Below are positions 1-64,000 of a DNA stretch of 64,000 bases, piece by piece. Below the pieces are notes generated by a model. That model was not told the origin of the DNA. It was given only the letters and a program-made list of their open reading frames with translations, and ran no database searches. Positions within the stretch are counted from its first letter, which is position 1, and the number at the start of each line of letters is the position of its first letter. Made by a program: the position numbers and the translations under genes. The stretch is from Streptomyces humicola (GTDB taxonomy: Bacteria; Actinomycetota; Actinomycetes; Streptomycetales; Streptomycetaceae), in NCBI RefSeq assembly GCF_024436035.1, contig NZ_JANFNG010000003.1, forward strand, positions 248,001-312,000, written 5' to 3'.

Positions 1-1
1 G

Positions 2-598
2 ATGGTCGACGAGGCGCACAGCATCGGCGTGTTGGGCAGCACGGGCGGCGGTGTGGGCGAGCACTTCGGGGTGGAGCGGGCCACGGTGGACCTGTGGTCG
101 GGGACGCTGTCGAAGTCGCTGGCGGGGTGCGGCGGCTTCGTGGCGGGGACGCGGCGGGTGATCGAGTACCTGAAGTACTCGGTGCCCGGGTTCGTCTACA
201 GCGTCGGCATGACCCCTGCCAACGCGGCGGCGTCGCTGGCCGCGATCCGGGTGATGCGTGAGGAGCCCGAACGGCTGAAGCGCCTGCGCGTCAACTCCGA
301 CCTCTTCCTCTCTCTGGCGCGAGAAGCCGGGATCGACACCGGCGGCAGCGACGGGACACCGGTGATCCCGGCGATCGTGAAGGACTCGGAGAAGGCGGTA
401 CGGCTGGCCGCGGCGCTCTTCGACAGCGGTGTGAGCGTCAATCCGATCCTGTACCCGGCGGTGGCCGAGGATCTGGTGCGGTTGCGGTTCTTCGTCACCA
501 GCGAGCACACGCAGCGACACATCGAGCACAGCGTCGCCTCGCTCGCCGAGCAGTGGCGACTTATTCGGTCGAAGCCGATCCGAACGGGTGCCAGGTGA
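2..598 (+). CDS. Alpha-oxoamine-synthase-like PLP enzyme, C-terminal part
   Basis: This is the 3' end of a gene that begins outside the window. The 198 visible residues match fold-type I PLP enzymes of the 8-amino-7-oxononanoate synthase / 5-aminolevulinate synthase / CqsA group, which condense an amino acid with an acyl thioester. The opening VDEAHSIGVLG carries the PLP-binding Asp-X-X-His, and SGTLSKSLAGCGG carries the Schiff-base Lys at about visible residue 38. The next gene starts within its stop codon (GTGA), so the two are translationally coupled, and coupling to an exporter suggests a specialised metabolite rather than biotin. Substrate is not deducible. It could also be a domain at the end of a longer polyketide-synthase-type protein. 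Confidence 0.85.
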   Translation: MVDEAHSIGVLGSTGGGVGEHFGVERATVDLWSGTLSKSLAGCGGFVAGTRRVIEYLKYSVPGFVYSVGMTPANAAASLAAIRVMREEPERLKRLRVNSDLFLSLAREAGIDTGGSDGTPVIPAIVKDSEKAVRLAAALFDSGVSVNPILYPAVAEDLVRLRFFVTSEHTQRHIEHSVASLAEQWRLIRSKPIRTGAR

Positions 599-2832
599 AT
601 ACTCCCACCGTCTCCTCTGCAGTCTCCGCCGAGCCGTTCGCGGACACCGGGAAGGGCTCCCCCCGTGCCCCCGACGTCGGGTGGCCGGGCCGAGCACCGC
701 TGCCCTTGCGCCGCCCCCGCACGGTCCTCGCGGTTTCCCTGCTCTTCCTGGTGGTCGCCGCGGCCGTCGCCGGCGGCACGCTCAAGGCGTTGAAGGCCGG
801 CGGCTTCGACGACCCCTCCACCGACTCGGCCGCCGCCGCCCAGCTGCTCCGGGAGAAGTTCCCGACCGCGCAGCCCAACCTCTTCGTACTGGTCCGCGAC
901 GACTCAGGTGATGCGGCCGACCCCGCCGCGGTCCGCGTCGGCCGCGCGGTGGTCAAGCAGCTGTCGCACCGCCCGGGGGTCCATCTGGTGGCGTCGTACT
1001 ACCGCACCCCCTCCCCGGCACTGCGTTCGGCGGACGGGTCGGTCGGACTGACCGCGGTGAACGTGGCCGGTGACCAGGACGCAGCGGGCCGGATCGTCGC
1101 AGCGTTGCACACCAGGCTGGCCGGCGGGCATGACGGGGTGCAGGTGCGCTTCGGCGGCATCACTCAGATCAACAATGACCTCAACGACCGCACCGCGCAG
1201 GACCTCACGGTGGCCGAGTCCGTAGCGCTCCCGCTCACCTTGCTGCTTCTGGTGCTGGTCTTCCGCGGTGTCGTGGCGGCACTGCTGCCGACGGCCGTCG
1301 GGGTGGTGGCGATCCTCGGCGCGCTGGCGGTGCTGCGGTGCGTTGCCGCGTTCACCTCGGTATCGGTCTTCTCCACGACCCTGATCACCGCGCTCGGCCT
1401 CGGACTCGCCGTCGACTACAGCCTGTTGATCGTCGCCCGCTACCGGCAGGAGCGGGCCCAGGGCGGGGGCGACCAGGCGGCGTTGCTACGCACCTTGCGC
1501 ACCGCTGGGCGGACGGTGCTGTTCAGCGCCACCATCGTGGCCACCGTGCTGCTCACGCTGGTCATCTTCCGCCTCTACTTCCTCCGCTCGTTCGCCTACG
1601 CGGGCGTGGCCACTGTGGCGATCACGGTACTGGGGGCACTGGGGCCGCTGCCCGCCGCACTGCTGCTGCTCGGGGACCGGGTGGACGCTTGGCGGCTCGG
1701 CCGGCCCCCGACGGTGCGTAGCGCGCCCGAGCAGCGGCTGTGGGGCCGGATCGCGGGTGGCTCAATGCGGCGTCCCGCCCTCTGCGGGCTTGCCGTGGCC
1801 GCCGGTCTGGTGATGCTGGCGCTGCGGCTGGGCCACGCCCAGTTCGGCATCCCCGACGAGCGAGCGCTGCCGAAGAGCGCCGAGAGCCGTCAGGCATCCG
1901 AGGTGCTGCGCAGCGCCTTCCCCGGTAGCCAGGCGAGCGATGCGCTCACCGTTGTCGCGCCTTCGTGGTCGGCGGATCCGGGGGGCACCGCGCTGTCGGC
2001 GTACGCCCGTGCGCTCTCCGGTGTTCCCGGAATCGACCGGGTGGAGAGCGCGGAAGGGGGCTTCGCCGCGGGTCACCCGGCCGGACCGCCCATGCCGGGC
2101 CTGCGCAACGGCAGAGCGATCCGTCTCGATGTGCGCACCCGGGTGGTGCCCTTCTCGGACACGGGCAGCCGTCTTGCCGAACGGGTGCGGGCCGTGCCCG
2201 TCCCGGGCGGGCGGAGGGTTTATGTCGGCGGGCTGGCGGCGCAGTTGAAGGACACCACCTCGTCCCTTGCGAGCGGACTGCCCCTGGCACTCGGCCTGAC
2301 CGTGCTGATCACCCTCGTCCTGCTCCTCCTCGCCACCGGCAGCGTGCTGTTGCCCGTCAAGGCCGTGCTCTTCAACGCACTCGGCCTGACCGGCGTGCTC
2401 GGCGCGATGGTGTGGGTGTTCAACGACGGGCACCTGTCCTGGCTGCTGGGTTTCACTCCGTCACCGCTGGCGCTCACCATGCCGGTTCTACTGGTCTGCG
2501 TCGCCTATGCGCTCTCGATGGACTACGAGGTCTTCCTGCTGTCCCGGATCAAGGAGCGGCACGACGCCGGGGATGACACGGAACATGCGGTTCGGGCCGG
2601 TCTGGGCGAGAGCGGACCGATCATCAGCGCGGCCGCAGGGCTGCTCGCTGTCTCATTCTTCGCCATCGGCCTGTCCGGGGTCTCTCTGGCCAAGTTCTTC
2701 GGCCTCGGCACCGGTATCGCGATCGTCATGGACGCGGTGCTGATCCGCGGTGTGCTCGTGCCCGCTTTCTTCCGGCTGGCCGGCCGGGCCGCGTGGTGGG
2801 CACCTGCCCGTTGGCGACGGACGACGTCGTGA
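595..2832 (+). CDS. MMPL/RND family exporter
   Basis: A 745-residue MMPL-type transporter of the RND superfamily, an inner-membrane proton-driven exporter of lipids or antibiotics (ActII-3-like in actinomycetes). There is one TM segment near residue 45, a large extracytoplasmic loop, a TM bundle with GLGLAVDYSLLIVARYR, a second loop, and a second bundle with YALSMDYEVFLLSRI. The two Asp-Tyr motifs are the proton-relay signatures of the family. GTG at 595 is chosen because it overlaps the preceding stop. An in-frame GTG at 553 would overlap far more. The C-terminus lies just after the last TM segment and there is no extra domain. Coupling to the PLP enzyme suggests export of that pathway's product. 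Confidence 0.9.
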   Translation: MNTPTVSSAVSAEPFADTGKGSPRAPDVGWPGRAPLPLRRPRTVLAVSLLFLVVAAAVAGGTLKALKAGGFDDPSTDSAAAAQLLREKFPTAQPNLFVLVRDDSGDAADPAAVRVGRAVVKQLSHRPGVHLVASYYRTPSPALRSADGSVGLTAVNVAGDQDAAGRIVAALHTRLAGGHDGVQVRFGGITQINNDLNDRTAQDLTVAESVALPLTLLLLVLVFRGVVAALLPTAVGVVAILGALAVLRCVAAFTSVSVFSTTLITALGLGLAVDYSLLIVARYRQERAQGGGDQAALLRTLRTAGRTVLFSATIVATVLLTLVIFRLYFLRSFAYAGVATVAITVLGALGPLPAALLLLGDRVDAWRLGRPPTVRSAPEQRLWGRIAGGSMRRPALCGLAVAAGLVMLALRLGHAQFGIPDERALPKSAESRQASEVLRSAFPGSQASDALTVVAPSWSADPGGTALSAYARALSGVPGIDRVESAEGGFAAGHPAGPPMPGLRNGRAIRLDVRTRVVPFSDTGSRLAERVRAVPVPGGRRVYVGGLAAQLKDTTSSLASGLPLALGLTVLITLVLLLLATGSVLLPVKAVLFNALGLTGVLGAMVWVFNDGHLSWLLGFTPSPLALTMPVLLVCVAYALSMDYEVFLLSRIKERHDAGDDTEHAVRAGLGESGPIISAAAGLLAVSFFAIGLSGVSLAKFFGLGTGIAIVMDAVLIRGVLVPAFFRLAGRAAWWAPARWRRTTS

Positions 2833-2875
2833 GAAGCATGCGGCGGTGCTCGGACGGAGCACAAAAAGACTATCC

Positions 2876-2905
2876 GCATATGTTGTATGCCCCTATTGTG
2901 CACAA
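2876..2905. promoter_or_regulatory. AT-rich palindromic leader of the His-rich protein gene
   Basis: A locally AT-rich stretch in very GC-rich DNA. It contains GCATA-N5-TATGC (2876-2890) and the perfect palindrome TTGTGCACAA (2896-2905), directly before the ribosome binding site GAGGAG (2907-2912) of the next gene. It is likely an operator or promoter, but the regulator is unknown. Confidence 0.35.
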
Positions 2906-2923
2906 CGAGGAGTTGTATCCATC

Positions 2924-3415
2924 GTGAGGAAGTTCATCGCCCACGGGGCCGTAGGCACCGTGCTCTCCGTCGCCGCCCTCGTCCCGCTCGCCGGGGTGTC
3001 GCAGGCGAACACGCCCCTTCAGCAGGGGCCGCGCGCCGTCACGTCACACAGTCAGCGCGCCGGCGGCGACACAGACGGCGCAGACGGCGACGGGGCCGGC
3101 TACGGCAACTACCGCGGCGACCGATCGCGGGCCGGCTACTGGGAGGGCTTCCGCGACGGCTTCGCCCTCGGCGCCCGACGCGATCTCGACGACGACGGCG
3201 GCAAGCACAGAAGATCCGAGTCCTACTGGATCGGCTTCCGCGACGGCTACCGGCTCGGCGAACGCCACAGGCGTCGCCATGAGGAGAAGGGGCGCGAATG
3301 CCGTCGCAGCCGCTTCCACGACGGCTACTACGACGCCGGTTACTGCCATCACCGGCACCACCACCGCCGTCACCACCACAAGAAGAAGTGCCCCTGGGAG
3401 CTTCTGGGGCTGTGA
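2924..3415 (+). CDS. Secreted His-rich protein with GFRDG repeats
   Basis: Not a family I recognise. GTG at 2924 follows GAGGAG by 11 nt and gives a 163-residue protein. It has a clear Sec signal peptide: VRKF, a hydrophobic core, then cleavage near VSQA-NT. The mature part contains three related aromatic/glycine segments: GYWEGFRDGFALGARRD, SYWIGFRDGYRLGERHR and a weaker SRFHDGYYDAGYCHH. It ends in a His/Arg/Lys cluster (HHRHHHRRHHHKKK) that could bind metal ions or anionic polymers. A longer upstream reading frame exists but lacks a better start. The gene is unlikely to belong to the MMPL operon, because about 90 nt with palindromes separate them. Confidence 0.7.
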   Translation: MRKFIAHGAVGTVLSVAALVPLAGVSQANTPLQQGPRAVTSHSQRAGGDTDGADGDGAGYGNYRGDRSRAGYWEGFRDGFALGARRDLDDDGGKHRRSESYWIGFRDGYRLGERHRRRHEEKGRECRRSRFHDGYYDAGYCHHRHHHRRHHHKKKCPWELLGL

Positions 3416-3470
3416 TCCCGGAGCCTGAGCGCTGTCCCGCGCGCAAGCCCGGGTTCGTGCCGCTGAGCCG

Positions 3471-3493
3471 AGCCGTCCCTTCGTGGGGCGGCT
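3471..3493. terminator. Hairpin after His-rich protein gene
   Basis: AGCCGTCCC, loop TTCGT, GGGGCGGCT form a 9-bp stem with one G-U-type mismatch, followed by CGCCTCTTCT. It is a plausible intrinsic terminator about 55 nt after the stop codon. Confidence 0.5.
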
Positions 3494-3770
3494 CGCCTCT
3501 TCTGGGTCAGCTCTCGGAATTGCGGGCGCGGTCCTGCCCCTCGCGCGTTGGGTCTGGTCGGGCGTGGCCGCCCGGCATACGAGGAGGGCCGGCTCGTCCT
3601 GCGCTGCGATGCCACCATCGGCGCCGGAGGCGGTCAAGGTCAGGCTGCGGTAGCGACATCCTGCGGGGGCTCGGTGCGGCCCGGACGATCACCATGTAGG
3701 TGCGCACAGCAGGTGCCGCCCCGCCGACGGCTTCGCCTACGACGGCGGCGCCGATGACGCGCCGACGCTC
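3494..3770. other. Non-coding stretch
   Basis: I find no reading frame here with a credible start, codon bias and recognisable product on either strand. The minus-strand frames are short and Arg/Pro-rich, as expected for shadow frames in GC-rich DNA. Confidence 0.5.
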
Positions 3771-3965
3771 TTACCGATCTTCGTTCTGCTCGGGCTCCGG
3801 CTGCGGAGTCTCTTCCGCGTCGCGCAGCTTCGCGCGCTCGGCGGGGCTTTCCGGGCCCTCTTCGGGCTGCCGCGCCTTCTTTCCCTCCGGGCTCTCCTGG
3901 TCGTGGCGCCGGGCCTTCTCCGTCATCTGGTGGGCCCGCTTCCTGAAGTCCTCAATGCCGGGCAT
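3771..3965 (-). CDS. Small acidic/basic hydrophilic protein
   Basis: A 64-residue charged protein (MPGIEDFRKRAHQMTEKARR at the N-terminus, then Glu/Pro/Lys-rich, ending EPEQNEDR). The ATG at 3965 is preceded on the minus strand by AGGAAGGATCCACCG, a good ribosome binding site. Composition suggests a disordered or helical cytosolic protein, similar in feel to small Streptomyces CsbD-like or stress-type proteins, but I cannot assign a family. It is divergent from the DUF6230-type genes across an AT-rich region. A longer frame through the same DNA is ruled out by the strong internal ribosome binding site. Confidence 0.55.
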   Translation of the reverse strand: MPGIEDFRKRAHQMTEKARRHDQESPEGKKARQPEEGPESPAERAKLRDAEETPQPEPEQNEDR

Positions 3966-4035
3966 CGGTGGATCCTTCCTGGATATCTGCATCCCCGGAT
4001 TCATGGGCTCCCCCCAGCGTGGCACGACGACTCGG

Positions 4036-4090
4036 ATGTCGCATATCGGACGATAACGCATATAGCATAAATATGTCGGATAATCGGGTC
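4036..4090. promoter_or_regulatory. AT-rich divergent promoter region with inverted repeat
   Basis: About 50 bp of unusually AT-rich DNA between the small minus-strand gene and the DUF6230 cluster. It holds CATAT-N7-ATATG (4059-4075), a second GCATAT box (4041-4046), and the related elements GGACGATAAC and GGATAATCGG. It is probably a promoter or operator for one or both divergent genes. Confidence 0.4.
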
Positions 4091-4227
4091 GCTTCCGGTT
4101 GCCGACCGCGCTCCGGCGGGTTGCAATTGATCTGCAGTCCGCGGGCCCCGGATCTCCGAGTGACCGGCGGCCGCAGCCCGCGGCACAGGCGCATCCCCGC
4201 CCCGCCGGACCGGATCGGGAGGCAGCG

Positions 4228-4860
4228 ATGACGATCAGCAATGACACCCCTCGCACGGCTGGGCGCACCCGGTGGAAGAAGCTGGGCATCGTGATGGTGC
4301 CGACCCTGCTGGTCTCGGGCGCAGTCCTGGCGGGTGTCGACGCCGGGATCATTCCCGTGAGCCTCGCGGTCAACGCCCAGAACCTCACCCTCTCCGGGCA
4401 GAGGCTCAAGATCAGCGCCGACCGGCTGCACGGCACGGGCTTCGTCCAGTACGTGGTCGCGGACCACTCCAAGACCGGGTACTTCCCGGAGGCGTACACC
4501 GGTGTCAAGTCTGCCGACCTGTATAACCTGTGCCAGTCGGTCGCCGTCCACGTGCCGCTCCTCGGCCCGGCGACGCTGCGCGTCTCCGCCGGAGGGGGCG
4601 GGCATCCCGCGCACGCCGAGAACCTCGTCGTGCATACCGACGACCTCTCCGGCGACGCCTCGTTCCAGAACCTCACCATCGGCCAGGACGTCTCCACGAT
4701 GCCGGGTCTGTCCAACGTCGCGGCCGGCACCTGGGGGCAGCGCGCCGACGCCGTGACCATCGATCACCTGAAGCAGGCGGCCCCTGCGGTCACCGCCTCG
4801 TCGTTCAAGCTCGCCGGTCTGCATCTGAGCGTCAAGGCGGGCGACAAGTCCTGCTACTGA
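4228..4860 (+). CDS. DUF6230-type envelope protein, copy 1
   Basis: A 210-residue protein resembling the Streptomyces DUF6230 family (sometimes mis-annotated as cholesterol esterase). The N-terminus GRTRWKKLGIVMVPTLL leads into one hydrophobic segment (about residues 18-40) that acts as membrane anchor or signal. The rest is a beta-rich extracytoplasmic domain with two conserved Cys (YNLCQSV and the C-terminal KSCY), likely a disulphide. ATG 4228 follows GGGAGG by 5 nt. It is paralogous to the next gene along its whole length (shared GRTRWK, FPEAYTGVKSADLYNLCQS, IGQDVSTM, SVKAGDKSC). Function is unknown. Clustering with a DUF6114 protein is typical of the family. Confidence 0.75.
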   Translation: MTISNDTPRTAGRTRWKKLGIVMVPTLLVSGAVLAGVDAGIIPVSLAVNAQNLTLSGQRLKISADRLHGTGFVQYVVADHSKTGYFPEAYTGVKSADLYNLCQSVAVHVPLLGPATLRVSAGGGGHPAHAENLVVHTDDLSGDASFQNLTIGQDVSTMPGLSNVAAGTWGQRADAVTIDHLKQAAPAVTASSFKLAGLHLSVKAGDKSCY

Positions 4861-5039
4861 CGGGGTTCCCCCGCTGGGCCGTACGGGTGGAGCTGCCCGC
4901 CCGTCGGAGTGACGCCTCGAAGGCGTGAGTTACCCGTCGGGCCTCCCGGAGTTGGAGGCCATGTACCGCACACCGTGCGATACCGCAAGCGACTCCGGAG
5001 CCGGAGTTCCCGGTCCGCTGTGGCCCGACGGGGAGAGAT

Positions 5040-5675
5040 ATGACGATCTGTACGGACAGCACCCTGTTTTCCGGCCCCGCCGGCCGCACGCGCTGGAAGC
5101 GGCTGGCCGTGGTGATGGTTCCCACCCTCCTCGCCTCGGCGATGGTGTTCGTCGCCGTCGCGCGGGGCGCGCTCGCCGCATCGTTCGGCGTCTCGGCCAA
5201 CTCGTTCATCGTCTCGGGCAAGACCTTCGAGATCGCCGCCAGTGAACTCGACGGCGACGGCTTCGTCCAGTTCGGCGCCGTCTCCGTCGGCAAGTTCGAG
5301 TCCTTCCCCGAGGCGTTCACCGGCATCAGGTCGGCAACCCTCTTCAACCTGTGCCAGTCCGTCGTCCAGCACCTCCCGCTCGTCGGCGAGTACACGCTGA
5401 AGACGACCTCGACCCCCGTGCACGCCGACCGGCTGCTCGTCTGGGCGCACGACCTGCGCGGCGACGCCTTCTTCCGCGACATCAACATCGGCCAGGATGC
5501 GTCAACCGTCCATGGAGTGCCGGGAATTCGCGGCGAACCGGGCGGATTCGCCGAGCAGGCGGACTTCACGCGCGTCAACCATCTGCGGCAGGCGACACGT
5601 GCGATTCACGCGGCCACGTTCACCTTCCCGAACCTGCACCTCTCGGTGAGGAGGGGCGACCACTCCTGCTTCTGA
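5040..5675 (+). CDS. DUF6230-type envelope protein, copy 2
   Basis: A 211-residue paralogue of the preceding gene, with the same plan: GRTRWKRLAVVMVPTLL, one TM segment, then a beta-rich domain with FPEAFTGIRSATLFNLCQS, NIGQDASTV and the C-terminal GDHSCF. ATG 5040 follows GGGGAGAG by 3-4 nt. The tandem arrangement, with about 180 nt between the copies, indicates local duplication followed by clear divergence. It is probably expressed with copy 1 and with the DUF6114 protein that starts 98 nt downstream. Catalytic motifs are absent, so a structural or binding role at the cell surface is more likely than an enzymatic one. That is inference. Confidence 0.75.
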   Translation: MTICTDSTLFSGPAGRTRWKRLAVVMVPTLLASAMVFVAVARGALAASFGVSANSFIVSGKTFEIAASELDGDGFVQFGAVSVGKFESFPEAFTGIRSATLFNLCQSVVQHLPLVGEYTLKTTSTPVHADRLLVWAHDLRGDAFFRDINIGQDASTVHGVPGIRGEPGGFAEQADFTRVNHLRQATRAIHAATFTFPNLHLSVRRGDHSCF

Positions 5676-5773
5676 TCCGCCCGCTGCACCGAACCGGGGA
5701 GCCCGGCACCGCGGCGGCGGGACGCCGCTGCGGTGCCGGGCTCTCAGACAACCACCAACTCGGGGAGTTCGAT

Positions 5774-7855
5774 GTGAGTAGTGCGCCGGTGCGCGCGGGG
5801 GACGAGACGCCGTCCGGCGGTCGGCGTTCCCCTTGGAGGGCGTTCCGGGACTGGCGGCACAGCCGTCCGTTCTGGGCTGGACTGTGGACGCTTCTCGCGG
5901 GCCTGGAGATCCTCTCCATCCCCATTGCACCGCTGCCCCTGATGATCCACGAAGGGGTCGCGGGCGTCGCGGGCGGGCTCATGGGGATCTTCATGATCGT
6001 CCTCGGGCTGAGCATGTGGGCCGCCCCGAACTACCGGGCGTTCGCGGGGATCGCGACCCTGATCCTCGCCATCGCCTCGCTCGTGCTGTCCAACCTCGGC
6101 GGATTCATCATCGGATTCCTGCTCGGCATCATCGGCGGGACGATGGCGATCAGTTGGGTGCCGGACGGTACGCCGGAGCCCCCGCCGATCGTCCCGGACT
6201 GGTCGGGTAGCGGCGGCGGGGACGGTCGCGGGGGAGCGGGCAGCCCGGGAGGCAACGGAGGCGCCGGGGGCAACGGGGGTACGCCGGGCTCCGGCGGCAT
6301 CAGCGGCACGGGCGGACCGGGCGCCGGCGCCTCGGGCGGCGGGTCGGACCGCCCGTCGGGCCCGAGCGTCGCGTACCGCCGCCTCTTCGGCGACCGGCTG
6401 CGGGTCCTCGGGGTGCTGCCCGTCGGGGCGCTGATCGCCGGCGGGCTGCACCCGCTGCCCGATCCCGGATCCCGGCTGCCGCCCGATGCCTACGACCCGC
6501 TCAGCATGCTCAGCGACGTACTGCAGATCGACTCGAAGCACGGTAAGCAACAGGACCACGGCATCTGCTCGTTGCTCGACGGGCTGATGGGCGCGAGCGA
6601 TTCGACATCGCACGGACACGGCACCCACTCGTACGACAGCGACCGCAGCTCCGGCAAATCACCCGACCGTCCGAACCTCTACCAGGTGAGCGTGCATGCC
6701 CCGTTGGGGCTGCACACCTCCGTCCGCCTGCACTTCCCGGGCCAGCGGGACGACCGCGGCGACCACGACGGCGGCTCGCACAGGAGCACCGTGCGCCACC
6801 ACTCCGGAGGCGGACTGCTGCGCGCCGTCTCCGACCTGCTCGGCCTCGACGAAAACTCCAGACATCACGCACACGACGCGACCTCCACGAGCCGGGCCGT
6901 CCACTCCCCGGCGGCGCCGTCGCGCGCCAGCGTACGGGCGCTCACCGCGCCGCAGCACAGCGACGCGAGCCCGCACCATGACGGAAGCGAGCCGGGCAAC
7001 TCCGATCACCAGGACGACAAGGGTGATGAGGGAGGCAAAGGCGATACAAGCGACGCATCGAGTCTGCAGGGCCTGCTCTCCGGCAACTCCCTCACCCCGC
7101 ACCTGCTGCATCTCAAGATCCCCCCGCTCCCGCGCGACGGCGGCATGGACAAGCTGCTGTCGAATCTCCCGCTGCAGTTCACGGCGTCGGGGAAGGCAGA
7201 CCACGACTCGCCCTGGTGCATCCCGTCCCTCAAGTACGACTTCGTCCCCGACGCCCACAAGTTCAGGCCACCGGTCGCCGCCCAGCCGTTCAAGGTGCTC
7301 ACACCGCTGCTCGTCCTGGTCAACCTGACGTTCCACGGCATCACCTCGCTGCCGACCAGCGAGGGCCGTACGAAGGTGCTGGTCTTCACGGCGACTCAGG
7401 TCGACATCGACAGCCTGCGCCAGACCAACCCGCTGCTGCCGCCCGACTGCGGACACGGCGGACCGCGCATTCACTACCCGCGCTTCCGCGGACTCCCCGG
7501 CGTGCGGTTCCCCCTCGACGACGACTCCAGCATCCAAGGCATCAACGGCATCGGCAAGGTCGACCGGCACGCCGACGGACCGTGGAGCGTGTGTCAGGGA
7601 CGAGTGCATACCGACGCCGCGCCCGGCAGCACCACGGTCGGCACCGGTCGGCCCGTCGTGTTGCTGACAAAGGTGCTCAGCGGCAGCCTCCTCGGCCTGC
7701 TCCCGGTCGTCTTCACCCCGAGCATGCCGCCGCCGCTGCCGACCGGGCTCACCCTGCCGATCCCGATCTTCTTCACCAACGTCGTCGCCTACAACCAGTT
7801 CCTGAGCACCGAAAGGCTCACCATTCCCGGGCTGCACCTGTACGTCAGCCCGTGA
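5774..7855 (+). CDS. DUF6114-type membrane protein with long extracytoplasmic tail
   Basis: A 693-residue protein. Residues about 20-140 form a compact four-helix membrane domain (FRDWRHSRPFWAGLWTLLAG, then three hydrophobic segments ending GIIGGTMAISWVP), which matches the DUF6114 pattern. A Gly-rich linker follows (about 155-195), then a long Asp/His/Ser-rich region (about 230-450), then a beta-rich domain (about 510-690). Segments such as LTFHGITSLPTSEGRTKVLVF and LLGLLPVVFTPSMPPPLP are reminiscent of the C-terminal domains of other DUF6114 proteins. GTG 5774 follows CGGGGAG. It is longer than the usual 400-500 residues because of the His/Asp-rich insertion. It is likely a partner of the two DUF6230 proteins. 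Confidence 0.75.
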   Translation: MSSAPVRAGDETPSGGRRSPWRAFRDWRHSRPFWAGLWTLLAGLEILSIPIAPLPLMIHEGVAGVAGGLMGIFMIVLGLSMWAAPNYRAFAGIATLILAIASLVLSNLGGFIIGFLLGIIGGTMAISWVPDGTPEPPPIVPDWSGSGGGDGRGGAGSPGGNGGAGGNGGTPGSGGISGTGGPGAGASGGGSDRPSGPSVAYRRLFGDRLRVLGVLPVGALIAGGLHPLPDPGSRLPPDAYDPLSMLSDVLQIDSKHGKQQDHGICSLLDGLMGASDSTSHGHGTHSYDSDRSSGKSPDRPNLYQVSVHAPLGLHTSVRLHFPGQRDDRGDHDGGSHRSTVRHHSGGGLLRAVSDLLGLDENSRHHAHDATSTSRAVHSPAAPSRASVRALTAPQHSDASPHHDGSEPGNSDHQDDKGDEGGKGDTSDASSLQGLLSGNSLTPHLLHLKIPPLPRDGGMDKLLSNLPLQFTASGKADHDSPWCIPSLKYDFVPDAHKFRPPVAAQPFKVLTPLLVLVNLTFHGITSLPTSEGRTKVLVFTATQVDIDSLRQTNPLLPPDCGHGGPRIHYPRFRGLPGVRFPLDDDSSIQGINGIGKVDRHADGPWSVCQGRVHTDAAPGSTTVGTGRPVVLLTKVLSGSLLGLLPVVFTPSMPPPLPTGLTLPIPIFFTNVVAYNQFLSTERLTIPGLHLYVSP

Positions 7856-8112
7856 GCCGGACCTGATCCGTACCGGAACCTGCGGACATCGAGAGCCACA
7901 GGCACGTCCTAGACTCCTGCGGACGCGGACGGACCATCACCCGCGTCGATGTCGCCGAGACGGGTGTGCTGCATGCCACGATCCCGGCGTGGGTATTCGT
8001 CACCATGCCCGTACCGGCCCCGGCATAGCCGCAACCGGTAGATGCGACCCGTGACCGCCCTGCCGTAGGGGGCAGTCGGGAGCGTAAGCGGAGCCGTTAC
8101 GACCGAGTCAAC
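7856..8112. other. Non-coding stretch before MFS remnant
   Basis: No supported gene. It carries a short hairpin CTGCC-GTAGGG-GGCAG near 8060-8075 and stops in all plus-strand frames. It probably contains the scar left when the 5' half of the downstream MFS gene was lost. Confidence 0.4.
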
Positions 8113-8638
8113 AAGCTCGGCCGCTACACGGCCGAGCAGTTGACCGTGCTGTGGACGCCGCTGGGCCTGATGCTCGCCGGACCCCCGTACCACTACCCCC
8201 CCGGCGGTCATCGGCCTGTTCGGCCTCGCCGGGGCGGCCAGTGCGGTCGCCGCGTCACTGGCCGGGCGGCTGGCCGACTGGGGCGGGGCGCGGCTGACCA
8301 CCGGGGTGTGCGCGTTGCTGCTGCTGGCGACGTGGCTGCCGATGGGGCTCGGCCAGCACTCGCTCGCTCTGCTGGTGACCGGCATCGCCGCCTTCGATCT
8401 GGTCGTCCAGGGGCTGCACATCACCAACCAGAGCCAGATCTACACCCTGCGCCCCGAGGCCCGTGCCCGGCTCACCTCCGCGTACATGACGTGCTACTTC
8501 GTCGGCGGCGTGGCGGGCTCGGGGCTCTCCACCCTCGCCTACACCCGCGGCGGCTGGACGGGCGTGGCGCTGCTCGGCGCGGCGCTGGGCGCGGCCACCT
8601 GCCTGCTCTGGATCGTCTCCCTCCTGCGCAAGCGCTGA
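8113..8638 (+). pseudogene. MFS transporter remnant, 5'-truncated and frameshifted
   Basis: Only the C-terminal half of a 12-TM major facilitator protein can be read: LTVLWTPLGLMLAGPPYHY in one frame, then AVIGLFGLAGAASAVAASLA through LLWIVSLLRKR in the next frame. The shift falls in a run of seven C at 8196-8202, where six would restore YHYPPAVIGLFGLAG. The N-terminal six helices are missing: upstream sequence is not MFS-like and has a stop at 8026. A sequencing error could explain the homopolymer shift but not the missing half. A 110-residue open frame from 8306 is part of this remnant, not a separate gene. Confidence 0.75.
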
Positions 8639-8649
8639 ACGCTGCGGGC

Positions 8650-9573
8650 TCAGCCCTTCGACGAACCGAGGGTCAGTCCCGCCACGAACTGCCGCTGCAG
8701 GGCGAAGAAGACGACGAGGGTCGGTACGGCGACGATGAGCGAGGCGGCCGATATCAGGTTGTTGTTGACGAAGAACTCGCCGGTGAGGTTGTTGAGGGCC
8801 GCCGTGATCGGGCGGTTGGCGCCGGTCTGCATCAAGACGGTCGCCCAGAAGAAGTCGTTGTAGATCCAGGTGAATTCGAGGGTGGCCAGCGCCGCGAGCA
8901 CCGGCCTGCACAGCGGCAGGATGATCTGCCAGTACTGGCGCCAGGCGGATGCGCCGTCCATCAGGGCGGCCTCGCCGAGTTCGCCCGGGATGGTGCGCAT
9001 GTAGTTGGACATGACGAAGGCGCAAAAGCCCGTCTGGAAGGCGACATGGATGAGGATCAGCCCGAGGAAGGAGTCGTCGAGCTTGCCCGACGCGGCCAGC
9101 CAGGTGGGCAGCGGCACCAGTTGGTAGATCTTGTAGAGCGGGGTGATGATCGCCTGCTGGGGGAGGAGATTGCCCGCGGTGAAGAGCAGGAGCAGCGCGA
9201 TGTTGATGCGGAAGCTGTAGCGGGCGACGACGAAGGCGACCATGCTCGCCAGCAGCAGGGTGAACACCAGCGCGGGCACGGTGATCACCATGGAGTTCCA
9301 GAAGTAGCGCGGCAGGTCGGCCTGGCTCCACGCGGTGGTGAAGTTGGAGAGGTTGTACGGGCCGCCGACGGAGACATAGCCGCGAGTCGCCGTCGAGTCG
9401 TACGGGCGCAGCGCGGTGTAGAAGGCGTAGATCAGCGGCGCCAGCCAGATGACGCAGGTGCCCACCAGGAAGGCGTGCAGGGCGATCCGCGAGATGCGCG
9501 CCGGGCGCGGGCGGTGCGCCGCGACGGGCGGGGCGGGCCGCGACGTGGGGCGGTGGACGGTGGTCGCGGTCAT
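8650..9573 (-). CDS. Sugar ABC importer permease (MalG-like)
   Basis: A 307-residue CUT1-type permease with six TM segments. The conserved EAA loop near residues 195-215 reads GELGEAALMDGASAWRQYWQIILP, the contact site for the ATPase. ATG 9573 overlaps the stop of the upstream permease (ATGA), so the two are coupled. The C-terminus VAGLTLGSSKG is the usual end of MalG-like subunits. With the next two genes it forms a solute-binding-protein/two-permease importer without its own ATPase. Streptomycetes usually power these with the shared ATPase MsiK. Position next to a secreted alpha-galactosidase suggests galacto-oligosaccharide uptake. Confidence 0.93.
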   Translation of the reverse strand: MTATTVHRPTSRPAPPVAAHRPRPARISRIALHAFLVGTCVIWLAPLIYAFYTALRPYDSTATRGYVSVGGPYNLSNFTTAWSQADLPRYFWNSMVITVPALVFTLLLASMVAFVVARYSFRINIALLLLFTAGNLLPQQAIITPLYKIYQLVPLPTWLAASGKLDDSFLGLILIHVAFQTGFCAFVMSNYMRTIPGELGEAALMDGASAWRQYWQIILPLCRPVLAALATLEFTWIYNDFFWATVLMQTGANRPITAALNNLTGEFFVNNNLISAASLIVAVPTLVVFFALQRQFVAGLTLGSSKG

Positions 9574-10532
9574 TCGCGTTCGTCCTTCCGGAAGATGGTG
9601 ATCAGATACGGGACGATGAACGCCAGCGAGATGACCAGGAGGATGGTGGCGAGGGCGGAGCCGAAGCCGATGCGGCTGGCCTCCCCGATGATGTTGTCGG
9701 TGACGAGGACGGAGAGCAGTTCCAGGCCGTCGGTGCCGCGGTTGATGATGTAGACGATGTCGAAGGCGCGCAGCGACTCGATGACGGTGATGACGAGGAC
9801 GACGACATTGATGGAACGCAGCGCGGGCCATACGACGTGCTGGAACGCCTGCCATCCATTGGCGCCGTCGAGTGCCGCGGCCTCCTTGAGCGAGGGGTCG
9901 ACGCTCTTCAGCCCGGCGAGGTAGAGGATCATCACATAGCCGGTCTGGCGCCAGCAGGCCATGACCAGAACGGCCCAGATGTTCAGGTGGGGGTCGCCCA
10001 GCCAGTCGATCATGTTGCCCTGGTGGGTGTCCCCGGTGAGGTTGTTGATCAGCCCCTGGGTGGGGGAGAAGATCAGCTCCGTCATGAAGCCGATCAGGGC
10101 GAGGGAGAGCACAACCGGCAGGAACAGCACGCTCTGGTAGAGGCGGGAGAACCGTATCTGCTTATCGAGCTGGACGGCGAGGAAGAGTCCGAAGGGCGCC
10201 GGGAGCAGGAAGAAGACGGCCAGCCAGAGCAGGTTGTGCTCGATCGCCGGCGGGAACTGCGGGTACTCGGTGAAGATGTTCCGGTAGTTCTCCAGGCCCA
10301 CCCAGTGGATCGAGGAGACCCCGCCGATCCCGGGCCAGCTGGAGAACGACAACGCCACCGACAGCAGGGCCGGTAGCCATACCAGCCCCACGGTCAGCAG
10401 CGTCGGCACGCCGCCCATCAGCGTCAGCGTGATCCGGTCGTGTGAGGTCAGCCGTCGTGAGCGGCGGCGCCCCCGGCCGGTCCCCGTACGCGCGGACGGC
10501 GGCGCGCTGCGTGCATCCTGGACGGTCGTCAT
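9570..10532 (-). CDS. Sugar ABC importer permease (MalF-like)
   Basis: A 320-residue CUT1 permease and partner of the MalG-like subunit. It has a cytosolic Arg-rich N-terminus (GRGRRRSRRLTSHD), six TM segments, and the EAA loop SLKEAAALDGANGWQAFQHVVWP at about residues 213-235. It overlaps the binding-protein gene upstream and the second permease downstream by 4 nt each (ATGA type), giving a tightly coupled three-gene operon on the minus strand. The transported sugar is inferred only from the divergent GH27 gene. Confidence 0.93.
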   Translation of the reverse strand: MTTVQDARSAPPSARTGTGRGRRRSRRLTSHDRITLTLMGGVPTLLTVGLVWLPALLSVALSFSSWPGIGGVSSIHWVGLENYRNIFTEYPQFPPAIEHNLLWLAVFFLLPAPFGLFLAVQLDKQIRFSRLYQSVLFLPVVLSLALIGFMTELIFSPTQGLINNLTGDTHQGNMIDWLGDPHLNIWAVLVMACWRQTGYVMILYLAGLKSVDPSLKEAAALDGANGWQAFQHVVWPALRSINVVVLVITVIESLRAFDIVYIINRGTDGLELLSVLVTDNIIGEASRIGFGSALATILLVISLAFIVPYLITIFRKDERE

Positions 10533-11848
10533 CCGTTGCTCGCCCAGATCGACTTGGCCTGCTTGTCGATGTTGGAGAGGATCCCGGAGATCGAGCCCGG
10601 GTCGTTCAGGAACGACTGGATCTGCGGGAGCATCACCGGGTCGGCGAAGTCGGGCCGGGTGTCGCGGTCCATGAACTGCGAGATCTGCTTCGCGCCCTGG
10701 ATCAGCTTCATGGCATCGGTCTGCGGCTGCGTGTACTTGGAGGTGTCCACGCCGTTGGCGGTTGCGATGTCCGCCGGGTTGGAGCCGAGCCAGATCTGCT
10801 GGGCCTTGGCCGTGCCGAGGTATTCGAGCAGCTTGACCGCACCGTCGTGGTTCTTCGGCGACTTGACCATCATGAACCCGTCGATCGGGGCCTCGACGGC
10901 GTCCTGCCCGTAGCTGGGGTTGACTGTCGGGAACGGGAAGAAGCCCAGGTTGCCGGCGTTGGAGCCGGTGAAGATGGTGCCGATCTGGTCGAGGCCGAGG
11001 ACCATCATCCCGGCCTGCTTGTTGAGGATCTGCTGCGCACCCTCCTGCCAGGTCAGGCCGAGGAAGCCCGGCGAGTAGTACGGGATCAGCTCACGCCACT
11101 GGTCGAACACCGCCTTGACCTGCGGGGAGTTCCAGCCCTGGCCGCTGCGCATGAGGTTGATGTGGAAGGTGAACCCGTTCATGCGCATGTTCAGGTAGTC
11201 GAACGTGCCCATCGCGGGCCAGCCGTCCTTGTCGGTGAAGGCGATCGGGATCAGCCCGTCCGACTTCATCTTCTTCGCCAGCGCGGTGAACTCGTCCCAA
11301 GTGGTGGGGGCGGTGTAGCCCTTCGACTGCCACAGGCTCTTGTTGTAGAAGACGGCCCACGGGTAGTAGTCGAACGGCACGAAGTAGTAGTGCCCGTCGG
11401 TCCCCTTGCTCTGCGCCTTCATGGCGTCGGTGTAGTTGGAGCCGATCGCGGACCACACGTCGTCGACGGTGCTGAGCAGGCCCTGCCCGGCGAAGAACTG
11501 CATGCGCTCGCCCGCGAACCAGTTGAATACGTCCTGCGGATTGCCCTGCAGATACGTGGTGATGTTCTGCTGGAAGGTGTTGTGGTCCACCCAGTTGACG
11601 TCGACCGAGATGCCGGTGGCCGACTTCGCCGCCGCGAACACGGTCTCGTATGCACCCTTCGGCTCCGGCACGGCCGCGTTCGACCCGAAGCTGACGGTCT
11701 TGCTGTCGGTGCCGGAACCGCCGCTTCCGGAGCCGCTGCTACAGGCGGTGAGAACCGGCGGCAGCGCCAGAGCGCCCGTGCCGAGCGCCGCCGTGCGCAG
11801 CAGGGAACGCCGGGACAGCTGGTGTCCGCCGGAGGTTGACTGTGCCAT
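10529..11848 (-). CDS. Sugar-binding lipoprotein of ABC importer
   Basis: A 439-residue family 1 extracellular solute-binding protein. ATG 11848 is preceded by GGGAGGGG. A longer frame starting at 11908 adds residues without a ribosome binding site. The N-terminus has a twin-Arg stretch (LSRRSLLRTAALGTGALALP) and the lipobox LTAC, so it is a lipoprotein probably exported by the Tat system and anchored outside the membrane. A Gly/Ser linker follows, then the two-lobed binding domain. It is first gene of the importer operon and is divergent from the alpha-galactosidase gene. Confidence 0.93.
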   Translation of the reverse strand: MAQSTSGGHQLSRRSLLRTAALGTGALALPPVLTACSSGSGSGGSGTDSKTVSFGSNAAVPEPKGAYETVFAAAKSATGISVDVNWVDHNTFQQNITTYLQGNPQDVFNWFAGERMQFFAGQGLLSTVDDVWSAIGSNYTDAMKAQSKGTDGHYYFVPFDYYPWAVFYNKSLWQSKGYTAPTTWDEFTALAKKMKSDGLIPIAFTDKDGWPAMGTFDYLNMRMNGFTFHINLMRSGQGWNSPQVKAVFDQWRELIPYYSPGFLGLTWQEGAQQILNKQAGMMVLGLDQIGTIFTGSNAGNLGFFPFPTVNPSYGQDAVEAPIDGFMMVKSPKNHDGAVKLLEYLGTAKAQQIWLGSNPADIATANGVDTSKYTQPQTDAMKLIQGAKQISQFMDRDTRPDFADPVMLPQIQSFLNDPGSISGILSNIDKQAKSIWASNG

Positions 11849-11964
11849 GACCCCTCCCGAGGGGTGTGATGGGTGGAACACAACCAAACGTGAGCTTCCA
11901 GATACCACCGCCGAGAGATCCGCCTGTCAAGGCCCACGGCGCACGACTCCTTGTGATTTTGTTC

Positions 11965-11987
11965 GGACACGTTTAACTTTGGTGTCC
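11965..11987. promoter_or_regulatory. Candidate operator between importer and alpha-galactosidase
   Basis: The perfect inverted repeat GGACAC-N11-GTGTCC lies in the 194-bp divergent promoter region, about 55 bp before the alpha-galactosidase start and 117 bp from the importer start. It could bind a sugar-responsive repressor, but no regulator gene is encoded alongside. The spacing is longer than a LacI-family site, so the regulator type is open. Confidence 0.4.
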
Positions 11988-12042
11988 CCTGGAGGATCGT
12001 GATGACCCATCAGAGGCGGAACCTGCCACTCAAGGGGAGACG

Positions 12043-14328
12043 ATGCCTAGACACATACGTGCGGTGATGGCCGCATTGACCGCGACATTGACGCTGGCCG
12101 GAGCCGCGCTTGCGTCCAGTGCCCCGTCCGCGAACGCCGAGAACAACGGCGTCGGCCTCAAGCCTGCGCTGGGCTGGAGCAGCTGGAGCTTCCTGCGCAG
12201 CCACCCGACCGCTTCGGCGATCGACGCCCAGGCGGACGCGATGAAGTCCAGCGGCCTGGCCAAAGAGGGCTACCAGTACGTCAACCTCGACGACTTCTAC
12301 TACGAATGCCCCGGCAGTCAGGGCCCGAACGTGGACCAGTACGGCCGCTGGGTGACCGACCCCGCCAAGTTCCCGTCCTCCGGCTCGGAGAACGGGATCA
12401 AGGCCGTCGCCGACCACGTGCACGCCGACGGCCTGAAGTTCGGCCTCTACGTCACACCCGGCATCTCGAAGCAGGCCGTCGCCCAGAACACGCCCATCCA
12501 GGGCACGTCCTACCACGCCGACGACATCGCCGAGCCAAGCGTGTCGGAGAAGAACTACAACTGCGGCGGCATGGTCGGCATCGACTACAGCAAGCCCGGA
12601 GCCCAGGCGTTCATCAACTCCTGGGCCGACGAGATGACGTCCTGGGGCGTGGACTACGTCAAGATCGACGGCGTCGGCTCCTGGGACATCCCGGACGTCG
12701 AGGCATGGTCGAACGCCCTGCGGCAGACCGGCCGCCCGATCCACCTCGAACTCTCCAACAGCCTGTCCGTCTCCAATGCCTCCACCTGGGAGCAGTACGC
12801 CAATGGCTGGCGCACCGGCGGCGACATCGAGTGCTACTGCGGCTCGGGCGGCAGCAGTTATCCGCTCACCGACTGGAACAATGTGGCGGGCCGGTTCAAC
12901 CAGGTAGCCGCGTGGCAGCCGTACGGCGGGCCCGGGGCGTTCAACGACTACGACTCCACCGAGGTCGGCAACGGCAGCAACGACGGTCTGACACCCGTCG
13001 AACGGCAGACCCAGATGAGCCTGTGGGCGATGGCCGCCTCCCCGCTGATCCTTGGCACGGACCTGACCAGCCTCGACCCCACCGACCTCGACTATTTGAA
13101 GAACACCGATGTGCTCGCCGTCGACCAGGACGGCATCGACGCCTCCCGGATCGTCAACGGCAGCACCGAACAGGTCTTCGTGAAGAAGGAGAGCAACGGC
13201 GACGCGATCGTCGCGCTGTTCAACACCGGGTCGTCGACCGAGACCATCTCGACCACGGCCTCCGCGGCCGGGCTCTCCTCGGCGCCGTCGTATCTGCTGA
13301 ACGACCTGTGGAGCCACAAGACGACGGAGACCGCGGGCACCATCAGCGCCACCATTCCCTCCCACGGCGTCGCGCTGTACCGGGCGACACCGGCGAGCAA
13401 CCCCGCGGCGGCGCCCCCCAGCACCACCCTCTCCCTGAGCGGCCTGTCCGAGGTGGCCTCCGGCCAGACCGTGACGGCCACCGAGTCCTTCACCGACAAC
13501 GGCCGCGAACCGGCCCAGGGCGTCCGGCTCGCCCTGCGCCTGCCCGCAGGGTGGTCGGCCACCCCCAGCACCCCCACGACCTTCGCGGCGGTGCCGACCG
13601 GCCGCACCGTCCAGGCCACCTTCCAGGTGAAAGCCCCCACCGCGGCACAGCTCTTCGAGACCGGCACGGCCACCGACGGCGTCACCTACACCTGGCCCGC
13701 CGGAACGCAACAGAGCTGGAACGGCAGCCAGAGCGTCACGGTGAGCTCGCCTGTCCAGGCCCCGTACAGGACGGTCGCGTCGACGACGGCGGACTTCGGG
13801 CAGGTCGGCACGGAGCTCGGCGTCCGCGCCTCCGGTGCGGACGTCTTCGGCTCGACCAATGAGTACGGAGCGATCTACCAGCAGGGCGCGGAGCAGAACG
13901 GCACCGTCGCGACCGTCGAGATCACCTCGCAGAGCGACACCAACGCCTGGGCCAAGGCCGGCATCATGGTGCGCAACGACATCACCGCCGCCAACACCTC
14001 ACCCGGCTATCTGATCGTCGCGGTCACGCCCGGCCATGGCTACGTCGTGCAGTGGGACTCGACCGGCAACGGCCAACTCGATTCCAACAGCGCCCCGTCC
14101 AACGAAGGGCTCGGCACAGCCTCCTACCCCACGTGGCTGAAGCTCGTGCGCAACGGCACGTCGTACAGCGGCTACTACTCGACGGACGACAAGACGTGGA
14201 CCCTGATCGACACCGTCTCGGTGCCGAGCGCCGCCACCACACAGGACGTCGGTCTGTTCTCCACCGCCCACAACTCCGGCACGATCGGCGAGACCGACTT
14301 CGACCACTTCACCCTCTCCCAGTCGTAG
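12043..14328 (+). CDS. Secreted GH27 alpha-galactosidase with accessory domains
   Basis: A 761-residue exo-enzyme hydrolysing alpha-1,6-galactosides (melibiose or galactomannan side chains) or related alpha-linked glycans outside the cell. It has a signal peptide (residues 1-32, cleavage near ANA-EN) and a GH27 (beta/alpha)8 domain (about 33-380) opening with LKPALGWSSWSF. The nucleophile is Asp209 in YVKIDG and the likely acid/base is Asp261 in WRTGGDIE. A beta-sandwich domain ends near 455, followed by a NEW3-type domain (about 460-555) and a C-terminal concanavalin/DUF1349-like domain (about 575-760) that may bind polysaccharide. ATG 12043 follows AAGGGGAGA. Some GH27 enzymes are isomalto-dextranases or beta-L-arabinopyranosidases, so specificity is not proven. 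Confidence 0.92.
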   Translation: MPRHIRAVMAALTATLTLAGAALASSAPSANAENNGVGLKPALGWSSWSFLRSHPTASAIDAQADAMKSSGLAKEGYQYVNLDDFYYECPGSQGPNVDQYGRWVTDPAKFPSSGSENGIKAVADHVHADGLKFGLYVTPGISKQAVAQNTPIQGTSYHADDIAEPSVSEKNYNCGGMVGIDYSKPGAQAFINSWADEMTSWGVDYVKIDGVGSWDIPDVEAWSNALRQTGRPIHLELSNSLSVSNASTWEQYANGWRTGGDIECYCGSGGSSYPLTDWNNVAGRFNQVAAWQPYGGPGAFNDYDSTEVGNGSNDGLTPVERQTQMSLWAMAASPLILGTDLTSLDPTDLDYLKNTDVLAVDQDGIDASRIVNGSTEQVFVKKESNGDAIVALFNTGSSTETISTTASAAGLSSAPSYLLNDLWSHKTTETAGTISATIPSHGVALYRATPASNPAAAPPSTTLSLSGLSEVASGQTVTATESFTDNGREPAQGVRLALRLPAGWSATPSTPTTFAAVPTGRTVQATFQVKAPTAAQLFETGTATDGVTYTWPAGTQQSWNGSQSVTVSSPVQAPYRTVASTTADFGQVGTELGVRASGADVFGSTNEYGAIYQQGAEQNGTVATVEITSQSDTNAWAKAGIMVRNDITAANTSPGYLIVAVTPGHGYVVQWDSTGNGQLDSNSAPSNEGLGTASYPTWLKLVRNGTSYSGYYSTDDKTWTLIDTVSVPSAATTQDVGLFSTAHNSGTIGETDFDHFTLSQS

Positions 14329-14369
14329 CCGACCGGCCCCGGACCGCCCCCGACCGGTCCGTGACCGCG

Positions 14370-14404
14370 TGGCCGGTGCTCATCGCCCGTATGAGCACCG
14401 GCCA
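14370..14404. terminator. Terminator of alpha-galactosidase gene
   Basis: A perfect 14-bp stem TGGCCGGTGCTCAT / ATGAGCACCGGCCA with loop CGCCCGT, followed by TTGCTTCG, lies 42 nt after the stop codon. It is a strong intrinsic-terminator candidate. Confidence 0.8.
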
Positions 14405-14504
14405 TTGCTTCGTGGCGATACCGCCTCTTCCGCGGTCTGTTAATCCATGATTGTCGTGGTTCAAGGAAGTACGACAGGCTTTGCGTCACACGACCAGGAG
14501 AGCC

Positions 14505-16091
14505 ATGACACTCGCCGGTCCGCTCCGACACCGGATCCGACACAGGAACGGCACCCCCGCCACCGCACCGCGCCCCGACCACCGGCCGCGCGAGCACAAC
14601 CACCGGCAGCTCGCCGCCGTCGCCGTCGTCTACGTCCTCGCCCAGCTCGTCCTCACCGTCCCCGTCAACCACCGGAGTCTCGCCTGGGACGAGTCGATCT
14701 ACTTCTCACAGATCGACCCGCACTCCGTCGCCACGTTCTTCAGCGCCCCGCGCTCGCGCGGTGTCTCCCTGCTCGGCGCTCCCGTGGCCCTGTTCACCTC
14801 GAACCCGCTGGTCATCCGCCTCTGTCTCGCCGTCGTCTCCGGGATCCTGCTCCACGCGGCCTTCGGGACCTGGCGCCGCCTCATCGGCGCCCGCACCGCC
14901 GCACTCGCCGCGCTCCTCTTCGCCACGCTGTGGGTGACCGTCGACTACGGCGCGCAACTGATGCCGAACATCTGGGTGGCGTTCAGCGCCGTGGCCGCCG
15001 TCGGCCTCTTCCTGCGCGCAGTCCACGAGCGGCCGCGCCCCCGTCACCTCCTCGGCCTCGCTCTCGCCGTCGGCTGGGCGGCACTCGTCCGCGCACCCGA
15101 CGGTGCCTATCTGGCCCTGCCGCTGCTGGGCGCAGCCCTGCTGGTACGCGCCTGGCGCCGCCCCGGCGTGGCGGCGGCCGTCGCCGCCGGGCTCGGCGCG
15201 GGACTCGCCGAGTGGGTGACGGAGGCATACGTACGCTTCGGCGGGGTGGAGCAACGGCTCGCCGATTCCGGCGTCATCGAGGGCGGCGTAGGGCTGACGT
15301 GGAACGTCGCCAACGCCCTGCGCGCGGCCGACGGTCCGCTGCTGTGCCGCCCCTGCCTCGTGGGCTACCCGCCCCTCGGCGACGTCCTGTGGTGGCTGGC
15401 CATCCCCGTGCTGGTCCTGGCGGCACTGGCGTCACCGGCGGCCGCGCGGGCGGGCGGGCCGCTCAGGCAGGGCGGTCCGCTCAGGCAGGGCGGTCCAGGC
15501 CGGGGCGCGGTGACGGTGACGCCAGTGGTGTGTGCGCTCTCGCTCTCCGTCCCCTACCTCTTCATGATCAACTATTCGGCGCCGCGTTTCCTCCTCCCCG
15601 CCTACGCGCTGCTCGCACTGCCGGTCGCCGGGCTCATCGCGCAGGGCCTGAACGCCGTACGGGCCCGTCCCACCCCCTGGGGCGTGGCGGCCGTCCTCCT
15701 CGCGGCCGCCGTCTTCGGGCAGCACCTGTCGTTCCAGGAGCAGCTCGCGCGCCGCCACGCCCTCAACCTCGGCCACGACAACGACCACTACCGCGCGCTC
15801 GCCGACGCCCTCCACCGCGCAGGCGTCCACCCCCCGTGCCTGGTCGCCGGCAACACCGAGCCGATCGCGTACGACGCCGGCTGCTCCTCGTCCGTCTCCT
15901 CCAACCTGCTGACCGACTCCTCGATGGTCTCCGGCCCGGATGCGCTGCGCGCGGGCGCTCACGAGACAGTCGCCGTCCTCGTGCCACCCGGTGGCGCGGC
16001 ACCCTCGTACGCGCCGCACTGGGTCCGCCACCAGCTCACCGGATCGCGACTCGTCAGCGGCTGGTCGGCCTACCTGCCGCCGGGCCGGTGA
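14505..16091 (+). CDS. GT-C-type polytopic membrane protein
   Basis: A 528-residue integral membrane protein with about ten TM helices. After the first helix the extracytoplasmic loop has LAWDESIYFSQ, the Asp-Glu pattern of GT-C (GT39/ArnT-like) glycosyltransferases that use polyprenyl-phosphate sugars. A C-terminal soluble domain (from about 435) contains CLVAGNTEPIAYDAGCSSS. ATG 14505 follows AGGAG by 4 nt, and in-frame upstream starts lack ribosome binding sites. Donor and acceptor are unknown. Nucleotides 15459-15500 contain direct repeats giving GGPLRQGGPLRQGGPGRG in a cytosolic loop, probably a recent slippage expansion. It ends inside the convergent DUF2277 gene (38-bp overlap). Confidence 0.75.
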   Translation: MTLAGPLRHRIRHRNGTPATAPRPDHRPREHNHRQLAAVAVVYVLAQLVLTVPVNHRSLAWDESIYFSQIDPHSVATFFSAPRSRGVSLLGAPVALFTSNPLVIRLCLAVVSGILLHAAFGTWRRLIGARTAALAALLFATLWVTVDYGAQLMPNIWVAFSAVAAVGLFLRAVHERPRPRHLLGLALAVGWAALVRAPDGAYLALPLLGAALLVRAWRRPGVAAAVAAGLGAGLAEWVTEAYVRFGGVEQRLADSGVIEGGVGLTWNVANALRAADGPLLCRPCLVGYPPLGDVLWWLAIPVLVLAALASPAAARAGGPLRQGGPLRQGGPGRGAVTVTPVVCALSLSVPYLFMINYSAPRFLLPAYALLALPVAGLIAQGLNAVRARPTPWGVAAVLLAAAVFGQHLSFQEQLARRHALNLGHDNDHYRALADALHRAGVHPPCLVAGNTEPIAYDAGCSSSVSSNLLTDSSMVSGPDALRAGAHETVAVLVPPGGAAPSYAPHWVRHQLTGSRLVSGWSAYLPPGR

Positions 16092-16296
16092 CGCCCCTCA
16101 CCTCCAACCCCTCCAGAAGCTGCCGCGTCGCCTCCGCCACCGCGTCCACGGCCTGATCGAAGACCAGCCGGTTGTGCGCTGCGGGTGCGCGGAACCCGGA
16201 TACCTTGCGTACGTACTGCAACGCCGCCGCCCGGATGTCTTCCTCGCCGGCCCCGGGCATCGCGGGCGGTCGGAGCGTCTTGATACTGCGGCACAT
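16054..16296 (-). CDS. DUF2277 family protein
   Basis: An 80-residue protein starting MCRSIKTLRPP, the hallmark opening of DUF2277, small proteins of unknown function common in actinobacteria. A helical body follows (EEDIRAAALQYVRKVSGFR, then VFDQAVDAVAEATRQLLEGL). The conserved Cys2 could bind metal. ATG 16296 is the natural start. The 3' end overlaps the convergent GT-C gene by 38 bp. It is last in a minus-strand run (desaturase, ABM, Nudix, VOC, DUF2277), but gaps vary, so they need not be one transcript. Confidence 0.85.
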   Translation of the reverse strand: MCRSIKTLRPPAMPGAGEEDIRAAALQYVRKVSGFRAPAAHNRLVFDQAVDAVAEATRQLLEGLEVRGVTGPAAGRPTSR

Positions 16297-16322
16297 GTCC
16301 CCAGTGTCTCCCGCCCTGCCCG

Positions 16323-17108
16323 TCAGGCGGAGGCGCTGGTGATCACCGAGAACGCCGCGCCGTAGCGGTCGCGCAGGGCCGCCATCCGCCCGACGCCTTC
16401 GAGATCGGCGGGCCCCATGAGGACGGTGCCGCCTATTCCGGAGACCTTGGCCACCACCGCATCGCAGTCCGCCACCTCGAAGTACGGCAGCCAGTGCGCC
16501 GTCGCCCCCGCGCTCCGCGCCTCGTCGCTGAGCCCCATGATCCCGCCCTGGCTCGCCTCCTGCCCGCCGCCCGACGGGCTGACAACGGTGTACGTGAAGC
16601 CCCCCATCGGAGCGTCCTGGCTCTCCCAGTCGAAGACCGAGTGGTAGAAGGACTTCGCCTGCTCCGGATCGGTGGTGTGCAGCTCCGTCCAGCACAGGGT
16701 GTTCGGATCGTTGACCGCGTCCAGGCCCTTGGTCTTCCCGGGCTGCCAGACGGCGAACTCGGCGCCGGTGGGATCGGTGAAGCCGGCCATCCGACCTCGG
16801 TCGAAGACGTCGAACGGCCCGAACCGGACCACCCCTCCTGCCTGTTCGACCGCCTTGGCCGTCGCATCCACGTCCGGCGTATGGAAGTACACCGTCCATG
16901 CGGAGGCGGCACCCTCCTCCGAACACGGACCCACGGCCGCGACCGTCTTGCCGTCGAGCACGAACATTCCGTAGCCGCCGGCGTCAGGCCCGGCGGACTG
17001 GAACTCCCAGCCGAACAGGGCCTGGTAGTGCGCGGCCGTGGCAGGGATGTCAGGCGTGCTGAGGTCGACCCAGACGGGTGCGCCGGGCACGTAGTTTGTG
17101 GTGAGCAT
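16323..17108 (-). CDS. VOC family protein, two glyoxalase-like halves
   Basis: A 261-residue protein made of two vicinal-oxygen-chelate modules (about 1-125 and 135-261), each with paired beta-alpha-beta-beta-beta units. PGAPVWVDLSTPDIPATAAHYQALFGWEF opens the first and NTLCWTELHTTDPEQAKSFYHSVFDWE the second. Many Streptomyces homologues are annotated as 27 kDa antigen Cfp30B-like or hydroxylase. Metal-ligand positions are incomplete by eye, so it may be a binding protein rather than an enzyme. ATG 17108 follows GGAGGCTCAGGGTC. Upstream in-frame starts lack support. Confidence 0.88.
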   Translation of the reverse strand: MLTTNYVPGAPVWVDLSTPDIPATAAHYQALFGWEFQSAGPDAGGYGMFVLDGKTVAAVGPCSEEGAASAWTVYFHTPDVDATAKAVEQAGGVVRFGPFDVFDRGRMAGFTDPTGAEFAVWQPGKTKGLDAVNDPNTLCWTELHTTDPEQAKSFYHSVFDWESQDAPMGGFTYTVVSPSGGGQEASQGGIMGLSDEARSAGATAHWLPYFEVADCDAVVAKVSGIGGTVLMGPADLEGVGRMAALRDRYGAAFSVITSASA

Positions 17109-17272
17109 GACCCTGAGCCTCCGAGGCGTGCGTGTTCCATCGCGGAACCGCCCGCCTGCACGAGGACCCCGGGCGGATTCCCTTGACGCCCTCAGCTTGG
17201 CACCCACCACTGACAATCGCCGTCCGCTGCGCCGGCCACCCGCGCTGACCTGCGACGCCGTGCCCAGCGGTG

Positions 17273-17767
17273 CTACTCGGCCGCGGCCGGCACTCCGGAG
17301 AAGTCGAAGGCCGCCGCCTGCGTCTCGTCCAGCGCAAGCGCCAGCCGCCGCCGCGCGCTCCCGGAGAGCTCGGGCAGCGCGTCCAGCGCGAACCAGCCGA
17401 CGTCGAGTGACTCGTCATCGTTGACGCGCGCCTCACCACCGACCGCACGGCACCGGAAGGTGATGTCCAGGTACTGCGCCCGGTCCCCGTTGGCGTACTC
17501 GATCTCCGGGGAGACGCCGACCGAGCTGATCCGTTCCGGAACCACCAGTACGCCGGTCTCCTCCCAGCACTCCCGGGCCGCCGCATCGGCGGGCTGCTCC
17601 CCGGGATCGATGATTCCGCTGATCAGTGCCCACTCACCGGTATCGGCCCGTTTCCCGAGCAGCACCCGCCCTTCGTCGTCGAGGACGACTGCGGTGACAC
17701 CTGAGAGCCACAGGGGACGCGTACCGACAACGGACCGCAACTCGGCCAGGAACTGGGGGATAGCCAT
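17273..17767 (-). CDS. Nudix hydrolase
   Basis: A 164-residue Nudix pyrophosphohydrolase. The Nudix box GIIDPGEQPADAAARECWEETGV fits GX5EX7REUXEEXGU at about residues 48-70, with Glu residues that bind Mg2+. It cleaves nucleoside diphosphates linked to another group, and the exact substrate is not predictable. Start ATG 17767 (MAIPQFLAELRS) is chosen over an upstream in-frame codon at 17845, which would add Arg-rich sequence. The C-terminus FDFSGVPAAAE is typical of actinobacterial members. Confidence 0.92.
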   Translation of the reverse strand: MAIPQFLAELRSVVGTRPLWLSGVTAVVLDDEGRVLLGKRADTGEWALISGIIDPGEQPADAAARECWEETGVLVVPERISSVGVSPEIEYANGDRAQYLDITFRCRAVGGEARVNDDESLDVGWFALDALPELSGSARRRLALALDETQAAAFDFSGVPAAAE

Positions 17768-17854
17768 GGCAGCGAGACTAAGCCCTCGGGCATGCTGCGC
17801 TCCGGTCGGCGCGACCCGGTCGCCCCGTGACCGCGGCCGAGGCACAGGGCGTGA

Positions 17855-18151
17855 CTACCGCACCGGGATGGCCAGTTCGCGCCCCCGGTAGAAGCTTTCG
17901 CGCTCCTCGACGACGTACGGGGCCATGGCCTGGCGCCGTCGCACCTCCGCCTCCGAGGCGCGGTACGCGTCACACGATTCCCTGGTGTCCCAGAACGAAA
18001 CACCGATGATCTCCGCACCGTCCTCGGACCAGTACGCGAAGGCGCGGCGCAGGCCCTGAGGGGCGGGTTCCGGGCGCCACGCCCCTTCAAAATCGTCCAG
18101 CGTCCCCGGCTTGATGCGGCGCGCCGTGATCCAGACGAATTGCTCCTCCAT
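17855..18151 (-). CDS. Antibiotic biosynthesis monooxygenase-like (ABM) protein
   Basis: A 98-residue dimeric alpha/beta barrel type protein resembling ABM-domain or DUF3291/stress-responsive barrel proteins. MEEQFVWITARRIKPGTLDDFEGAWRP starts the fold, and FWDTRESCDAYRASE and YVVEERESFYRG follow. ATG 18151 follows GGAGGAG. Such proteins act as small monooxygenases or ligand-binding barrels. No cofactor site is visible. It is co-directional with the Nudix gene (87-nt gap). Confidence 0.75.
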   Translation of the reverse strand: MEEQFVWITARRIKPGTLDDFEGAWRPEPAPQGLRRAFAYWSEDGAEIIGVSFWDTRESCDAYRASEAEVRRRQAMAPYVVEERESFYRGRELAIPVR

Positions 18152-18299
18152 GACGGCTCCTCCAGATCGACTCGGCCCGAAGGTGCTCTCATGCCCACGG
18201 TATGCCTGCCGATACTCCGGCGCCTGCCCGTCGACGGATCAAGAGGCCCACCACCTGCGCGGCGAGGGGCGACGAGGGCGTGCCCGGCGGGCCCGCGGT

Positions 18300-19265
18300 T
18301 CAGCTCGTGCGGCGGCGGGCCAGCAGCGCCTCCCGGCGCTCCTCGAATCTGGCCGCCTGGTCGTTCAGGCCGCCCATGAACATCCCGATCTCCTGTTGGG
18401 CCTGCAGACCGTCCGGGCCGAGCCCGCCGACCTCCAGCACCTTCAGGTGGCGGAGGACCGGCTGGAGTACATCGTCGTGGTGGATGCGCAGGTTGTAGAT
18501 CCCGCCGATGGCCATCCGGGCGGCGGCCCGCTCGAAGCCCGGCATCCCGTGGCCGGGCATGCGGAAGCCGGTCACCACATCGGCGATGGCGCGCATCGTC
18601 TGGTCGGGCGCGAGCTGGAGGGCTGCGCCCAGCAGGTTGCGGTAGAAGACCATGTGGAGGTTCTCGTCGGTGGCGATCCGGGCGAGCATCCGGTCGCAGA
18701 CCGGGTCGCCGGAGGCGCGCCCGGTGTTGCGGTGCGCGACGCGGGTGGCCAGCTCCTGGGAGGCCACGTAGGCGATCTGGTGCAGCACGCTGTGGCTGTT
18801 GTCGGCCTCGAATCCGGTCGACATGTGCTGCATGCGCAGTCGTTCGAGCTCCACGGGGTCGACGGCGCGGGAGACGAGGAGGTAGTCGCGCATGACGATG
18901 GCGTGCCTGCCCTCCTCCGCGGTCCAGCGGTGAACCCAGGTGCCCCAGGCGCCGTCGCGCCCGAAGAGGGTCGCGATCTCGTGGTGGTAGCTGGGCAGGT
19001 TGTCCTCGGTCAGCAGGTTGACGACCAGCGATGTCCTGGCGACGTCGGTGACCTTCGACTGATCCAGCGACCATGCCTCACCGCCGAGGATCCCGTCGAA
19101 GTTGCGGCCGTCGCTCCACGGAACGTACTCGTGGGGCATCCACTCCCTGGCGGCCTCCAGATGGCGGTTGAGTTCGGTTTCGACCGCCTCTTCCAGGGCA
19201 TGCAGCAGCTGGACGTCGCTCCACTCCTTCGCGGTGCGGATGCGGGGAACGGAGGCTGTGGTCAA
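18300..19265 (-). CDS. Acyl-ACP desaturase (soluble diiron, DesA-like)
   Basis: A 321-residue soluble stearoyl-ACP-desaturase-type enzyme that introduces a double bond into an acyl chain on ACP, adjusting membrane fluidity. Diiron ligand motifs are visible: LTEDNLPSYHHE (about 87-98), TAEEGRHA (about 115) and the second pair ATDENLHMVFY (about 202). The best start is TTG 19265 after AGGAGCACCC, and no nearer ATG/GTG fits. Only about 40 bp upstream is a dyad sharing its right half with sites around the blaI gene, so it is probably controlled by the BlaI/M56 pair 1.5 kb away. Confidence 0.9.
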   Translation of the reverse strand: MTTASVPRIRTAKEWSDVQLLHALEEAVETELNRHLEAAREWMPHEYVPWSDGRNFDGILGGEAWSLDQSKVTDVARTSLVVNLLTEDNLPSYHHEIATLFGRDGAWGTWVHRWTAEEGRHAIVMRDYLLVSRAVDPVELERLRMQHMSTGFEADNSHSVLHQIAYVASQELATRVAHRNTGRASGDPVCDRMLARIATDENLHMVFYRNLLGAALQLAPDQTMRAIADVVTGFRMPGHGMPGFERAAARMAIGGIYNLRIHHDDVLQPVLRHLKVLEVGGLGPDGLQAQQEIGMFMGGLNDQAARFEERREALLARRRTS

Positions 19266-19306
19266 GGGTGCTCCTGGCGTTGCAGGGGAGGGCGGCTCCG
19301 TTCAAG

Positions 19307-19329
19307 CTACTACATGATGTAGAAGTTCA
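19307..19329. promoter_or_regulatory. BlaI-type operator before the desaturase
   Basis: CTACTACATGATGTAGAAG contains the near-perfect dyad CTACAT-G-ATGTAG, followed by the half-site extension GTAGAAGTT that also occurs in both sites between PAP2 and blaI. It sits about 42 bp before the TTG start of the desaturase, in promoter position on the minus strand. Confidence 0.65.
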
Positions 19330-19419
19330 CGCCTGGCTCCATGTGACCTGCGCCACGTGAGGGGTGCTCCGGGTGACATCTCCGGCGTGACATCGTCGGG
19401 ACGGCCGTGACCGGCAAGG

Positions 19420-19814
19420 ATGCCCGCCATGCGTGAGCCCGGTGCCGTTCGCCGTATCAGGCGTTGCGCCGCCGGATCAGGGCATGAACTCGGCGACGCC
19501 GGAGGGCCGTTGCTCTTCGCAGGAGCCGCCGTGCTCGCCACGCTCAGCGGCGGGTTCCCCGCCTACGGCGCCTACATCGTCGAATCCGCCTACCCCGACG
19601 TCTTCCTGGGGGATCAGCAACAGCGCACCGACGACGCCAACCGCTACTTCGCCCCGGGCGCGTCGCGCGAGGAGCGGCTGCGCATCTGCGCGCCTACTAC
19701 GTGCGGCGGATTCTCCAGACTGCCCACGACGGGGGCCTGGTACCGTCCGACCCTGCCGTGCAGCGGGTGGCAACCGGCCCCGACGGCGAGATCCTGCTCA
19801 ACGTCATCGGCTGA
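19420..19814 (+). pseudogene. C-terminal remnant of a GT-C-like membrane protein, frameshifted
   Basis: One frame reads VLATLSGGFPAYGAYIVESA and then PDVFLGDQQQRTDDANRYFA. After EERLRI the continuation LRAYYVRRILQTAHDGGLV to EILLNVIG-stop is in another frame. Restoring one C after 19686 would join them as EERLRILRAYYVRRI. The text resembles the C-terminal extracytoplasmic domain of GT-C-type mannosyltransferase-like proteins, where a pair of lines such as YFAPGTS..RLRILRAYxVR is common. The membrane part is missing, so I call it a decayed 3' fragment. A base-calling error could explain the shift alone, but not the absent helices. Confidence 0.5.
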
Positions 19815-19875
19815 CCCGCTGACCCGCCTGTCCGCCGAGCGGCAGTGAGTCGCAATCAACGGCACCGACGGGAGT

Positions 19876-20523
19876 TCAGCGTGCGGCGTGCACGCCGGAA
19901 GGGCCGGCCGTGAGCAGCGGCTGGAGTGCCCCCTGACGCAGGGAGCCGACCAGCCCGGCCGCCCAGCGGCGCAGGGCAACGCTGGTCACGTAGGCCACGG
20001 GCATGGCGATGACGGCGGCGCCGATGACGTCGTGCGGGTAGTGGTCGCCGAGGTAGACGCGGGTGAAACCCTCGAACATGGCGAAGGCCGTGGCGATCAC
20101 GGCGAGGCGGCGGTCGAGCAGGAACAGCGCTGCAACCGTCGCCGTGGCCACGGTGGTGTGGCCGCTGGGGAAGGCGTAGTCGTTCGGCGCCGGGCAGGCC
20201 GAGACGAAATAGTCGTGCGGCAACGAGTAGCACGGCCGCACCTCGGCTACGAACTTCTTGATCACCTCGGCGACGGCGAAGGCGGTCCCGACGCTCACCG
20301 GTGCGGCCAGCGCCACGGCCATGGCCGCGGTATCGCGGCGACGGGCGTTCCACCAACCCACGATCATCAGCACCGCGAACACCGCCAGGCCCGCATTGGT
20401 CCACAAGTCAAGCGGCGTGTTGAGCCACTTGGTGGCCTTGGCGAAATCGGTGATCGAGGTGAACAGCGAACCGTCGATCCCGGCACCGTCGAAGGCCAGT
20501 TGGACCGCAGAGTGAGCTGTCAT
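19876..20523 (-). CDS. PAP2-family membrane phosphatase
   Basis: A 215-residue type 2 phosphatidic acid phosphatase with about five TM helices. All three PAP2 motifs are present: KKFVAEVRP (KX6RP), PSGH, and RVYLGDHYPHD (RX5HX3D, with catalytic His). It hydrolyses lipid phosphates such as phosphatidate or undecaprenyl diphosphate on the outer face of the membrane. ATG 20523 has only a weak AAAGAG site. It is divergent from blaI, with two operator-like dyads in the 234-bp gap, implying joint regulation and a role in envelope lipid recycling. Confidence 0.9.
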   Translation of the reverse strand: MTAHSAVQLAFDGAGIDGSLFTSITDFAKATKWLNTPLDLWTNAGLAVFAVLMIVGWWNARRRDTAAMAVALAAPVSVGTAFAVAEVIKKFVAEVRPCYSLPHDYFVSACPAPNDYAFPSGHTTVATATVAALFLLDRRLAVIATAFAMFEGFTRVYLGDHYPHDVIGAAVIAMPVAYVTSVALRRWAAGLVGSLRQGALQPLLTAGPSGVHAAR

Positions 20524-20590
20524 CAAGCGCGCTCTTTCGAAGTCGAGGAACAGCCGCACAACACTGAGCAGCTGCAAGGTGAACGGCAGA

Positions 20591-20618
20591 CTAACATCTA
20601 CAGTGGCGTAGAAGTTAG
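20591..20618. promoter_or_regulatory. BlaI-type operator 1 between PAP2 and blaI
   Basis: A 28-bp near-perfect inverted repeat, CTAACATCTAC-AGTGGC-GTAGAAGTTAG, with one mismatch in eleven paired positions. The core is TCTAC-N6-GTAGA. It lies 68 bp upstream of the PAP2 start. Confidence 0.75.
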
Positions 20619-20660
20619 CCCGGGTGTCCGTCGCTCCGTGCACGTTCGGGCGGGTATAGG

Positions 20661-20680
20661 TTCTACGGTGATGTAGAAGT
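20661..20680. promoter_or_regulatory. BlaI-type operator 2 between PAP2 and blaI
   Basis: TTCTAC-GGTGAT-GTAGAAGT repeats the same core as operator 1 with identical spacing, about 80 bp before the blaI start. It is consistent with autoregulation of the blaI-M56 pair. Confidence 0.7.
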
Positions 20681-20684
20681 TGCG

Positions 20685-20712
20685 GCTGCTGGCTGCTGGC
20701 TGCTGGCTGCTG
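20685..20712. repeat. Four perfect 7-bp tandem repeats in blaI leader
   Basis: GCTGCTG is repeated exactly four times between operator 2 and the blaI ribosome binding site. Such repeats vary in number by slippage and would change the leader length. Confidence 0.9.
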
Positions 20713-20757
20713 GCCTCTGGCCGCGGAACCGAATGGAGATCGGAGGGAGGGCACCCC

Positions 20758-21177
20758 ATGGGACCGGACCGGCATCGGCCGGCGGCCGCGGGCGGGCGAC
20801 GGCCCAGCGGTGCGCTGGAGGCGGAGGTGCTGGCCGCCCTGCAGTCGTCGCCGCAGGCGCTGACGCCCGCCGAGGCCCTGGAGCGACTCGGCGGGGGACT
20901 CTCCTACAGCACCGTGGTGACGATTCTGTCCCGGATGCACGACAAGGGAATGCTCACGCGCACCAAACGCGGCCGGGCGTACGCGTACGCACCCGTCACC
21001 GATGCCTCAGGCCTGACCGCGCGGCGGATGCGCCAGGTCATGGAGGGCGGCCCGGACCGGGAGTCGGTGCTTTCCCGCTTCGTCGACGAGCTGTCCACCA
21101 GCGACGAGGAGTTGCTGCGTCGGCTGCTCGACGGAGACGGAGGCGCCGACCTGGGCACCGGCGCGCGGGGAGGCTGA
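20758..21177 (+). CDS. blaI: BlaI/MecI/CopY family transcriptional repressor
   Basis: A 139-residue winged-helix repressor. Residues about 15-85 form the DNA-binding domain (LEAEVLAALQSSPQALTPAEALERL, then SYSTVVTILSRMHDKGMLTRTKRGRAYAYAP), typical of the BlaI/MecI family. The C-terminal helices (about 95-130) dimerise. ATG 20758 follows GGAGGGAGG. An upstream frame through the 7-bp repeats is rejected. It is followed after 4 nt by an M56 peptidase gene, the classical BlaI-BlaR1 pairing, in which signal-induced proteolysis inactivates the repressor. No beta-lactamase is nearby. The likely targets are itself, PAP2 and the desaturase. Confidence 0.9.
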   Translation: MGPDRHRPAAAGGRRPSGALEAEVLAALQSSPQALTPAEALERLGGGLSYSTVVTILSRMHDKGMLTRTKRGRAYAYAPVTDASGLTARRMRQVMEGGPDRESVLSRFVDELSTSDEELLRRLLDGDGGADLGTGARGG

Positions 21178-21181
21178 CCTC

Positions 21182-22123
21182 GTGCAGCTGGCCATGTTCC
21201 TGCCGCTGTTGTGCCCCGTACTCGCGGGCGTCTTCGCCCGGCCGCTGGGCAACCGGCTTGAACCGCGCGCCGCCACCTGGACGCTCACCATTTCCGCTGT
21301 CGTCCTGGCCGCGGCAAGTTGGGTCGCGCTGGCCGTGCTCGCCCTGACCGGTCTGGCCCGCATCCCACTCGTCGCCGACCTGGGCCACTGGTCAGCCGCC
21401 GTCATCCAGCACAACGACCCAGTCTCGCTCGGCATCGCCGCAGCGGCCGGGCTGCTGCTCGTCGTCACGGCCGCCACAGCAGTGCGCATGCTCTGGCGCC
21501 GCCTGCGCGCCCTGCTCGCCGCCGGACTCGACGCCGCCTGCATGCCCGGCCCCGACCAGCTCGCCGTCATGGAGGACCCCGCCCCCGACGCCTATGCCAT
21601 CCCCGGCCTCCCCGGCCGCATCGTGGTCTCTACCGGCATGCTCAGCTCTCTCGACACCACCGAGCGCGACATCCTGCTCGCCCACGAACGCGCCCATCTC
21701 ACCGCCCACCACTACCTGTTCGTCGCGTCCGCCCAACTCGGCGCCGCCGCCAACCCGTTCCTGCGTCCGCTGGCCACCGCCGTGACGTACACGGTGGAAC
21801 GCTGGGCCGACGAACACGCCGCCACCGTCTTCGGCGACCGGCACCGAGTGGCCCGCACTGTCGGAAAGGCCGCTCTCGCCACCAAGCACGCCCCCGCCCG
21901 CCGCCGCATCCCGGCCGCCGCCCTCGGCCTGATCGGGCGACGCGACGCCCTCAAGTCCGCAGGCCCCGTACCCCGGCGCGTCGCGGCCCTGCTCGCCCCG
22001 CCTCCTGAACTTCGCCTGCTGCCTCTGGCCGCCACTGCGGTCGTCCTCATCGCCGCCGGCCTGTCGGCCTTCGACGCCGCCCGCGACCTCCACCTGCTCC
22101 TCGAACTCGCCGGCGCAGGCTAG
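21182..22123 (+). CDS. M56-family membrane metallopeptidase
   Basis: A 313-residue M56 (BlaR1/MecR1-type) peptidase without a penicillin-binding sensor domain. It has TM helices near residues 1-20, 30-60 and 78-100, then the zinc-site motif LLAHERAHL (HEXXH) at about 160-170, a distal ERWADEHAA glutamate region (about 205), and a last TM helix near 280-300. GTG 21182 lies 4 nt after the blaI stop, so translation is coupled. It should cleave BlaI or an adaptor upon an unknown envelope signal. Confidence 0.9.
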   Translation: MQLAMFLPLLCPVLAGVFARPLGNRLEPRAATWTLTISAVVLAAASWVALAVLALTGLARIPLVADLGHWSAAVIQHNDPVSLGIAAAAGLLLVVTAATAVRMLWRRLRALLAAGLDAACMPGPDQLAVMEDPAPDAYAIPGLPGRIVVSTGMLSSLDTTERDILLAHERAHLTAHHYLFVASAQLGAAANPFLRPLATAVTYTVERWADEHAATVFGDRHRVARTVGKAALATKHAPARRRIPAAALGLIGRRDALKSAGPVPRRVAALLAPPPELRLLPLAATAVVLIAAGLSAFDAARDLHLLLELAGAG

Positions 22124-22219
22124 ACCCAATACCGTGACTAGCCACCGGTTGGCCTGTCCGAAGTATCGGTGAGATGGTGATGAATATCAGGAAATTCCAT
22201 CAGAAAGGTCGGATTTGTC

Positions 22220-22615
22220 ATGGCTGAACACCCGAACGCCACACTGGTTCGCAGGGGCTACGAAGCCTTCTCGCGGGCGGACGCGGACACGCTGTCACAG
22301 ATCATCGCCAAGGACGCCACCTATCACTCCCCGGGCACGCATCCTCTTTCGGGTGACCACAAGGGGCTGGACGCCGTCCTCACCCACTTCGGGAGGCTCG
22401 CCGAGGAGACCGGGGGCACCCTCCGGGTGGAGCTGCGCAACCTGATGGTGGACGGCAGGGGACACGTGATGGCCGTCCACCGCGTCACGGCCGAGCGAGG
22501 CGGTAAGAAGCTGGACCAAATGGGCGGCATCGTGTTCAGGATCGTCGGCGAGAAGGCAACCGACCTGGACGAGTGCGTCGAGGACCTGGATGCGGTGAAC
22601 GAGTTCTGGTCGTAG
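22220..22615 (+). CDS. SnoaL-like / NTF2-fold protein
   Basis: A 131-residue single-domain protein of the SnoaL-like/DUF4440 NTF2 superfamily: LVRRGYEAFSRADADTLSQI, an aromatic pocket (ATYHSPGTHPLSGDHKG), then strands VELRNLMVDGRGHVMAVHRV. Members are small-molecule-binding proteins, isomerases or cyclases. Catalytic residues are not conserved enough to choose. ATG 22220 follows AGAAAGG. Its neighbours give no pathway clue, and the tRNA-Arg gene lies 260 nt downstream on the other strand. Confidence 0.8.
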   Translation: MAEHPNATLVRRGYEAFSRADADTLSQIIAKDATYHSPGTHPLSGDHKGLDAVLTHFGRLAEETGGTLRVELRNLMVDGRGHVMAVHRVTAERGGKKLDQMGGIVFRIVGEKATDLDECVEDLDAVNEFWS

Positions 22616-22682
22616 ATGACGGGGGTGAGCCCGGACTATGAGCCGACGGCCTTATTCGCCCCTCACTCGCGAGACACAGTGG

Positions 22683-22705
22683 ACCCCGGACGGCCCGTCC
22701 GGGGT
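22683..22705. terminator. Perfect inverted repeat between SnoaL gene and tRNA
   Basis: ACCCCGGACGG-C-CCGTCCGGGGT is an 11-bp perfect dyad. It probably serves as a bidirectional terminator between convergent units. No gene is seen in the rest of 22706-22857. Confidence 0.6.
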
Positions 22706-22857
22706 TTCGGTATTTCTGGGGCTGACCTGGGTGGACGGGTCCAAGATCCCGTCCACAAATAGTCCACAGCGCCCGACATACGGCCGCTCACGGCGGCATC
22801 CGGCTGCGTACACGCGAAAACCCCGGACCTGGCGTCTCCGCTGGTCACGGGGTCTTT

Positions 22858-22879
22858 GGGCACTTCGTGCGAAGTGCCC
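22858..22879. repeat. Hairpin overlapping the tRNA 3' end
   Basis: GGGCACTTCG-TG-CGAAGTGCCC is a perfect 10-bp inverted repeat whose right arm includes the last five bases of the tRNA-Arg gene. It may be the tRNA terminator or a 3'-processing structure. Confidence 0.7.
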
Positions 22880-22946
22880 CCGGCAGGATTCGAACCTGCG
22901 CACACGGCTCCGGAGGCCGTTGCTCTATCCCCTGAGCTACGGGGGC
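22875..22946 (-). tRNA. tRNA-Arg (anticodon CCG)
   Basis: A cloverleaf is readable on the minus strand: acceptor GCCCCCG/CGGGGGC, D arm GCTC-AGGGGATA-GAGC, anticodon stem ACGGC/GCCGT with loop CTCCGGA (anticodon CCG), variable loop of 4 nt, T arm GCAGG-TTCGAAT-CCTGC, and discriminator A. CCA is not encoded. It reads CGG arginine codons. Such tRNA genes are common integration sites, and this one marks the border between variable and conserved parts of the window. Confidence 0.97.
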
Positions 22947-23146
22947 GTGTCATTCGCTGTGGCGGCGACGGGTAGAACCCTACCAGCTTGCGGAGGGTGC
23001 GCGTGTACAGGGTTTTTGCGGTGTGTGGGGCGGCTGGGGGCGGTGCGTGGTACCCCGGTTGTCGCGGGGGTATGCGGCGGGGTCAGAAAGCTCCCTCGGA
23101 CGGGGAAGAAGTGGGAAAAACGCGGACGCAACCGGAGGGGCGCGCC

Positions 23147-23158
23147 TAGGCTTCAGCT
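23147..23158 (+). promoter_or_regulatory. -10 box of a leaderless response-regulator transcript
   Basis: TAGGCT lies 6 nt before the GTG at 23159, which would place the transcription start on the start codon. No good ribosome binding site is at usable distance, since GGAGGGG lies about 18 nt away. Confidence 0.5.
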
Positions 23159-23578
23159 GTGCATGGGATGTCCGGTCGGGTGCTCGTCGTGGACGACAAC
23201 AAGGTCATCCGACAGCTGATCAGGGTCAATCTCGAGCTGGAGGGCTTCGAGGTCGTGACCGCGGGCGATGGCGCGGAGTGCCTGGACGTCGTGCATCAGG
23301 TGCGGCCGGATGTCGTGACGCTCGACGTCGTCATGCCGCGGCTCGACGGCCTGCGGACGGCGGCGCGGCTGCGCTCGGACCCGCGGACGGCGCATCTGCC
23401 GATCGCGATCGTCAGTGCGTGCAGCCGGTGCGATGTCGAGGGGGGAGAGCGGATCGGGGTGGACGCATTCCTCGGGAAGCCGTTCGAGCCGACGGAGCTG
23501 GTGCGGCTGGTGCGGCGGCTGATGCCCGCGAGGGGGCCGCGCGCGGCGGATGCCCGAGCGTCCACGCCACGGTGCTGA
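23159..23578 (+). CDS. Single-domain response regulator
   Basis: A 139-residue CheY-type receiver domain with no output domain. VLVVDDNKVIRQ has the acidic pair, VTLDVVMPRLDG carries the phospho-acceptor Asp (about residue 58), IVSACS the switch Ser/Thr, and GKPF the conserved Lys. Start could be GTG 23159 (leaderless) or ATG 23168. No histidine kinase is adjacent. It is a conserved neighbour of nrtL and lysA in Streptomyces as I recall. The C-terminal tail is Arg-rich and disordered. Confidence 0.88.
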   Translation: MHGMSGRVLVVDDNKVIRQLIRVNLELEGFEVVTAGDGAECLDVVHQVRPDVVTLDVVMPRLDGLRTAARLRSDPRTAHLPIAIVSACSRCDVEGGERIGVDAFLGKPFEPTELVRLVRRLMPARGPRAADARASTPRC

Positions 23579-23661
23579 GACGATCCGGCCACGGCGCCCC
23601 CGATTGCGTCCCTACCGTCCGTACGGCGAAACGCATTCGCTAAGTCACCCCCCACCTCGCC

Positions 23662-23673
23662 TACGCTTGCCCT
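23662..23673 (+). promoter_or_regulatory. -10 box of a leaderless nrtL transcript
   Basis: TACGCT lies 6 nt before the GTG start of nrtL, the same geometry as the preceding gene, and no ribosome binding site is present. Confidence 0.5.
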
Positions 23674-24684
23674 GTGACCCCCGCCGAGCTCTCCCGGACC
23701 GTGCTGTCCGCGGTCCGTCGTGCCGTCGAGGCGGACGAGCTGCGGGTGGATGTTCCCGAGCGGGTCGTCGTCGAGCGGCCGCCCGGGCACAGACGGGGGG
23801 ACTACGCCACCAACGTCGCGCTGCGGCTGGCCGGGCCCGCCGGGTGTCGCCCGCGTCAGGTCGCAGAGGTGCTCGCCGGGCGCCTCGCCGCGTGCCCCGG
23901 GATCGCCCAGGTGGACGTCGAGGGCCCCGGGTTCCTCAACATCACGCTGCGGGCCGCCGCCCACGCCCGGCTGGTGCGGGACGTCGTCGCGCAGGGGCCG
24001 GGATACGGCCGCAACGCCTCGCTCGCCGGCACCCGCGTCGCCCTCGCCCATGACGGCGAGCCCCGCGCCGCCGTCGTCGCCGAGGCCGTCGGAGCGCTGT
24101 TGCGGGCGTGCGGGGCCGACACGGGCCGGGCCGACACGGGCCCGCACGGAGAGCCCGTCCGCGTGCGCCCCGTCCCTGTAGCGGAGGACCCCCTGCCGCA
24201 CCTCGGCCGCGACGCCGCACGGTGGGCACTCCTGCGCCCGGCGCCCGAGGACGAACCCCGGCTCGGCCCGCAGGCGCGGTCCGAGCTGCTCGCCCAGCGT
24301 GAGTCGAACCCGCTCTTCCGCGTCCGGTACGCGCACTCCCGCACCCGCGCCCTGCTGCGCAACGCCCATGACCTGGGCATCGATCCGGCTCCCGACGGCG
24401 GTTACCACCACCCGGCCGAGACGGAGCTCATCGGCGCCGTCGCCGACTTCCCGCGCATCGTCGAGACGGCCGCCCGGCACCGCGGCCCCGACCGCGTCGC
24501 CCGTCATCTCGAACGGACGGCGGATGCGTTCTGGCAGATGCACGACCTGTGTCCGGTGCTGCCGCGCGGCGACGAGAAACCCTCGGCCGCCCACCGTGCC
24601 CGGCTGTCCCTCGCCCAAGCAGCCGGCGCGGTGCTCGCAGGCGGCCTGACCCTGCTCGGCATCAGCGCCCCCGTACATCTCTGA
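23674..24684 (+). CDS. nrtL: ArgS-related anticodon-binding protein NrtL
   Basis: A 336-residue protein that looks like an arginyl-tRNA synthetase with its catalytic core removed. Residues about 5-90 match the Add-1 N-terminal domain that contacts the tRNA ([32 protein letters not shown]). Residues about 215-336 match the DALR anticodon-binding domain ([41 protein letters not shown]). HIGH and KMSKS-type signatures are absent, so it cannot charge tRNA. It probably binds tRNA-Arg, and the tRNA-Arg(CCG) gene lies 730 bp upstream. It precedes lysA by 16 nt. Confidence 0.88.
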
Positions 24685-24700
24685 GGAGCTTCAGAGCACC

Positions 24701-26101
24701 ATGTCCCGTTCCGCACACCCCGCCGGTCCCCGCCACGCCGACGTACTGCCCGAAGGGCGCTCCATGACGAGCGCAGCGCCGCCCGCCGACCTCAACGCGC
24801 TCGACCCGCGCGTCTGGTCCCGCACCGTCACCCGCAACACCGACGGCGTCGTCACGGTCGGGGGCATCGACGTCGTGCGCCTCGCCGAGGAGTTCGGCAC
24901 CCCCGCCTACATCCTCGACGAGGACGACTTCCGCGCCCGCTGCCGTGCCTGGCACGAGGCGTTCGGCGGGCAGGCCGACGTCTTCTACGCGGGCAAGGCC
25001 TTCCTCTCCCGGGCCGTCGTGCGCTGGCTCTACGAAGAAGGGCTGAATCTCGACGTCTGCTCGGGCGGCGAGCTGGCCACCGCCCTGTCCGCAGGGATGC
25101 CTGCGGAGCGCATCGCGCTGCACGGCAACAACAAGTCGGTGGCCGAGATCGAGCGGGCGGTCGAGGCCGGTGTCGGCCGGATCGTCCTCGACTCGTTCCA
25201 GGAGACCGCGCGCGTCGCCGGCATCGCCGAGCGGCTCGGCAGGCGCCAGCGCGTGCAGATCCGCGTCACCGTGGGTGTCGAGGCGCACACGCACGAGTTC
25301 ATCGCGACCGCTCACGAGGACCAGAAGTTCGGCATCGCGCTGCCGGGCGGGCATGCCGCGGAGGCGGTGCGCCGCGTCCTCGGGCACGGCTCGCTCGAAC
25401 TGGTCGGCATCCACTCCCACATCGGCTCGCAGATCTTCGACATGTCCGGGTTCGAGGTGGCCGCGCACCGCGTCGTCGCCCTCCTCGCCCAGATCCGTGA
25501 CGAGCACGGCGTGGAGCTGCCGGAGATCGACCTCGGCGGCGGCCTCGGCATCGCGTACACCCCGGACGACGACCCGTGCGAGCCGCACGAGATCGCCAAG
25601 TCGCTCACCGAGATCGTCACCCGCGAGTGCGCGGCCGCCGGGCTCGCGGTGCCGCGGCTCTCGGTCGAGCCGGGCCGGGCGATCGTCGGGCCGACGACCT
25701 TCACCCTGTACGAGGTCGGCACGACCAAGCCGCTGGAGACGTTGCGTACGTATGTGAGCGTGGACGGCGGAATGTCGGACAACATCCGTACCGCGCTCTA
25801 CGACGCGGAGTACAGCGTCGCGCTCGTCTCCCGCACCTCGGATGCCGAGCCGATGCTCTCCCGTGTCGTCGGCAAGCACTGCGAATCCGGTGACATCGTC
25901 GTGCGGGATGCCTTCCTCCCCGCTGACCTGGCGCCGGGCGACCTGCTCGCGGTGCCGGCGACAGGGGCGTACTGCCGCTCCATGGCGAGCAACTACAACC
26001 ACGCGCTGCGTCCGCCGGTGGTCGCGGTCAAGGACGGGCAGGCGCGCCTGATCGTCCGGCGCGAGACGGAGGAGGATCTCCTGCGTCTCGATGTCGGCTA
26101 G
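24701..26101 (+). CDS. lysA: Diaminopimelate decarboxylase
   Basis: A 466-residue PLP enzyme catalysing the last step of lysine synthesis, meso-diaminopimelate to L-lysine plus CO2. It is fold-type III: the PLP-binding Lys in FYAGKAFLS (about 88), HGNNKS, the HSHIGSQI motif, the phosphate-binding [10 protein letters not shown] and EPGRAIVG (about 330), and Cys-Glu-Ser-Gly-Asp near 388 in the partner active site. ATG 24701 follows GAGGAG. It is conserved upstream of hom-thrC-thrB, placing lysine and threonine branches of the aspartate pathway together. Confidence 0.97.
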
Positions 26102-26130
26102 CAAGATCTTGGTCTCGGATATTGGACGCG

Positions 26131-26148
26131 GGACGGAATTTCCCGTCC
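26131..26148. terminator. Short hairpin between lysA and hom
   Basis: GGACGG-AATTTC-CCGTCC forms a 6-bp stem, 30 nt after lysA. It is weak as a terminator and could equally be a leader element of hom. Confidence 0.35.
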
Positions 26149-26218
26149 GGTGGGTGAGACTGGATCCCACATCACGTGCTGTCGGAGCTGTTGAGCCGTT
26201 GAGAAGCGAGGTCGGATG

Positions 26219-27589
26219 ATGCGTACGCGTCCGCTGAAGGTGGCGCTGCTGGGCTGCGGGGTTGTCGGCTCCGAGGTCGCGCGCATCATGACGACGCACG
26301 CGGACGACCTCGCCGCGCGCATCGGTGCCCCGGTGGAGCTGGCCGGGATCGCGGTGCGGCGCCCGGACCGGGTGCGCCGCGGGGTGCCGGCGGAGCTGAT
26401 CACCACGGACGCGACGGCGCTGGTCAAGCGTGGGGACATCGACGTCGTGGTCGAGGTGATCGGCGGTATCGAGCCGGTGCGCACCCTGATCACCACCGCG
26501 TTCGAGCACGGCGCGAGCGTGGTCTCCGCCAACAAGGCGCTGCTCGCCGCCGACGGCGCGACCCTGCACGCGGCGGCGGCGGAGCACGGCGTCGACCTCT
26601 ACTACGAGGCGGCGGTGGCGGGCGCGATCCCGCTGATCAGGCCGTTGCGCGAGTCCCTGGCCGGCGACAAGGTCAACCGGGTGCTCGGCATCGTCAACGG
26701 GACGACGAACTTCATCCTGGACCGCATGGACTCCACGGGGGCCGGGTATTCGGAGGCGCTGGACGAGGCCACGGCACTGGGGTATGCGGAGGCGGACCCG
26801 ACGGCCGACGTCGAGGGGTTCGACGCCGCGGCGAAGGCCGCGATCCTCGCCGGGATCGCCTTCCACACCCGGGTGACCATCGGCGACGTCCACCGCGAGG
26901 GCCTCACCGAGGTCACGGCCGCCGACATCGCCTCCGCCCAGCAGATGGGGTGCACGGTCAAGCTGCTGGCGATCTGCGAGCGCAGCGCCAACGGGCAGTC
27001 GGTGACCGCTCGCGTCCACCCGGCGATGATCCCGCTCACCCATCCGCTCGCCTCCGTCCGTGAGGCGTACAACGCGGTGTTCGTAGAGGCGGACGCTGCG
27101 GGACAGCTGATGTTCTACGGGCCGGGGGCGGGCGGCGCGCCCACCGCCTCGGCGGTGCTGGGGGACCTGGTCGCCGCGTGCCGCAACAAGCTGGCCAACA
27201 CCACCGGCGTGGGTGAATCCGCGTATACGCAGCTGCCGGTCAGCCCGATGGGCGAGGTGGTCACCCGCTACCACATCAATCTGGATGTAGCGGATAAACC
27301 TGGTGTTCTCGCCCAGGTCGCCACCGTCTTCGCCGAGCACGGTGTCTCCATCGACACCGTCCGCCAGCAGGGCAAGGACCACTACAGCGGCGCCGTAGAC
27401 GCCTCCGTTGAGGGTGCGGGGTCCCCCATGCCGAAGGCCAGGGGCGGGCGACGGGCGGGCGGCGACGCCATCCTCGTCGTCGTCACCCACCGCGCGCCCG
27501 ACGCCGCTTTGTCGGCAACCGTCGAGGCCCTGCGGAAACTCGACACCGTACGCGGCGTCGCGAGCATCATGCGTGTGGAAGGGGAGTAA
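26219..27589 (+). CDS. hom: Homoserine dehydrogenase with ACT domain
   Basis: A 456-residue NAD(P)H enzyme reducing aspartate semialdehyde to homoserine, the branch to threonine and methionine. The Rossmann motif is [12 protein letters not shown] (about 10-20), the catalytic region [11 protein letters not shown] and [18 protein letters not shown] (about 160-205), and the C-terminal ACT domain (about 355-456) is for threonine feedback. ATG 26219 is 7 nt from GAGG. ATG 26216 is possible. The ACT domain carries about 25 extra residues rich in Gly/Ala/Arg ([15 protein letters not shown]) where homologues read QGKDGEASLVVVTHR. This may alter feedback. Confidence 0.96.
27379..27462. repeat. Repeat-like insertion inside hom
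   Basis: GC-rich sequence containing the imperfect hairpin CCCCATGCCGAAGGCCAGGGG. It resembles short hairpin repeats that are frequent between Streptomyces genes. It keeps the reading frame and adds roughly 25 residues to the ACT domain. Confidence 0.55.
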
Positions 27590-27594
27590 CCCAG

Positions 27595-28743
27595 ATGAAT
27601 GCACCCGTCGAGCAACCCCCGGTGCCCCGAATGTCCGGCACCCACCAGTGGCGAGGCCTCATCGAGGAGTACCGAGACCGGCTCCCGGTGACCGCCGCGA
27701 CCCCCGTGGTCACGCTGCTGGAGGGTGGCACCCCGCTCGTTCCCGCGCAGCTGCTCTCCGAGCGCACCGGCTGCGACGTCTACCTGAAGGTCGAAGGCGC
27801 CAACCCCACGGGCTCGTTCAAGGACCGCGGCATGACCATGGCCATCTCCAAGGCCAAGGAAGAGGGCGCGCAGGCGGTGATCTGCGCTTCCACCGGCAAC
27901 ACCTCGGCGTCGGCGGCCGCTTACGCGGTGCGCGCCGGGATGGTCTGTGCCGTGCTGGTGCCGCAGGGCAAGATCGCGCTCGGCAAGATGGGCCAGGCGC
28001 TGGTGCACGGCTCGCGCATCCTGCAGGTGGACGGGAACTTCGACGATTGTCTTGATCTCGCCCGTGGATTGTCCGAGAAGTACCCGGTCGCTCTGGTCAA
28101 TTCAGTCAATCCGGCGCGTATTGAGGGTCAGAAGACGGCCGCGTTCGAGATCGTCGACGCGCTCGGCGACGCGCCCGACATCCACATCCTCCCGGTGGGC
28201 AACGCGGGCAACATCACCGCCTACTGGAAGGGCTACTGCGAATACGCGCGCCCGTCGCCCGCCGCCACCCTCAACGGAGGCGCTTCGAGCCACATCCTTC
28301 CGGCCATCTCGACGCACCGGCCGCGGATGTGGGGCTTCCAGGCCTCGGGCGCGGCGCCGATCGTCCGCGGCGAGCCGGTGCGCAACCCGCAGACGATCGC
28401 CACCGCGATCCGCATCGGCAACCCGGCCTCCTGGTCCTTCGCCGAGGCGGCGCGGGACGAGTCGGGCGGCCTCATCGAAGCGGTGACTGACCGTCAGATC
28501 CTCTCCGCCTACCGGCTGTTGGCTTCTCGCGAGGGCGTCTTCGTGGAGCCCGCCTCCGCCGCATCGGTGGCCGGCCTGCTCAAGGCCGCCGAGGAGGGGA
28601 AGGTCGACCCCGGCCAGCGGATCGTGTGCACCGTCACCGGCAACGGGCTCAAGGACCCCGACTGGGCCGTCGCCGGCGCCCCCCAGCCGATCACCGTCCC
28701 GGTGGACGCGGACGCAGCCGCCGAGCGCCTCGGCCTCGCCTGA
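27595..28743 (+). CDS. thrC: Threonine synthase
   Basis: A 382-residue fold-type II PLP enzyme converting O-phosphohomoserine to threonine. The PLP Lys is in [12 protein letters not shown] (about residue 76), the phosphate-binding loop is in [12 protein letters not shown] (about 200), and the C-terminus has [16 protein letters not shown] 27595 starts 5 nt after the hom stop, with GGGGAG inside the end of hom, so the two are coupled. The size is that of the short actinobacterial class without the extended N-terminal domain. Confidence 0.97.
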
Positions 28744-28791
28744 GCCCCACCACCTGGCCCATCGGCCCTGCGCCCCGCACATCCCGTACGT

Positions 28792-28865
28792 CCCCATATG
28801 CGACATGGGGCGCACGCTCCGGCGTGCGACACGCAACGCGCGCTCTCCATGCGCCCTATGTCGCA
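28792..28865. promoter_or_regulatory. Nested, mutually exclusive hairpins between thrC and thrB
   Basis: Three stems share bases: CCCCAT/ATGGGG (28792-28810), CGCACGC/GCGTGCG with TCCG tetraloop (28811-28828), and the long pair TGCGACATGGGGCGCA (28799-28814) with TGCGCCCTATGTCGCA (28850-28865, 15 of 16 matched). No gene lies in 28744-29095. An attenuator, terminator or operator is likely. Confidence 0.5.
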
Positions 28866-29095
28866 GCAGAACCTTCCTTCGATAGGCTGCACTCATCGGC
28901 TCGGCACCGCCGAGTACCGTCCCGGTTCATGCCACCGGCTTCAGCCACCGGCATTGGCCCCCAGTCACCGCCGTCGCTGCCCCTGGGCGACGGTCGAACG
29001 TGACGGACAAGCCCTCGCGCCGCCCATCAGGCCACCCAGGCCCAAGGCCCCGAGGCAGTACCGCACTTGCCCCACACAAGGAGAGTCATCCACCG

Positions 29096-30082
29096 ATGGC
29101 CGGTCCCGCCTTCCGCGCCGCCGCCGTCCGAGTGCGCGTCCCCGCGACCAGCGCCAACCTCGGACCCGGCTTCGACGCCTTCGGCCTGGCCCTCGGGCTG
29201 TACGACGACGTCGTGGTCCGGGTCGCCGACTCCGGCCTCCACGTCGACATCGCCGGGGAAGGCGCAGACACCCTGCCCCGTGACGAGAAGCACCTGATCG
29301 TACGGTCCCTGCGCACCGCCTTCGACCTGCTCGGAGGCCAGCCGCGCGGCCTGGAGATCGTCTGCGCCAACCGCATCCCGCACGGGCGCGGCCTCGGCTC
29401 CTCCTCCGCCGCCATCTGCGCCGGCATCACGGCGGCGCGCGCGGTGACGATAGGCGGCCCCGACAAGCTCGACGACGCCGCGCTCCTCGAACTCGCCACC
29501 GAGATCGAAGGCCACCCGGACAACGTGGCCGCGTGCCTGATGGGCGGCTTCACCCTCGCCTGGACGGAGGCCGGAGCGGCTCGCGCGGTCCGTATGGACC
29601 CGGCCGCGTCCGTCGTACCGGTGGTCTTCGTCCCCGGACAGCCGCTGCTCACCGAGACCGCGCGCGGGCTGCTGCCGCGCAGCGTGCCGCACGTGGACGC
29701 TGCCACCAACGCCGGGCGCGCCGCACTGCTCGTCGAGGCGCTCACCCGCCGCCCCGAGCTGTTGCTCACCGCCACCGAGGACCGCATCCATCAGGAGTAC
29801 CGCGCACCCGCGATGGAGGAGAGCCTCGCCCTGATGCACCGCCTCCGCTCGGACGGAGTACCGGCGGTTATCTCCGGCGCGGGCCCGACGGTGCTTGCGC
29901 TCACCGAGGAGGCGCAGGCGGAGAAGGTCGCCCAGGTGGCGGGGGAGGGCTGGGCCGCCGCGCGGCTCGCGCTCGACGCGAACGGAGCGGCCGTCCTGCC
30001 GCTGACGGGCAAGGGCCCCGCGGACCCGGGCGGCGCCCCGGCCGCCGGGCAGGGAACGGGGCCGGGAGCCGGCCTGCGATGA
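29096..30082 (+). CDS. thrB: Homoserine kinase
   Basis: A 328-residue GHMP-family kinase phosphorylating homoserine to O-phosphohomoserine, the substrate of ThrC. It has an N-terminal VRVPATSANLGPGFDAFGLAL, the ATP-binding IPHGRGLGSSSAAICAG (about 95-110), and a C-terminal SGAGPTVLAL. ATG 29096 follows AAGGAGAG by about 10 nt. It is separated from thrC by 352 nt of structured non-coding DNA, so it likely has its own promoter or is reached through attenuation. The C-terminal tail is Gly/Pro-rich. Confidence 0.96.
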   Translation: MAGPAFRAAAVRVRVPATSANLGPGFDAFGLALGLYDDVVVRVADSGLHVDIAGEGADTLPRDEKHLIVRSLRTAFDLLGGQPRGLEIVCANRIPHGRGLGSSSAAICAGITAARAVTIGGPDKLDDAALLELATEIEGHPDNVAACLMGGFTLAWTEAGAARAVRMDPAASVVPVVFVPGQPLLTETARGLLPRSVPHVDAATNAGRAALLVEALTRRPELLLTATEDRIHQEYRAPAMEESLALMHRLRSDGVPAVISGAGPTVLALTEEAQAEKVAQVAGEGWAAARLALDANGAAVLPLTGKGPADPGGAPAAGQGTGPGAGLR

Positions 30083-30550
30083 TCTGGGGGTTTGAGCCGG
30101 TGTACGACAAGGGAAGAACTGCGCGCGGCGGAACCGCGCCCCGTACCGGCAGGACAGGCCCATGCGGCGGGTCCGGCTCGAACCCGATGCACGATTGCCG
30201 GGCGCGGAGAGGGGGAATGTTTGTTGGATCCGGTAGTGTTAACCTCAATGCTGCAGACGATGCCCCAAGGGCACGCTGTTGAGCGTCCCGTCTCGGGACC
30301 GTCATTCTTCCGGGAGCCTCCCACACTGCCTGAGCAGCCTGCCTTTGCAGTGCCGAGCCCGCTCCGGAGTCGGTGCGAGCGATACGCCACCTCCGTGTGA
30401 CCTCTTCGCGCCGGAACCACGCATGAATTCTGCCGCCGTCAGGCGGACCACCGCCCCGGATCCGGGCAGCGCAACGAAAGCCCGAATCCGGACAGCACAA
30501 CCGGTCGCCGAGCCGATCAGGCCGACGCCCGCTCCAGGGAAGGACCCTTC
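30083..30550 (+). other. Long untranslated leader of rho
   Basis: A 468-nt stretch with no convincing gene, including a promoter-like AT-richer spot around 30218-30250. Long leaders that allow Rho to terminate its own transcript are known for rho genes, and this region probably holds such a control. Confidence 0.5.
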
Positions 30551-32587
30551 GTGAGCGACACCACCGATCTGATGGGCGCTGCCAACGACACCGCGCCCGC
30601 TTCGGACGCCTCTGCCGCGCCTGCCGCTGCCGCCGGTACCGCCACGCGGCGCCGCCGGTCGGGCACCGGCCTCGAGGGCATGGTGCTGGCCGAGCTCCAG
30701 CAGGTTGCGTCCGCACTCGGGATCAGGGGCACTGCGCGTATGCGCAAGGGCCAGCTGATCGAGGTCATCAAGGAGAGGCAGGCGGGCGGCGGCGTCGTCG
30801 TCGACACCGGTGCGGCCGAGCGGCCCAAGCGCCGGACCACCTCCCGGGCCCGCACCGGCGAGAGCCAGAGCGGCGCTGCTGCCGAGAAGTCCGCGCCGCA
30901 GTCCGAGGGCCAGCAGCAGATCGACATCCCCGGCCAGCCGGCCGGAGACAAGGCGGGTGAGCGCCGTACGCGCCGCGCCGCCGCCGATGAGCCGCAGGCC
31001 GCCGAGAAGGTCGCGCAGCAGGCCGCCGCGAGCGTGCCCGCGGCGGCGTCCGCCGGATCCGCGCAGGCCGGCACGGCCACCGCCACCGCCACCGCCGTCC
31101 AGACCAAGGACGGCCAGGAGGGCGGGCAGGCCGCGGGCAAGGCCGACAGTGGCGAGCAGCAGGGCGACCGCGACGGGCGTCGCGACCGCGGGGAGCGGGG
31201 CCAGAAGAACGACCGCCGCGATCGTCAGCGCGACCGCCGTGACCGCCAGGACGGTGGCGACCAGAACCAGGGCGGCCAGGGCGGCCAGGGCGGCGCCGGG
31301 CAGGACCAGGGCGGCCGCCAGCAGCGCCAGCAGGACGGCGGCGACGACGAGTTCGCGGCCGGCCGCCGTGGCCGGCGCGGCCGTTACCGTGACCGTCGTG
31401 GCCGTCGTGGCCGTGACGAGTACGGCGAGCCGCAGGTGGCCGAGGACGACGTGCTGATCCCGGTCGCCGGCATCCTCGACATCCTCGACAACTACGCGTT
31501 CATTCGCACCTCCGGCTACCTGCCGGGCCCGAACGACGTGTACGTCTCGCTCGCCCAGGTCCGCAAGAACGGCCTGCGCAAGGGCGACCACGTCACCGGC
31601 GCCGTGCGCCAGCCCAAGGACGGCGAGCGCCGCGAGAAGTTCAACGCGCTGGTGCGCCTGGACTCGGTCAACGGCATGTCGCCAGAGACCGGCCGCGCCC
31701 GACCGGAGTTCGGCAAGCTCACCCCGCTGTATCCGCAGGAGCGGCTGCGCCTGGAGAGCGAGCCGAACAACCTGACGCCGCGGATCATCGACCTGGTCGC
31801 GCCCATCGGCAAGGGCCAGCGCGGCCTGATCGTCTCGCCGCCGAAGGCGGGCAAGACGATGATCATGCAGTCGATCGCCAACGCGATCACCCGCAACAAC
31901 CCCGAGTGCCACCTGATGGTCGTCCTCGTCGACGAGCGTCCCGAAGAGGTCACCGACATGCAGCGGTCGGTGAAGGGCGAGGTCATCTCCTCGACCTTCG
32001 ACCGCCCGGCCGAGGACCACACCACCGTCGCCGAGCTGGCCATCGAGCGGGCCAAGCGCCTGGTCGAGCTGGGTCACGACGTGGTCGTGCTGCTGGACTC
32101 CATCACCCGTCTGGGCCGCGCGTACAACCTCGCGGCTCCCGCCTCCGGACGCATCCTGTCCGGTGGTGTCGACTCGACCGCGCTCTACCCGCCGAAGAAG
32201 TTCTTCGGCGCCGCGCGGAACATCGAGGACGGCGGCTCGCTGACCATCCTGGCCACCGCACTGGTCGAGACAGGCTCGCGGATGGACGAGGTGATCTTCG
32301 AGGAGTTCAAGGGCACCGGCAACATGGAGCTCAAGCTCGACCGGAAGCTGGCCGACAAGCGGATCTTCCCCGCGGTGGACGTCGACCCGTCCGGCACCCG
32401 CAAGGAGGAGATCCTGCTCGCCAACGACGAGCTGGCGATCGTGTGGAAGCTGCGCCGGGTGCTGCACGCGCTCGACTCGCAGCAGGCCATCGAGCTGCTG
32501 CTGGACAAGATGAAGCAGACCAAGTCCAACGCCGAGTTCCTGATGCAGATCGCCAAGACCACGCCCGGCAACGGCAACGGCGACTGA
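30551..32587 (+). CDS. rho: Transcription termination factor Rho
   Basis: A 678-residue hexameric RNA-dependent ATPase that ends transcription. The N-terminal Rho_N helix domain lies at about 35-72 ([20 protein letters not shown]). A long actinobacterial insertion follows (about 80-285), first Ala/Glu and then Arg/Asn/Gln/Gly-rich and disordered. The RNA-binding OB domain is at about 300-375 ([20 protein letters not shown]), the P-loop PPKAGKT at about 430, Walker [17 protein letters not shown], and the R-loop region follows. GTG 30551 follows GGGAAGGA. In mycobacterial-type Rho the insertion adds RNA binding, and the composition here suggests the same. Confidence 0.98.
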
Positions 32588-32609
32588 TCCGGTACGACGG
32601 ACACGAACA

Positions 32610-32639
32610 AAGCCCCCGGCGTGCACACGCCGGGGGCTT
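32610..32639. terminator. Terminator of rho
   Basis: A perfect 14-bp stem AAGCCCCCGGCGTG / CACGCCGGGGGCTT with a 2-nt loop, 22 nt after the stop codon, followed by CGTCG. Confidence 0.9.
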
Positions 32640-32749
32640 CGTCGTGTCCGCCGCGTCACATTCCGCCCAAACCGGAACTGGTCCGGATGGCCCAACGTCC
32701 CCAGTACAGGACAGAGAGCCTAAAGGCGATCAAGGCAGGCGATCTCACC

Positions 32750-32926
32750 ATGAGCACCATGCCGGTCACCTACGACACCACCGACCCGAACCGCGTCGTA
32801 CCGCTCACCGGCCGGGCCCAGCAGGTCTGGGACGCCCTCAAGGCCGGCGCGCCGGTGCCGGCCTCCGCGCCACACAGGGTTCGGCGGGTGACAGCACCGA
32901 GGCCAAGGGGCGTCGTACGGCCCTGA
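32750..32926 (+). CDS. Small hypothetical protein
   Basis: A 58-residue reading frame, MSTMPVTYDTTDPNRVVPLT then GRAQQVWDALKAGAPVPA and a basic tail. The first 35 residues have protein-like composition and could form a short helix. ATG 32750 or ATG 32759 is possible, with a weak GGCAGG site. It lies between the rho terminator and the rpmE promoter. I do not recognise it, and it may be a remnant. Confidence 0.4.
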   Translation: MSTMPVTYDTTDPNRVVPLTGRAQQVWDALKAGAPVPASAPHRVRRVTAPRPRGVVRP

Positions 32927-32969
32927 CCCGGCCGTGACCACGGCCCGGGTGCGCCCCCGAACCACCGCC

Positions 32970-32995
32970 GGAATACTTCGGGTGCGCCCCCGGTT
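32970..32995 (+). promoter_or_regulatory. SigR-type promoter of rpmE
   Basis: GGAAT (32970-32974), exactly 18 nt, then GTT (32993-32995), the consensus of the thiol-stress sigma factor SigR. A second, housekeeping-like promoter TTGGGA-N17-CAAACT overlaps at 32996-33024. From published S. coelicolor work I recall rpmE as a SigR target. Confidence 0.75.
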
Positions 32996-33097
32996 TTGGG
33001 AGTACGGCCCGGTCCTGGCAAACTGGTCCGTCGGCCCCGGTTCACGTGACGCAATCCCGCGGCACGACCCGGCGCCCTCCCGAACCTAGGAGAACCC

Positions 33098-33322
33098 TTG
33101 AAGCGCGACATCCACCCGGAGTACGTCGAGACGCAGGTCACCTGCACCTGCGGCAACTCGTTCACCACCCGCAGCACCAAGACCGACGGCTCGATCCGAG
33201 CCGACATCTGCTCCGCTTGCCACCCCTTCTACACCGGCAAGCAGAAGATCCTTGACACCGGCGGCCGCGTGGCCCGCTTCGAGGCCCGCTTCGGCAAGAA
33301 CGCCGGCTCCGCCAAGAAGTAG
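33098..33322 (+). CDS. rpmE: 50S ribosomal protein L31, zinc-binding type
   Basis: A 74-residue ribosomal protein at the 5S/30S bridge. It has the Cys-containing (C+) form with VTCTCGNSF and [11 protein letters not shown], four Cys ligands for zinc. The start is TTG 33098 after AGGAGAACCC, and no ATG/GTG is available. The zinc site and the SigR-type promoter fit a role in zinc and thiol-redox homeostasis, since L31 can release zinc under disulphide stress. A strong terminator follows. Confidence 0.97.
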
Positions 33323-33330
33323 CGAGCCGC

Positions 33331-33383
33331 AGGCGCCGGTCGTCGGCCGCCCTCGACCAAGGGCGGCCGGACCGGCGCTTTGT
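33331..33383. terminator. Terminator of rpmE
   Basis: A long stem AGGCGCCGGT..CGGCCGCCCT pairs with AGGGCGGCCG.ACCGGCGCT and ends in TTTGTC. It is 9 nt after the stop codon and is very stable. Confidence 0.9.
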
Positions 33384-33406
33384 CGTGAGCGACGCACGCG
33401 AGCAGG
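33384..33406 (+). repeat. Intergenic repeat copy A
   Basis: CGTGAGCGACGCACGCGAGC followed by AGG matches 22 of 23 bases with 43523-43545. Both copies lie just after a gene end and before a co-directional gene. Confidence 0.7.
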
Positions 33407-33549
33407 CGTAGTGGCTGGCCGAGACCCCGATCGAGGGGCGTGCCTCCGGCACGACAGGCCGTCCGCGAAGCTTGTGAGCGGGCGGAGAAGCGAACCAAGG
33501 GTCTGTGTCCTGCAGGCCCGCTCACACAGCTCATACAAGGGAACCGACA

Positions 33550-34620
33550 ATGTTCGAGGCGGTCGAGGAACTGATCGGCGAACACGCCGACCTCGAGAAG
33601 CGACTTGCCGACCCGGCGGTCCACGCCGACCAGGCCGAGGCGCGCAGGCTCAACAAGCGCTACGCGGAGCTGACGCCCATCGTCGGCACCTACCGGGCCT
33701 GGAAGCAGACGGGCGACGACCTGGAGACGGCACGCGAACTCGGCCAGGACGACCCCGACTTCGCCGTCGAGGTCAAGCAGCTCGAACGCCACCGGGAGGA
33801 GCTCACCGACAAGCTGCGGCTGCTGCTCGTCCCGCGCGACCCCAGCGACGACAAGGACGTCATCCTCGAAGTCAAGGCAGGCGAGGGCGGCGAGGAGTCC
33901 GCGCTGTTCGCGGGCGATCTGCTGCGGATGTACCTGCGCTACGCCGAGCGCATCGGCTGGAAGACCGAGATCCTCGACGCCAACCCCTCCGACCTCGGCG
34001 GCTACAAGGACGTCCAGGTCGCGATCAAGGCCCGCGGCAACGCAGAGCCCGGCCAGGGCGTCTGGGCGCGGCTGAAGTACGAGGGCGGCGTGCACCGCGT
34101 GCAGCGCGTGCCCGCCACCGAGTCCCAGGGGCGCATCCACACGTCCGCCGCCGGCGTGCTCGTCACCCCGGAGGCGGAGGAGGTCGAGGTCGAGGTCAAC
34201 CCCAACGACCTGCGGATCGACGTCTACCGCTCCTCCGGGCCCGGCGGCCAGTCCGTCAACACCACCGACTCCGCGGTGCGCATCACCCACCTGCCGACGG
34301 GCCTCGTCGTCTCCTGCCAGAACGAGAAGAGCCAGCTGCAGAACAAGGAGTCGGCGATGCGCATCCTGCGCTCCCGGCTGCTTGCCGCCGCGCAGGAGGA
34401 GGCCGAGCGCGAGGCGTCCGACGCCCGCCGCAGCCAGGTGCGTACCGTGGACCGCTCAGAGCGCGTCCGGACGTACAACTTCCCCGAAAACCGCATCTCG
34501 GACCACCGCGTGGGCTTCAAGGCGTACAACTTGGACCAGGTGCTCGACGGCGATCTCGACGCCGTCATCCAGGCGTGCGTCGACGCCGACTCCGCGGCCA
34601 AGCTGGCCGCGGCCCAGTAA
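33550..34620 (+). CDS. prfA: Peptide chain release factor 1
   Basis: A 356-residue class I release factor recognising UAA/UAG. The stop-codon-reading motif is the PAT in [13 protein letters not shown] (about 192), and the catalytic GGQ is in [17 protein letters not shown] (about 235-238). Its Gln should be methylated by PrmC, encoded next. ATG 33550 starts [16 protein letters not shown], with a poor ribosome binding site (AAGGGAACCGACA). It is followed by prmC after 18 nt. Confidence 0.98.
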
Positions 34621-34638
34621 GACAGCGGGAGGCCAGGA

Positions 34639-35514
34639 GTGCAGTCGCAGAACGGGGGCCGGCCCCAGCGATCCCTTCTGCTCGCCGAGGTGGCCCAGGC
34701 CACGCAGCGGCTGGCCGATGCGGGCGTGCCCTCCCCGCGTTTCGACGCCGAGGAGCTGGCCGCGTACGTGCACGGCGTCAAGCGCGGAGAGCTGCACAAC
34801 GTGCCCGATGCCGACTTCGACGCGCGCTACTGGGAGGCGGTGGCCCGCCGGGAGAACCGCGAGCCGCTGCAGCACATCACCGGCCGTGCCTTCTTCCGCT
34901 ATCTGGAGCTGCAGGTGGGCCCCGGGGTCTTCGTGCCCCGACCCGAGACCGAGTCGGTCGTCGGCTGGGCGATAGACGCCGTGCGCGCCATGGACGTCGC
35001 CGAACCGCTCATCGTCGACCTGTGCACCGGCTCGGGTGCGATCGCCCTCGCCCTCGCCCAGGAGGTCCCGCGCTCGCGCGTGCACGCCGTGGAGCTCGAC
35101 GAGGGCGCTCTTTACTGGACGCGGAAGAACGTCGAGGGATCCCGGGTCGTTCTCCATCAGGGCGATGCGCTGACCGCGCTGCCCGAGCTGAACGGCCAGG
35201 TGGACCTTGTGGTCAGCAACCCGCCGTACATTCCGCTGACCGAGTGGGAGTACGTTGCACCCGAGGCCCGCGACCATGACCCCGAGCTGGCGCTGTTCTC
35301 CGGCGAGGACGGACTGGACACCATTCGCGCCATCGAACGCACCGCACACCGACTGCTGCGGCCCGGAGGCGTCGTCGTTGTCGAACACGCCGACACCCAG
35401 GGCGGCCAGGTGCCGTGGATCTTCAACGAGGAGACGGGGTGGGTCGACGCGGCCGACCACCGCGACCTCAACAACCGCCCGCGCTTCACGTCCGCCCGCA
35501 AGGCGAGGCCGTGA
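34639..35514 (+). CDS. prmC: Release factor glutamine methyltransferase
   Basis: A 291-residue S-adenosylmethionine enzyme methylating the GGQ glutamine of release factors. It has an N-terminal helical domain (1-90), then PRPETE (about 105), the SAM site VDLCTGSGAIALALAQ (about 130) and the catalytic VVSNPPYIPLTEW (about 190). GTG 34639 follows GGGAGG. The prfA-prmC pairing is classical. The end of the protein precedes the Sua5-type gene by 68 nt. Confidence 0.97.
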   Translation: MQSQNGGRPQRSLLLAEVAQATQRLADAGVPSPRFDAEELAAYVHGVKRGELHNVPDADFDARYWEAVARRENREPLQHITGRAFFRYLELQVGPGVFVPRPETESVVGWAIDAVRAMDVAEPLIVDLCTGSGAIALALAQEVPRSRVHAVELDEGALYWTRKNVEGSRVVLHQGDALTALPELNGQVDLVVSNPPYIPLTEWEYVAPEARDHDPELALFSGEDGLDTIRAIERTAHRLLRPGGVVVVEHADTQGGQVPWIFNEETGWVDAADHRDLNNRPRFTSARKARP

Positions 35515-35582
35515 ACGGTACGTACGATTCCGCCCGAGGGGCGGCAGTCCAAGCGAACGCACCACAACCGGAGGTTGGTTAC

Positions 35583-36230
35583 ATGGCACGGCGTTACGAC
35601 TGCTCCGACGCGTCCGACCGCGCTGCCGGGCTGCGCGAGGCCGCATCGGCCGTGCGCCGCGGCGAGCTTGTGGTGCTGCCGACCGACACCGTCTACGGCA
35701 TCGGTGCCGATGCCTTCAACTCCGAGGCCGTGGGCGACCTGTTGGAGGCGAAGGGGCGCGGCCGCAACATGCCCTCGCCGGTGCTGGTCGGCTCGCCCAA
35801 CACCTTGCATGGCCTCGTCACCGACTTCTCCGAACTCGCCTGGGAGCTCGTCGACGCCTTCTGGCCGGGCGCGTTGACCCTCGTCGCCCGCCACCAGCCC
35901 TCGCTGCAGTGGGATCTCGGCGACACCCGCGGTACGGTCGCGGTGCGCATGCCGCTGCACCCGGTCGCCATCGAACTGCTCACCGAGACCGGCCCGATGG
36001 CGGTCTCCAGCGCCAACCTCACCGGCCATCCGGCGCCGCAGGACTGCGACGCGGCGCAGGGCATGCTCGGCGACGCCGTGTCGGTCTACCTGGACGGCGG
36101 CCGGACGCCCGACAGCGTGCCGTCGTCGATCGTCGACGTGACCGGCAAGGTGCCGGTGCTGCTGCGGGCCGGCGCGGTCAGTGCGGAACAGCTCCGGGAG
36201 GTCGTACCCGACCTGGAGGAATCCCATTGA
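35583..36230 (+). CDS. L-threonylcarbamoyladenylate synthase (Sua5/YwlC type)
   Basis: A 215-residue YrdC-domain enzyme that makes threonylcarbamoyl-AMP from threonine, bicarbonate and ATP for the tRNA t6A modification. The N-terminus GELVVLPTDTVYGIGADAFN and the MPLHP...SSANLTGHPAP segment are diagnostic. ATG 35583 follows GGAGG by 8 nt. It lacks the extra C-terminal Sua5 domain, so it is the short form. Its stop overlaps the next start (TGATG). Confidence 0.95.
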   Translation: MARRYDCSDASDRAAGLREAASAVRRGELVVLPTDTVYGIGADAFNSEAVGDLLEAKGRGRNMPSPVLVGSPNTLHGLVTDFSELAWELVDAFWPGALTLVARHQPSLQWDLGDTRGTVAVRMPLHPVAIELLTETGPMAVSSANLTGHPAPQDCDAAQGMLGDAVSVYLDGGRTPDSVPSSIVDVTGKVPVLLRAGAVSAEQLREVVPDLEESH

Positions 36231-36886
36231 TGGCCGGGCTGCGCCAGGGGGACAGCCGAGGCATACGGGCAGGGGGGCGCGTCCCCGAGGCGGATCGTTT
36301 CCGCGTGCTGTACGTGTGCACCGGCAGCGTATGCCGTTCCCCCATCGCCGAGCGCCTCACCCGCCTCGAACTCGAGCGGCGGCTCGGTGAGGGCGCCTCC
36401 CAGGTTGCCGTCCACTCCGCCGGCACCTGGGGCCACGTCGACGCACCGATGGAGGCGCACGCGGCCACGGTGCTCTCGGAGTACGGCGCGGACCCCGAGG
36501 GGTTCCGCGGCCGTGAGCTGCTCGACGAACACGTCATCGAGGCCGATCTCGTGCTGACCGCCACGCGTGACCACCGCGCCCAGGTGATCTCGATGGGCCA
36601 TGCGGCGGGGCTGCGCACCTTCACGCTCAAGGAGTTCACCCGTCTGGTGCGGGCGATAGACACCGCGACGCTGCCCGACGGCGGGGTGATCGAACGCGCC
36701 CGCGCGCTGGTCCGCGCGGCCGCGGCGCTGCGCGGCTGGCTCCAGGCGCCGAGCGCCGAGGCGGACGAGGTCTCGGACCCGTACGGGGCACCCGTGACGG
36801 TCTTCCGCCACATCGGTGAGGAGATCCACACCGCGGTCGACCCCGTCGTCACGGCGCTCACCGGAGTCCCGGCGCGGCAGCGCTAA
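36230..36886 (+). CDS. Low-molecular-weight protein-tyrosine phosphatase family protein
   Basis: A 218-residue phosphatase of the LMW-PTP/Wzb type. The P-loop VLYVCTGSVCRSPIAERL (CX5R, about residues 28-35) is intact and a general-acid Asp region is expected near DPYG. ATG 36230 overlaps the upstream stop (TGATG), with GGAGGA before it. It may act on tyrosine-phosphorylated proteins or in surface-polymer export. A 23-residue N-terminal extension precedes the usual start of the fold. Confidence 0.9.
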   Translation: MAGLRQGDSRGIRAGGRVPEADRFRVLYVCTGSVCRSPIAERLTRLELERRLGEGASQVAVHSAGTWGHVDAPMEAHAATVLSEYGADPEGFRGRELLDEHVIEADLVLTATRDHRAQVISMGHAAGLRTFTLKEFTRLVRAIDTATLPDGGVIERARALVRAAAALRGWLQAPSAEADEVSDPYGAPVTVFRHIGEEIHTAVDPVVTALTGVPARQR

Positions 36887-36896
36887 GCGCTTAGCG
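36881..36896. repeat. Perfect 16-bp palindrome at gene end
   Basis: CGCTAAGCGCTTAGCG includes the TAA stop of the phosphatase gene. It could be an operator or a short terminator stem. Confidence 0.6.
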
Positions 36897-36908
36897 CGCA
36901 GTCGAGTG

Positions 36909-36960
36909 CGTGGGGGCGCCCCGAAGGGACGCGGGAACTGCGCGACCAGCCGACCACGAC
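36909..36960. repeat. Streptomyces-type intergenic repeat
   Basis: GGGGGCGCCCCGAAGGGACG, then CGGGAACTGCGCGACCAGCC, matches a very common intergenic element that I recall from many Streptomyces genomes (GGGGCGCGGGGAACTGCGCG-type). It lies between the phosphatase and glyA. Confidence 0.5.
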
Positions 36961-37096
36961 CCGCGCTGTTCTCTGCCGGACTTCGGCGAAGCCGCTCAGA
37001 CACCGTCGGAGCAACGGGGACGCAACCGGAGCGCAGCGATCCGGTAGCGCGCCTACAGTGGAGGGCAGGTCCCCATTCACGCCGGGAGCGGGTCCC

Positions 37097-38395
37097 ATGA
37101 CGGTTGCCGGAACCACCCCTGAAGCGGCCTCCTCATCGTCCACCGAAGCGCCCGCCGCGCCCTGGGCCGCGGACTTCTCCGCGCTGCGCCGCCAGGACCC
37201 CGAGCTCGCGGGCGTACTGCTCGCCGAGTGCGACCGCCAGGCCACCCAGCTGCAGCTCATCGCGGCCGAGAACGTCACCTCGCCCGCCGTGCTCGCCGCC
37301 CTCGGCTCCCCGCTGGCCAACAAGTACGCCGAGGGATATCCGGGCCACCGCCACCACGGCGGCTGCGAACTCGTCGACCTCGCCGAGCGGATGGCCGTCG
37401 AGCGGGCCTGCGCGCTCTTCGGCTGCGAGCACGCCAACGTGCAGCCGTACTCCGGTTCGCTCGCCGTGTTCGCCGCGTACGCCGCCCTGCTCGTCCCGGG
37501 GGACACCGTGCTGGCGATGAGACTGCCGGACGGCGGCCATCTCACCCACGGTTCGGCCGCCAACTTCTCCGGCCGCTGGTTCGACTTCGCCGGCTACGGC
37601 GTCGATCCGGTCAGCGGCCTGATCGACTACGACCAGGTGCGTGACCTGGCCCATGCACGCCGCCCCAAGGCGATCATGGCCGGGGCGATCTCCTACCCCC
37701 GGCACATCGACTACGCCGCCTTCCGGGAGATCGCCGACGAGGTCGATGCGTATCTGATCGTCGACGCCGCCCACACCCTCGGTCTCGTCGCCGGGGGAGC
37801 GGCCCCCAGCCCCGTGCCGTACGCCGACGTGGTCTGCGCGACCACGCACAAGCTGCTGCGCGGCCCGCGCGGGGGCCTCATCCTGTGCGGCTCGGAGCTC
37901 GCCCGGCGCATCGACCGCGCCGTCTTCCCCTTCACCCAGGGCGGCCCGCAGATGCACACCATCGCCGCCACGGCCGTGGCGCTCGGCGAGGCGGCGACCC
38001 CGGCCTACCGGGCCTACGCCCATCAGGTCACCGCCAACGCCCACGCTCTCGCCGAAGGGCTGATCGCCGAGGGCATGGAGCTGCAGACCGGCGGCACGGA
38101 CACCCACCTGATCACCGCGGCCACCACCCCGCTCGGGGTGGACGGCCTGCGGGCGCGCGGACGCTGCGCCGCCGCCCGTATCGTCCTCGACAAGTGCGCG
38201 ATGCCGGGCGATCCGGTGCCCGCCGACGGCTGCTCGGGGATACGGCTCGGGACGGCCGCGGTCACCTCGCAGGGGATGCAGGAGCCCGAGATGGCGCAGA
38301 TCGCCAAGGTGATCGGGAGTGCGCTGCGGGAGGAGCCCGGGACGGCCGCGCGAGTGGCCGAGCTCGTCGCCGCGTTCCTGCCCTATCGACGGTGA
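37097..38395 (+). CDS. glyA: Serine hydroxymethyltransferase, divergent member
   Basis: A 432-residue fold-type I PLP enzyme interconverting serine and glycine with tetrahydrofolate. LIAAENVTSPAVLAALGSPLANKYAEGYPG (about 55-80) is the SHMT signature, the PLP Lys is in ATTHKLLRGPRGG (about 255), and DAAHTLGLVAGG precedes it. It diverges from the canonical sequence at GHRHHGG (canonical GRRYYGG), so it is probably the second SHMT of the genome with altered kinetics or substrate. ATG 37097 is favoured over upstream frame starts. It is downstream of the translation genes and upstream of a WecA-like gene. Confidence 0.9.
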   Translation: MTVAGTTPEAASSSSTEAPAAPWAADFSALRRQDPELAGVLLAECDRQATQLQLIAAENVTSPAVLAALGSPLANKYAEGYPGHRHHGGCELVDLAERMAVERACALFGCEHANVQPYSGSLAVFAAYAALLVPGDTVLAMRLPDGGHLTHGSAANFSGRWFDFAGYGVDPVSGLIDYDQVRDLAHARRPKAIMAGAISYPRHIDYAAFREIADEVDAYLIVDAAHTLGLVAGGAAPSPVPYADVVCATTHKLLRGPRGGLILCGSELARRIDRAVFPFTQGGPQMHTIAATAVALGEAATPAYRAYAHQVTANAHALAEGLIAEGMELQTGGTDTHLITAATTPLGVDGLRARGRCAAARIVLDKCAMPGDPVPADGCSGIRLGTAAVTSQGMQEPEMAQIAKVIGSALREEPGTAARVAELVAAFLPYRR

Positions 38396-38480
38396 TGCAT
38401 CCCACGACGAACGATCGCTGCAACCGCCGCGCGTTCCTGTGTGTCCTCACTATTGTTCGTTGTTCCTGCCCGGAGGCGAA

Positions 38481-38494
38481 TAAGGTGTGACGCT
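38481..38494 (+). promoter_or_regulatory. Candidate -10 box of leaderless WecA-like gene
   Basis: TAAGGT is followed by 8 nt and then GTG 38495. No ribosome binding site sits at proper distance, since GGAGG is about 20 nt away, so a leaderless transcript is likely. Confidence 0.4.
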
Positions 38495-39814
38495 GTGCGC
38501 GAATACCTTCTGACACTCTGCGTCGCAGCGGCCGTCACGTACCTGCTGACTGGCCCGGTGCGGAAGTTCGCCATTGCCGCCGGCGCGATGCCCGAGATCC
38601 GCGCACGCGACGTGCACCGCGAGCCGACCCCACGGCTCGGCGGCATCGCGATGTTCGGCGGCCTGTGCGCCGGGCTTCTGGTGGCCTCGCAGCTGACCAG
38701 CCTGCGGGACGTCTTCACCCAGACCAACGAACCCCGGGCGCTGCTCTCCGGCGCGGGCCTGATCTGGCTGCTCGGTGTGCTCGACGACAAGTGGGGGGTC
38801 GACGCACTCATCAAGCTCGGCGGGCAGATGATCGCCGCGGGCGTGATGGTGATGCAGGGGCTCACCATCCTGTGGCTGCCGGTGCCGGGCTTCGGCACCA
38901 TCTCGCTCAGCCCGATGCAGGGGACACTGCTGACGGTGGCCCTGGTGGTGATCACCGTCAACGCGGTCAACTTCGTCGACGGGCTCGACGGCCTCGCGGC
39001 CGGCATGGTGTGCATCGCCGGGATCGCGTTCTTCATGTACGCCTACCGGCTCTGGTTCGGATACGGGGTGGAGCAGGCCGCTCCCGCGACGCTCTTCAGC
39101 GCGATCCTGATCGGCATGTGCGTCGGCTTCCTGCCGCACAACCTCCACCCGGCGCGGATCTTCATGGGTGACTCGGGCGCGCTGCTGCTCGGCCTGGTGA
39201 TGGCGGCCTCCGCGATCTCGGTCACCGGGCAGGTGGACCCGGACGTGATCACCAACACGACCGGGTCGCTGCGCGACACCGTGCACGAGATGGTGCCTGT
39301 CTACATGCCGCTGCTGCTGCCGCTCACCCTGATCGCGATTCCCGCCGCGGACCTGATCCTGGCGATCGTCCGCAGGACGTGGAACGGCCAGTCCCCCTTC
39401 GCCGCCGACCGCGGGCACCTCCACCATCGGCTGCTGGAGATCGGGCACTCGCACAGCCGCGCTGTACTGATCATGTACTTCTGGTCGGCGGTGATCGCCT
39501 TCGGCACGGTGGGCTTCTCGGCGCGCTCGTCCAGCATGTGGATCGTCCTCACCGTCGTCGGCCTGAGCGCGATCGGGCTCGTCGTCCTGCTGCTGCCGCG
39601 CTTCCAGCCGCACACGCCGCGCTGGGCGGAGGCCTTCGTACCGCCCCGGTACCGGCGCAGCCGGCGAACGACGGCGGCGGCAGCGGCGGAGCAGGTCGCC
39701 GAGCCCGTGGAGGCAGAGGCCCCGGCCCCCGTCGCCCACGGCCTCAACGGTGCGACCGCCATCGGCGACCGCTCGCGTCTCCCGGAGCGGCGCCGGGTAC
39801 CGAGCGCGCGGTAG
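38495..39814 (+). CDS. MraY/WecA-family undecaprenyl-phosphate sugar-1-phosphate transferase
   Basis: A 439-residue polytopic enzyme with about ten TM helices. It moves a UDP-HexNAc phosphosugar onto a polyprenyl phosphate, initiating wall polymer or glycan synthesis. Motifs are REPTPRLGGIAMFGG, LLGVLDDKWG (Mg-binding Asp pair), NAVNFVDGLDGLAAG, HNLHPARIFMGDSGALLLG and DRGHLHHRL. The last, His-rich motif favours WecA/TagO over MraY. The C-terminal tail (about 380-439) is Ala/Glu/Arg-rich and cytosolic. It is conserved upstream of the ATP synthase operon. Confidence 0.93.
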   Translation: MREYLLTLCVAAAVTYLLTGPVRKFAIAAGAMPEIRARDVHREPTPRLGGIAMFGGLCAGLLVASQLTSLRDVFTQTNEPRALLSGAGLIWLLGVLDDKWGVDALIKLGGQMIAAGVMVMQGLTILWLPVPGFGTISLSPMQGTLLTVALVVITVNAVNFVDGLDGLAAGMVCIAGIAFFMYAYRLWFGYGVEQAAPATLFSAILIGMCVGFLPHNLHPARIFMGDSGALLLGLVMAASAISVTGQVDPDVITNTTGSLRDTVHEMVPVYMPLLLPLTLIAIPAADLILAIVRRTWNGQSPFAADRGHLHHRLLEIGHSHSRAVLIMYFWSAVIAFGTVGFSARSSSMWIVLTVVGLSAIGLVVLLLPRFQPHTPRWAEAFVPPRYRRSRRTTAAAAAEQVAEPVEAEAPAPVAHGLNGATAIGDRSRLPERRRVPSAR

Positions 39815-39943
39815 GCCCCGTACTCAACATCCGACGTTTCACCGCATACCAGGCGTATAACCCTCCGTCAGTCCGGCGGGCGGCAGTTTCGCCCGTCAGT
39901 GTGACAACGAGCACATGAAATAGGTAAAGACCGCATCAAATAC

Positions 39944-39963
39944 TTTGTGATACCGTTCACGAA
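39944..39963. promoter_or_regulatory. Rex-like operator upstream of the ATP synthase operon
   Basis: TTTGTGATACCGTTCACGAA resembles the Streptomyces Rex operator TGTGAACGCGTTCACA in both half-sites (TGTGA and TTCAC) and in spacing. It is about 120 bp before the atpI start. Rex senses NADH/NAD+, and I recall the atp operon as a Rex target in streptomycetes. Confidence 0.6.
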
Positions 39964-40082
39964 AGCGCGGACGAGTGTCGAAGGTCCCAAATGAGCGGGG
40001 TCCTGAGGCCGGAGGCTCACCTTCCTGTCCGCCTGTACGCTCGGTAGTACCCCAGCCCCCGACCCCCGCCGGAGCTGCCCCC

Positions 40083-40685
40083 ATGCAGTCCAACGACGCC
40101 CGGATCCTCCGGGGCGCCGCGATTGTCGCCGCCCCAGTGGGAATCATTGCCACGGTGGTCAGCGCCGTCATCGCCGGCGAAAAGGGCCTGATCGGTGCCC
40201 TGGTGGGGGTGGCTGTCGTCGCCTTCTTCTTCGGGCTCGGCTTCGCGGCGCTGATGCGCCTGACCCAGGACCGGCCGCAGGTGGCGATGATGGCGGGGAT
40301 GCTGGTCTACGCCGTGCAGATCCTGCTCATGGGCGTCTTCATCATCGTGTTCAGCGGGACCACCCTGTTCAACGGCAAGGCGTTCGCCCTCACGCTGCTG
40401 GTCACCGCGCTGGCGTGGATCGGCGGCCAGGTGCGTCTCAGCCTTGCGGGCAGGATGCTCTACGTCGACCCCGAGCCGTCCGTGCCTGCTAAGGACGCCC
40501 AAGGCGCCAAAAGCGACAAGGACGCCCAAGGCGCCAAGGGCGACAAGGACGCCCAAGGCGACAAGGACGTCAAGGACGCCAAGGACGACAAGGGCGACAA
40601 GGGCGACAAGGGCGACAAGAGGAGCGGCAAGGACACCCGAATGCATTCCCACCCGGTCACGACGAGGTCGTCCGATGGGACGTAA
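40083..40685 (+). CDS. atpI: AtpI-like membrane protein with charged repeat tail
   Basis: A 200-residue protein with four TM helices (about 10-30, 37-60, 75-98, 103-120) in the position of AtpI, the assembly/Mg-uptake accessory protein of ATP synthase. ATG 40083 follows GGAG by 9 nt. The soluble tail (about 137-200) consists of repeated Lys-Asp-Ala-Gln-Gly-Ala-Lys units and then GDK triplets, absent from AtpI homologues I know. It ends in KDTRMHSHPVTTRSSDGT. The identification rests on position and topology. Confidence 0.75.
   Translation: MQSNDARILRGAAIVAAPVGIIATVVSAVIAGEKGLIGALVGVAVVAFFFGLGFAALMRLTQDRPQVAMMAGMLVYAVQILLMGVFIIVFSGTTLFNGKAFALTLLVTALAWIGGQVRLSLAGRMLYVDPEPSVPAKDAQGAKSDKDAQGAKGDKDAQGDKDVKDAKDDKGDKGDKGDKRSGKDTRMHSHPVTTRSSDGT
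40491..40622 (+). repeat. Tandem repeats in atpI tail
   Basis: A 27-bp unit (GACAAGGACGCCCAAGGCGC then CAAGGGC) is repeated about two and a half times, followed by 9-bp GACAAGGGC units. They are in frame and encode Lys/Asp/Gly-rich sequence. Confidence 0.85.
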
Positions 40686-40970
40686 GGGGTGGGTAAAGGG
40701 CTGTGAATCCGGTCTGCTATCGTCCGGAATCGCATCCAGCCGTGGGGGCCCCTCTCGTCGGAGAAGGGCGCTGCCCCCTCGGCCTGCGGTGTACTCGGAT
40801 ACTTGGCCGCGCCAGCGGCGCGGATCACGGGTACCCGGTCTTCGATGCAGGCTCCCAGCGGACACCGGTGGCACTGCCACGTCACGTCTGCTGTGCCGAC
40901 CAGCGGCCTCACCAGCCGCGCTGACACACAGGGTTTCAGTTACTTATGCGTCACGACGAAGGAGTCACGG

Positions 40971-42100
<1,130 letters not shown>

Positions 42101-42140
42101 ATCGGGCGATCCCTAGCCACACTCGACGAAAGGTTCAGAC

Positions 42141-42692
42141 ATGTTGACCTTCCTGGCATCGGAGACAGCGCAGAATCCGCTCGTCCCCGACACCACGGAA
42201 CTGGTCGTCGGCCTGCTCTGCTTCTTCATCGTCTTCGGCGTCCTCGGCAAGAAGCTGCTGCCCAACATCCAGAAGACCCTGGAAGAGCGGCGCGACGCGA
42301 TCGAGGGTGGCCTGGAGCGGGCGGAGAAGGCTCAAGCCGAAGCCACCCGGACGCTTGAGGAGTACAAGGCCCAGCTCGCCGAGGCGCGCCACGAGGCCGC
42401 CCGGATCACCGAGCAGGCCCGCGAGCAGGGTGCGGTGATCATCGCGGAGATGCGCGAGGAGGGCCAGCGTCAGCGCGATGCCATCATCGCCGCCGGACAC
42501 GCCCAGATCGAGGCGGACCGCCGGCAGGTGACCGTCACGCTCCGTCAGGAAGTCGGCCGTATCGCCACCGACCTGGCCGGCCGCGTCGTCGGCGAGTCCC
42601 TCGAGGACGCCGCACGCCAGAGCCGGGTCATCGACCGCTTCCTGGACGACCTCGAGGCCAAGGCCGACGAGACACAGGGCGCCGCCACGTGA
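42141..42692 (+). CDS. atpF: F0F1 ATP synthase subunit b
   Basis: A 183-residue peripheral-stalk subunit. A single N-terminal TM helix (about 22-42, LVVGLLCFFIVFGVLGKKLL) leads into a long charged coiled-coil (about 45-165). ATG 42141 follows GAAAGG. Its stop overlaps the GTG start of atpH (GTGA), coupling translation of the two stalk subunits. Confidence 0.97.
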   Translation: MLTFLASETAQNPLVPDTTELVVGLLCFFIVFGVLGKKLLPNIQKTLEERRDAIEGGLERAEKAQAEATRTLEEYKAQLAEARHEAARITEQAREQGAVIIAEMREEGQRQRDAIIAAGHAQIEADRRQVTVTLRQEVGRIATDLAGRVVGESLEDAARQSRVIDRFLDDLEAKADETQGAAT

Positions 42693-43504
42693 GCAACACC
42701 ACGCGTCAGTCGAACGCCGCGGCCCGCGAGCGCCTGGAGGCGCTGACGGACAACACCTCCGTCGACGTCGAAAGGCTTGCCGAGGAGTTGGCCGCCGTCA
42801 CGGCGCTGCTCGACCGTGAGGTGTCGCTGCGCCGGATCCTCACCGACCCGGCACAGCCCGGCGACGCCAAGGCGGACCTGGTGCAGCGGCTGCTGGCCGG
42901 GCAGGTCGGCGGCGAGACGCTGGATCTCGTCTCCGGCATGGTCAGGTCCCGCTGGTCTGCCTCGCGTGACCTGGTCGACGCCGTGGAGGAGCTGGCGTCC
43001 CTCGCCGAGATCATCGGCGCGGAGCGCTCCGGAGCGCTGGACGACGTGGAGGACGAGCTGTTCCGCACCGCGCGGATCGTCGCCTCCGCCCCCGACCTGC
43101 GCGCCGCGCTCACCGACAGCAGGGCCGGCGGCCCCGCCAAGGCCGAGCTGGTCCGCACGCTGCTGAGCGGCAGGGCGCACCCCGTCTCGGTCCGGCTCGT
43201 CACGCGTCTTGTGACACTTCCGCGGGGCCGTAGCCTGGAAGCGGGGCTCGATGCCCTCTCCAAGCTGGCCGCGGCTCGCCGTGGCCGGGTGGTCGCGGTG
43301 GTCACTTCGGCGATTCCACTGTCCGACCGGCAGAAGCAGCGCCTCGGTGCGGCGCTGGCCAAGCTGTACGGCCGCCCAGTGCACCTGAACCTGGACGTGG
43401 ACCCCGAGGTCCTCGGCGGGATCAGCGTGCGGGTCGGCGACGAGGTCATCGACGGCACGGTCGCCGGCCGCCTCGAAGAGGCGACGCGGCGGTTGGCCGG
43501 GTGA
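42689..43504 (+). CDS. atpH: F0F1 ATP synthase subunit delta
   Basis: A 271-residue subunit that fixes the F1 head to the b stalk. It is longer than the about 180-residue enterobacterial delta, as usual for actinobacteria. The N-terminal helical bundle and the C-terminal motif HLNLDVDPEVLGGISVRVGDEVIDGTVAGRLEEA (about 230-265) are clear. GTG 42689 overlaps atpF. Unusually, 218 nt lie between it and atpA. Confidence 0.95.
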   Translation: MSNTTRQSNAAARERLEALTDNTSVDVERLAEELAAVTALLDREVSLRRILTDPAQPGDAKADLVQRLLAGQVGGETLDLVSGMVRSRWSASRDLVDAVEELASLAEIIGAERSGALDDVEDELFRTARIVASAPDLRAALTDSRAGGPAKAELVRTLLSGRAHPVSVRLVTRLVTLPRGRSLEAGLDALSKLAAARRGRVVAVVTSAIPLSDRQKQRLGAALAKLYGRPVHLNLDVDPEVLGGISVRVGDEVIDGTVAGRLEEATRRLAG

Positions 43505-43522
43505 CCAGCCACCAACCTAGTT

Positions 43523-43545
43523 CGTGAGCGACGCGCGCGAGCAGG
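43523..43545 (+). repeat. Intergenic repeat copy B
   Basis: CGTGAGCGACGCGCGCGAGC followed by AGG is the partner of 33384-33406. It lies in the unusually long atpH-atpA gap, which also contains a GGCGCCAG..CGCTGGCGC dyad. No gene is present there. Confidence 0.7.
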
Positions 43546-43722
43546 TGACCGGGGTCTCCCCCGCGGAACCTGGGAGCGGGCGCCAGTGACATCAGCCGCT
43601 GGCGCGGCGGAGCGAACGGACGACACAGCACTGAAGCGGCCCTGGTTGGGCCGTAGCGGGCGGGGGAAAGCCCCCGGCCCCGCAGGAAACTTCGGGCCCA
43701 ACAAGGAGAGCAGGGAACCCAG

Positions 43723-45294
43723 ATGGCGGAGCTCACGATCCGGCCGGAGGAGATCCGGGACGCGCTGGAGACTTTCGTCCAGTCGTACAAGCCGGACGCG
43801 GCCTCGCGCGAGGAGGTCGGTACGGTCAGCGAGGCCGGCGACGGCATCGCGAAGGTCGAGGGGCTGCCCTCGGCCATGGCGAACGAGCTGCTGAAGTTCG
43901 AGGACGGCACGCTCGGTCTCGCCCTCAACCTGGAGGAGCGGGAGATCGGCGCCGTCATCCTCGGTGAGTTCAGCGGCATCGAGGAGGGGCAGAGCGTCCG
44001 CCGTACCGGCGAGGTGCTGTCCGTGCCCGTCGGCGAGGGCTACCTCGGCCGTGTCATCGACCCGCTGGGCAACCCGATCGACGGCCTCGGCGAGATCGAG
44101 ACCGACAGCCGCCGCGCCCTTGAACTGCAGGCCCCCACGGTCATGCAGCGCAAGTCGGTGCACGAGCCGATGCAGACCGGCCTCAAGGCCGTCGACTCCA
44201 TGACCCCGATCGGCCGCGGTCAGCGTCAGCTGATCATCGGCGACCGCCAGACCGGAAAGACCGCCCTGGCCGTCGACACGATCATCAACCAGCGCGACAA
44301 CTGGCGCTCCGGCGACCCGAGCAAGCAGGTCCGCTGCATCTACGTCGCCATCGGCCAGAAGGGCTCCACCATCGCCTCCGTGCGCGGCGCGCTGGAGGAG
44401 TCGGGTGCCCTGGAGTACACGACGATCGTCGCCGCCCCGGCGTCCGACCCGGCCGGCTTCAAGTACCTGGCCCCGTACACCGGCTCGGCCATCGGCCAGC
44501 ACTGGATGTACCAGGGCAAGCACGTCCTGATCATCTTCGACGACCTGTCCAAGCAGGCCGACGCCTACCGTGCCGTCTCCCTGCTGCTGCGCCGCCCGCC
44601 GGGCCGCGAGGCCTACCCGGGTGACGTCTTCTACCTGCACTCCCGCCTGCTGGAGCGCTGCGCGAAGCTGTCGGACGACATGGGCGCGGGCTCGATGACC
44701 GGCCTGCCGATCGTCGAGACCAAGGCCAACGACGTGTCGGCGTTCATTCCGACCAACGTCATCTCCATCACCGACGGCCAGTGCTTCCTGGAGTCGGACC
44801 TGTTCAACGCGGGCCAGCGTCCGGCGGTCAACGTCGGTATCTCCGTCTCCCGTGTCGGCGGCTCCGCGCAGCACAAGGCGATGCGCCAGGTCTCCGGCCG
44901 TCTGCGTGTGGACCTGGCCCAGTACCGCGAGCTGGAGGCGTTCGCCGCCTTCGGTTCCGACCTGGACGCGGCCTCCAAGGCGCAGCTGGAGCGGGGCAAG
45001 CGCATGGTCGAGCTGCTCAAGCAGGGCCAGTACGAGCCGTACCCGGTCGAGGAGCAGGTCGTCTCCATCTGGTCCGGCACCAACGGCAAGCTGGATGACG
45101 TACCGGTCGCGGACATCCGCCGCTTCGAGCGGGAGCTGCTGGACTGGATGCGCCGGGAGAAGAAGGAGCTCCTGACCGCCATCCGCGAGGGTGCCAAGAT
45201 GCCCGACGAGACCATCGAGGCGATCTCCGAGGCCGTCGACACCTTCAAGAAGCAGTTCGAGACCTCGGACGGCAAGCTGCTGGGTGAGGACTGA
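43723..45294 (+). CDS. atpA: F0F1 ATP synthase subunit alpha
   Basis: A 523-residue non-catalytic nucleotide-binding subunit of the F1 hexamer. The Walker A motif is GDRQTGKT (about 170-177), with [35 protein letters not shown] and the Arg finger region after it. ATG 43723 starts [16 protein letters not shown], with AAGGAGAG upstream. The gap to atpG is 2 nt. Confidence 0.98.
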
Positions 45295-45296
45295 GC

Positions 45297-47665
<2,369 letters not shown>

Positions 47666-47688
47666 CGCCTCGCGCCCGGAGCGTGTGA

Positions 47689-47711
47689 GGGGGCGGGCTG
47701 GTCCCGCCCCC
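47689..47711. terminator. Hairpin between atpD and atpC
   Basis: GGGGGCGGG-CTGGT-CCCGCCCCC is a perfect 9-bp stem in the 115-nt gap. It may be a partial terminator or a processing site lowering atpC expression. Confidence 0.5.
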
Positions 47712-47780
47712 GACCCACGCCCCGTTATCCTGTGACCCATCACCTGCCGGAGCCGGTGGGTGGAGACCCGAGGAGCCATC

Positions 47781-48155
47781 TTGGCCGAGCTGCACGTCGA
47801 GCTGGTCGCCGCCGACCGCAAGGTCTGGTCGGGCGAAGCCACGATCGTCGTCGCGCGCACGGCGTCGGGCGACATTGGCATCATGCCGGGCCACAGTCCG
47901 CTGCTCAGCGTGCTGGAGTCCGACCCTGTCACCATCCGCACGACCGACGGCGGCACTGTCGTCGCCGCCGTGCACGGAGGATTCATCTCGTTCTCCGACA
48001 ACAAGCTCTCGATTCTCGCCGAGATCGCCGAGCTTGCCGACGAGATCGATGTCGAGCGCGCCGAGCGTGCGTTCGAGCGTGCCAAGTCGGAGGCGGACGC
48101 CGTCGCCGAGAAGCGCGCCGCCATCCGGCTGCGCGCCGCCACAGGCACGTACTGA
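47781..48155 (+). CDS. atpC: F0F1 ATP synthase subunit epsilon
   Basis: A 124-residue rotor subunit that also inhibits ATP hydrolysis. It has an N-terminal beta sandwich (ELHVELVAADRKVWSGEATIVVARTASGDIGIMPGHSPLL) and a C-terminal two-helix region (AERAFERAKSEADAVAEKRA). TTG 47781 is chosen because AGGAG is 5 nt upstream and the protein then begins at the usual position. A GTG at 47760 would add seven residues. Confidence 0.95.
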   Translation: MAELHVELVAADRKVWSGEATIVVARTASGDIGIMPGHSPLLSVLESDPVTIRTTDGGTVVAAVHGGFISFSDNKLSILAEIAELADEIDVERAERAFERAKSEADAVAEKRAAIRLRAATGTY

Positions 48156-48165
48156 GACCTGTCTC

Positions 48166-48202
48166 GGGCCGCGGAGCGCCGACGAGGGCGGCTCCGCGGC
48201 TC
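48166..48202. terminator. Terminator of the atp operon
   Basis: GGGCCGCGGAGC pairs with GGCTCCGCGGCTC across a 13-nt loop, 10 nt after the atpC stop. Confidence 0.65.
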
Positions 48203-48274
48203 GACCGCAGAAAGAGCTTTGGCTTTTGGTGAGTGTCCGGCAACCCCGGACCCGAGGCGAGGAGGTCAGTGGAC

Positions 48275-48727
48275 ATGGTCCTCGCCTTGCAGGCGTTCGC
48301 AACCGCGCTCGTGGTGGCGCTGCTGGGACTCTTCGTCTTCGGCCTGCGCCGCCGGCTGATCCAGCGGCCCGGCGGCACCTTCGACTGCAGCCTGCGCACC
48401 CCGCGTGACGCGGCGGATGCGGAGGGCCACTCCGGTAAGGGGTGGGTCTACGGGGTCGCCCGCTACAGCGGTGACCGCGTCGAGTGGTTCCGCGTCTTCT
48501 CGTACGCACCGCGGCCGCGCCGCGTGCTCGAACGCGCCGCGATCGAAGTCGTTGAACGCCGGCATCCGCAGGGCGAGGAGGAGCTGGCGCTGCTCTCCGA
48601 CGCCGTGGTGCTGGCGTGTACCCACCGGGGTGCCCGCCTCGAGCTGGCGATGAGCGACGACGCGCTGACCGGCTTCCTCGCATGGCTCGAAGCCGCCCCG
48701 CCTGGCCAGCGCGTCAACGTCGCGTAA
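48275..48727 (+). CDS. DUF2550 membrane protein
   Basis: A 150-residue protein with one N-terminal TM helix (about 3-22, LALQAFATALVVALLGLFVFGLRR) and a cytosolic domain with GGTFDCSLRTP, GKGWVYGVARYSGDRVEWFRVFSYAPRPRRVLER, the DUF2550 pattern conserved downstream of actinobacterial atpC. ATG 48275 is 9 nt from GAGGAGG. GTG 48269 is too close. It is adjacent to a convergent adenosyltransferase gene. Function unknown. Confidence 0.9.
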   Translation: MVLALQAFATALVVALLGLFVFGLRRRLIQRPGGTFDCSLRTPRDAADAEGHSGKGWVYGVARYSGDRVEWFRVFSYAPRPRRVLERAAIEVVERRHPQGEEELALLSDAVVLACTHRGARLELAMSDDALTGFLAWLEAAPPGQRVNVA

Positions 48728-48743
48728 CGCCCGCTCGCCGCGG

Positions 48744-49316
48744 TCAGCGGTTCTCGCCGGGTACCCAGAGCACGTCGCCGCGCTCCTTGTTCGCCGTCCT
48801 GGCCAGAATGAACAGCAGGTCGGAGAGGCGATTGAGGTATTTGGCCGTGAGGGGATTCATCGACTCGCCGTACGTCTCCAGGGCCGTCCACGTCGAGCGC
48901 TCGGCGCGCCGCACTACCGTGCAGGCCTGGTGGAGCAGGGCCGCGCTGGGCGTGCCACCGGGGAGGATGAAGCTGCGGAGCTTCTCCAGGCCTTCGAGGA
49001 AGCGGTCGCAGTCCGCCTCCAGCTTGTCGATATAGCTCTGCTCGACCCGCAGCGGCGGGTACTTCGGCTCCTGGACGACTGGCGTCGCCAGGTCCGCCCC
49101 CACGTCGAACAGATCGTTCTGCACGCGCACCAGTACGGCGGCGATCTCCTCGTCGAGCCCGCCGAGCGCGACGGCGACCCCGATCGCGGCGTTCGCCTCG
49201 TTCACATCGGCATACGCGCCGATCCTCGGATCGGTCTTGGGCGCCCGGCTCATGTCCCCGAGAGCTGTTGTGCCGTCGTCACCCGTGCGGGTGTAGATAC
49301 GCGAGAGATGGACCAT
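48744..49316 (-). CDS. PduO-type cob(I)alamin adenosyltransferase
   Basis: A 190-residue ATP:corrinoid adenosyltransferase that converts cob(I)alamin to adenosylcobalamin. IYTRTGDDGTTALGDMSR at the N-terminus is the ATP-binding signature of the PduO class, and FILPGGTPSAALLHQACTVVRRAERSTWTA and LNRLSDLLFILARTANKERG follow. ATG 49316. It lies tail-to-tail with DUF2550 (16-nt gap). The product supplies B12-dependent mutases and the class II ribonucleotide reductase. Confidence 0.96.
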   Translation of the reverse strand: MVHLSRIYTRTGDDGTTALGDMSRAPKTDPRIGAYADVNEANAAIGVAVALGGLDEEIAAVLVRVQNDLFDVGADLATPVVQEPKYPPLRVEQSYIDKLEADCDRFLEGLEKLRSFILPGGTPSAALLHQACTVVRRAERSTWTALETYGESMNPLTAKYLNRLSDLLFILARTANKERGDVLWVPGENR

Positions 49317-49389
49317 GTGAGCAGGCTATCTCTGCCAAGCTCGGCGCAGCAGTCGGCACTACGATGGGGCGGGGAGGCGAGGAGGTGCC

Positions 49390-49947
49390 ATGACGGTGAT
49401 GGACCAGGGCAACGCCCACGACTTGGTACGCCTGCTGGAAGACATTCCCGAGTTCGACGGCTACAAGATCGAGCTGATCGACGGGAACATCAAGATGCAG
49501 GCCTCGGCGACCCCGATCCACAACTTCATCCAGGCCTCCGTGGCCAGTGCGTTCATCACGCGCGGCTGGTGGTCGTTGACGGAGCAGGCTCTCATCTCGC
49601 AGGTGGCTGGCTTCGAGCCCAAGCCCGACACGGTCGTCACTGCAGCCGGTAAAGCCGACGACAACGCCAACCCATTTCCCGCGGATCGCGTCGAGCTGAT
49701 CGTCGAGATTGTCTCGACCGACAAGGACAGCGACTACATCAAGAAGCGCATGTGGTATGCCAGGAGCGGCATCCCGCTCTACGTTCTGATCGACCCGAAC
49801 GACGGTGTCTGCGAGCTGTACTCAGAGCCCCACGGCGGCGTATACCGGACCACGCGGACGAGCGAGTTCGGCGAGCCCGTGCTCCTGCCGTCCCCCTTCG
49901 ACTTCTCGCTCGACACCACCAGCTTCCGGCTCTACCCCCCGCGTTGA
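49390..49947 (+). CDS. Uma2 family (DUF820) putative endonuclease
   Basis: A 185-residue PD-(D/E)XK-fold protein. Segments YKIELIDGNIKMQASATPIHNFIQ, DRVELIVEIVSTDKDSDYIKKRMWYARSGIPLYVLIDP contain the putative catalytic Glu/Asp and the E-X-V-S / K pattern of Uma2 proteins, which are abundant in Streptomyces and cyanobacteria. ATG 49390 follows GAGGAGG. Real nuclease activity and biological role are unproven for most members. Confidence 0.9.
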   Translation: MTVMDQGNAHDLVRLLEDIPEFDGYKIELIDGNIKMQASATPIHNFIQASVASAFITRGWWSLTEQALISQVAGFEPKPDTVVTAAGKADDNANPFPADRVELIVEIVSTDKDSDYIKKRMWYARSGIPLYVLIDPNDGVCELYSEPHGGVYRTTRTSEFGEPVLLPSPFDFSLDTTSFRLYPPR

Positions 49948-50075
49948 GCCGACCGCATGCCCGTCGTGACGAGCGACGAAGAACACACCGTGACTCCCGC
50001 CTCTTCCTGCTGCGCAGGAGCGTGAACGGGCGTTAAGGTCCGGCCACAAGCGCATTGCGAGAAGTGGGGTGTGTC

Positions 50076-50924
50076 GTGGCGAAGAAGCTCGCCGTCATCG
50101 GGGCGGGGCTCATGGGTTCCGGGATCGCGCAGGTGTCGGCCCAGGCCGGCTACGAAGTGGTACTGCGTGATGTGACCGACGAGGCGCTGGCCCGGGGGAA
50201 GAGCGGTATCGAGGCCTCGTACGGGAAGTTCGTCGCCAAGGGGAAGCTGGAGGCCGAACAGGCCGAGGCGGCGCTCGCGCGGATCACCACGACCACCGAC
50301 CTGGACGCTGCGGCCGACGCAGACATCGTCGTCGAGGCGGTCTTCGAGAAGATCGAGGTCAAGCAGGAGATCTTCCGCGCGCTCGACAAGATCGTGCGCG
50401 AGGAGACGGTGCTCGCCTCCAACACCTCCGCCATCCCGATCACGAAGATCGCCGCAGTGACGGAGCGTCCGGAACGCGTCGTCGGCACGCACTTCTTCTC
50501 GCCGGTCCCGATGATGCAGCTGTGCGAGCTGGTGCGCGGCTACAAGACCGGCGACGAAACGCTCGCTGCGGCGCGCGCGTTCGCCGAGGGTGTCGGCAAG
50601 ACCTGCATCGTCGTCAACCGCGACGTGGCCGGGTTTGTGACGACGCGCCTGATTTCCGCACTCGTCGTCGAGGCGGTCAAGCTCTACGAGTCCGGGGTCG
50701 CCTCCGCCGAGGACATCGACACCGCGTGCAAGCTCGGCTTCGGACACGCGATGGGCCCGCTCGCCACCGCCGATCTGACGGGTGTGGACATCCTGTTGCA
50801 CGCGACCGGGAACATCTACACAGAGTCCCAGGACGAGAAGTTCGCCCCGCCGGAGATCATGCGGCGCATGGTTGATGCAGGGGATATCGGCCGCAAGAGC
50901 GGGCAGGGCTTCTACCGTTACTGA
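50076..50924 (+). CDS. 3-hydroxybutyryl-CoA dehydrogenase
   Basis: A 282-residue NAD(P)-dependent 3-hydroxyacyl-CoA dehydrogenase of the single-function FadB2/Hbd type. The Rossmann motif is VIGAGLMGSGIAQVSAQAG (about 7-25). The catalytic dyad regions are GTHFFSPVPMMQLCELV (His) and VNRDVAGFVTTRLI. GTG 50076 gives the standard N-terminus. An upstream in-frame codon at 50055 is not supported. It acts in butyryl-CoA/polyhydroxybutyrate or beta-oxidation metabolism. Confidence 0.95.
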   Translation: MAKKLAVIGAGLMGSGIAQVSAQAGYEVVLRDVTDEALARGKSGIEASYGKFVAKGKLEAEQAEAALARITTTTDLDAAADADIVVEAVFEKIEVKQEIFRALDKIVREETVLASNTSAIPITKIAAVTERPERVVGTHFFSPVPMMQLCELVRGYKTGDETLAAARAFAEGVGKTCIVVNRDVAGFVTTRLISALVVEAVKLYESGVASAEDIDTACKLGFGHAMGPLATADLTGVDILLHATGNIYTESQDEKFAPPEIMRRMVDAGDIGRKSGQGFYRY

Positions 50925-51104
50925 CAGCCTACGGCGCGTATCACCCGCAAGAGTGAATTGGGTATCGGTTCGCTCACGGACGGCAACGCAAGGGGGCGAC
51001 GGCTCGTCAGTTGCGGTGAGACTGAACGGATTCGTGAACCTACGACTCGCCGGCTCACCGACCGACTGACCGATGACGGGGATCCACATCCATTGGGAGC
51101 ACGC

Positions 51105-51446
51105 ATGCGTATCAAGGGCGACCACGCCGAGCTCGCCGTCGGGGGCCGCCTCGACGTACGGAGCGCGGCGGACGCCCGTACGGTCCTGCACTCCGCGGTC
51201 GACTCCGGCCGCGGAGACCTCGTGCTCGACCTGACCGAACTCGACTCGTGGGACGCCACGGGCCTCGGCGTGATCATGGAAGCGCACCGCCGTGCGGGAC
51301 GGGCCAACCGCAGGCTCGTCCTGCGCGGCGTGCCGCCGCAGATGGAGCGGCTGCTTGTCGCCACCCGCCTGCACCGCATCCTCACCATCGACCGGGGACT
51401 CGGCGTGACGGACGCCCCGGCTGCGCAGACCCTGCCCCGCCGCTGA
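51105..51446 (+). CDS. STAS-domain anti-sigma-factor antagonist-like protein
   Basis: A 113-residue SpoIIAA-type STAS domain. LAVGGRLDVRSAADARTVLHSAV starts the fold, and LDLTELDSWDATGLGVIMEAHRRA carries the regulatory loop. The usual Asp-Ser-Ser-Gly phosphosite reads Asp-Ala-Thr-Gly here, so Thr would be the phosphoacceptor if any. ATG 51105 follows GGGAG by 5 nt. No anti-sigma factor gene is adjacent. Confidence 0.9.
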   Translation: MRIKGDHAELAVGGRLDVRSAADARTVLHSAVDSGRGDLVLDLTELDSWDATGLGVIMEAHRRAGRANRRLVLRGVPPQMERLLVATRLHRILTIDRGLGVTDAPAAQTLPRR

Positions 51447-51585
51447 CCCGGCGTGGCGCCCCCGGGTGAGCGCGGGCGGTGTGCGACGGTTTAAGGTTCG
51501 GTTCTCCGGGGTTACCCATGCCCGGGAGGGCCAGGGGAGTACCACACATCCCGGACGCCATGCGCTATGGGGGCGGAGACGGACG

Positions 51586-54114
51586 ATGGACCCACACACC
51601 CGAGGACCCGAGGAAGACGCCCCCGGCATGGGGGCCGACGACACCACGCCTATACGACACGTGGAGCAGCCGCCGCAGACGGCCACGGGCGGCGCCGGCC
51701 ACGCGTCCGGTTCACGCACGGCCGGAGCCGCCCGCACCGCACAGGTCGTGGCCGGTGAGTACCTGCTGACGGTCAACCCCGTCGACGGCAGCGAGGTCGA
51801 GCTCTGCCCGCGCGACCGGGTGCCGTCGCCGGAGCGCCGTGACCAGGAGGAGCGCGAGGCGCGCCGCCGCGCCGCTCTCCCCGCGCCCGTGGGCGGTCCG
51901 GCCGGGGTACCCGCCCCCGCCCCGCTGCTCGAACGCACCGAGGAGAGCGATCGCCTGGTGCGGCTGCTGGGCCGCGGCCGTTCCGTGCGCGTGACCGGCC
52001 CGTCCGGTTCGGGCCGCACCGCGCTGCTGTCGCTGACGGCCGAACGCTGCACCGGCCTCGCCCCCGACGGCGTCGTCCGTCTGACCGGCTACCATCGCAC
52101 CCCGGCCGATCTGCTGTACGACCTGTACGCCACCGTCTACCGCACCGAGGGAGCCCGCCCCGACCGCCCGCGGCTGCTGGAGCGGGTCCGCGAGATCGGT
52201 GCCGTCGTCGTCCTGGACGACATCGAGTTCGGCGGGGCGGCCCTGGAGGAATTGCTCGCCGCGGCTGCCGAGTGCGCCTTCCTGATCTCCGCGACCCCCG
52301 ATGTCGCGGCCCCCTCGGCCGACTCGCACATCGAAGAGGTCTTTCTCCCCGGCCTGTCCAAGGCGGCCTGCCTCGAGCTGATGGAACGCACCGCAGGGCG
52401 CCCCCTGGCCGAGGCGGAGACGGCCCTGGCGCAGGACCTGTGGTTCGCCTGTGAGGGGCTGCCGCTGCGCTTCGTGCAGGCGGGCGCGCTGCTGCGCCGC
52501 CGCCACGTACAGCCGCAGCCGCCGGCCGATGACGCATCGCCCTTCGAGGCGACCCTCCCCGGCCGCGCCCCCGAGCCGTTTCCGTCGCTCGCGGAGGCGG
52601 CCGACCCCGCCGCAGTGCTGGCGGCCGGGCTGAGCACCGCCGCCGAGCAGACGCTGCGCTACGCCGTCGCGCTCGGCGGGGACTGCCCGCACCCCTCCCA
52701 TCTGCCCGCCCTGGTCGGCGACACGCACGCCGACGCCGCGCTCGCCGAACTCGTCGGCTGCGGCCTGGTCACGGCGGCCGGCCCGCATTACCGGCTCGCC
52801 GCTGGGATACGGGCACAGCTCGTCGAGAGCGTCCCGGACACCGGAGCCAAGGCCCGTACCGCCGCCGAGCACTACGCCTGGTGGACCGGCCACCCGTCGA
52901 TCGCCGCTGAGCGCATCGGCGCGGAGTCGGACGCCGTGCTCGCCGCCATGGCCGCAGCCAAGAGCTGCGGGCAGCCGGGCGTCGCGGTGCAGCTCGCGCG
53001 GACGGCCGCGCCCGCCTTCGCCGCCGCCCTCAACTGGGGCGCCTGGGAGCGGGCGCTGCGCATCGGACTGGAGTCGGCGCGGCTGGCGGGAGAGGTCGGC
53101 GAAGAGGCCTACTTCCACCACGAACTGGGCGTCCTCGCGCTCTGCTCCGGCAACCCGGAGCGGGCGCGGACCGAGCTCGAAGCGTCGATAGGGATGCGCG
53201 GTGTGCTCGCCGACCGCCAGGGCACCGTGGTGGGCCGGCGTACGCTCGCACTGGTGACGGACCGGCTGGGCGGACTGACGCCGCCGCGTGCTCCGGTGAG
53301 TCCGGCGGTGCCGACGAGCCCGGCAGGCCCGGTGGGCGAGGACGTGCCCGCCGTTCCGGCCATGCCCGTCATCCGCAGCGCGTCGCCGCAGCCGACAGTG
53401 GGACGGCGCATACCGCCGGCCGAGCCGGACGCGGCGGACGTCACCGAGACCGCCGTCACCCCGCTTGTGCCGGCCGACCCGCCGAGCCACCGGGGACGTC
53501 CGGCATCCGCCAGGCGCCGCAACCTGGCGGTGGCCGGGGCGGGCGCGGTGCTCGCCGCCGTCTTCGGCACAGTCGTCACAATCGGCGCGACGTCGGGCAA
53601 CAACGGAGCGCATGCCACGCCCACGGGTGCCGCCCCCTCCGAGTCGGCGCAGCAGACCGACGACAGCAGCGGTCTTCCCGCGGAGCAACCGGCGGGCGCC
53701 AACGGCGCCTCCCACCGCCCGACGGCGCGGGCGAGCGCCTCGCCCAGCGCCTCCTCAAGCCCGTCCGGGAACCCGTCGCCCACGGCCGGCTCCACGGCGC
53801 CGGGCGGTCCCGTCACGAGCGGGCCGCCGTCGCCGCGTCACAGTCGGACGCCGACGCCGACGCCCACGCCGACGACGAGCCGCACCTCGTCGCCGTCCCC
53901 GACGACGTCGCCCACCCCGACACCGACCACGAGCCCCTCCCCGACCCCGACGCAGACCTCGGGCAGCTCTCCGCCGAGCCCCAGCACGTCCCAGACGCCT
54001 ACCGGCAGCCCGTCGAGCAGCGGAAGCACGAGCGCCTCACCCTCCAGCTCGTCCTCGTCTTCCTCGTCTTCCTCGTCTTCCTCGTCTTCCTCGTCCGCCT
54101 CCCCGACCGGCTGA
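51586..54114 (+). CDS. STAND/AAA-type ATPase with TM segment and Ser/Pro/Thr tail
   Basis: An 842-residue membrane-linked ATPase. Residues about 1-110 are disordered with an Arg/Glu-rich stretch. A P-loop domain follows with Walker A VTGPSGSGRTALL (about 140) and Walker B AVVVLDDIEFGG (about 207), then helical winged-helix and TPR-like parts (about 350-570). A single TM helix (about 645-668, LAVAGAGAVLAAVFGTVVTIGA) precedes an extracytoplasmic Ser/Pro/Thr-rich tail ending in a run of about 20 Ser. ATG 51586. Related proteins are conserved in Streptomyces without known function. The topology suggests a cytosolic switch tied to an envelope-exposed stalk. Confidence 0.85.
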   Translation: MDPHTRGPEEDAPGMGADDTTPIRHVEQPPQTATGGAGHASGSRTAGAARTAQVVAGEYLLTVNPVDGSEVELCPRDRVPSPERRDQEEREARRRAALPAPVGGPAGVPAPAPLLERTEESDRLVRLLGRGRSVRVTGPSGSGRTALLSLTAERCTGLAPDGVVRLTGYHRTPADLLYDLYATVYRTEGARPDRPRLLERVREIGAVVVLDDIEFGGAALEELLAAAAECAFLISATPDVAAPSADSHIEEVFLPGLSKAACLELMERTAGRPLAEAETALAQDLWFACEGLPLRFVQAGALLRRRHVQPQPPADDASPFEATLPGRAPEPFPSLAEAADPAAVLAAGLSTAAEQTLRYAVALGGDCPHPSHLPALVGDTHADAALAELVGCGLVTAAGPHYRLAAGIRAQLVESVPDTGAKARTAAEHYAWWTGHPSIAAERIGAESDAVLAAMAAAKSCGQPGVAVQLARTAAPAFAAALNWGAWERALRIGLESARLAGEVGEEAYFHHELGVLALCSGNPERARTELEASIGMRGVLADRQGTVVGRRTLALVTDRLGGLTPPRAPVSPAVPTSPAGPVGEDVPAVPAMPVIRSASPQPTVGRRIPPAEPDAADVTETAVTPLVPADPPSHRGRPASARRRNLAVAGAGAVLAAVFGTVVTIGATSGNNGAHATPTGAAPSESAQQTDDSSGLPAEQPAGANGASHRPTARASASPSASSSPSGNPSPTAGSTAPGGPVTSGPPSPRHSRTPTPTPTPTTSRTSSPSPTTSPTPTPTTSPSPTPTQTSGSSPPSPSTSQTPTGSPSSSGSTSASPSSSSSSSSSSSSSSSSSSASPTG
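54055..54090 (+). repeat. 9-bp microsatellite encoding polyserine
   Basis: TCGTCTTCC is repeated four times exactly, with partial units on both sides, and encodes the serine run at the C-terminus of the STAND-type protein. Confidence 0.9.
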
Positions 54115-54128
54115 CCACACACCACGCA

Positions 54129-54162
54129 GAAGGGCCCGGCGCATCCCCGCGCCGGGCCCTTC
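54129..54162. terminator. Bidirectional terminator
   Basis: A perfect 14-bp stem GAAGGGCCCGGCGC / GCGCCGGGCCCTTC with loop ATCCCC, between the convergent STAND-ATPase and nucS genes. Confidence 0.9.
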
Positions 54163-54188
54163 TTCTCTGAGACGTTCTCTGAAGCGGT

Positions 54189-54848
54189 TCAGAACAGGCG
54201 AAGCTTGTCGTCCTCGATGCCGCGCAGGCCGTCGTAGTCCAGGATCGTGCAGGAGATCCCGCGGTCGGTGGCAAGGACGCGTGCCTGCGGCTTGATCTCC
54301 TGGGCCGCGAAGACGCCCTTGACCGGGGCGAGATGGGGATCCCGGTTGAGCAGTTCCAGATAGCGCGTGAGCTGTTCGACGCCGTCGATCTCGCCGCGTC
54401 GCTTGATCTCAACGGCGACCGTCCCGCCGTCCGCGTCGCGGCACAGGATGTCCACCGGGCCGATGGCCGTGGGGTATTCGCGCCGAATCAGCGTCCAGCC
54501 TTCGCCGAGGGTTTCGATGCGGTCCGCCAGGAGTTCCTGCAGATGTGCCTCGACCCCGTCCTTGATCAACCCGGGGTCCACGCCGAGTTCGTGAGAGGAG
54601 TCGTGGAGAACCTCTTCTATGGTGATGATCAGCCGCTCACCCGCCTTGTTCACCACCGTCCACTGGCTGTCCTCCTCCTTGAGAGTGCAGGGCGGCGACA
54701 TCCAGTTGAGCGGTTTGTAGGCGCGGTCGTCCGCATGGATCGACACACTGCCGTCGGCCTTGATCAGGAGAAGTCGCGGTGCCGGGGGCAGGTGGGCGGT
54801 GAGCCGGCCCACATAGTCCACGGAGCAACGAGCAATGACGAGACGCAC
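54189..54848 (-). CDS. nucS: Mismatch-specific endonuclease NucS (EndoMS)
   Basis: A 219-residue nuclease that replaces MutS/MutL in actinobacterial mismatch repair by cutting both strands at G-T, G-G and T-T mispairs. The N-terminal dimerisation/DNA-binding domain starts [16 protein letters not shown]. The C-terminal RecB-like catalytic core has [19 protein letters not shown] and [23 protein letters not shown] (Asp, Glu, Lys). GTG 54848 is chosen to match the usual N-terminus. The longer frame to 54977 is not supported. It is divergent from an SCO5389-type gene, as in other streptomycetes. Confidence 0.95.
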
Positions 54849-55174
54849 GGTCGGCCACGCTACTCGAACCGGGGCGGGATACGCGATTCCCGTTCCGTTC
54901 CGGCGTTCCGACGAGGCCCGTTGATCGCCACCCGGTGTGGCGGGGGATGCGCAGACTGTATGGGACAGGTCACTCATAGGGCCCTAAGCCGGGCACGCGA
55001 GGTTGGCCGGTTGTGCGCGCAAGCTCCTGGTGCGGCCGGGCCTTCGCACCTACCGTTGGAGCCGGGAGTCCGCCGTGCGGGAGTTGGAGCCGAGTCCACG
55101 GCTTCAGGACCGGTGGCTTCCCTCCGTTGTCCGTGAGGCCCCGGGCCCGGCTCGGGGTCGCGAGAGGAGTACCC

Positions 55175-55567
55175 ATGTCGCTCGACGTCTCACCGGCCCT
55201 CCTCGAACAGGCCGAGCGAGGCGAGGTCGACGAATCCGAATTCGTCGATTGCGTCCGGACTTCCCTGCCTTACGCATGGGAGATGATCAGTTCTCTGGTG
55301 GCACAACTCAAGGTAGATGGGGGAGAGTTCGCCGACAACCAGGTCCCGCCGCCGGACGAGCACGCGCGCGGCCAATTGCTTCGCGCACTCGCGAGCGATG
55401 CCATACGCGGCGCGCTCCAACGGCACTTCGGGGTCCGTCTCGCATTCCAGAACTGCCACCGCGTCGCCGTCTTCCCACTCGATCCCTCGGTCGACGCGAG
55501 GCTTGCCCGGTTCACCTCCGTTCGGGCTCAACTGCTCAACCAATCACCGGAGCTGAGGGACTGCTGA
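55175..55567 (+). CDS. SCO5389-family protein
   Basis: A 130-residue protein, MSLDVSPALLEQAERGEVDE, then FVDCVRTSLPYAWEMISSLV and a Gln/Arg-rich middle. I recognise this as the Streptomyces family named after SCO5389, always near nucS. ATG 55175 follows GAGAGGAG. It is probably cytosolic and mostly helical, with no catalytic motifs. Function unknown. A functional link with NucS is only suggested by conserved adjacency. Confidence 0.8.
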   Translation: MSLDVSPALLEQAERGEVDESEFVDCVRTSLPYAWEMISSLVAQLKVDGGEFADNQVPPPDEHARGQLLRALASDAIRGALQRHFGVRLAFQNCHRVAVFPLDPSVDARLARFTSVRAQLLNQSPELRDC

Positions 55568-55655
55568 GTTCCTCGTATCGCCATCCTTGTCACTCTGCTC
55601 CATCAGCCGACTGCGTCGGCGGGCGGTGATTCCCGTGCTCCCGTTGCGCTCGCCA

Positions 55656-56696
55656 CTACGCGAGCAGCGGGAGCACATCACTTCCCAGGCGCGTCACATT
55701 GCGTTCGGTCTCGGCCATGTCGCCGGAGCCCTCGACAAGCAGCGCGAATCGGGTGATACCCGTGCGCTCCGAGGTCGCGGCGAGCTTGTCGGCGCACAGC
55801 CGAGGGGTGCCCACCGGGTGCAGCCCGCAGAGCAGTTCGGTGTAGGCGAACGGGTCGCGCATGGCACGTGCGCGGCCGTCGACGGTCACATGTGCGGCGA
55901 GCCCGCGCTGCAGCCAGCCCGGCAGCGCCTTCGTCAACGTCTCGACGGCGTCCTGCGCACGATCGGCGATCTGGACCACGCCCGCCGAGACGTGCCCGGC
56001 GGCCTTCACCTCATCCGGTGACATTCCGCAGGCCAGCGCCGTCGTGCGCCACAACGCGACCATCTCGGCCTTCTCCTCGTCACCGCAGTGCATGCCCAGC
56101 AGCATCGGCAGTCCGCGCTCCGCGGCGAGCCGTACGGTCACGGGTGAGGTGCAGGCGACTATCACCTCGGGCCCGCCGGCCGCTGCGCCCTCGTCGTCGA
56201 CCATCTCGTCCGCGCGCGGTACGACGGAGACCTCACGGAAGCGGTAGCGCTCGCCGTCGGCCCCCACCCGCGGCTCGCGCAGCCACCGCAGCAGCAGATC
56301 GAGCGACTCTGGGAAACCGTGCTCGTACGCCTCGACTCCGGTGCCGAAGACTTCGAGGTCCTGCCACGGGCCGCCGCGACCCACGCCGAGCGTCAGCCGC
56401 CCGCCGGAGGTCAGATGGAGCATGGCGGCCTGTTCGCCGAGGGCCACCGGATGCAGCGTCGGCAGCACGCTGACCGCCGTGCCCACGCCGATCCTGCGGG
56501 TCCGGCCGAGCAGCAGTCCGGCCAGAGTGATCGCCGACGGGCACACCCCGTACGGCATGAAGTGATGCTCCGCAAGCCAGACGGAGTCGAGCCCGGCCTG
56601 CTCAGCCGCTTCGGCGGTCCGCACCGTGCGGTGCAGCGCCTCGGCGTGGCCCTGGCCAGGGAACTGGGCCGAGAGCGCGAATGCCCCGATACGCAA
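55656..56696 (-). CDS. LLM-class flavin-dependent oxidoreductase
   Basis: A 346-residue luciferase-like monooxygenase (F420- or FMN-dependent). It has RIGAFALSAQFPGQGHAEALHR at the start, LDSVWLAEHHFMPYGVCPSA, the LTSGGRLTLGVGRG phosphate-binding segment and a TIM-barrel pattern throughout. The best start is TTG 56696 (AAAGAGG 8 nt upstream). GTG 56705 is nearly on top of that site. The substrate is unknown. Confidence 0.9.
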   Translation of the reverse strand: MRIGAFALSAQFPGQGHAEALHRTVRTAEAAEQAGLDSVWLAEHHFMPYGVCPSAITLAGLLLGRTRRIGVGTAVSVLPTLHPVALGEQAAMLHLTSGGRLTLGVGRGGPWQDLEVFGTGVEAYEHGFPESLDLLLRWLREPRVGADGERYRFREVSVVPRADEMVDDEGAAAGGPEVIVACTSPVTVRLAAERGLPMLLGMHCGDEEKAEMVALWRTTALACGMSPDEVKAAGHVSAGVVQIADRAQDAVETLTKALPGWLQRGLAAHVTVDGRARAMRDPFAYTELLCGLHPVGTPRLCADKLAATSERTGITRFALLVEGSGDMAETERNVTRLGSDVLPLLA

Positions 56697-56800
56697 TGTT
56701 GACACCTCTTTCCTCGCCCGAGCGAGGCTCCCCAATGGCACTAACGCGCGACACGTGCCGAAGGCACGGTGTGTGCGGTGCCGTCGTGAATATTTACTGC

Positions 56801-56823
56801 GTGATGGCGTGATGGCGTGATGG
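56801..56823. repeat. 8-bp tandem repeat upstream of LLM gene
   Basis: GTGATGGC is repeated almost three times in the 255-bp gap between the LLM gene and the small zinc-ribbon-like gene. Confidence 0.7.
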
Positions 56824-56951
56824 TCTGAGGCGATGGTGCACCGCCCGCGGGTGTTCCGGGCGAGGGTTACAGGGATTCCGTGCCACCGCGTACGCTGTTT
56901 TTTCAGCCCCGTAGCCCCAGAGCAATGTGCCGCTGTCAGTGAGGTGTCCGC

Positions 56952-57266
56952 GTGTCCCCCCGCCGAAACCGCCCGCAACGGTCCGACAAGCCGGAACGGC
57001 GGCCGGAGGGCGAACGCCACGGGCTGGAGCGCACGGAGAGCTGGCAGGGACAGGAGTGGGTGATGAAACCGGTCGCCGGTACCACCGGCAAGACCTATCG
57101 CTGCCCGGGCTGCGACCAGGAGATCCCGCCGGGCGTCGGGCATGTGGTGGCGTGGCCCGAGTACGGGGGCGTGGACGACCGGCGCCACTGGCACCGCGCC
57201 TGCTGGAACGCGAGGGACCGCCGGAGCGCCAAGCTCCAGCGGTCCCGGAACGCGCCGCGCTACTGA
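56952..57266 (+). CDS. Small Cys/His zinc-ribbon-like protein
   Basis: A 104-residue basic protein, often annotated as ATP/GTP-binding protein in Streptomyces, although I see no nucleotide site. The conserved part YRCPGCDQEIPPGVGHVVAWPEYGG..RRHWHRACW offers CXXC, a His, and HXXC for a zinc ion. GTG 56952 is preceded by GTGAGGTG. It is convergent with the ABC exporter genes. The role may be nucleic-acid binding, by analogy only. Confidence 0.8.
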   Translation: MSPRRNRPQRSDKPERRPEGERHGLERTESWQGQEWVMKPVAGTTGKTYRCPGCDQEIPPGVGHVVAWPEYGGVDDRRHWHRACWNARDRRSAKLQRSRNAPRY

Positions 57267-57290
57267 ACCCTGCTGAACCGGTGAACCCGG

Positions 57291-58115
57291 CTACACGTCA
57301 CGCTTGTTGATGACGAAGAGTGCCCCGGCGAGCGCGACAGCGGTGACGCCGGCCAGTATCCACAGCGGAGTCCAGCCCTGCGGACCGGTGCTCAGCATCG
57401 GGATGCCGTAGAGGGTGGCGATCGCGTTGGGCACCGAGTACTCGATGAGCTTGGTGCGGACCGTCGCCAGCGACTGCGTGGCCATGAACAGCGCGAGCAG
57501 CAGCGGCAGCAGCACGACGCCGAGCATCGCCGTGATCGCGCCCGCCGAGTGCCGGAGCATCGCACCCACCGCGAGGGCGAGCAGGCCGAGCAGCGCCACG
57601 TAGAGGCCGGCGCCGACCGTCGCGCGCAGCCACTGGCTGCCCGACGGGGACGGAATGCCGGAACCGGTGATCATCCCGGCGTCGGCGCCCGCGACGATCA
57701 GACAGGCGAGCGTCGACAGTACGAAGGCGATGAGCGCGAAGACGATCGCCTTGGCGGCGAGCACCCGTGAGCGGCTGGGGCACGCCGTCAGCGTCGTACG
57801 GATCATGCCCGTGCTGTACTCGGAGCTGATCACCAGCACGCCGAGGGTGATGACGGGCAGGCTGCCGAGCAGCACACCGAAGAAGCCGAAGGCCAGGACC
57901 GGGGTGCCCGTCGGGGTGTGGCTGCTCACCAGGCTCGCTACGAGCAGGCCGATGCCGATGACGAGCACCAGCATCACACCCAGCGTCCACATGGTGGAAC
58001 GGACGGTGCGGATCTTGGTCCACTCGGAGCGCAGCGCGTGGCCGAGGCCGGTGGACTGGACCGGGATCGGCGAGGCGTACGCCTGGTACGGGGTCGCCTG
58101 GTAGGGGGTCGTCAT
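57291..58115 (-). CDS. ABC-2 type exporter permease, pair 1
   Basis: A 274-residue permease with six TM helices. After a Tyr/Gln/Pro-rich N-terminus it has LRSEWTKIRTVRSTMWTLGVML, the typical start of ABC-2 permeases working with BcrA-like ATPases, and SSEYSTGMIRTTLTACPSR. ATG 58115 lies directly after the stop of its ATPase (1-nt gap). It is paralogous to the permease at 59322-60092. Confidence 0.92.
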   Translation of the reverse strand: MTTPYQATPYQAYASPIPVQSTGLGHALRSEWTKIRTVRSTMWTLGVMLVLVIGIGLLVASLVSSHTPTGTPVLAFGFFGVLLGSLPVITLGVLVISSEYSTGMIRTTLTACPSRSRVLAAKAIVFALIAFVLSTLACLIVAGADAGMITGSGIPSPSGSQWLRATVGAGLYVALLGLLALAVGAMLRHSAGAITAMLGVVLLPLLLALFMATQSLATVRTKLIEYSVPNAIATLYGIPMLSTGPQGWTPLWILAGVTAVALAGALFVINKRDV

Positions 58116-58116
58116 C

Positions 58117-59217
58117 TCAGCGGTCCTCGGTCTCACGCGCAGCGGTCGGGTCGGCGGCAGGGGCGGGCGGCGCCGGCTGCGGCTGCGCAGCGGCGGGCGG
58201 CGGACCGAAGGACCCGGGCGGCGCGAACTGCTGTGGTGCGTAGGGCTGCTGAGGTGCGTACGGCTGCGGTTGCCCCGGTTGCCCGTACCCCCACCCGGGC
58301 GGCTGCGCCGAGCGATAGTCGACCGCGCCCTGGGTGAGTTGCATGTAGGCCTCCTCCAGGGAGGCCTGGTGCGGGGAGAGCTCCCATAGCCGTACCCCCG
58401 TGCCGTGCGCGACGTCACTGATGCGCGGCAGTTCGAGCCCGGTGACCCGCAGCGCGCCGTCCGGCTCGGGCTGCACGCCCGCCCCCGCTTCGGCGAGCGC
58501 AGCGGTCAGCTTCTCCCGCTGCTCCGCATCGTCGGGAGTCCGCACCTTCGCGTACGCCGTGGAGTTGCGGGCTATGAACTCCTTCACGCTCATGTCGGCG
58601 AGCAGTTGGCCGCGCCCGATCACGATCAGATGATCGGCGGTGAGCGCCATCTCGCTCATGAGGTGGCTGGAGACGAAGACGGTGCGGCCCTCGGCGGCGA
58701 GCCGCTTCATCAGGTTGCGGACCCAGTGGATGCCCTCCGGGTCGAGCCCGTTGACCGGCTCGTCGAACAGCAGCACCTGCGGGTCGCCGAGCAGCGCCGC
58801 GGCGATGCCCAGCCGCTGGCCCATGCCGAGCGAGAAGCCCTTGGAGCGCTTGCCCGCCACCTCCTGCAGGCCGACGAGGGCGAGCACCTCGTCCACCCGG
58901 CTCTTCGGGATGCCGGACAACTGGGCGAGACACAGCAGATGGTGGCGTGCGCTGCGCCCGCCGTGCACCGCCTTGGCGTCGAGCAGGGCGCCCACCTGGC
59001 GCGGTGCGTTGGGCAGTTGGCGGTACGGGCGGCCGGCGATGGTCACCGTCCCCGACGTGGGCGCGTCGAGGCCCAGGACCATCCGTATCGTCGTCGACTT
59101 GCCTGCGCCGTTGGGGCCTAGGAAGCCGGTCACGCTTCCCGGACGCACCTGGAACGACAGGTTGTACACGGCGGTCTTCGCGCCGTAGGTCTTGGTGAGG
59201 CCCCGTGCCTCGATCAT
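58117..59217 (-). CDS. ABC exporter ATPase, pair 1
   Basis: A 366-residue ATPase with Walker A GPNGAGKST (about 36), signature FSLGMGQRLG (about 134), Walker B VLLFDEPVNGLDPEG and the H-loop SSHLMSEM. A C-terminal extension (about 300-366) is a Pro/Gln/Tyr-rich tail (QPYAPQQPYAPQQ), probably disordered. ATG 59217. It contains a 76-bp block identical to the pair-2 ATPase, suggesting recent gene conversion. Confidence 0.93.
   Translation of the reverse strand: MIEARGLTKTYGAKTAVYNLSFQVRPGSVTGFLGPNGAGKSTTIRMVLGLDAPTSGTVTIAGRPYRQLPNAPRQVGALLDAKAVHGGRSARHHLLCLAQLSGIPKSRVDEVLALVGLQEVAGKRSKGFSLGMGQRLGIAAALLGDPQVLLFDEPVNGLDPEGIHWVRNLMKRLAAEGRTVFVSSHLMSEMALTADHLIVIGRGQLLADMSVKEFIARNSTAYAKVRTPDDAEQREKLTAALAEAGAGVQPEPDGALRVTGLELPRISDVAHGTGVRLWELSPHQASLEEAYMQLTQGAVDYRSAQPPGWGYGQPGQPQPYAPQQPYAPQQFAPPGSFGPPPAAAQPQPAPPAPAADPTAARETEDR
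58646..58721. repeat. 76-bp identical block, copy 1
   Basis: This block is identical base for base to 60534-60609. It covers the codons of the H-loop and downstream helix (RNLMKRLAAEGRTVFVSSHL). Confidence 0.9.
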
Positions 59218-59321
59218 GCTCCCGTCCTGTCCCTCGCCTGACATGGAGGGGCACAACGCCCCCGTGAGGCTTAGGAGGCTATCGGGACGCGAAATGGTTC
59301 CGGCGGGCGGGGCCGAAAAGG

Positions 59322-60092
59322 TCAGGCGTCCCGCTCCTTCAGCACGGCGTAGCCTCCCACGAGTGCGGCGATCACCCACAGGGCCATGATGAGCAGGCCG
59401 ATCCAGGGACCGTAGGGGCGGGAATCACCCGTCGTCACCACCATCATGACCTTTTGCCCTGCCTGGTCCGGCAGGTAGTTGGCGACGTGCCGGGTCGCGC
59501 TCACGGCGTGCAGGATGTTGGAGATCAGAAAGAAGAACGGCATCAGGATGGCGAGCGAGAGCAGCGGGCTGCGCAGCATCGCCGCGCACCCCATGGCGAA
59601 GACCGAGATCAGCGTCAGGTAGAGGCCGCCACCGAACACCGCGCGCAGGACGCCCGGATCGCTGATGTGCGCACTGTGCGAGCCGAGCGACGCCTGCCCG
59701 GCGAAGAAGGCGATGAACGCGGTGATCTCGCCGACGACGAAAGCGAGCAGCGTCGCGACCGCGATCTTGCTGAAGAGGAAGGTCCCCCGCTGCGGTACGG
59801 CGGCCAGCGAGGCGCGGATCATGCCCGTGCTGTACTCGTTGCTGACCACGAGCACCCCGAACACGATCATCAGCAGCTGCCCCAGGCTCATCCCCGCGAA
59901 GCTGGTGTACGTGGCGTCGAAGGTGATCTGCTCGCTCGCTGGCATCCTGCTGAAGTTGTTGTTGGTGAGGGCGGAGATGAGCACGCCGAGCGCCACCGTG
60001 ATCAGCACCGCGAGTGAGAGCGTCCACACCGTGGAGCGAACCGACCGGATCTTGGTCCACTCCGATCTGAGGACAGCGGGCACCACTGCCAT
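59322..60092 (-). CDS. ABC-2 type exporter permease, pair 2
   Basis: A 256-residue six-helix permease starting MAVVPAVLRSEWTKIRSVRSTVWTLSLA, with SNEYSTGMIRASLAAVPQRG in the same position as its paralogue. ATG 60092 follows GGGAGG and is 2 nt after the ATPase stop. It probably exports the same class of substrate as pair 1, possibly a peptide or lipid-linked antibiotic (BcrAB-like), but no substrate is inferred from neighbours. Confidence 0.92.
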   Translation of the reverse strand: MAVVPAVLRSEWTKIRSVRSTVWTLSLAVLITVALGVLISALTNNNFSRMPASEQITFDATYTSFAGMSLGQLLMIVFGVLVVSNEYSTGMIRASLAAVPQRGTFLFSKIAVATLLAFVVGEITAFIAFFAGQASLGSHSAHISDPGVLRAVFGGGLYLTLISVFAMGCAAMLRSPLLSLAILMPFFFLISNILHAVSATRHVANYLPDQAGQKVMMVVTTGDSRPYGPWIGLLIMALWVIAALVGGYAVLKERDA

Positions 60093-60094
60093 GA

Positions 60095-61105
60095 TCAGCC
60101 TCCCTCGCCCGACCGGCCCCGACCGCGCTGCTGCCAGTTCTCGCCCCAGGCGCCGGCCGGCTCGGCGACCGGCTCGGCGGCGACCGGTTCGGGTGGCGGC
60201 GTCTCGTGCGCGTGGTACTCCACCGTCTCCGCGGTCAGCTGCATGAACGCCTCCTCCAGCGAGGCCTGCTGCGGGCTGAGCTCGTGCAGCACGATGCGGT
60301 GCTGCGCCGCCAGATCCCCCAGACGGGCGGCGGTCACGCCGCTGATCTCGTACGAGCCGTCGGCAGCAGTCACCGCCGTGATCCCGGCGCCGTGCAGGGC
60401 GTCGCGCAGCTGCTCCGGCTGAGGCGTGCGCACCCGTACGAAGGAACGGGAGTTCTGCCGGATGAACTCCGCCATGGTGGTGTCCGCGAGCAGCTTGCCC
60501 TTGCCGATCACCACCAGGTGGTCGGCCGTGAGTGCCATCTCGCTCATGAGGTGGCTGGAGACGAAGACGGTGCGGCCCTCGGCGGCGAGCCGCTTCATCA
60601 GGTTGCGGATCCAGTGGATGCCTTCGGGGTCGAGCCCGTTCACGGGTTCGTCGAACATCAGGATCGTCGGGTCGCCGAGCAGGGCGGCAGCGATGCCGAG
60701 CCGCTGGCCCATGCCGAGCGAGAAACCCTTGGTGCGTTTCTTCGCCACCGCCTGCAGCCCGACGAGATCGAGGACTTCGGCCACGCGGGCGCGCGGGATG
60801 CGGTTGCTCTGCGCGAGGCACAGCAGGTGGTTGTAGGCGCTGCGCCCCGGGTGCCGGGCCTGGGCCTCCAGGAGCGCCCCGATGTAGCGCAGCGGCTCGT
60901 CCAGGTCCTGGTAGTGCTTGCCGTCGATCCGTACGTCCCCGGCGGTCGGCCGGTCCAGACCGAGCATCAGCCGCATGGTGGTCGACTTCCCGGCGCCGTT
61001 CGGCCCGAGAAACCCGGTGACCATGCCTGGCCGCACGGAGAACGTGAGGCTGTCCACGGCCAGCTTCTCGCCGAACCGCTTGGTCAGCCCGTGCAGCTCA
61101 ATCAT
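60095..61105 (-). CDS. ABC exporter ATPase, pair 2
   Basis: A 336-residue ATPase with Walker A GPNGAGKST, signature FSLGMGQRLG, Walker B ILMFDEPVNGLDPEG, and the same C-terminal substrate-coupling region as pair 1. The tail is Glu/Pro-rich and ends GRGRSGEGG. ATG 61105. With its permease it was duplicated to give the 57291-59217 pair. Confidence 0.93.
   Translation of the reverse strand: MIELHGLTKRFGEKLAVDSLTFSVRPGMVTGFLGPNGAGKSTTMRLMLGLDRPTAGDVRIDGKHYQDLDEPLRYIGALLEAQARHPGRSAYNHLLCLAQSNRIPRARVAEVLDLVGLQAVAKKRTKGFSLGMGQRLGIAAALLGDPTILMFDEPVNGLDPEGIHWIRNLMKRLAAEGRTVFVSSHLMSEMALTADHLVVIGKGKLLADTTMAEFIRQNSRSFVRVRTPQPEQLRDALHGAGITAVTAADGSYEISGVTAARLGDLAAQHRIVLHELSPQQASLEEAFMQLTAETVEYHAHETPPPEPVAAEPVAEPAGAWGENWQQRGRGRSGEGG
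60534..60609. repeat. 76-bp identical block, copy 2
   Basis: Identical to 58646-58721, while flanking sequence differs at many silent positions. Confidence 0.9.
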
Positions 61106-61378
61106 GCCGCTCACGCTAGGCGGATACCCGCCCCCCTGCGCGCCGAAGCATGCGAGCGCGCGCCGCGCGGGTGAAGGCCCCTGCGGGGTGATGGGGGGCT
61201 GCGTGCTCAGGCCGTGCGGGGGCAGGGGGCTTCGTCCTGGCCGTGTGCGAGGGGCAGCGCTCTTGCGCGCCCCAGGCACCCCAGGGGTGCGGGGCGCTGC
61301 CGGGGGTGTGGGCGAGCCTCCCATACCGCGGGAGCCAGGGGCTTGGCACCCCGCGGCGCTGTGGGTGGCGCACCAGGG
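61106..61378. other. Non-coding stretch between ABC genes and filP
   Basis: No convincing gene. The frames present on both strands are Pro/Arg/Gly-rich without a start region. It is G-rich, with several CCCCAGG/CACCCC runs, and ends at the filP terminator. Confidence 0.5.
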
Positions 61379-61412
61379 CGAAGCCCCCGCCCTTGCACGG
61401 GCGGGGGCTTCG
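61379..61412. terminator. Terminator of filP
   Basis: A perfect 14-bp stem CGAAGCCCCCGCCC / GGGCGGGGGCTTCG with loop TTGCAC, close after the filP stop on the minus strand. Confidence 0.9.
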
Positions 61413-61423
61413 GCGCGCCTGCG

Positions 61424-62359
61424 TCAGCGGGACTGCTGGGCGGGGACGCCGCGGGAGAGCGTCTCGTCCTCCGGGTTGGCCGCCGCGGCGACCGCCGCGC
61501 CCGTCAGCGTGGCCAGCATCTCGCGGACGTTGGTCAGCTGGGCGTTGATGCTGTCGCGACGGTTCGTCAGCGCGGCGAGCTCGCGCTCGGATTCGCTGCG
61601 GATGCGGTCGGCCTTGGCGTTGGCGTCGGCCACGATGTCCTCCGCCTGGCGCTGGGCCGTCTCCACCGTCTGGCGGGCCCGGCGCTCCGCGTCCGTGCGC
61701 AGCTTCTCCGCTTCGAGGCGGAGCTGCTCCGCGCGGTGCTCGATCTCCGCGAGCCGCTTCTCCGCCTTGGCCTGACGAGAGGCCAGGTCGCGCTCGGACT
61801 GCTCACGCCGCTTGGCGAGATTGGTCTCGAAGTCGGCCGCGGCCTGGGCGGCCTTCGCACGCGTCTCCTCGAAGAGCGCGTCCGCCTCCTCGCGCTTGGC
61901 CGCCGCGTCCTTCTGGGCCTCGGCGCGCAGCTGGCTGGCCTCGCCCTTGGCCTTCTCGACGATCCGCGAGCCCTCGTCCTCGGCCTTCGCCTTGCGGTCG
62001 GCCGCGTACGACTCGGCGTCCGCACGCACCTGGTTGGCCGCCCCCTCGGCCAGCTCACGGTGCTGCTCCGCGGCCCGGCGGGCCTCCTCGCGCAGGTCCT
62101 TGGCCTCCTCCTCGGCGAGACGGAGGATCTTCTCCACGCGGGCACCGAGACCGGCGTACGACGGCTCGGCGTCGTTGATCTGTGCCTGGGCGTTCTGAGT
62201 TTCGAGGTGGAGTTCCTCGATGCGCTTCTCCAGCGCGCTGATCCTGGCCAGGGCGCTGTCACGGTCGGCGACGAGCTTGGTGATGCGGTCGTCCACCTGT
62301 CCGCGGTCGTATCCACGCCGCACGAGCTCGAAGCCGAAGGGGGAGGAAGTGTCGCTCAT
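61424..62359 (-). CDS. filP: Coiled-coil filament protein FilP
   Basis: A 311-residue protein. A DivIVA-like N-terminal segment (FGFELVRRGYDRGQVDDRI) is followed by continuous coiled-coil (about 30-285) rich in Ala/Glu/Arg heptads/hendecads (for example AEEEAKDLREEARRAAEQHREL), then a short tail. In Streptomyces FilP forms cytoskeletal networks behind growing tips and interacts with DivIVA. ATG 62359 follows AGGAA. Conserved next to scy, and its length is close to the S. coelicolor protein (about 310). It is also annotated as cellulose-binding protein in old databases. Confidence 0.92.
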   Translation of the reverse strand: MSDTSSPFGFELVRRGYDRGQVDDRITKLVADRDSALARISALEKRIEELHLETQNAQAQINDAEPSYAGLGARVEKILRLAEEEAKDLREEARRAAEQHRELAEGAANQVRADAESYAADRKAKAEDEGSRIVEKAKGEASQLRAEAQKDAAAKREEADALFEETRAKAAQAAADFETNLAKRREQSERDLASRQAKAEKRLAEIEHRAEQLRLEAEKLRTDAERRARQTVETAQRQAEDIVADANAKADRIRSESERELAALTNRRDSINAQLTNVREMLATLTGAAVAAAANPEDETLSRGVPAQQSR

Positions 62360-62460
62360 GGGGTTCCTGTCAAAGAGACCGGTGAGGTGATAGAGGGAAT
62401 CCTAGGGTGCCGGACGGCGTGTCATCGAGCGGATGTCCGTAAGGTCTGGAGAATGTCCCC

Positions 62461-64000
62461 TCAATCGAGTGGAGCGTCCTCGGACCGCTTGCCACTCGAA
62501 CGAGCGGTTCCGGCGCCGGCGCCCGCCCTGACGGGCCCCGTCTGGTTCGGTACGCCAGGAGCCTTCTTACCTCCACCCGCCGGTGCCTCAAACGACTCCA
62601 GCGCCTCCAGGACATCCTGCACCCGGGAGATTTCCGCGTTGATGTCCTCTCGACGGCGCTTGAGTACGTCCAGCTCACGACGACCCTCCTCGACGATCCG
62701 TTGCGCCTCCGAGCGCGCCTGGGCCACCGTGCGCTCCGCCGCCCGTTCGGCCTCCGCCCTCTTCTGCTCGGCCTCCTTGAGCAGTCCCTCGGCCTTCTTC
62801 ACCGCGGCGATACGGATCCTGCCGGCCTCCGCGGACGCCTCGGCGGACAGCTCGGCCGCCTTCTTCTCCGCCTCCTCGACCAGATTGCGTGCCTTCTCCT
62901 CAGCCTCTGTCAACTGCTCGGTGGCGGCTGCCACGAGCTTGTCGACGCGTTCGCCCGCGGACTTCATCGCCTCCGCGGACTCCTTGCGGGCCCGCTCGTG
63001 CAACTCCTCGACCTCGGCCTCCACGCGGGCGCGCAGCTCCTCGGAGCGCTCCCGGATCGCGGTTGCGTCCCGGCGGGCCTCGGCAAGCAACGTGTCGGCG
63101 TCCGCACGGGAACGCTCCACCCGGGAATTGGCCTCCGCCGTCGCCTCACTGACGAGACGTTCGGCCTCGGCGCGCGCCGCGCCGACCATCGCGTCCGCCT
63201 GCTCCTCGGCCGCCGTGGCCTTGCGCACGGCGTCGGCCTGGGCCTCGGCGGCGATGCGCTCGGCCTCCGCCGTCGCCTCGGAGAGCAGCTCGTCGGCCTG
63301 CTGGGCGGCTTCGCTGCGCTTGCGGTCGGCGTCGGCGCGGGCCTCGTCGCGGATCCGGTCGGCCTCGGCCGCCGCGGCCGCGGCGTGCTCCTCCGCGTCG
63401 CGGCGCGTCTGCTCCGCCTCCTGGGCGATGCGTTCGGCGTCCTGGGCCGCGCGGGTGACCCGCTCGTCGGCGTCGGTGCGCAGCCGTCCGGCCTCCTCGG
63501 CCGCGCCCGCGACCAAGTCGTCGGCCTGCTGGGCGGCTTCGCTGCGCTTGCGGTCGGCGTCGGCGCGGGCCTCGTCGCGGATCCGGTCGGCCTCGGCCAT
63601 CGCCTCGGCGACGGTCCGCTCGGCGAGGGCCTTCGCCGCCTCCGCCTCCTCGTGGGCCTCGCGACGGAGGCGCACCGCGTCCTGGCCGGCCCGTTCCCGC
63701 TCGGCGTTGGCGTCCGCGTGCAGCCGGTCGGCCTCTGCGCGGGCTTCGGTGCGGACCCGCTCCGCCGCGTGCTCGGCCGCCGAGCGCAGCCCCGCGATCT
63801 CCTCCTCGGCCTGCTCGTGCAGCCCGGCGACCGCGTCGCGCACCTGCTGTGCCGTCTGCTCGGCCGCGGCCACCAGTTCGGCAGAGCGCTGCTCGGCCTC
63901 GGCGACGAGCCGCTCGGCCTCGGCGCCGGCGTCCTCGACACGCTTACGGGCCGACGCGAGCAGTTCCTCGCTCTGTTCACGCGCACCGGAGCGCTCCTGC
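62461..64000 (-). CDS. scy: Polarity scaffold Scy, C-terminal part
   Basis: The 3' part (about 513 residues visible) of a very long coiled-coil protein whose start lies beyond 64000. Ala/Glu/Arg/Asp-rich heptads run without break, including repeats such as EADRIRDEARADADRKRSEA, and the end is Gly/Pro-rich with a hydrophilic tail (LEALESFEAPAGGGKKAPGV). Position directly upstream of filP and composition match Scy, the organiser of the tip assembly (polarisome) in Streptomyces hyphae. The frame stays open to the window edge. Confidence 0.9.
   Translation of the reverse strand, partial: QERSGAREQSEELLASARKRVEDAGAEAERLVAEAEQRSAELVAAAEQTAQQVRDAVAGLHEQAEEEIAGLRSAAEHAAERVRTEARAEADRLHADANAERERAGQDAVRLRREAHEEAEAAKALAERTVAEAMAEADRIRDEARADADRKRSEAAQQADDLVAGAAEEAGRLRTDADERVTRAAQDAERIAQEAEQTRRDAEEHAAAAAAEADRIRDEARADADRKRSEAAQQADELLSEATAEAERIAAEAQADAVRKATAAEEQADAMVGAARAEAERLVSEATAEANSRVERSRADADTLLAEARRDATAIRERSEELRARVEAEVEELHERARKESAEAMKSAGERVDKLVAAATEQLTEAEEKARNLVEEAEKKAAELSAEASAEAGRIRIAAVKKAEGLLKEAEQKRAEAERAAERTVAQARSEAQRIVEEGRRELDVLKRRREDINAEISRVQDVLEALESFEAPAGGGKKAPGVPNQTGPVRAGAGAGTARSSGKRSEDAPLD
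63290..63370. repeat. 81-bp exact direct repeat in scy, copy 1
   Basis: Identical to 63518-63598 at a distance of 228 bp (76 codons). It encodes 27 residues of the coiled coil. Confidence 0.9.
63518..63598. repeat. 81-bp exact direct repeat in scy, copy 2
   Basis: Second copy of the 63290-63370 unit, pointing to internal duplication or gene conversion in the rod. Confidence 0.9.

Follow-up and report, generated by a model that had tools for sequence, protein, structure and literature searches.

Three genes that lie on the same strand and in close spacing, here called A, B, and C, form a compact block in the window, the 64,000-nucleotide stretch of the Streptomyces humicola genome that was analysed. 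The block extends from an ATG at position 4228 to a stop at 7855, and its features are collected in Table 1. A sequence-only reading of this DNA had described the block as a tandem DUF6230 pair with a DUF6114 gene, and Pfam matches and coordinates agree with that description exactly. With the DUF6230 profile (PF19741, curated cut-off 27.5 bits), A scores 160.3 bits and B 138.3 bits; with the DUF6114 profile (PF19609, curated cut-off 27.9 bits), C scores 124.4 bits (E = 3.7e-36, residues 24 to 128). Protein A carries a hydrophobic N-terminal anchor at approximately residues 19 to 37, followed by an extracytoplasmic β domain. The AlphaFold model of B has the same layout, with an N-terminal anchor helix at residues 17 to 41 and a β domain at residues 61 to 205, at pLDDT values mostly above 90. 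The sequence around the start of gene C (CTCGGGGAG...GTGAGTAGTGCG) is seen again in relatives.

Table 1. Genes, protein regions, and intergenic hairpin of the A-B-C block (positions are those of the window)
Feature	Position	Strand	Description
Gene A	4228..4860	+	DUF6230 protein, 210 aa; Pfam PF19741, E 4.7e-47
Gene B	5040..5675	+	DUF6230 protein, 211 aa; Pfam PF19741, E 3e-40
Hairpin between B and C	5697..5745	+	Perfect 23-bp stem, 3-nt loop; candidate terminator, attenuator, or processing site
Gene C	5774..7855	+	693 aa, GTG start; DUF6114 membrane domain fused to C-terminal β domain
DUF6114 domain of C (res 24-128)	5843..6157	+	Predicted four-helix membrane bundle
Gly-rich linker of C (res 135-208)	6176..6397	+	Gly 39%; predicted disordered
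Short hydrophobic segment of C (res 209-230)	6398..6463	+	LRVLGVLPVGALIAGGLHPLPD; proposed relic of the signal/anchor of a once separate protein
His/Asp/Ser-rich linker of C (res 236-440, ~205 residues)	6479..7093	+	Predicted disordered except for a short helix
C-terminal β domain of C (res 441-693)	7094..7852	+	Homologous to a separate secreted protein

To describe the architecture of C, we combined a structure model with a comparison to a second locus of the same genome. AlphaFold places helices at residues 31 to 126 and strands at residues 506 to 692 with confidence, while residues 236 to 440 have pLDDT values below 50 almost throughout. This low-confidence region is rich in His (9.8%), Asp (12.2%), and Ser (16.1%) and contains a short conserved helix, GGLL..V..LLGL. 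The second locus (L007), approximately 72 kb away and beyond the window, encodes a TetR protein, a thioredoxin-like protein, a DUF6230 protein of 207 aa, a DUF6114 protein of 183 aa, and a separate secreted-looking protein of 406 aa, which consists of a Ser/Pro-rich stretch and a β domain. The C-terminal half of C matches this separate protein (phmmer E = 1e-19), and the β domains of fused C proteins match the profiles of the separate-protein group (hhalign probability 99.6, E = 7e-25). Because DUF6114 and a downstream secreted protein are encoded separately elsewhere and C matches both, C is, by these alignments, a fusion of two neighbouring genes, and the apparent insertion is the unstructured linker of the secreted β-domain partner. 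The short hydrophobic segment is kept in all nine fused C proteins of our alignment, and its counterpart position in the separate protein is the N terminus. The sequence-only reading had been right about a stretch of roughly 200 residues rich in His, Asp, and Ser, as composition and low pLDDT show; its view of the stretch as an insertion that enlarges a DUF6114 protein gives way to a linker brought in by the fusion. Among twelve fused relatives, the whole linker is 209 to 394 residues long with a His content of 1 to 10%; in this comparison its His/Asp richness is not conserved and varies freely. Four membrane helices would leave the chain inside the cell, and the hydrophobic segment would provide one extra crossing that places the β domain outside. 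We consider this anatomy of A, B, and C, together with the fusion origin of C, to be practically certain.

Structure searches gave few leads on the β domains. For the DUF6230 β domain, the best hits of Foldseek and VIA-align (E = 0.015, Z = 3.4) did not amount to a convincing relative among solved structures, an outcome that does not demonstrate a new fold, and the sole match in a sequence search of the PDB, a weak putative adhesin (E = 0.026), was disregarded. For C, VIA-align matched the helical bundle alone (to copper storage proteins, TARP, and p22phox) and barely tested the β part; since such a bundle is a common arrangement, we drew no function from these matches. When a diversified profile was used, DUF6230 and the C-terminal domain of C aligned collinearly over 144 columns (hhalign E = 6e-5, probability 65), against E values of 0.13 to 0.32 for reversed controls; with less diverse profiles the comparison was not significant. 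Strand order is similar in the C-terminal halves of the B and C models, and the two domains likely share a distant common ancestry.

An alignment of fused C proteins recovered 28 loci when it was run against public genomes; C alone as the query found no related loci. DUF6230 lies upstream of DUF6114 at all 28, as in the window, where the two are directly adjacent on the same strand. Thirteen of the loci carry two DUF6230 genes and the other 15 carry one. At tandem loci, DUF6114 and the β domain are fused in 12 of 13 cases, and at the remaining one (L045) they are split into adjacent open reading frames. In a survey of 150 genomes of the family, each domain was present in 148, and the same two genomes lacked both; among 246 genomes of the phylum, DUF6230 was found in 16 and DUF6114 in 18, with all 16 contained in the 18. 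Adjacency of the two genes was also seen in the phylum sample and on one Chloroflexi contig. A tblastn search of plasmids returned just two weak DUF6114 matches and nothing for a Chloroflexi DUF6230 query. These counts confirm the recurrent pairing that had been proposed, and the trio in the window is a tandem, fused variant of a widespread DUF6230-DUF6114 module.

The phylogenies of the three proteins point the same way. In the DUF6230 tree, all A proteins form one clade (support 100/97) and all B proteins another (97/93), and the two clades are sisters; the fused DUF6114 domains form one group with moderate support (92/88). The window is placed beside the same five Streptomyces loci in the A, B, and C trees. 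When 14 tandem loci were compared, the trio was present in the 13 others, aside from one split and one uncalled copy, while no gene flanking the trio in the window was found in more than one other tandem locus. Single clades, matching positions of the window, and a sole conserved block together indicate that A, B, and C are, on this comparative evidence, a co-inherited cell-envelope unit. This shared inheritance is the best argument for joint work of the three proteins, and we hold it very probable that they form one functional unit. An envelope location fits the predicted N-terminal signal anchors and four membrane helices.

Expression of the trio is less clear. With start codons as we chose them, genes B and C overlap by 8 to 10 nt in several of 13 relatives, and a single operon is likely for the lineage, judging from gene arrangement. 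In the window, B and C are separated by a 98-nt gap that contains the hairpin, whose folding energy lies approximately 19 kcal/mol below the shuffle mean (z = -5.5) and which occurs as a single copy in the genome. Such a hairpin could terminate transcription, reduce it, or serve as a processing site. A and B might then share one transcript, with independent or weaker expression of C, and the trio would not be one operon in this genome. The unique, stable hairpin in a long gap speaks for such an arrangement; however, the stem is not followed by a T tract, no sigma-70-like promoter was found, and most relatives have short or overlapping B-C junctions, so that we rate separate expression of C as somewhat unlikely. 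The earlier idea of one envelope unit is thus upheld by co-inheritance (trees, sole shared block, and joint presence and absence) and by envelope features, while the 98-nt gap and its hairpin speak against a simple joint transcription of B and C in this genome.

Several lines of evidence suggest what this unit may do. SCO5420 is induced almost 37-fold on Tween (PMC7494193), and pyk2 corresponds to SCO5423 (PMC7494193). The gene order at locus L029 (DUF6230, DUF6114, secreted protein, pyruvate kinase, acetate kinase) matches SCO5420 to SCO5424, and by this synteny SCO5420 would be a DUF6230 gene. P21 and P16 are membrane proteins induced by long-chain alkanes (PMC2676291) and are described as membrane-bound β proteins with a signal peptide (PMC2676291, PMC10867098), and P21 adjoins an alkane monooxygenase within a β-oxidation gene cluster (PMC10867098). 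The peptides P21-N, P16-N, and P21-37 match collinear places in the DUF6230 protein of locus L064, which adjoins a DUF6114 gene, and none of 3,000 shuffles did as well. Against the whole-family DUF6230 profile, single P21 and P16 peptides reach p values of approximately 0.003 to 0.03, and the best of them, P21-14, lands on the same place as P21-N. The pair at L064 is surrounded by genes for a 3-hydroxyacyl-CoA dehydrogenase/enoyl-CoA hydratase, a P450, an SDR, and two TetR proteins; several other DUF6230-DUF6114 modules also have a TetR gene no more than about two genes away. Together, Tween induction, the P21/P16 peptide matches, and the neighbours of L064 suggest a role in the handling of hydrophobic compounds.

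This evidence comes from the single-gene locus or from distant relatives in the case of expression, and P21 and P16 are linked through peptides alone. No lipid gene lies constantly beside the tandem form in the flanks of the 14 loci. Proteins named cholesterol esterase, which may be DUF6230 proteins, are also induced on xylose or xylobiose and under nitrogen stress, and the response may therefore not be restricted to lipids.

We propose that A and B would act as signal-anchored, extracytoplasmic β-domain proteins, and that C, a four-helix DUF6114 membrane protein, would present a third β domain outside the cell, joined to the helices by two disordered linkers with a hydrophobic segment between them. 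Within the wall space, the β domains are predicted to bind a hydrophobic compound (a fatty-acid ester, an alkane, or a related lipid) and may either deliver it to the membrane, where DUF6114 would be their partner, or keep it away from there. We infer the physical association of A, B, and C as well as ligand binding and its direction. Handling of hydrophobic compounds by the module is a tentative assignment when taken by itself. For the reading as a whole, in which A, B, and C form an envelope module, C is a fusion, and the module handles hydrophobic compounds at the cell surface, we estimate a probability of roughly 45%.

The same features could instead belong to a structural or protective component of the envelope, which would serve the cell wall, a surface layer, or detergent resistance and would take up no substrate. 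Near-universal presence in the family and long disordered Gly/Pro/Ser linkers, which suit wall-spanning proteins, are consistent with this role. So is the finding that, in deep-branching relatives, lytic-transglycosylase/M23 proteins encoded close to the pair begin with a DUF6230-like domain, although this connection is weak (E = 3e-7 when two sequences were searched). A response as strong as the one to Tween and alkanes would suit a conditional function better than a permanent structural one, and we judge a purely structural function improbable, with perhaps one chance in four.

DUF6230 proteins might also be true secreted sterol or acyl-ester esterases of an unusual family, which DUF6114 and the β domain help to secrete or hold. 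Streptomyces cholesterol esterases were reportedly purified or cloned by Nishimura and Sugiyama in 1994 and by Xiang et al. in 2007; these studies would favour an esterase if their enzymes are DUF6230 proteins. SCO5420 and other proteins are annotated as cholesterol esterase, and induction on Tween would fit such an activity. However, no position occupied by His, Asp, or Glu reaches 85% conservation in 43 DUF6230 sequences, histidine is entirely missing from the canonical member at L029, and neither A nor B contains a GxSxG motif; conserved residues across the 43 include Cys, Ser, Gln, and Trp. A Ser-His-Asp triad is therefore not a feature of the family, and the name cholesterol esterase has, as far as these alignments go, no backing from conserved catalytic residues. 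An esterase function, to which the published enzymology still lends some weight, appears slightly less likely than a structural one. A functional role of the His/Asp-rich stretch, as an inserted metal-binding element that would equip C with a new activity, is most improbable and was rejected because the stretch is not conserved: the composition of residues 236 to 440 and the occurrence of HDDHEHDHGHEHDHDH at the same place in one relative would suit it, but linker length and His content vary widely among the twelve fused relatives, the alignment of fused C proteins has no conserved His in the region, and the region is predicted to be disordered.

The sequence-only reading took the pairing to be functionally undescribed. 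This holds in part: the family carries the name cholesterol esterase, and probable relatives have been reported as alkane-inducible membrane proteins. A broader statement, that DUF6230 and DUF6114 form an unrecognised bacterial surface system for lipids and hydrocarbons whose related β domains have a fold with no clear solved match and that the Streptomyces "cholesterol esterases" are its lipid-binding parts and not enzymes, is speculative, and we would put it well below even odds. Nearly every sampled genome of the family has the pair, yet it has gone unnamed or been called an esterase against the evidence of its conserved residues. Through its connection with proteins induced by alkanes and Tween, the pair gains a role that can be tested directly, and the occurrence of a natural fusion points to joint action of DUF6114 and the third β domain at a single site.

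Among known systems, Geobacillus P21 and P16 (GK2770 and GK3040) were compared by peptides alone; their N-terminal and C-terminal-side peptides are collinear with the DUF6230 protein. P21-N and P16-N resemble the cholesterol esterase of S. lavendulae (PMC2676291). The actinomycete "cholesterol esterase" family, known here through annotation, is the one to which SCO5420 has been assigned, and in DUF6230 it lacks a conserved catalytic triad. The canonical Streptomyces locus (SCO5420 to SCO5422 by synteny, and L007 in this genome) has the same order of DUF6230, DUF6114, and secreted β-domain protein with a long low-complexity linker. It differs from the window in having one DUF6230 gene rather than two and in encoding DUF6114 and the β-domain protein as separate genes, which are fused in C; its neighbours are TetR and thioredoxin-TPR genes, with pyruvate kinase at L029. 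A second class of fused proteins (L055 to L060), together with L023 and L024, combines DUF6114, linker, hydrophobic segment, and β domain in one protein as C does, but, unlike the window, has a single DUF6230 and a much diverged β domain. In the DUF6114 tree, where L023 and L024 were not placed, L055 to L060 fall outside the clade of the window, and their architecture therefore likely arose in a separate fusion event.

Two deep-branching relatives, L063 and L064, encode proteins that combine lytic transglycosylase (SLT) and M23 peptidase domains. The N-terminal domains of these proteins appear from sequence to be DUF6230-like (two-sequence search, E values of 3e-7 and 7e-4); reversed sequences, used as a control for this search, gave no DUF6230-like match. 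The last protein of an expanded cluster in another locus, L065, is a possible additional DUF6230-like member.

Features in the window and in the compared loci
Feature	Position	Strand	Remarks
Ketosynthase-acyltransferase-carrier protein end, then MMPL transporter	window 2-2832, continuing upstream on the contig (L006 27-5833)		
Small secreted-looking protein	window 2930-3415	+	YWEGFRDGF/YWIGFRDGY repeats, His-rich tail
Gene A, N-terminus	window 4228-4332	+	
SLT + M23 peptidase protein	L063 1721-4147	-	near DUF6230-DUF6114 pair
SLT + M23 peptidase protein	L064 7640-10273	+	near DUF6230-DUF6114 pair
Expanded cluster	L065 5155-9621		in a row: DUF6230, DUF6114, DUF6230, DUF6114, secreted protein, possible DUF6230-like protein
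DUF6114 and beta domain	L045 4912-8856		two neighbouring ORFs

In L055-L060, L023, and L024, each with one DUF6230 gene, DUF6114 is joined to a diverged beta domain; these loci represent a second DUF6114-beta fusion class, probably independent in origin. The two-ORF state of L045, which lies inside the tandem clade, means either that the fusion has split there or that a sequencing error shifted the frame.

Immediately before the trio (DUF6230 genes A and B and fusion gene C), the MMPL gene follows the ketosynthase gene, whose product ends in an aminotransferase class I/II domain (alpha-oxoamine-synthase-like). Together these genes have the look of a small locus that makes and exports a lipid or polyketide. 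The trio of L040 is likewise preceded by an MMPL gene. In our comparison of tandem loci, the small repeat protein encoded before A had no counterpart elsewhere. The N-terminus of A itself weakly resembles NCBIfam GIVxVP (17.3 bits, below the cut-off of 35), a resemblance that may reflect a shared membrane-anchor motif.

Follow-up and report, generated by a model that had tools for sequence, protein, structure and literature searches.

The locus and its distribution

The window, the whole stretch of 64,000 nucleotides from Streptomyces humicola, carries on its forward strand a gene for a STAND protein with a single predicted membrane passage, and the locus order is 3-hydroxyacyl-CoA dehydrogenase, STAS-domain protein, STAND gene and a convergent nucS. 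The STAND gene extends from an ATG at 51586 to a stop codon at 54112-54114 on the + strand and translates into 842 amino acids, in agreement with the coordinates 51586-54114 given by the sequence-only reading. The mechanical open reading frame opens further 5' at a GTG (51466). Since the ATG at 51586 is aligned in 10/10 sequences (window included) and GGGGGCGGA stands directly 5' of it in 7/10, 51586 is the likely start codon. The architecture outlined earlier proved real: a STAND module is followed, after a linker, by a single membrane helix and by a Ser/Thr/Pro tail that includes a serine run. The conserved core comprises residues 50-566. The features are as follows.

50055..50924, +, 3-hydroxyacyl-CoA dehydrogenase gene, conserved neighbour (domain scan, synteny)
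50958..51446, +, upstream STAS-domain protein with WDATGLG at the phosphosite loop (Pfam STAS_2, 1.9e-15; start codon uncertain)
51586..54114, +, coding sequence of the predicted single-pass membrane STAND protein (translation; start from alignment of upstream regions)
51733..51798, +, conserved N-terminal motif, residues 50-71, RTAQVVAGEYLLTVNPVDGSEV in the window (alignment)
51997..52020, +, P-loop GPSGSGRT, residues 138-145, with Arg for the Walker A Lys (alignment)
52204..52221, +, Walker B VVVLDD, residues 207-212 (D211 in 128/128)
52456..52467, +, GLPL motif, residues 291-294 (alignment)
52573..53265, +, winged-helix-like and TPR-like helical part, residues 330-560 (AlphaFold2 model and structure matches; boundaries read by eye)
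53266..53517, +, unconserved linker, residues 561-644 (mean consensus 0.30 over 561-640)
53518..53592, +, conserved transmembrane helix, residues 645-669 (hydrophobicity, charge, conservation)
53593..54111, +, P/S/T-rich, Cys-free tail, residues 670-842, predicted to be extracytoplasmic (homologue comparison)
54043..54096, +, run of 18 Ser, residues 820-837 (translation)
54052..54095, +, 9-bp tandem repeat TCCTCGTCT, 4.9 perfect copies (repeat search)
54129..54162, no strand assigned, GC-rich terminator-like hairpin between the convergent STAND and nucS genes (fold of 54115-54190, -41.0 kcal/mol)
54189..54860, -, convergent nucS (PRK03298, endonuclease NucS, 4.7e-123; synteny)

The hairpin at 54129..54162 was absent from the output of a consensus scan, and a sigma-70 consensus scan returned no promoter for the STAND gene. 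A TTTAgGGTTCGGTT-like stretch, a promoter candidate, was seen in most of the 10 aligned upstream regions. The STAS and STAND genes are separated by 139 bp, and most of the upstream regions that were aligned contain a conserved stretch; the two genes may therefore be transcribed apart.

With the core, freed of the low-complexity tail, as query, the STAND gene was found in 148/150 Streptomycetaceae genomes (own genome included) and in 17/17 genera, and the own genome contained only one match at E<=1. Two genomes of this family gave no match even with a profile, one in 1650 contigs with 7% contamination (G037) and the other 71% complete (G137). In an order-level sample, whose same-family genomes overlap with the 150, matches were obtained in 131/132 same-family genomes and, weakly, in 3/15 genomes of other families; in the same-family miss (G200) part of the gene lies at the end of a contig, and there is a second, weak match. 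In a class-level sample 7 genomes outside the family matched, again weakly. Part of the weak matches outside the family were followed, 11 regions yielding 12 proteins, and the related loci were collected as the best 80 of 398 candidates. Among 172 loci, a redundant set in which many loci are short, the STAS gene was found in the orientation of the STAND gene in 169, the dehydrogenase gene in 160 and NucS on the opposite strand in 157. Five loci (L035, L085, L089, L164 and L170) exceed 8 kb, yet have no NucS match. STAS, dehydrogenase and NucS are all missing around L174, which is the second and divergent copy of its genome. By gene content and order, the STAND gene thus appears as an unnamed, vertically kept core gene of the Streptomycetaceae at a largely fixed locus. 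The nucS gene is a conserved convergent neighbour, from which no functional link to the STAND gene is drawn. Because NucS is SCO5388 in S. coelicolor (PMC5290159) and the gene order is conserved, the S. coelicolor orthologue of the STAND gene would be SCO5387.

The loop WDATGLG of the upstream STAS protein aligns with MDSSGLG of SpoIIAA, in which the first Ser of the DSSG loop is the phosphosite Ser58. At this position the STAS orthologues have Ala in 168/169 and Thr in 1, and the neighbour in the window has neither Ser nor Thr directly after the Asp, as the SpoIIAA type would. WDATGLG itself is found in 157/169 orthologues, and the Thr following the Ala might be phosphorylated instead. When the 12 STAS places of the own genome were inspected by eye, 3 others had DST or DSS and 2 others, in frames 591 and 610 aa long, had DATG; DPAG or DCCG was read in further ones, 3/12 being left uncounted where the loop pattern did not resolve them; with DATG, DPAG and DCCG elsewhere in the genome, Ala in the STAS neighbour is not exceptional. 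It is synteny that suggests a pairing of the STAS and STAND proteins.

The STAND core and its nucleotide site

An AlphaFold2 model of the core, computed from 58 sequences, reached a pLDDT of 93.2 and a pTM of 0.92, and the first Foldseek matches were the STAND-TPR protein 6mfv (8.8e-8) and Apaf-1 (3sfz, 1.8e-7), with plant NLRs and Avs3 also among the matches. Since the whole-model TM-scores of the top matches were 0.37-0.43 with an rmsd of 11-15, the model matches whole STAND structures domain by domain, with the domains arranged differently. VIA-align gave Z-scores of 18.1 with 6mfv (382 residues aligned, rmsd 10.1), 17.6 with NRC1 8bv0 (285, 3.4), 16.8 with Apaf-1 3sfz (405, 4.7), 14.8 with the maltose-system entry 8bob (354, 4.3) and 13.9 with ADP-bound Apaf-1 1z6t (410, 4.7). 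As modelled, the core is a STAND fold whose NOD is related to that of Apaf-1 and which includes a winged-helix domain; the earlier assignment to the STAND type is therefore upheld by the AlphaFold2 fold and its Foldseek and VIA-align matches to 6mfv, Apaf-1 and NRC1.

The window protein reached the cut-off of no Pfam or NCBIfam model, scoring 19.1 vs 32.6 bits for Pfam AAA_16 and 10.8 vs 23.5 bits for Pfam NB-ARC. AAA_16 was found at E<=0.01 in 53/58 aligned members, a count made by E-value, and TPR_12 was matched in 2/58. A single-sequence search of the PDB sequences gave 0 matches at E<=1, and the family-alignment profile gave weak, mostly P-loop-level matches there (best E 0.11). The NCBIfam models HaaT and GvpN were rejected as weak matches far under cut-off.

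The motifs were counted in 128 homologues dereplicated from 168 open reading frames, a set that still includes the distant non-orthologue L153. The position of the Walker A Lys is occupied by Arg in 126/128, by Gly in one (L164) and by Lys in one (L153). In Walker B, D211 is present in 128/128 and D or E at position 212 likewise in 128/128; G291 and P293 of the GLPL motif are found in 128/128, and the whole motif is nearly invariant. Of the superfamily signatures, Walker B hhhhD[DE] and the GxP of GLPL are thus present and Walker A GxxxxGK[ST] is absent, so that the classification goes no further than a STAND fold whose P-loop is degenerate. In addition, ATPD or a similar stretch is found here where four aligned relatives have SRE or GRE. 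The NB-ARC-type places of the own genome (n=8) have a Walker A Arg in 2 and Lys in 6, and the replacement of Lys by Arg is therefore not unique to this family. Because Arg replaces the Walker A Lys in 126/128 dereplicated homologues, the label 'ATPase', which the sequence-only reading had attached to the protein, is doubtful. The replacement suggests an impaired ATPase activity, and nucleotide binding or slow hydrolysis may still be possible with Arg at this position.

These data bear on a somewhat unlikely alternative, according to which the protein is a working ATP switch that cycles between ADP and ATP with Arg in place of Lys, as do AfsR or MalT, the latter a STAND NTPase with a TPR sensor, and whose stalk responds to ligands or to tension in the wall by bringing about oligomerisation at the membrane. 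The Walker B acidic residues and GLPL are kept in nearly all homologues, as such a switch would have them, and the fold can be aligned with ADP-bound Apaf-1 over 410 residues; moreover, the streptomycete AfsR has been described as a slow ATPase with ATP-dependent activation (PMC10936776). However, the Walker A Lys is missing in 127/128, L164 even having Gly, and the ATPD stretch lacks the Arg of the SRE or GRE in the four aligned relatives.

The membrane helix and the predicted outer tail

The helix and tail were compared in 168 full-length homologues (window included), which represent 150 distinct cores, many genomes having been fetched twice; the distant relatives L153 and L154 and incomplete open reading frames are left out of these counts. 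Between the N-terminal region and the end of the transmembrane segment, no 19-residue window was more hydrophobic than the helix in 168/168 (1.84-2.62), and in 168/168 the window of the helix was devoid of charged and of N, Q or H residues. As the next-best window also exceeded 1.5 in 89/168 (and 1.6 in 53/168), hydrophobicity above 1.5 alone is not specific, but polar or charged residues occurred in all but one of these next-best windows. The net charge averaged +4.2 before and -1.6 after the helix, and the inner flank was more positive than the outer one in 168/168. With a mean consensus of 0.83 the helix is conserved as well as the core (0.74), and the linker (0.30) and the tail (0.34) are poorly conserved; R645, G661, T662 and V664 each agree with the consensus in 94% of the sequences or more. 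Judged from this comparison, the segment is more than a chance hydrophobic stretch, and a single transmembrane helix with N-in/C-out topology is predicted. The tie of the module to the membrane, proposed earlier, has therefore stood, and no full-length homologue without the helix was met among the 168.

The tail measures 122-243 aa in the homologues, with a median S+T+P fraction of 0.54 and 0 Cys in 168/168, and several of 17 homologue tails contain differing, lineage-specific repeats. No conserved juxtamembrane motif is claimed for the tail, as even a loose pattern was found in only 34/168. The longest Ser run amounts to 18 in the window protein and to 8 at most in the other 167 full-length homologue tails. 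The sequence comparison thus indicates a stalk that is conserved in kind, as a P/S/T-rich segment, and not in sequence, with the polyserine not conserved. Of the extracytoplasmic Ser stalk in the sequence-only reading, the P/S/T-rich, Cys-free tail is retained in 168/168, on the outside by prediction, and the polyserine turned out to be strain-specific. The comparison of repeat number that it had proposed likewise leaves the 18-Ser run private to the window strain, which rules out polyserine as a conserved functional element.

The run had also been described as microsatellite-coded; it is indeed coded by a repeat of 4.9 perfect copies, with a unit of 9 bp and not of 1-6 bp. TCT accounts for 4/18 codons in the run and for 1/68 of the Ser codons before it, as expected from duplication of the 9-bp unit. 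A 23-base pattern taken from the TCCTCGTCT array gave no match elsewhere in the 7.07-Mb genome with up to 2 mismatches. A pattern of seven AGC codons had 0 matches in the genome and is irrelevant here, because the run is coded by a 9-bp TCN unit. O-mannosylation of the tail is possible; no SCO53xx number was found in main-text passages of the glycoproteome paper PMC6593405.

A quite improbable alternative starts from this tail and regards the protein as a structural tether, in which a relic STAND fold is held at the membrane, the P/S/T stalk (possibly O-mannosylated) joins the membrane to the peptidoglycan and the TPR part acts as a scaffold for further proteins. It would accommodate the degenerate P-loop, the conserved helix and a tail kept in composition and not in sequence. 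However, the Walker B and GLPL stretches (e.g. WFESEGLPLRFVQA) are among the best conserved of the protein and would be needless for a mere scaffold.

Distant relatives and a possible envelope-linked role

Twelve distant or divergent proteins were compared (L220-L230, two from L228). Ten of them (L220-L228, two in L228; 24-36% identity) combine a STAND core, one strong transmembrane segment (1.83-2.67) and an outer part of 125-488 aa with 2-11 Cys, Cys being present in 10/10; the reading frame of L223 passes through a stretch of N, which makes the length and the Cys number of its outer part uncertain. The Walker A position is Lys in 9 of these relatives and Arg in 1. Their flanking charges, with the inner side the more positive in 8/10 and both sides equal in 2/10, support the topology only in part. 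A G-x-x-N-x-V-V...GSTV-like stretch stands in several distant relatives at the position of the N-terminal motif RTAQVVAGEYLLTVNPVDGSEV. L230 looks like a soluble STAND protein. L229, a second copy that is truncated, bears the Arg and lacks the helix, forms one clade with the orthologues (support 0.998). The outer parts of L220-L222 are related and share four invariant Cys; their AlphaFold2 model from 3 sequences (pLDDT 73) is beta-rich with avidin-like matches (best E 1.6e-3), which is only suggestive of a beta-rich, avidin-like ectodomain. Within the 8-12 kb around L220-L228, no STAS, NucS or dehydrogenase match was found.

By prediction, the window protein agrees with this putative receptor class in its STAND core, its single helix and its outside C-terminus, and it lacks the Cys-containing ectodomain. 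The simplest history suggested by these sequences is that the streptomycete line lost both the sensor and the Walker A Lys from a STAND receptor with a membrane helix and an outer sensor, the direction from Lys to Arg and the loss of the ectodomain being read from a small tree whose outgroup was chosen arbitrarily.

Membership in the antiphage or conflict-system STAND proteins, as a membrane-anchored bacterial NLR, is very improbable. Apaf-1, plant NLRs and Avs3 are among the fold matches, and STAND-bearing conflict systems have been reported in multicellular bacteria (PMC7159879), but a gene at one fixed locus in 148/150 genomes of one family is unlike the patchy defence genes, PADLOC returned 0 families at E<=1, and the window protein has no further Pfam domain. 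That the hydrophobic segment is buried, leaving the entire protein with its tail in the cytosol, is scarcely credible. Fairly hydrophobic as other core windows may be (above 1.6 in 53/168), this one is the most hydrophobic and has neither charged nor N/Q/H residues in 168/168, it is accompanied by a charge step in 168/168, and the core was modelled as a complete fold without it.

The reading we prefer, tentatively and with a probability of roughly 0.45, is that of a degenerate membrane STAND receptor whose sensor gave way to a wall-spanning stalk and which, perhaps with a STAS partner, serves as an envelope-linked signalling platform. The protein would consist of a cytosolic Apaf-1-type module with NOD, winged-helix and TPR-like parts, one N-in/C-out helix and a drifting P/S/T tail, and would descend from single-pass STAND receptors like the distant relatives, with a Lys-bearing P-loop and a Cys-containing ectodomain; the wall-spanning stalk would have taken the place of the sensor domain in the streptomycete line. 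With Arg for Lys its nucleotide site may be slow or non-hydrolysing, and the protein would act as a nucleotide-bound, membrane-fixed platform and not as a cycling ATPase. The conserved helix may pack with itself or with a membrane partner, and the cytosolic face would bind the STAS protein encoded just upstream. This contact would be set by the nucleotide or envelope state and not by a SpoIIAB-type kinase, because the STAS protein has Ala at the Ser phosphorylated in SpoIIAA. The polyserine run would then be a neutral repeat-expansion variant of the stalk. A signalling role is plausible by the fold and by comparison with the ectodomain-bearing relatives.

The wider proposition, that NLR-like STAND receptors which span the membrane and exchange their ectodomains form a class in actinomycetes not described so far, of which streptomycetes keep a degenerate, stalked member with a phosphosite-less STAS partner as a core envelope-linked signalling platform, is bolder and, as a whole, unlikely. 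The gene is family-wide (148/150) and its locus largely fixed, yet it falls below every Pfam and NCBIfam cut-off, and a literature search by titles and the beginnings of abstracts, with subscription papers, preprints and supplements outside its scope, found none on the STAND protein. If a degenerate membrane STAND protein and a STAS protein without the usual phosphosite indeed act here, STAND biology would reach membrane receptors, beyond soluble switches, and antibiotic producers would have a testable envelope-signalling component.

Among known systems, the STAND NTPases with TPR (6mfv; the NOD-TPR part of AfsR) have the same order of NOD, winged-helix and TPR-like parts and the same fold, Walker B and GLPL. 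In contrast to them, the window protein has Arg for the Walker A Lys, a C-terminal membrane helix and an outer tail, no DNA-binding domain was found in it, and it stays below the AAA_16 and NB-ARC cut-offs. An NB-ARC-like core fold is likewise common to Apaf-1, CED-4 and the plant NLR proteins, whereas the window protein is, by prediction, membrane-anchored, no CARD, CC or TIR was found in it, and sequence identity is 11-19% in the aligned rows. With the iSTAND of the MoxR-vWA ternary systems (PMC7159879) it has a catalytically degenerate STAND domain in common; here, however, there is a membrane tail, and the six neighbouring proteins scanned contain no MoxR or vWA domain. In MlaF-MlaB, a STAS protein is encoded beside a P-loop-type protein as in our locus, and MlaB binds this P-loop NTPase (PMC7367683), but MlaF is an ABC ATPase, and it is gene order alone that suggests the STAS-STAND contact here. 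The closest likeness in plan is that to L220-L228 from streptomycetes and other actinomycetes, which share the STAND core, one transmembrane segment, a C-terminal part beyond it and, in several, the N-terminal motif, and which differ from the window protein in their Walker A Lys (9/10) and in their Cys-containing outer parts (10/10), one type of which is beta-rich in the model.

Flanking features and the STAS neighbour

The following features flank the STAND gene in the window:

49390-49947, +, putative endonuclease of the Uma2 family, encoded 5' of the dehydrogenase gene
50958-51446, +, STAS-domain protein carrying Ala where SpoIIAA has its phosphosite
54129-54162, strong GC-rich, terminator-like hairpin between the STAND gene and the convergent nucS

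Sequence comparison revealed Ala in 168 of 169 STAS orthologues at the position corresponding to the SpoIIAA phosphosite, and several further STAS proteins of the S. humicola genome carry Ala or another non-Ser residue there.

Gene-order exceptions and additional copies

No NucS match was found near the STAND gene at five homologue loci (L035, L085, L089, L164 and L170, each longer than 8 kb), where the conserved gene order is possibly broken; in the L164 homologue, the Lys/Arg position of Walker A is occupied by Gly. Additional copies of the STAND gene were observed in single genomes, namely a truncated copy without a TM segment (L229:2612-5785) and a divergent one with 50% identity (L174, on G127:C45), whose locus yielded no match for STAS, NucS or the dehydrogenase.

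Arg-type P-loops and single-pass relatives

A Walker A Arg is also present in two NB-ARC-type STAND proteins of the S. humicola genome (L210, GPTGSGRS; L211, GRPGSGRT), and Arg-type P-loops may recur among streptomycete STANDs. The distant relatives at L220-L228, several of which have in common an N-terminal motif resembling G-x-x-N-x-V-V...GSTV, apparently represent a class of single-pass STAND proteins in actinomycetes with varied, Cys-containing outer parts.
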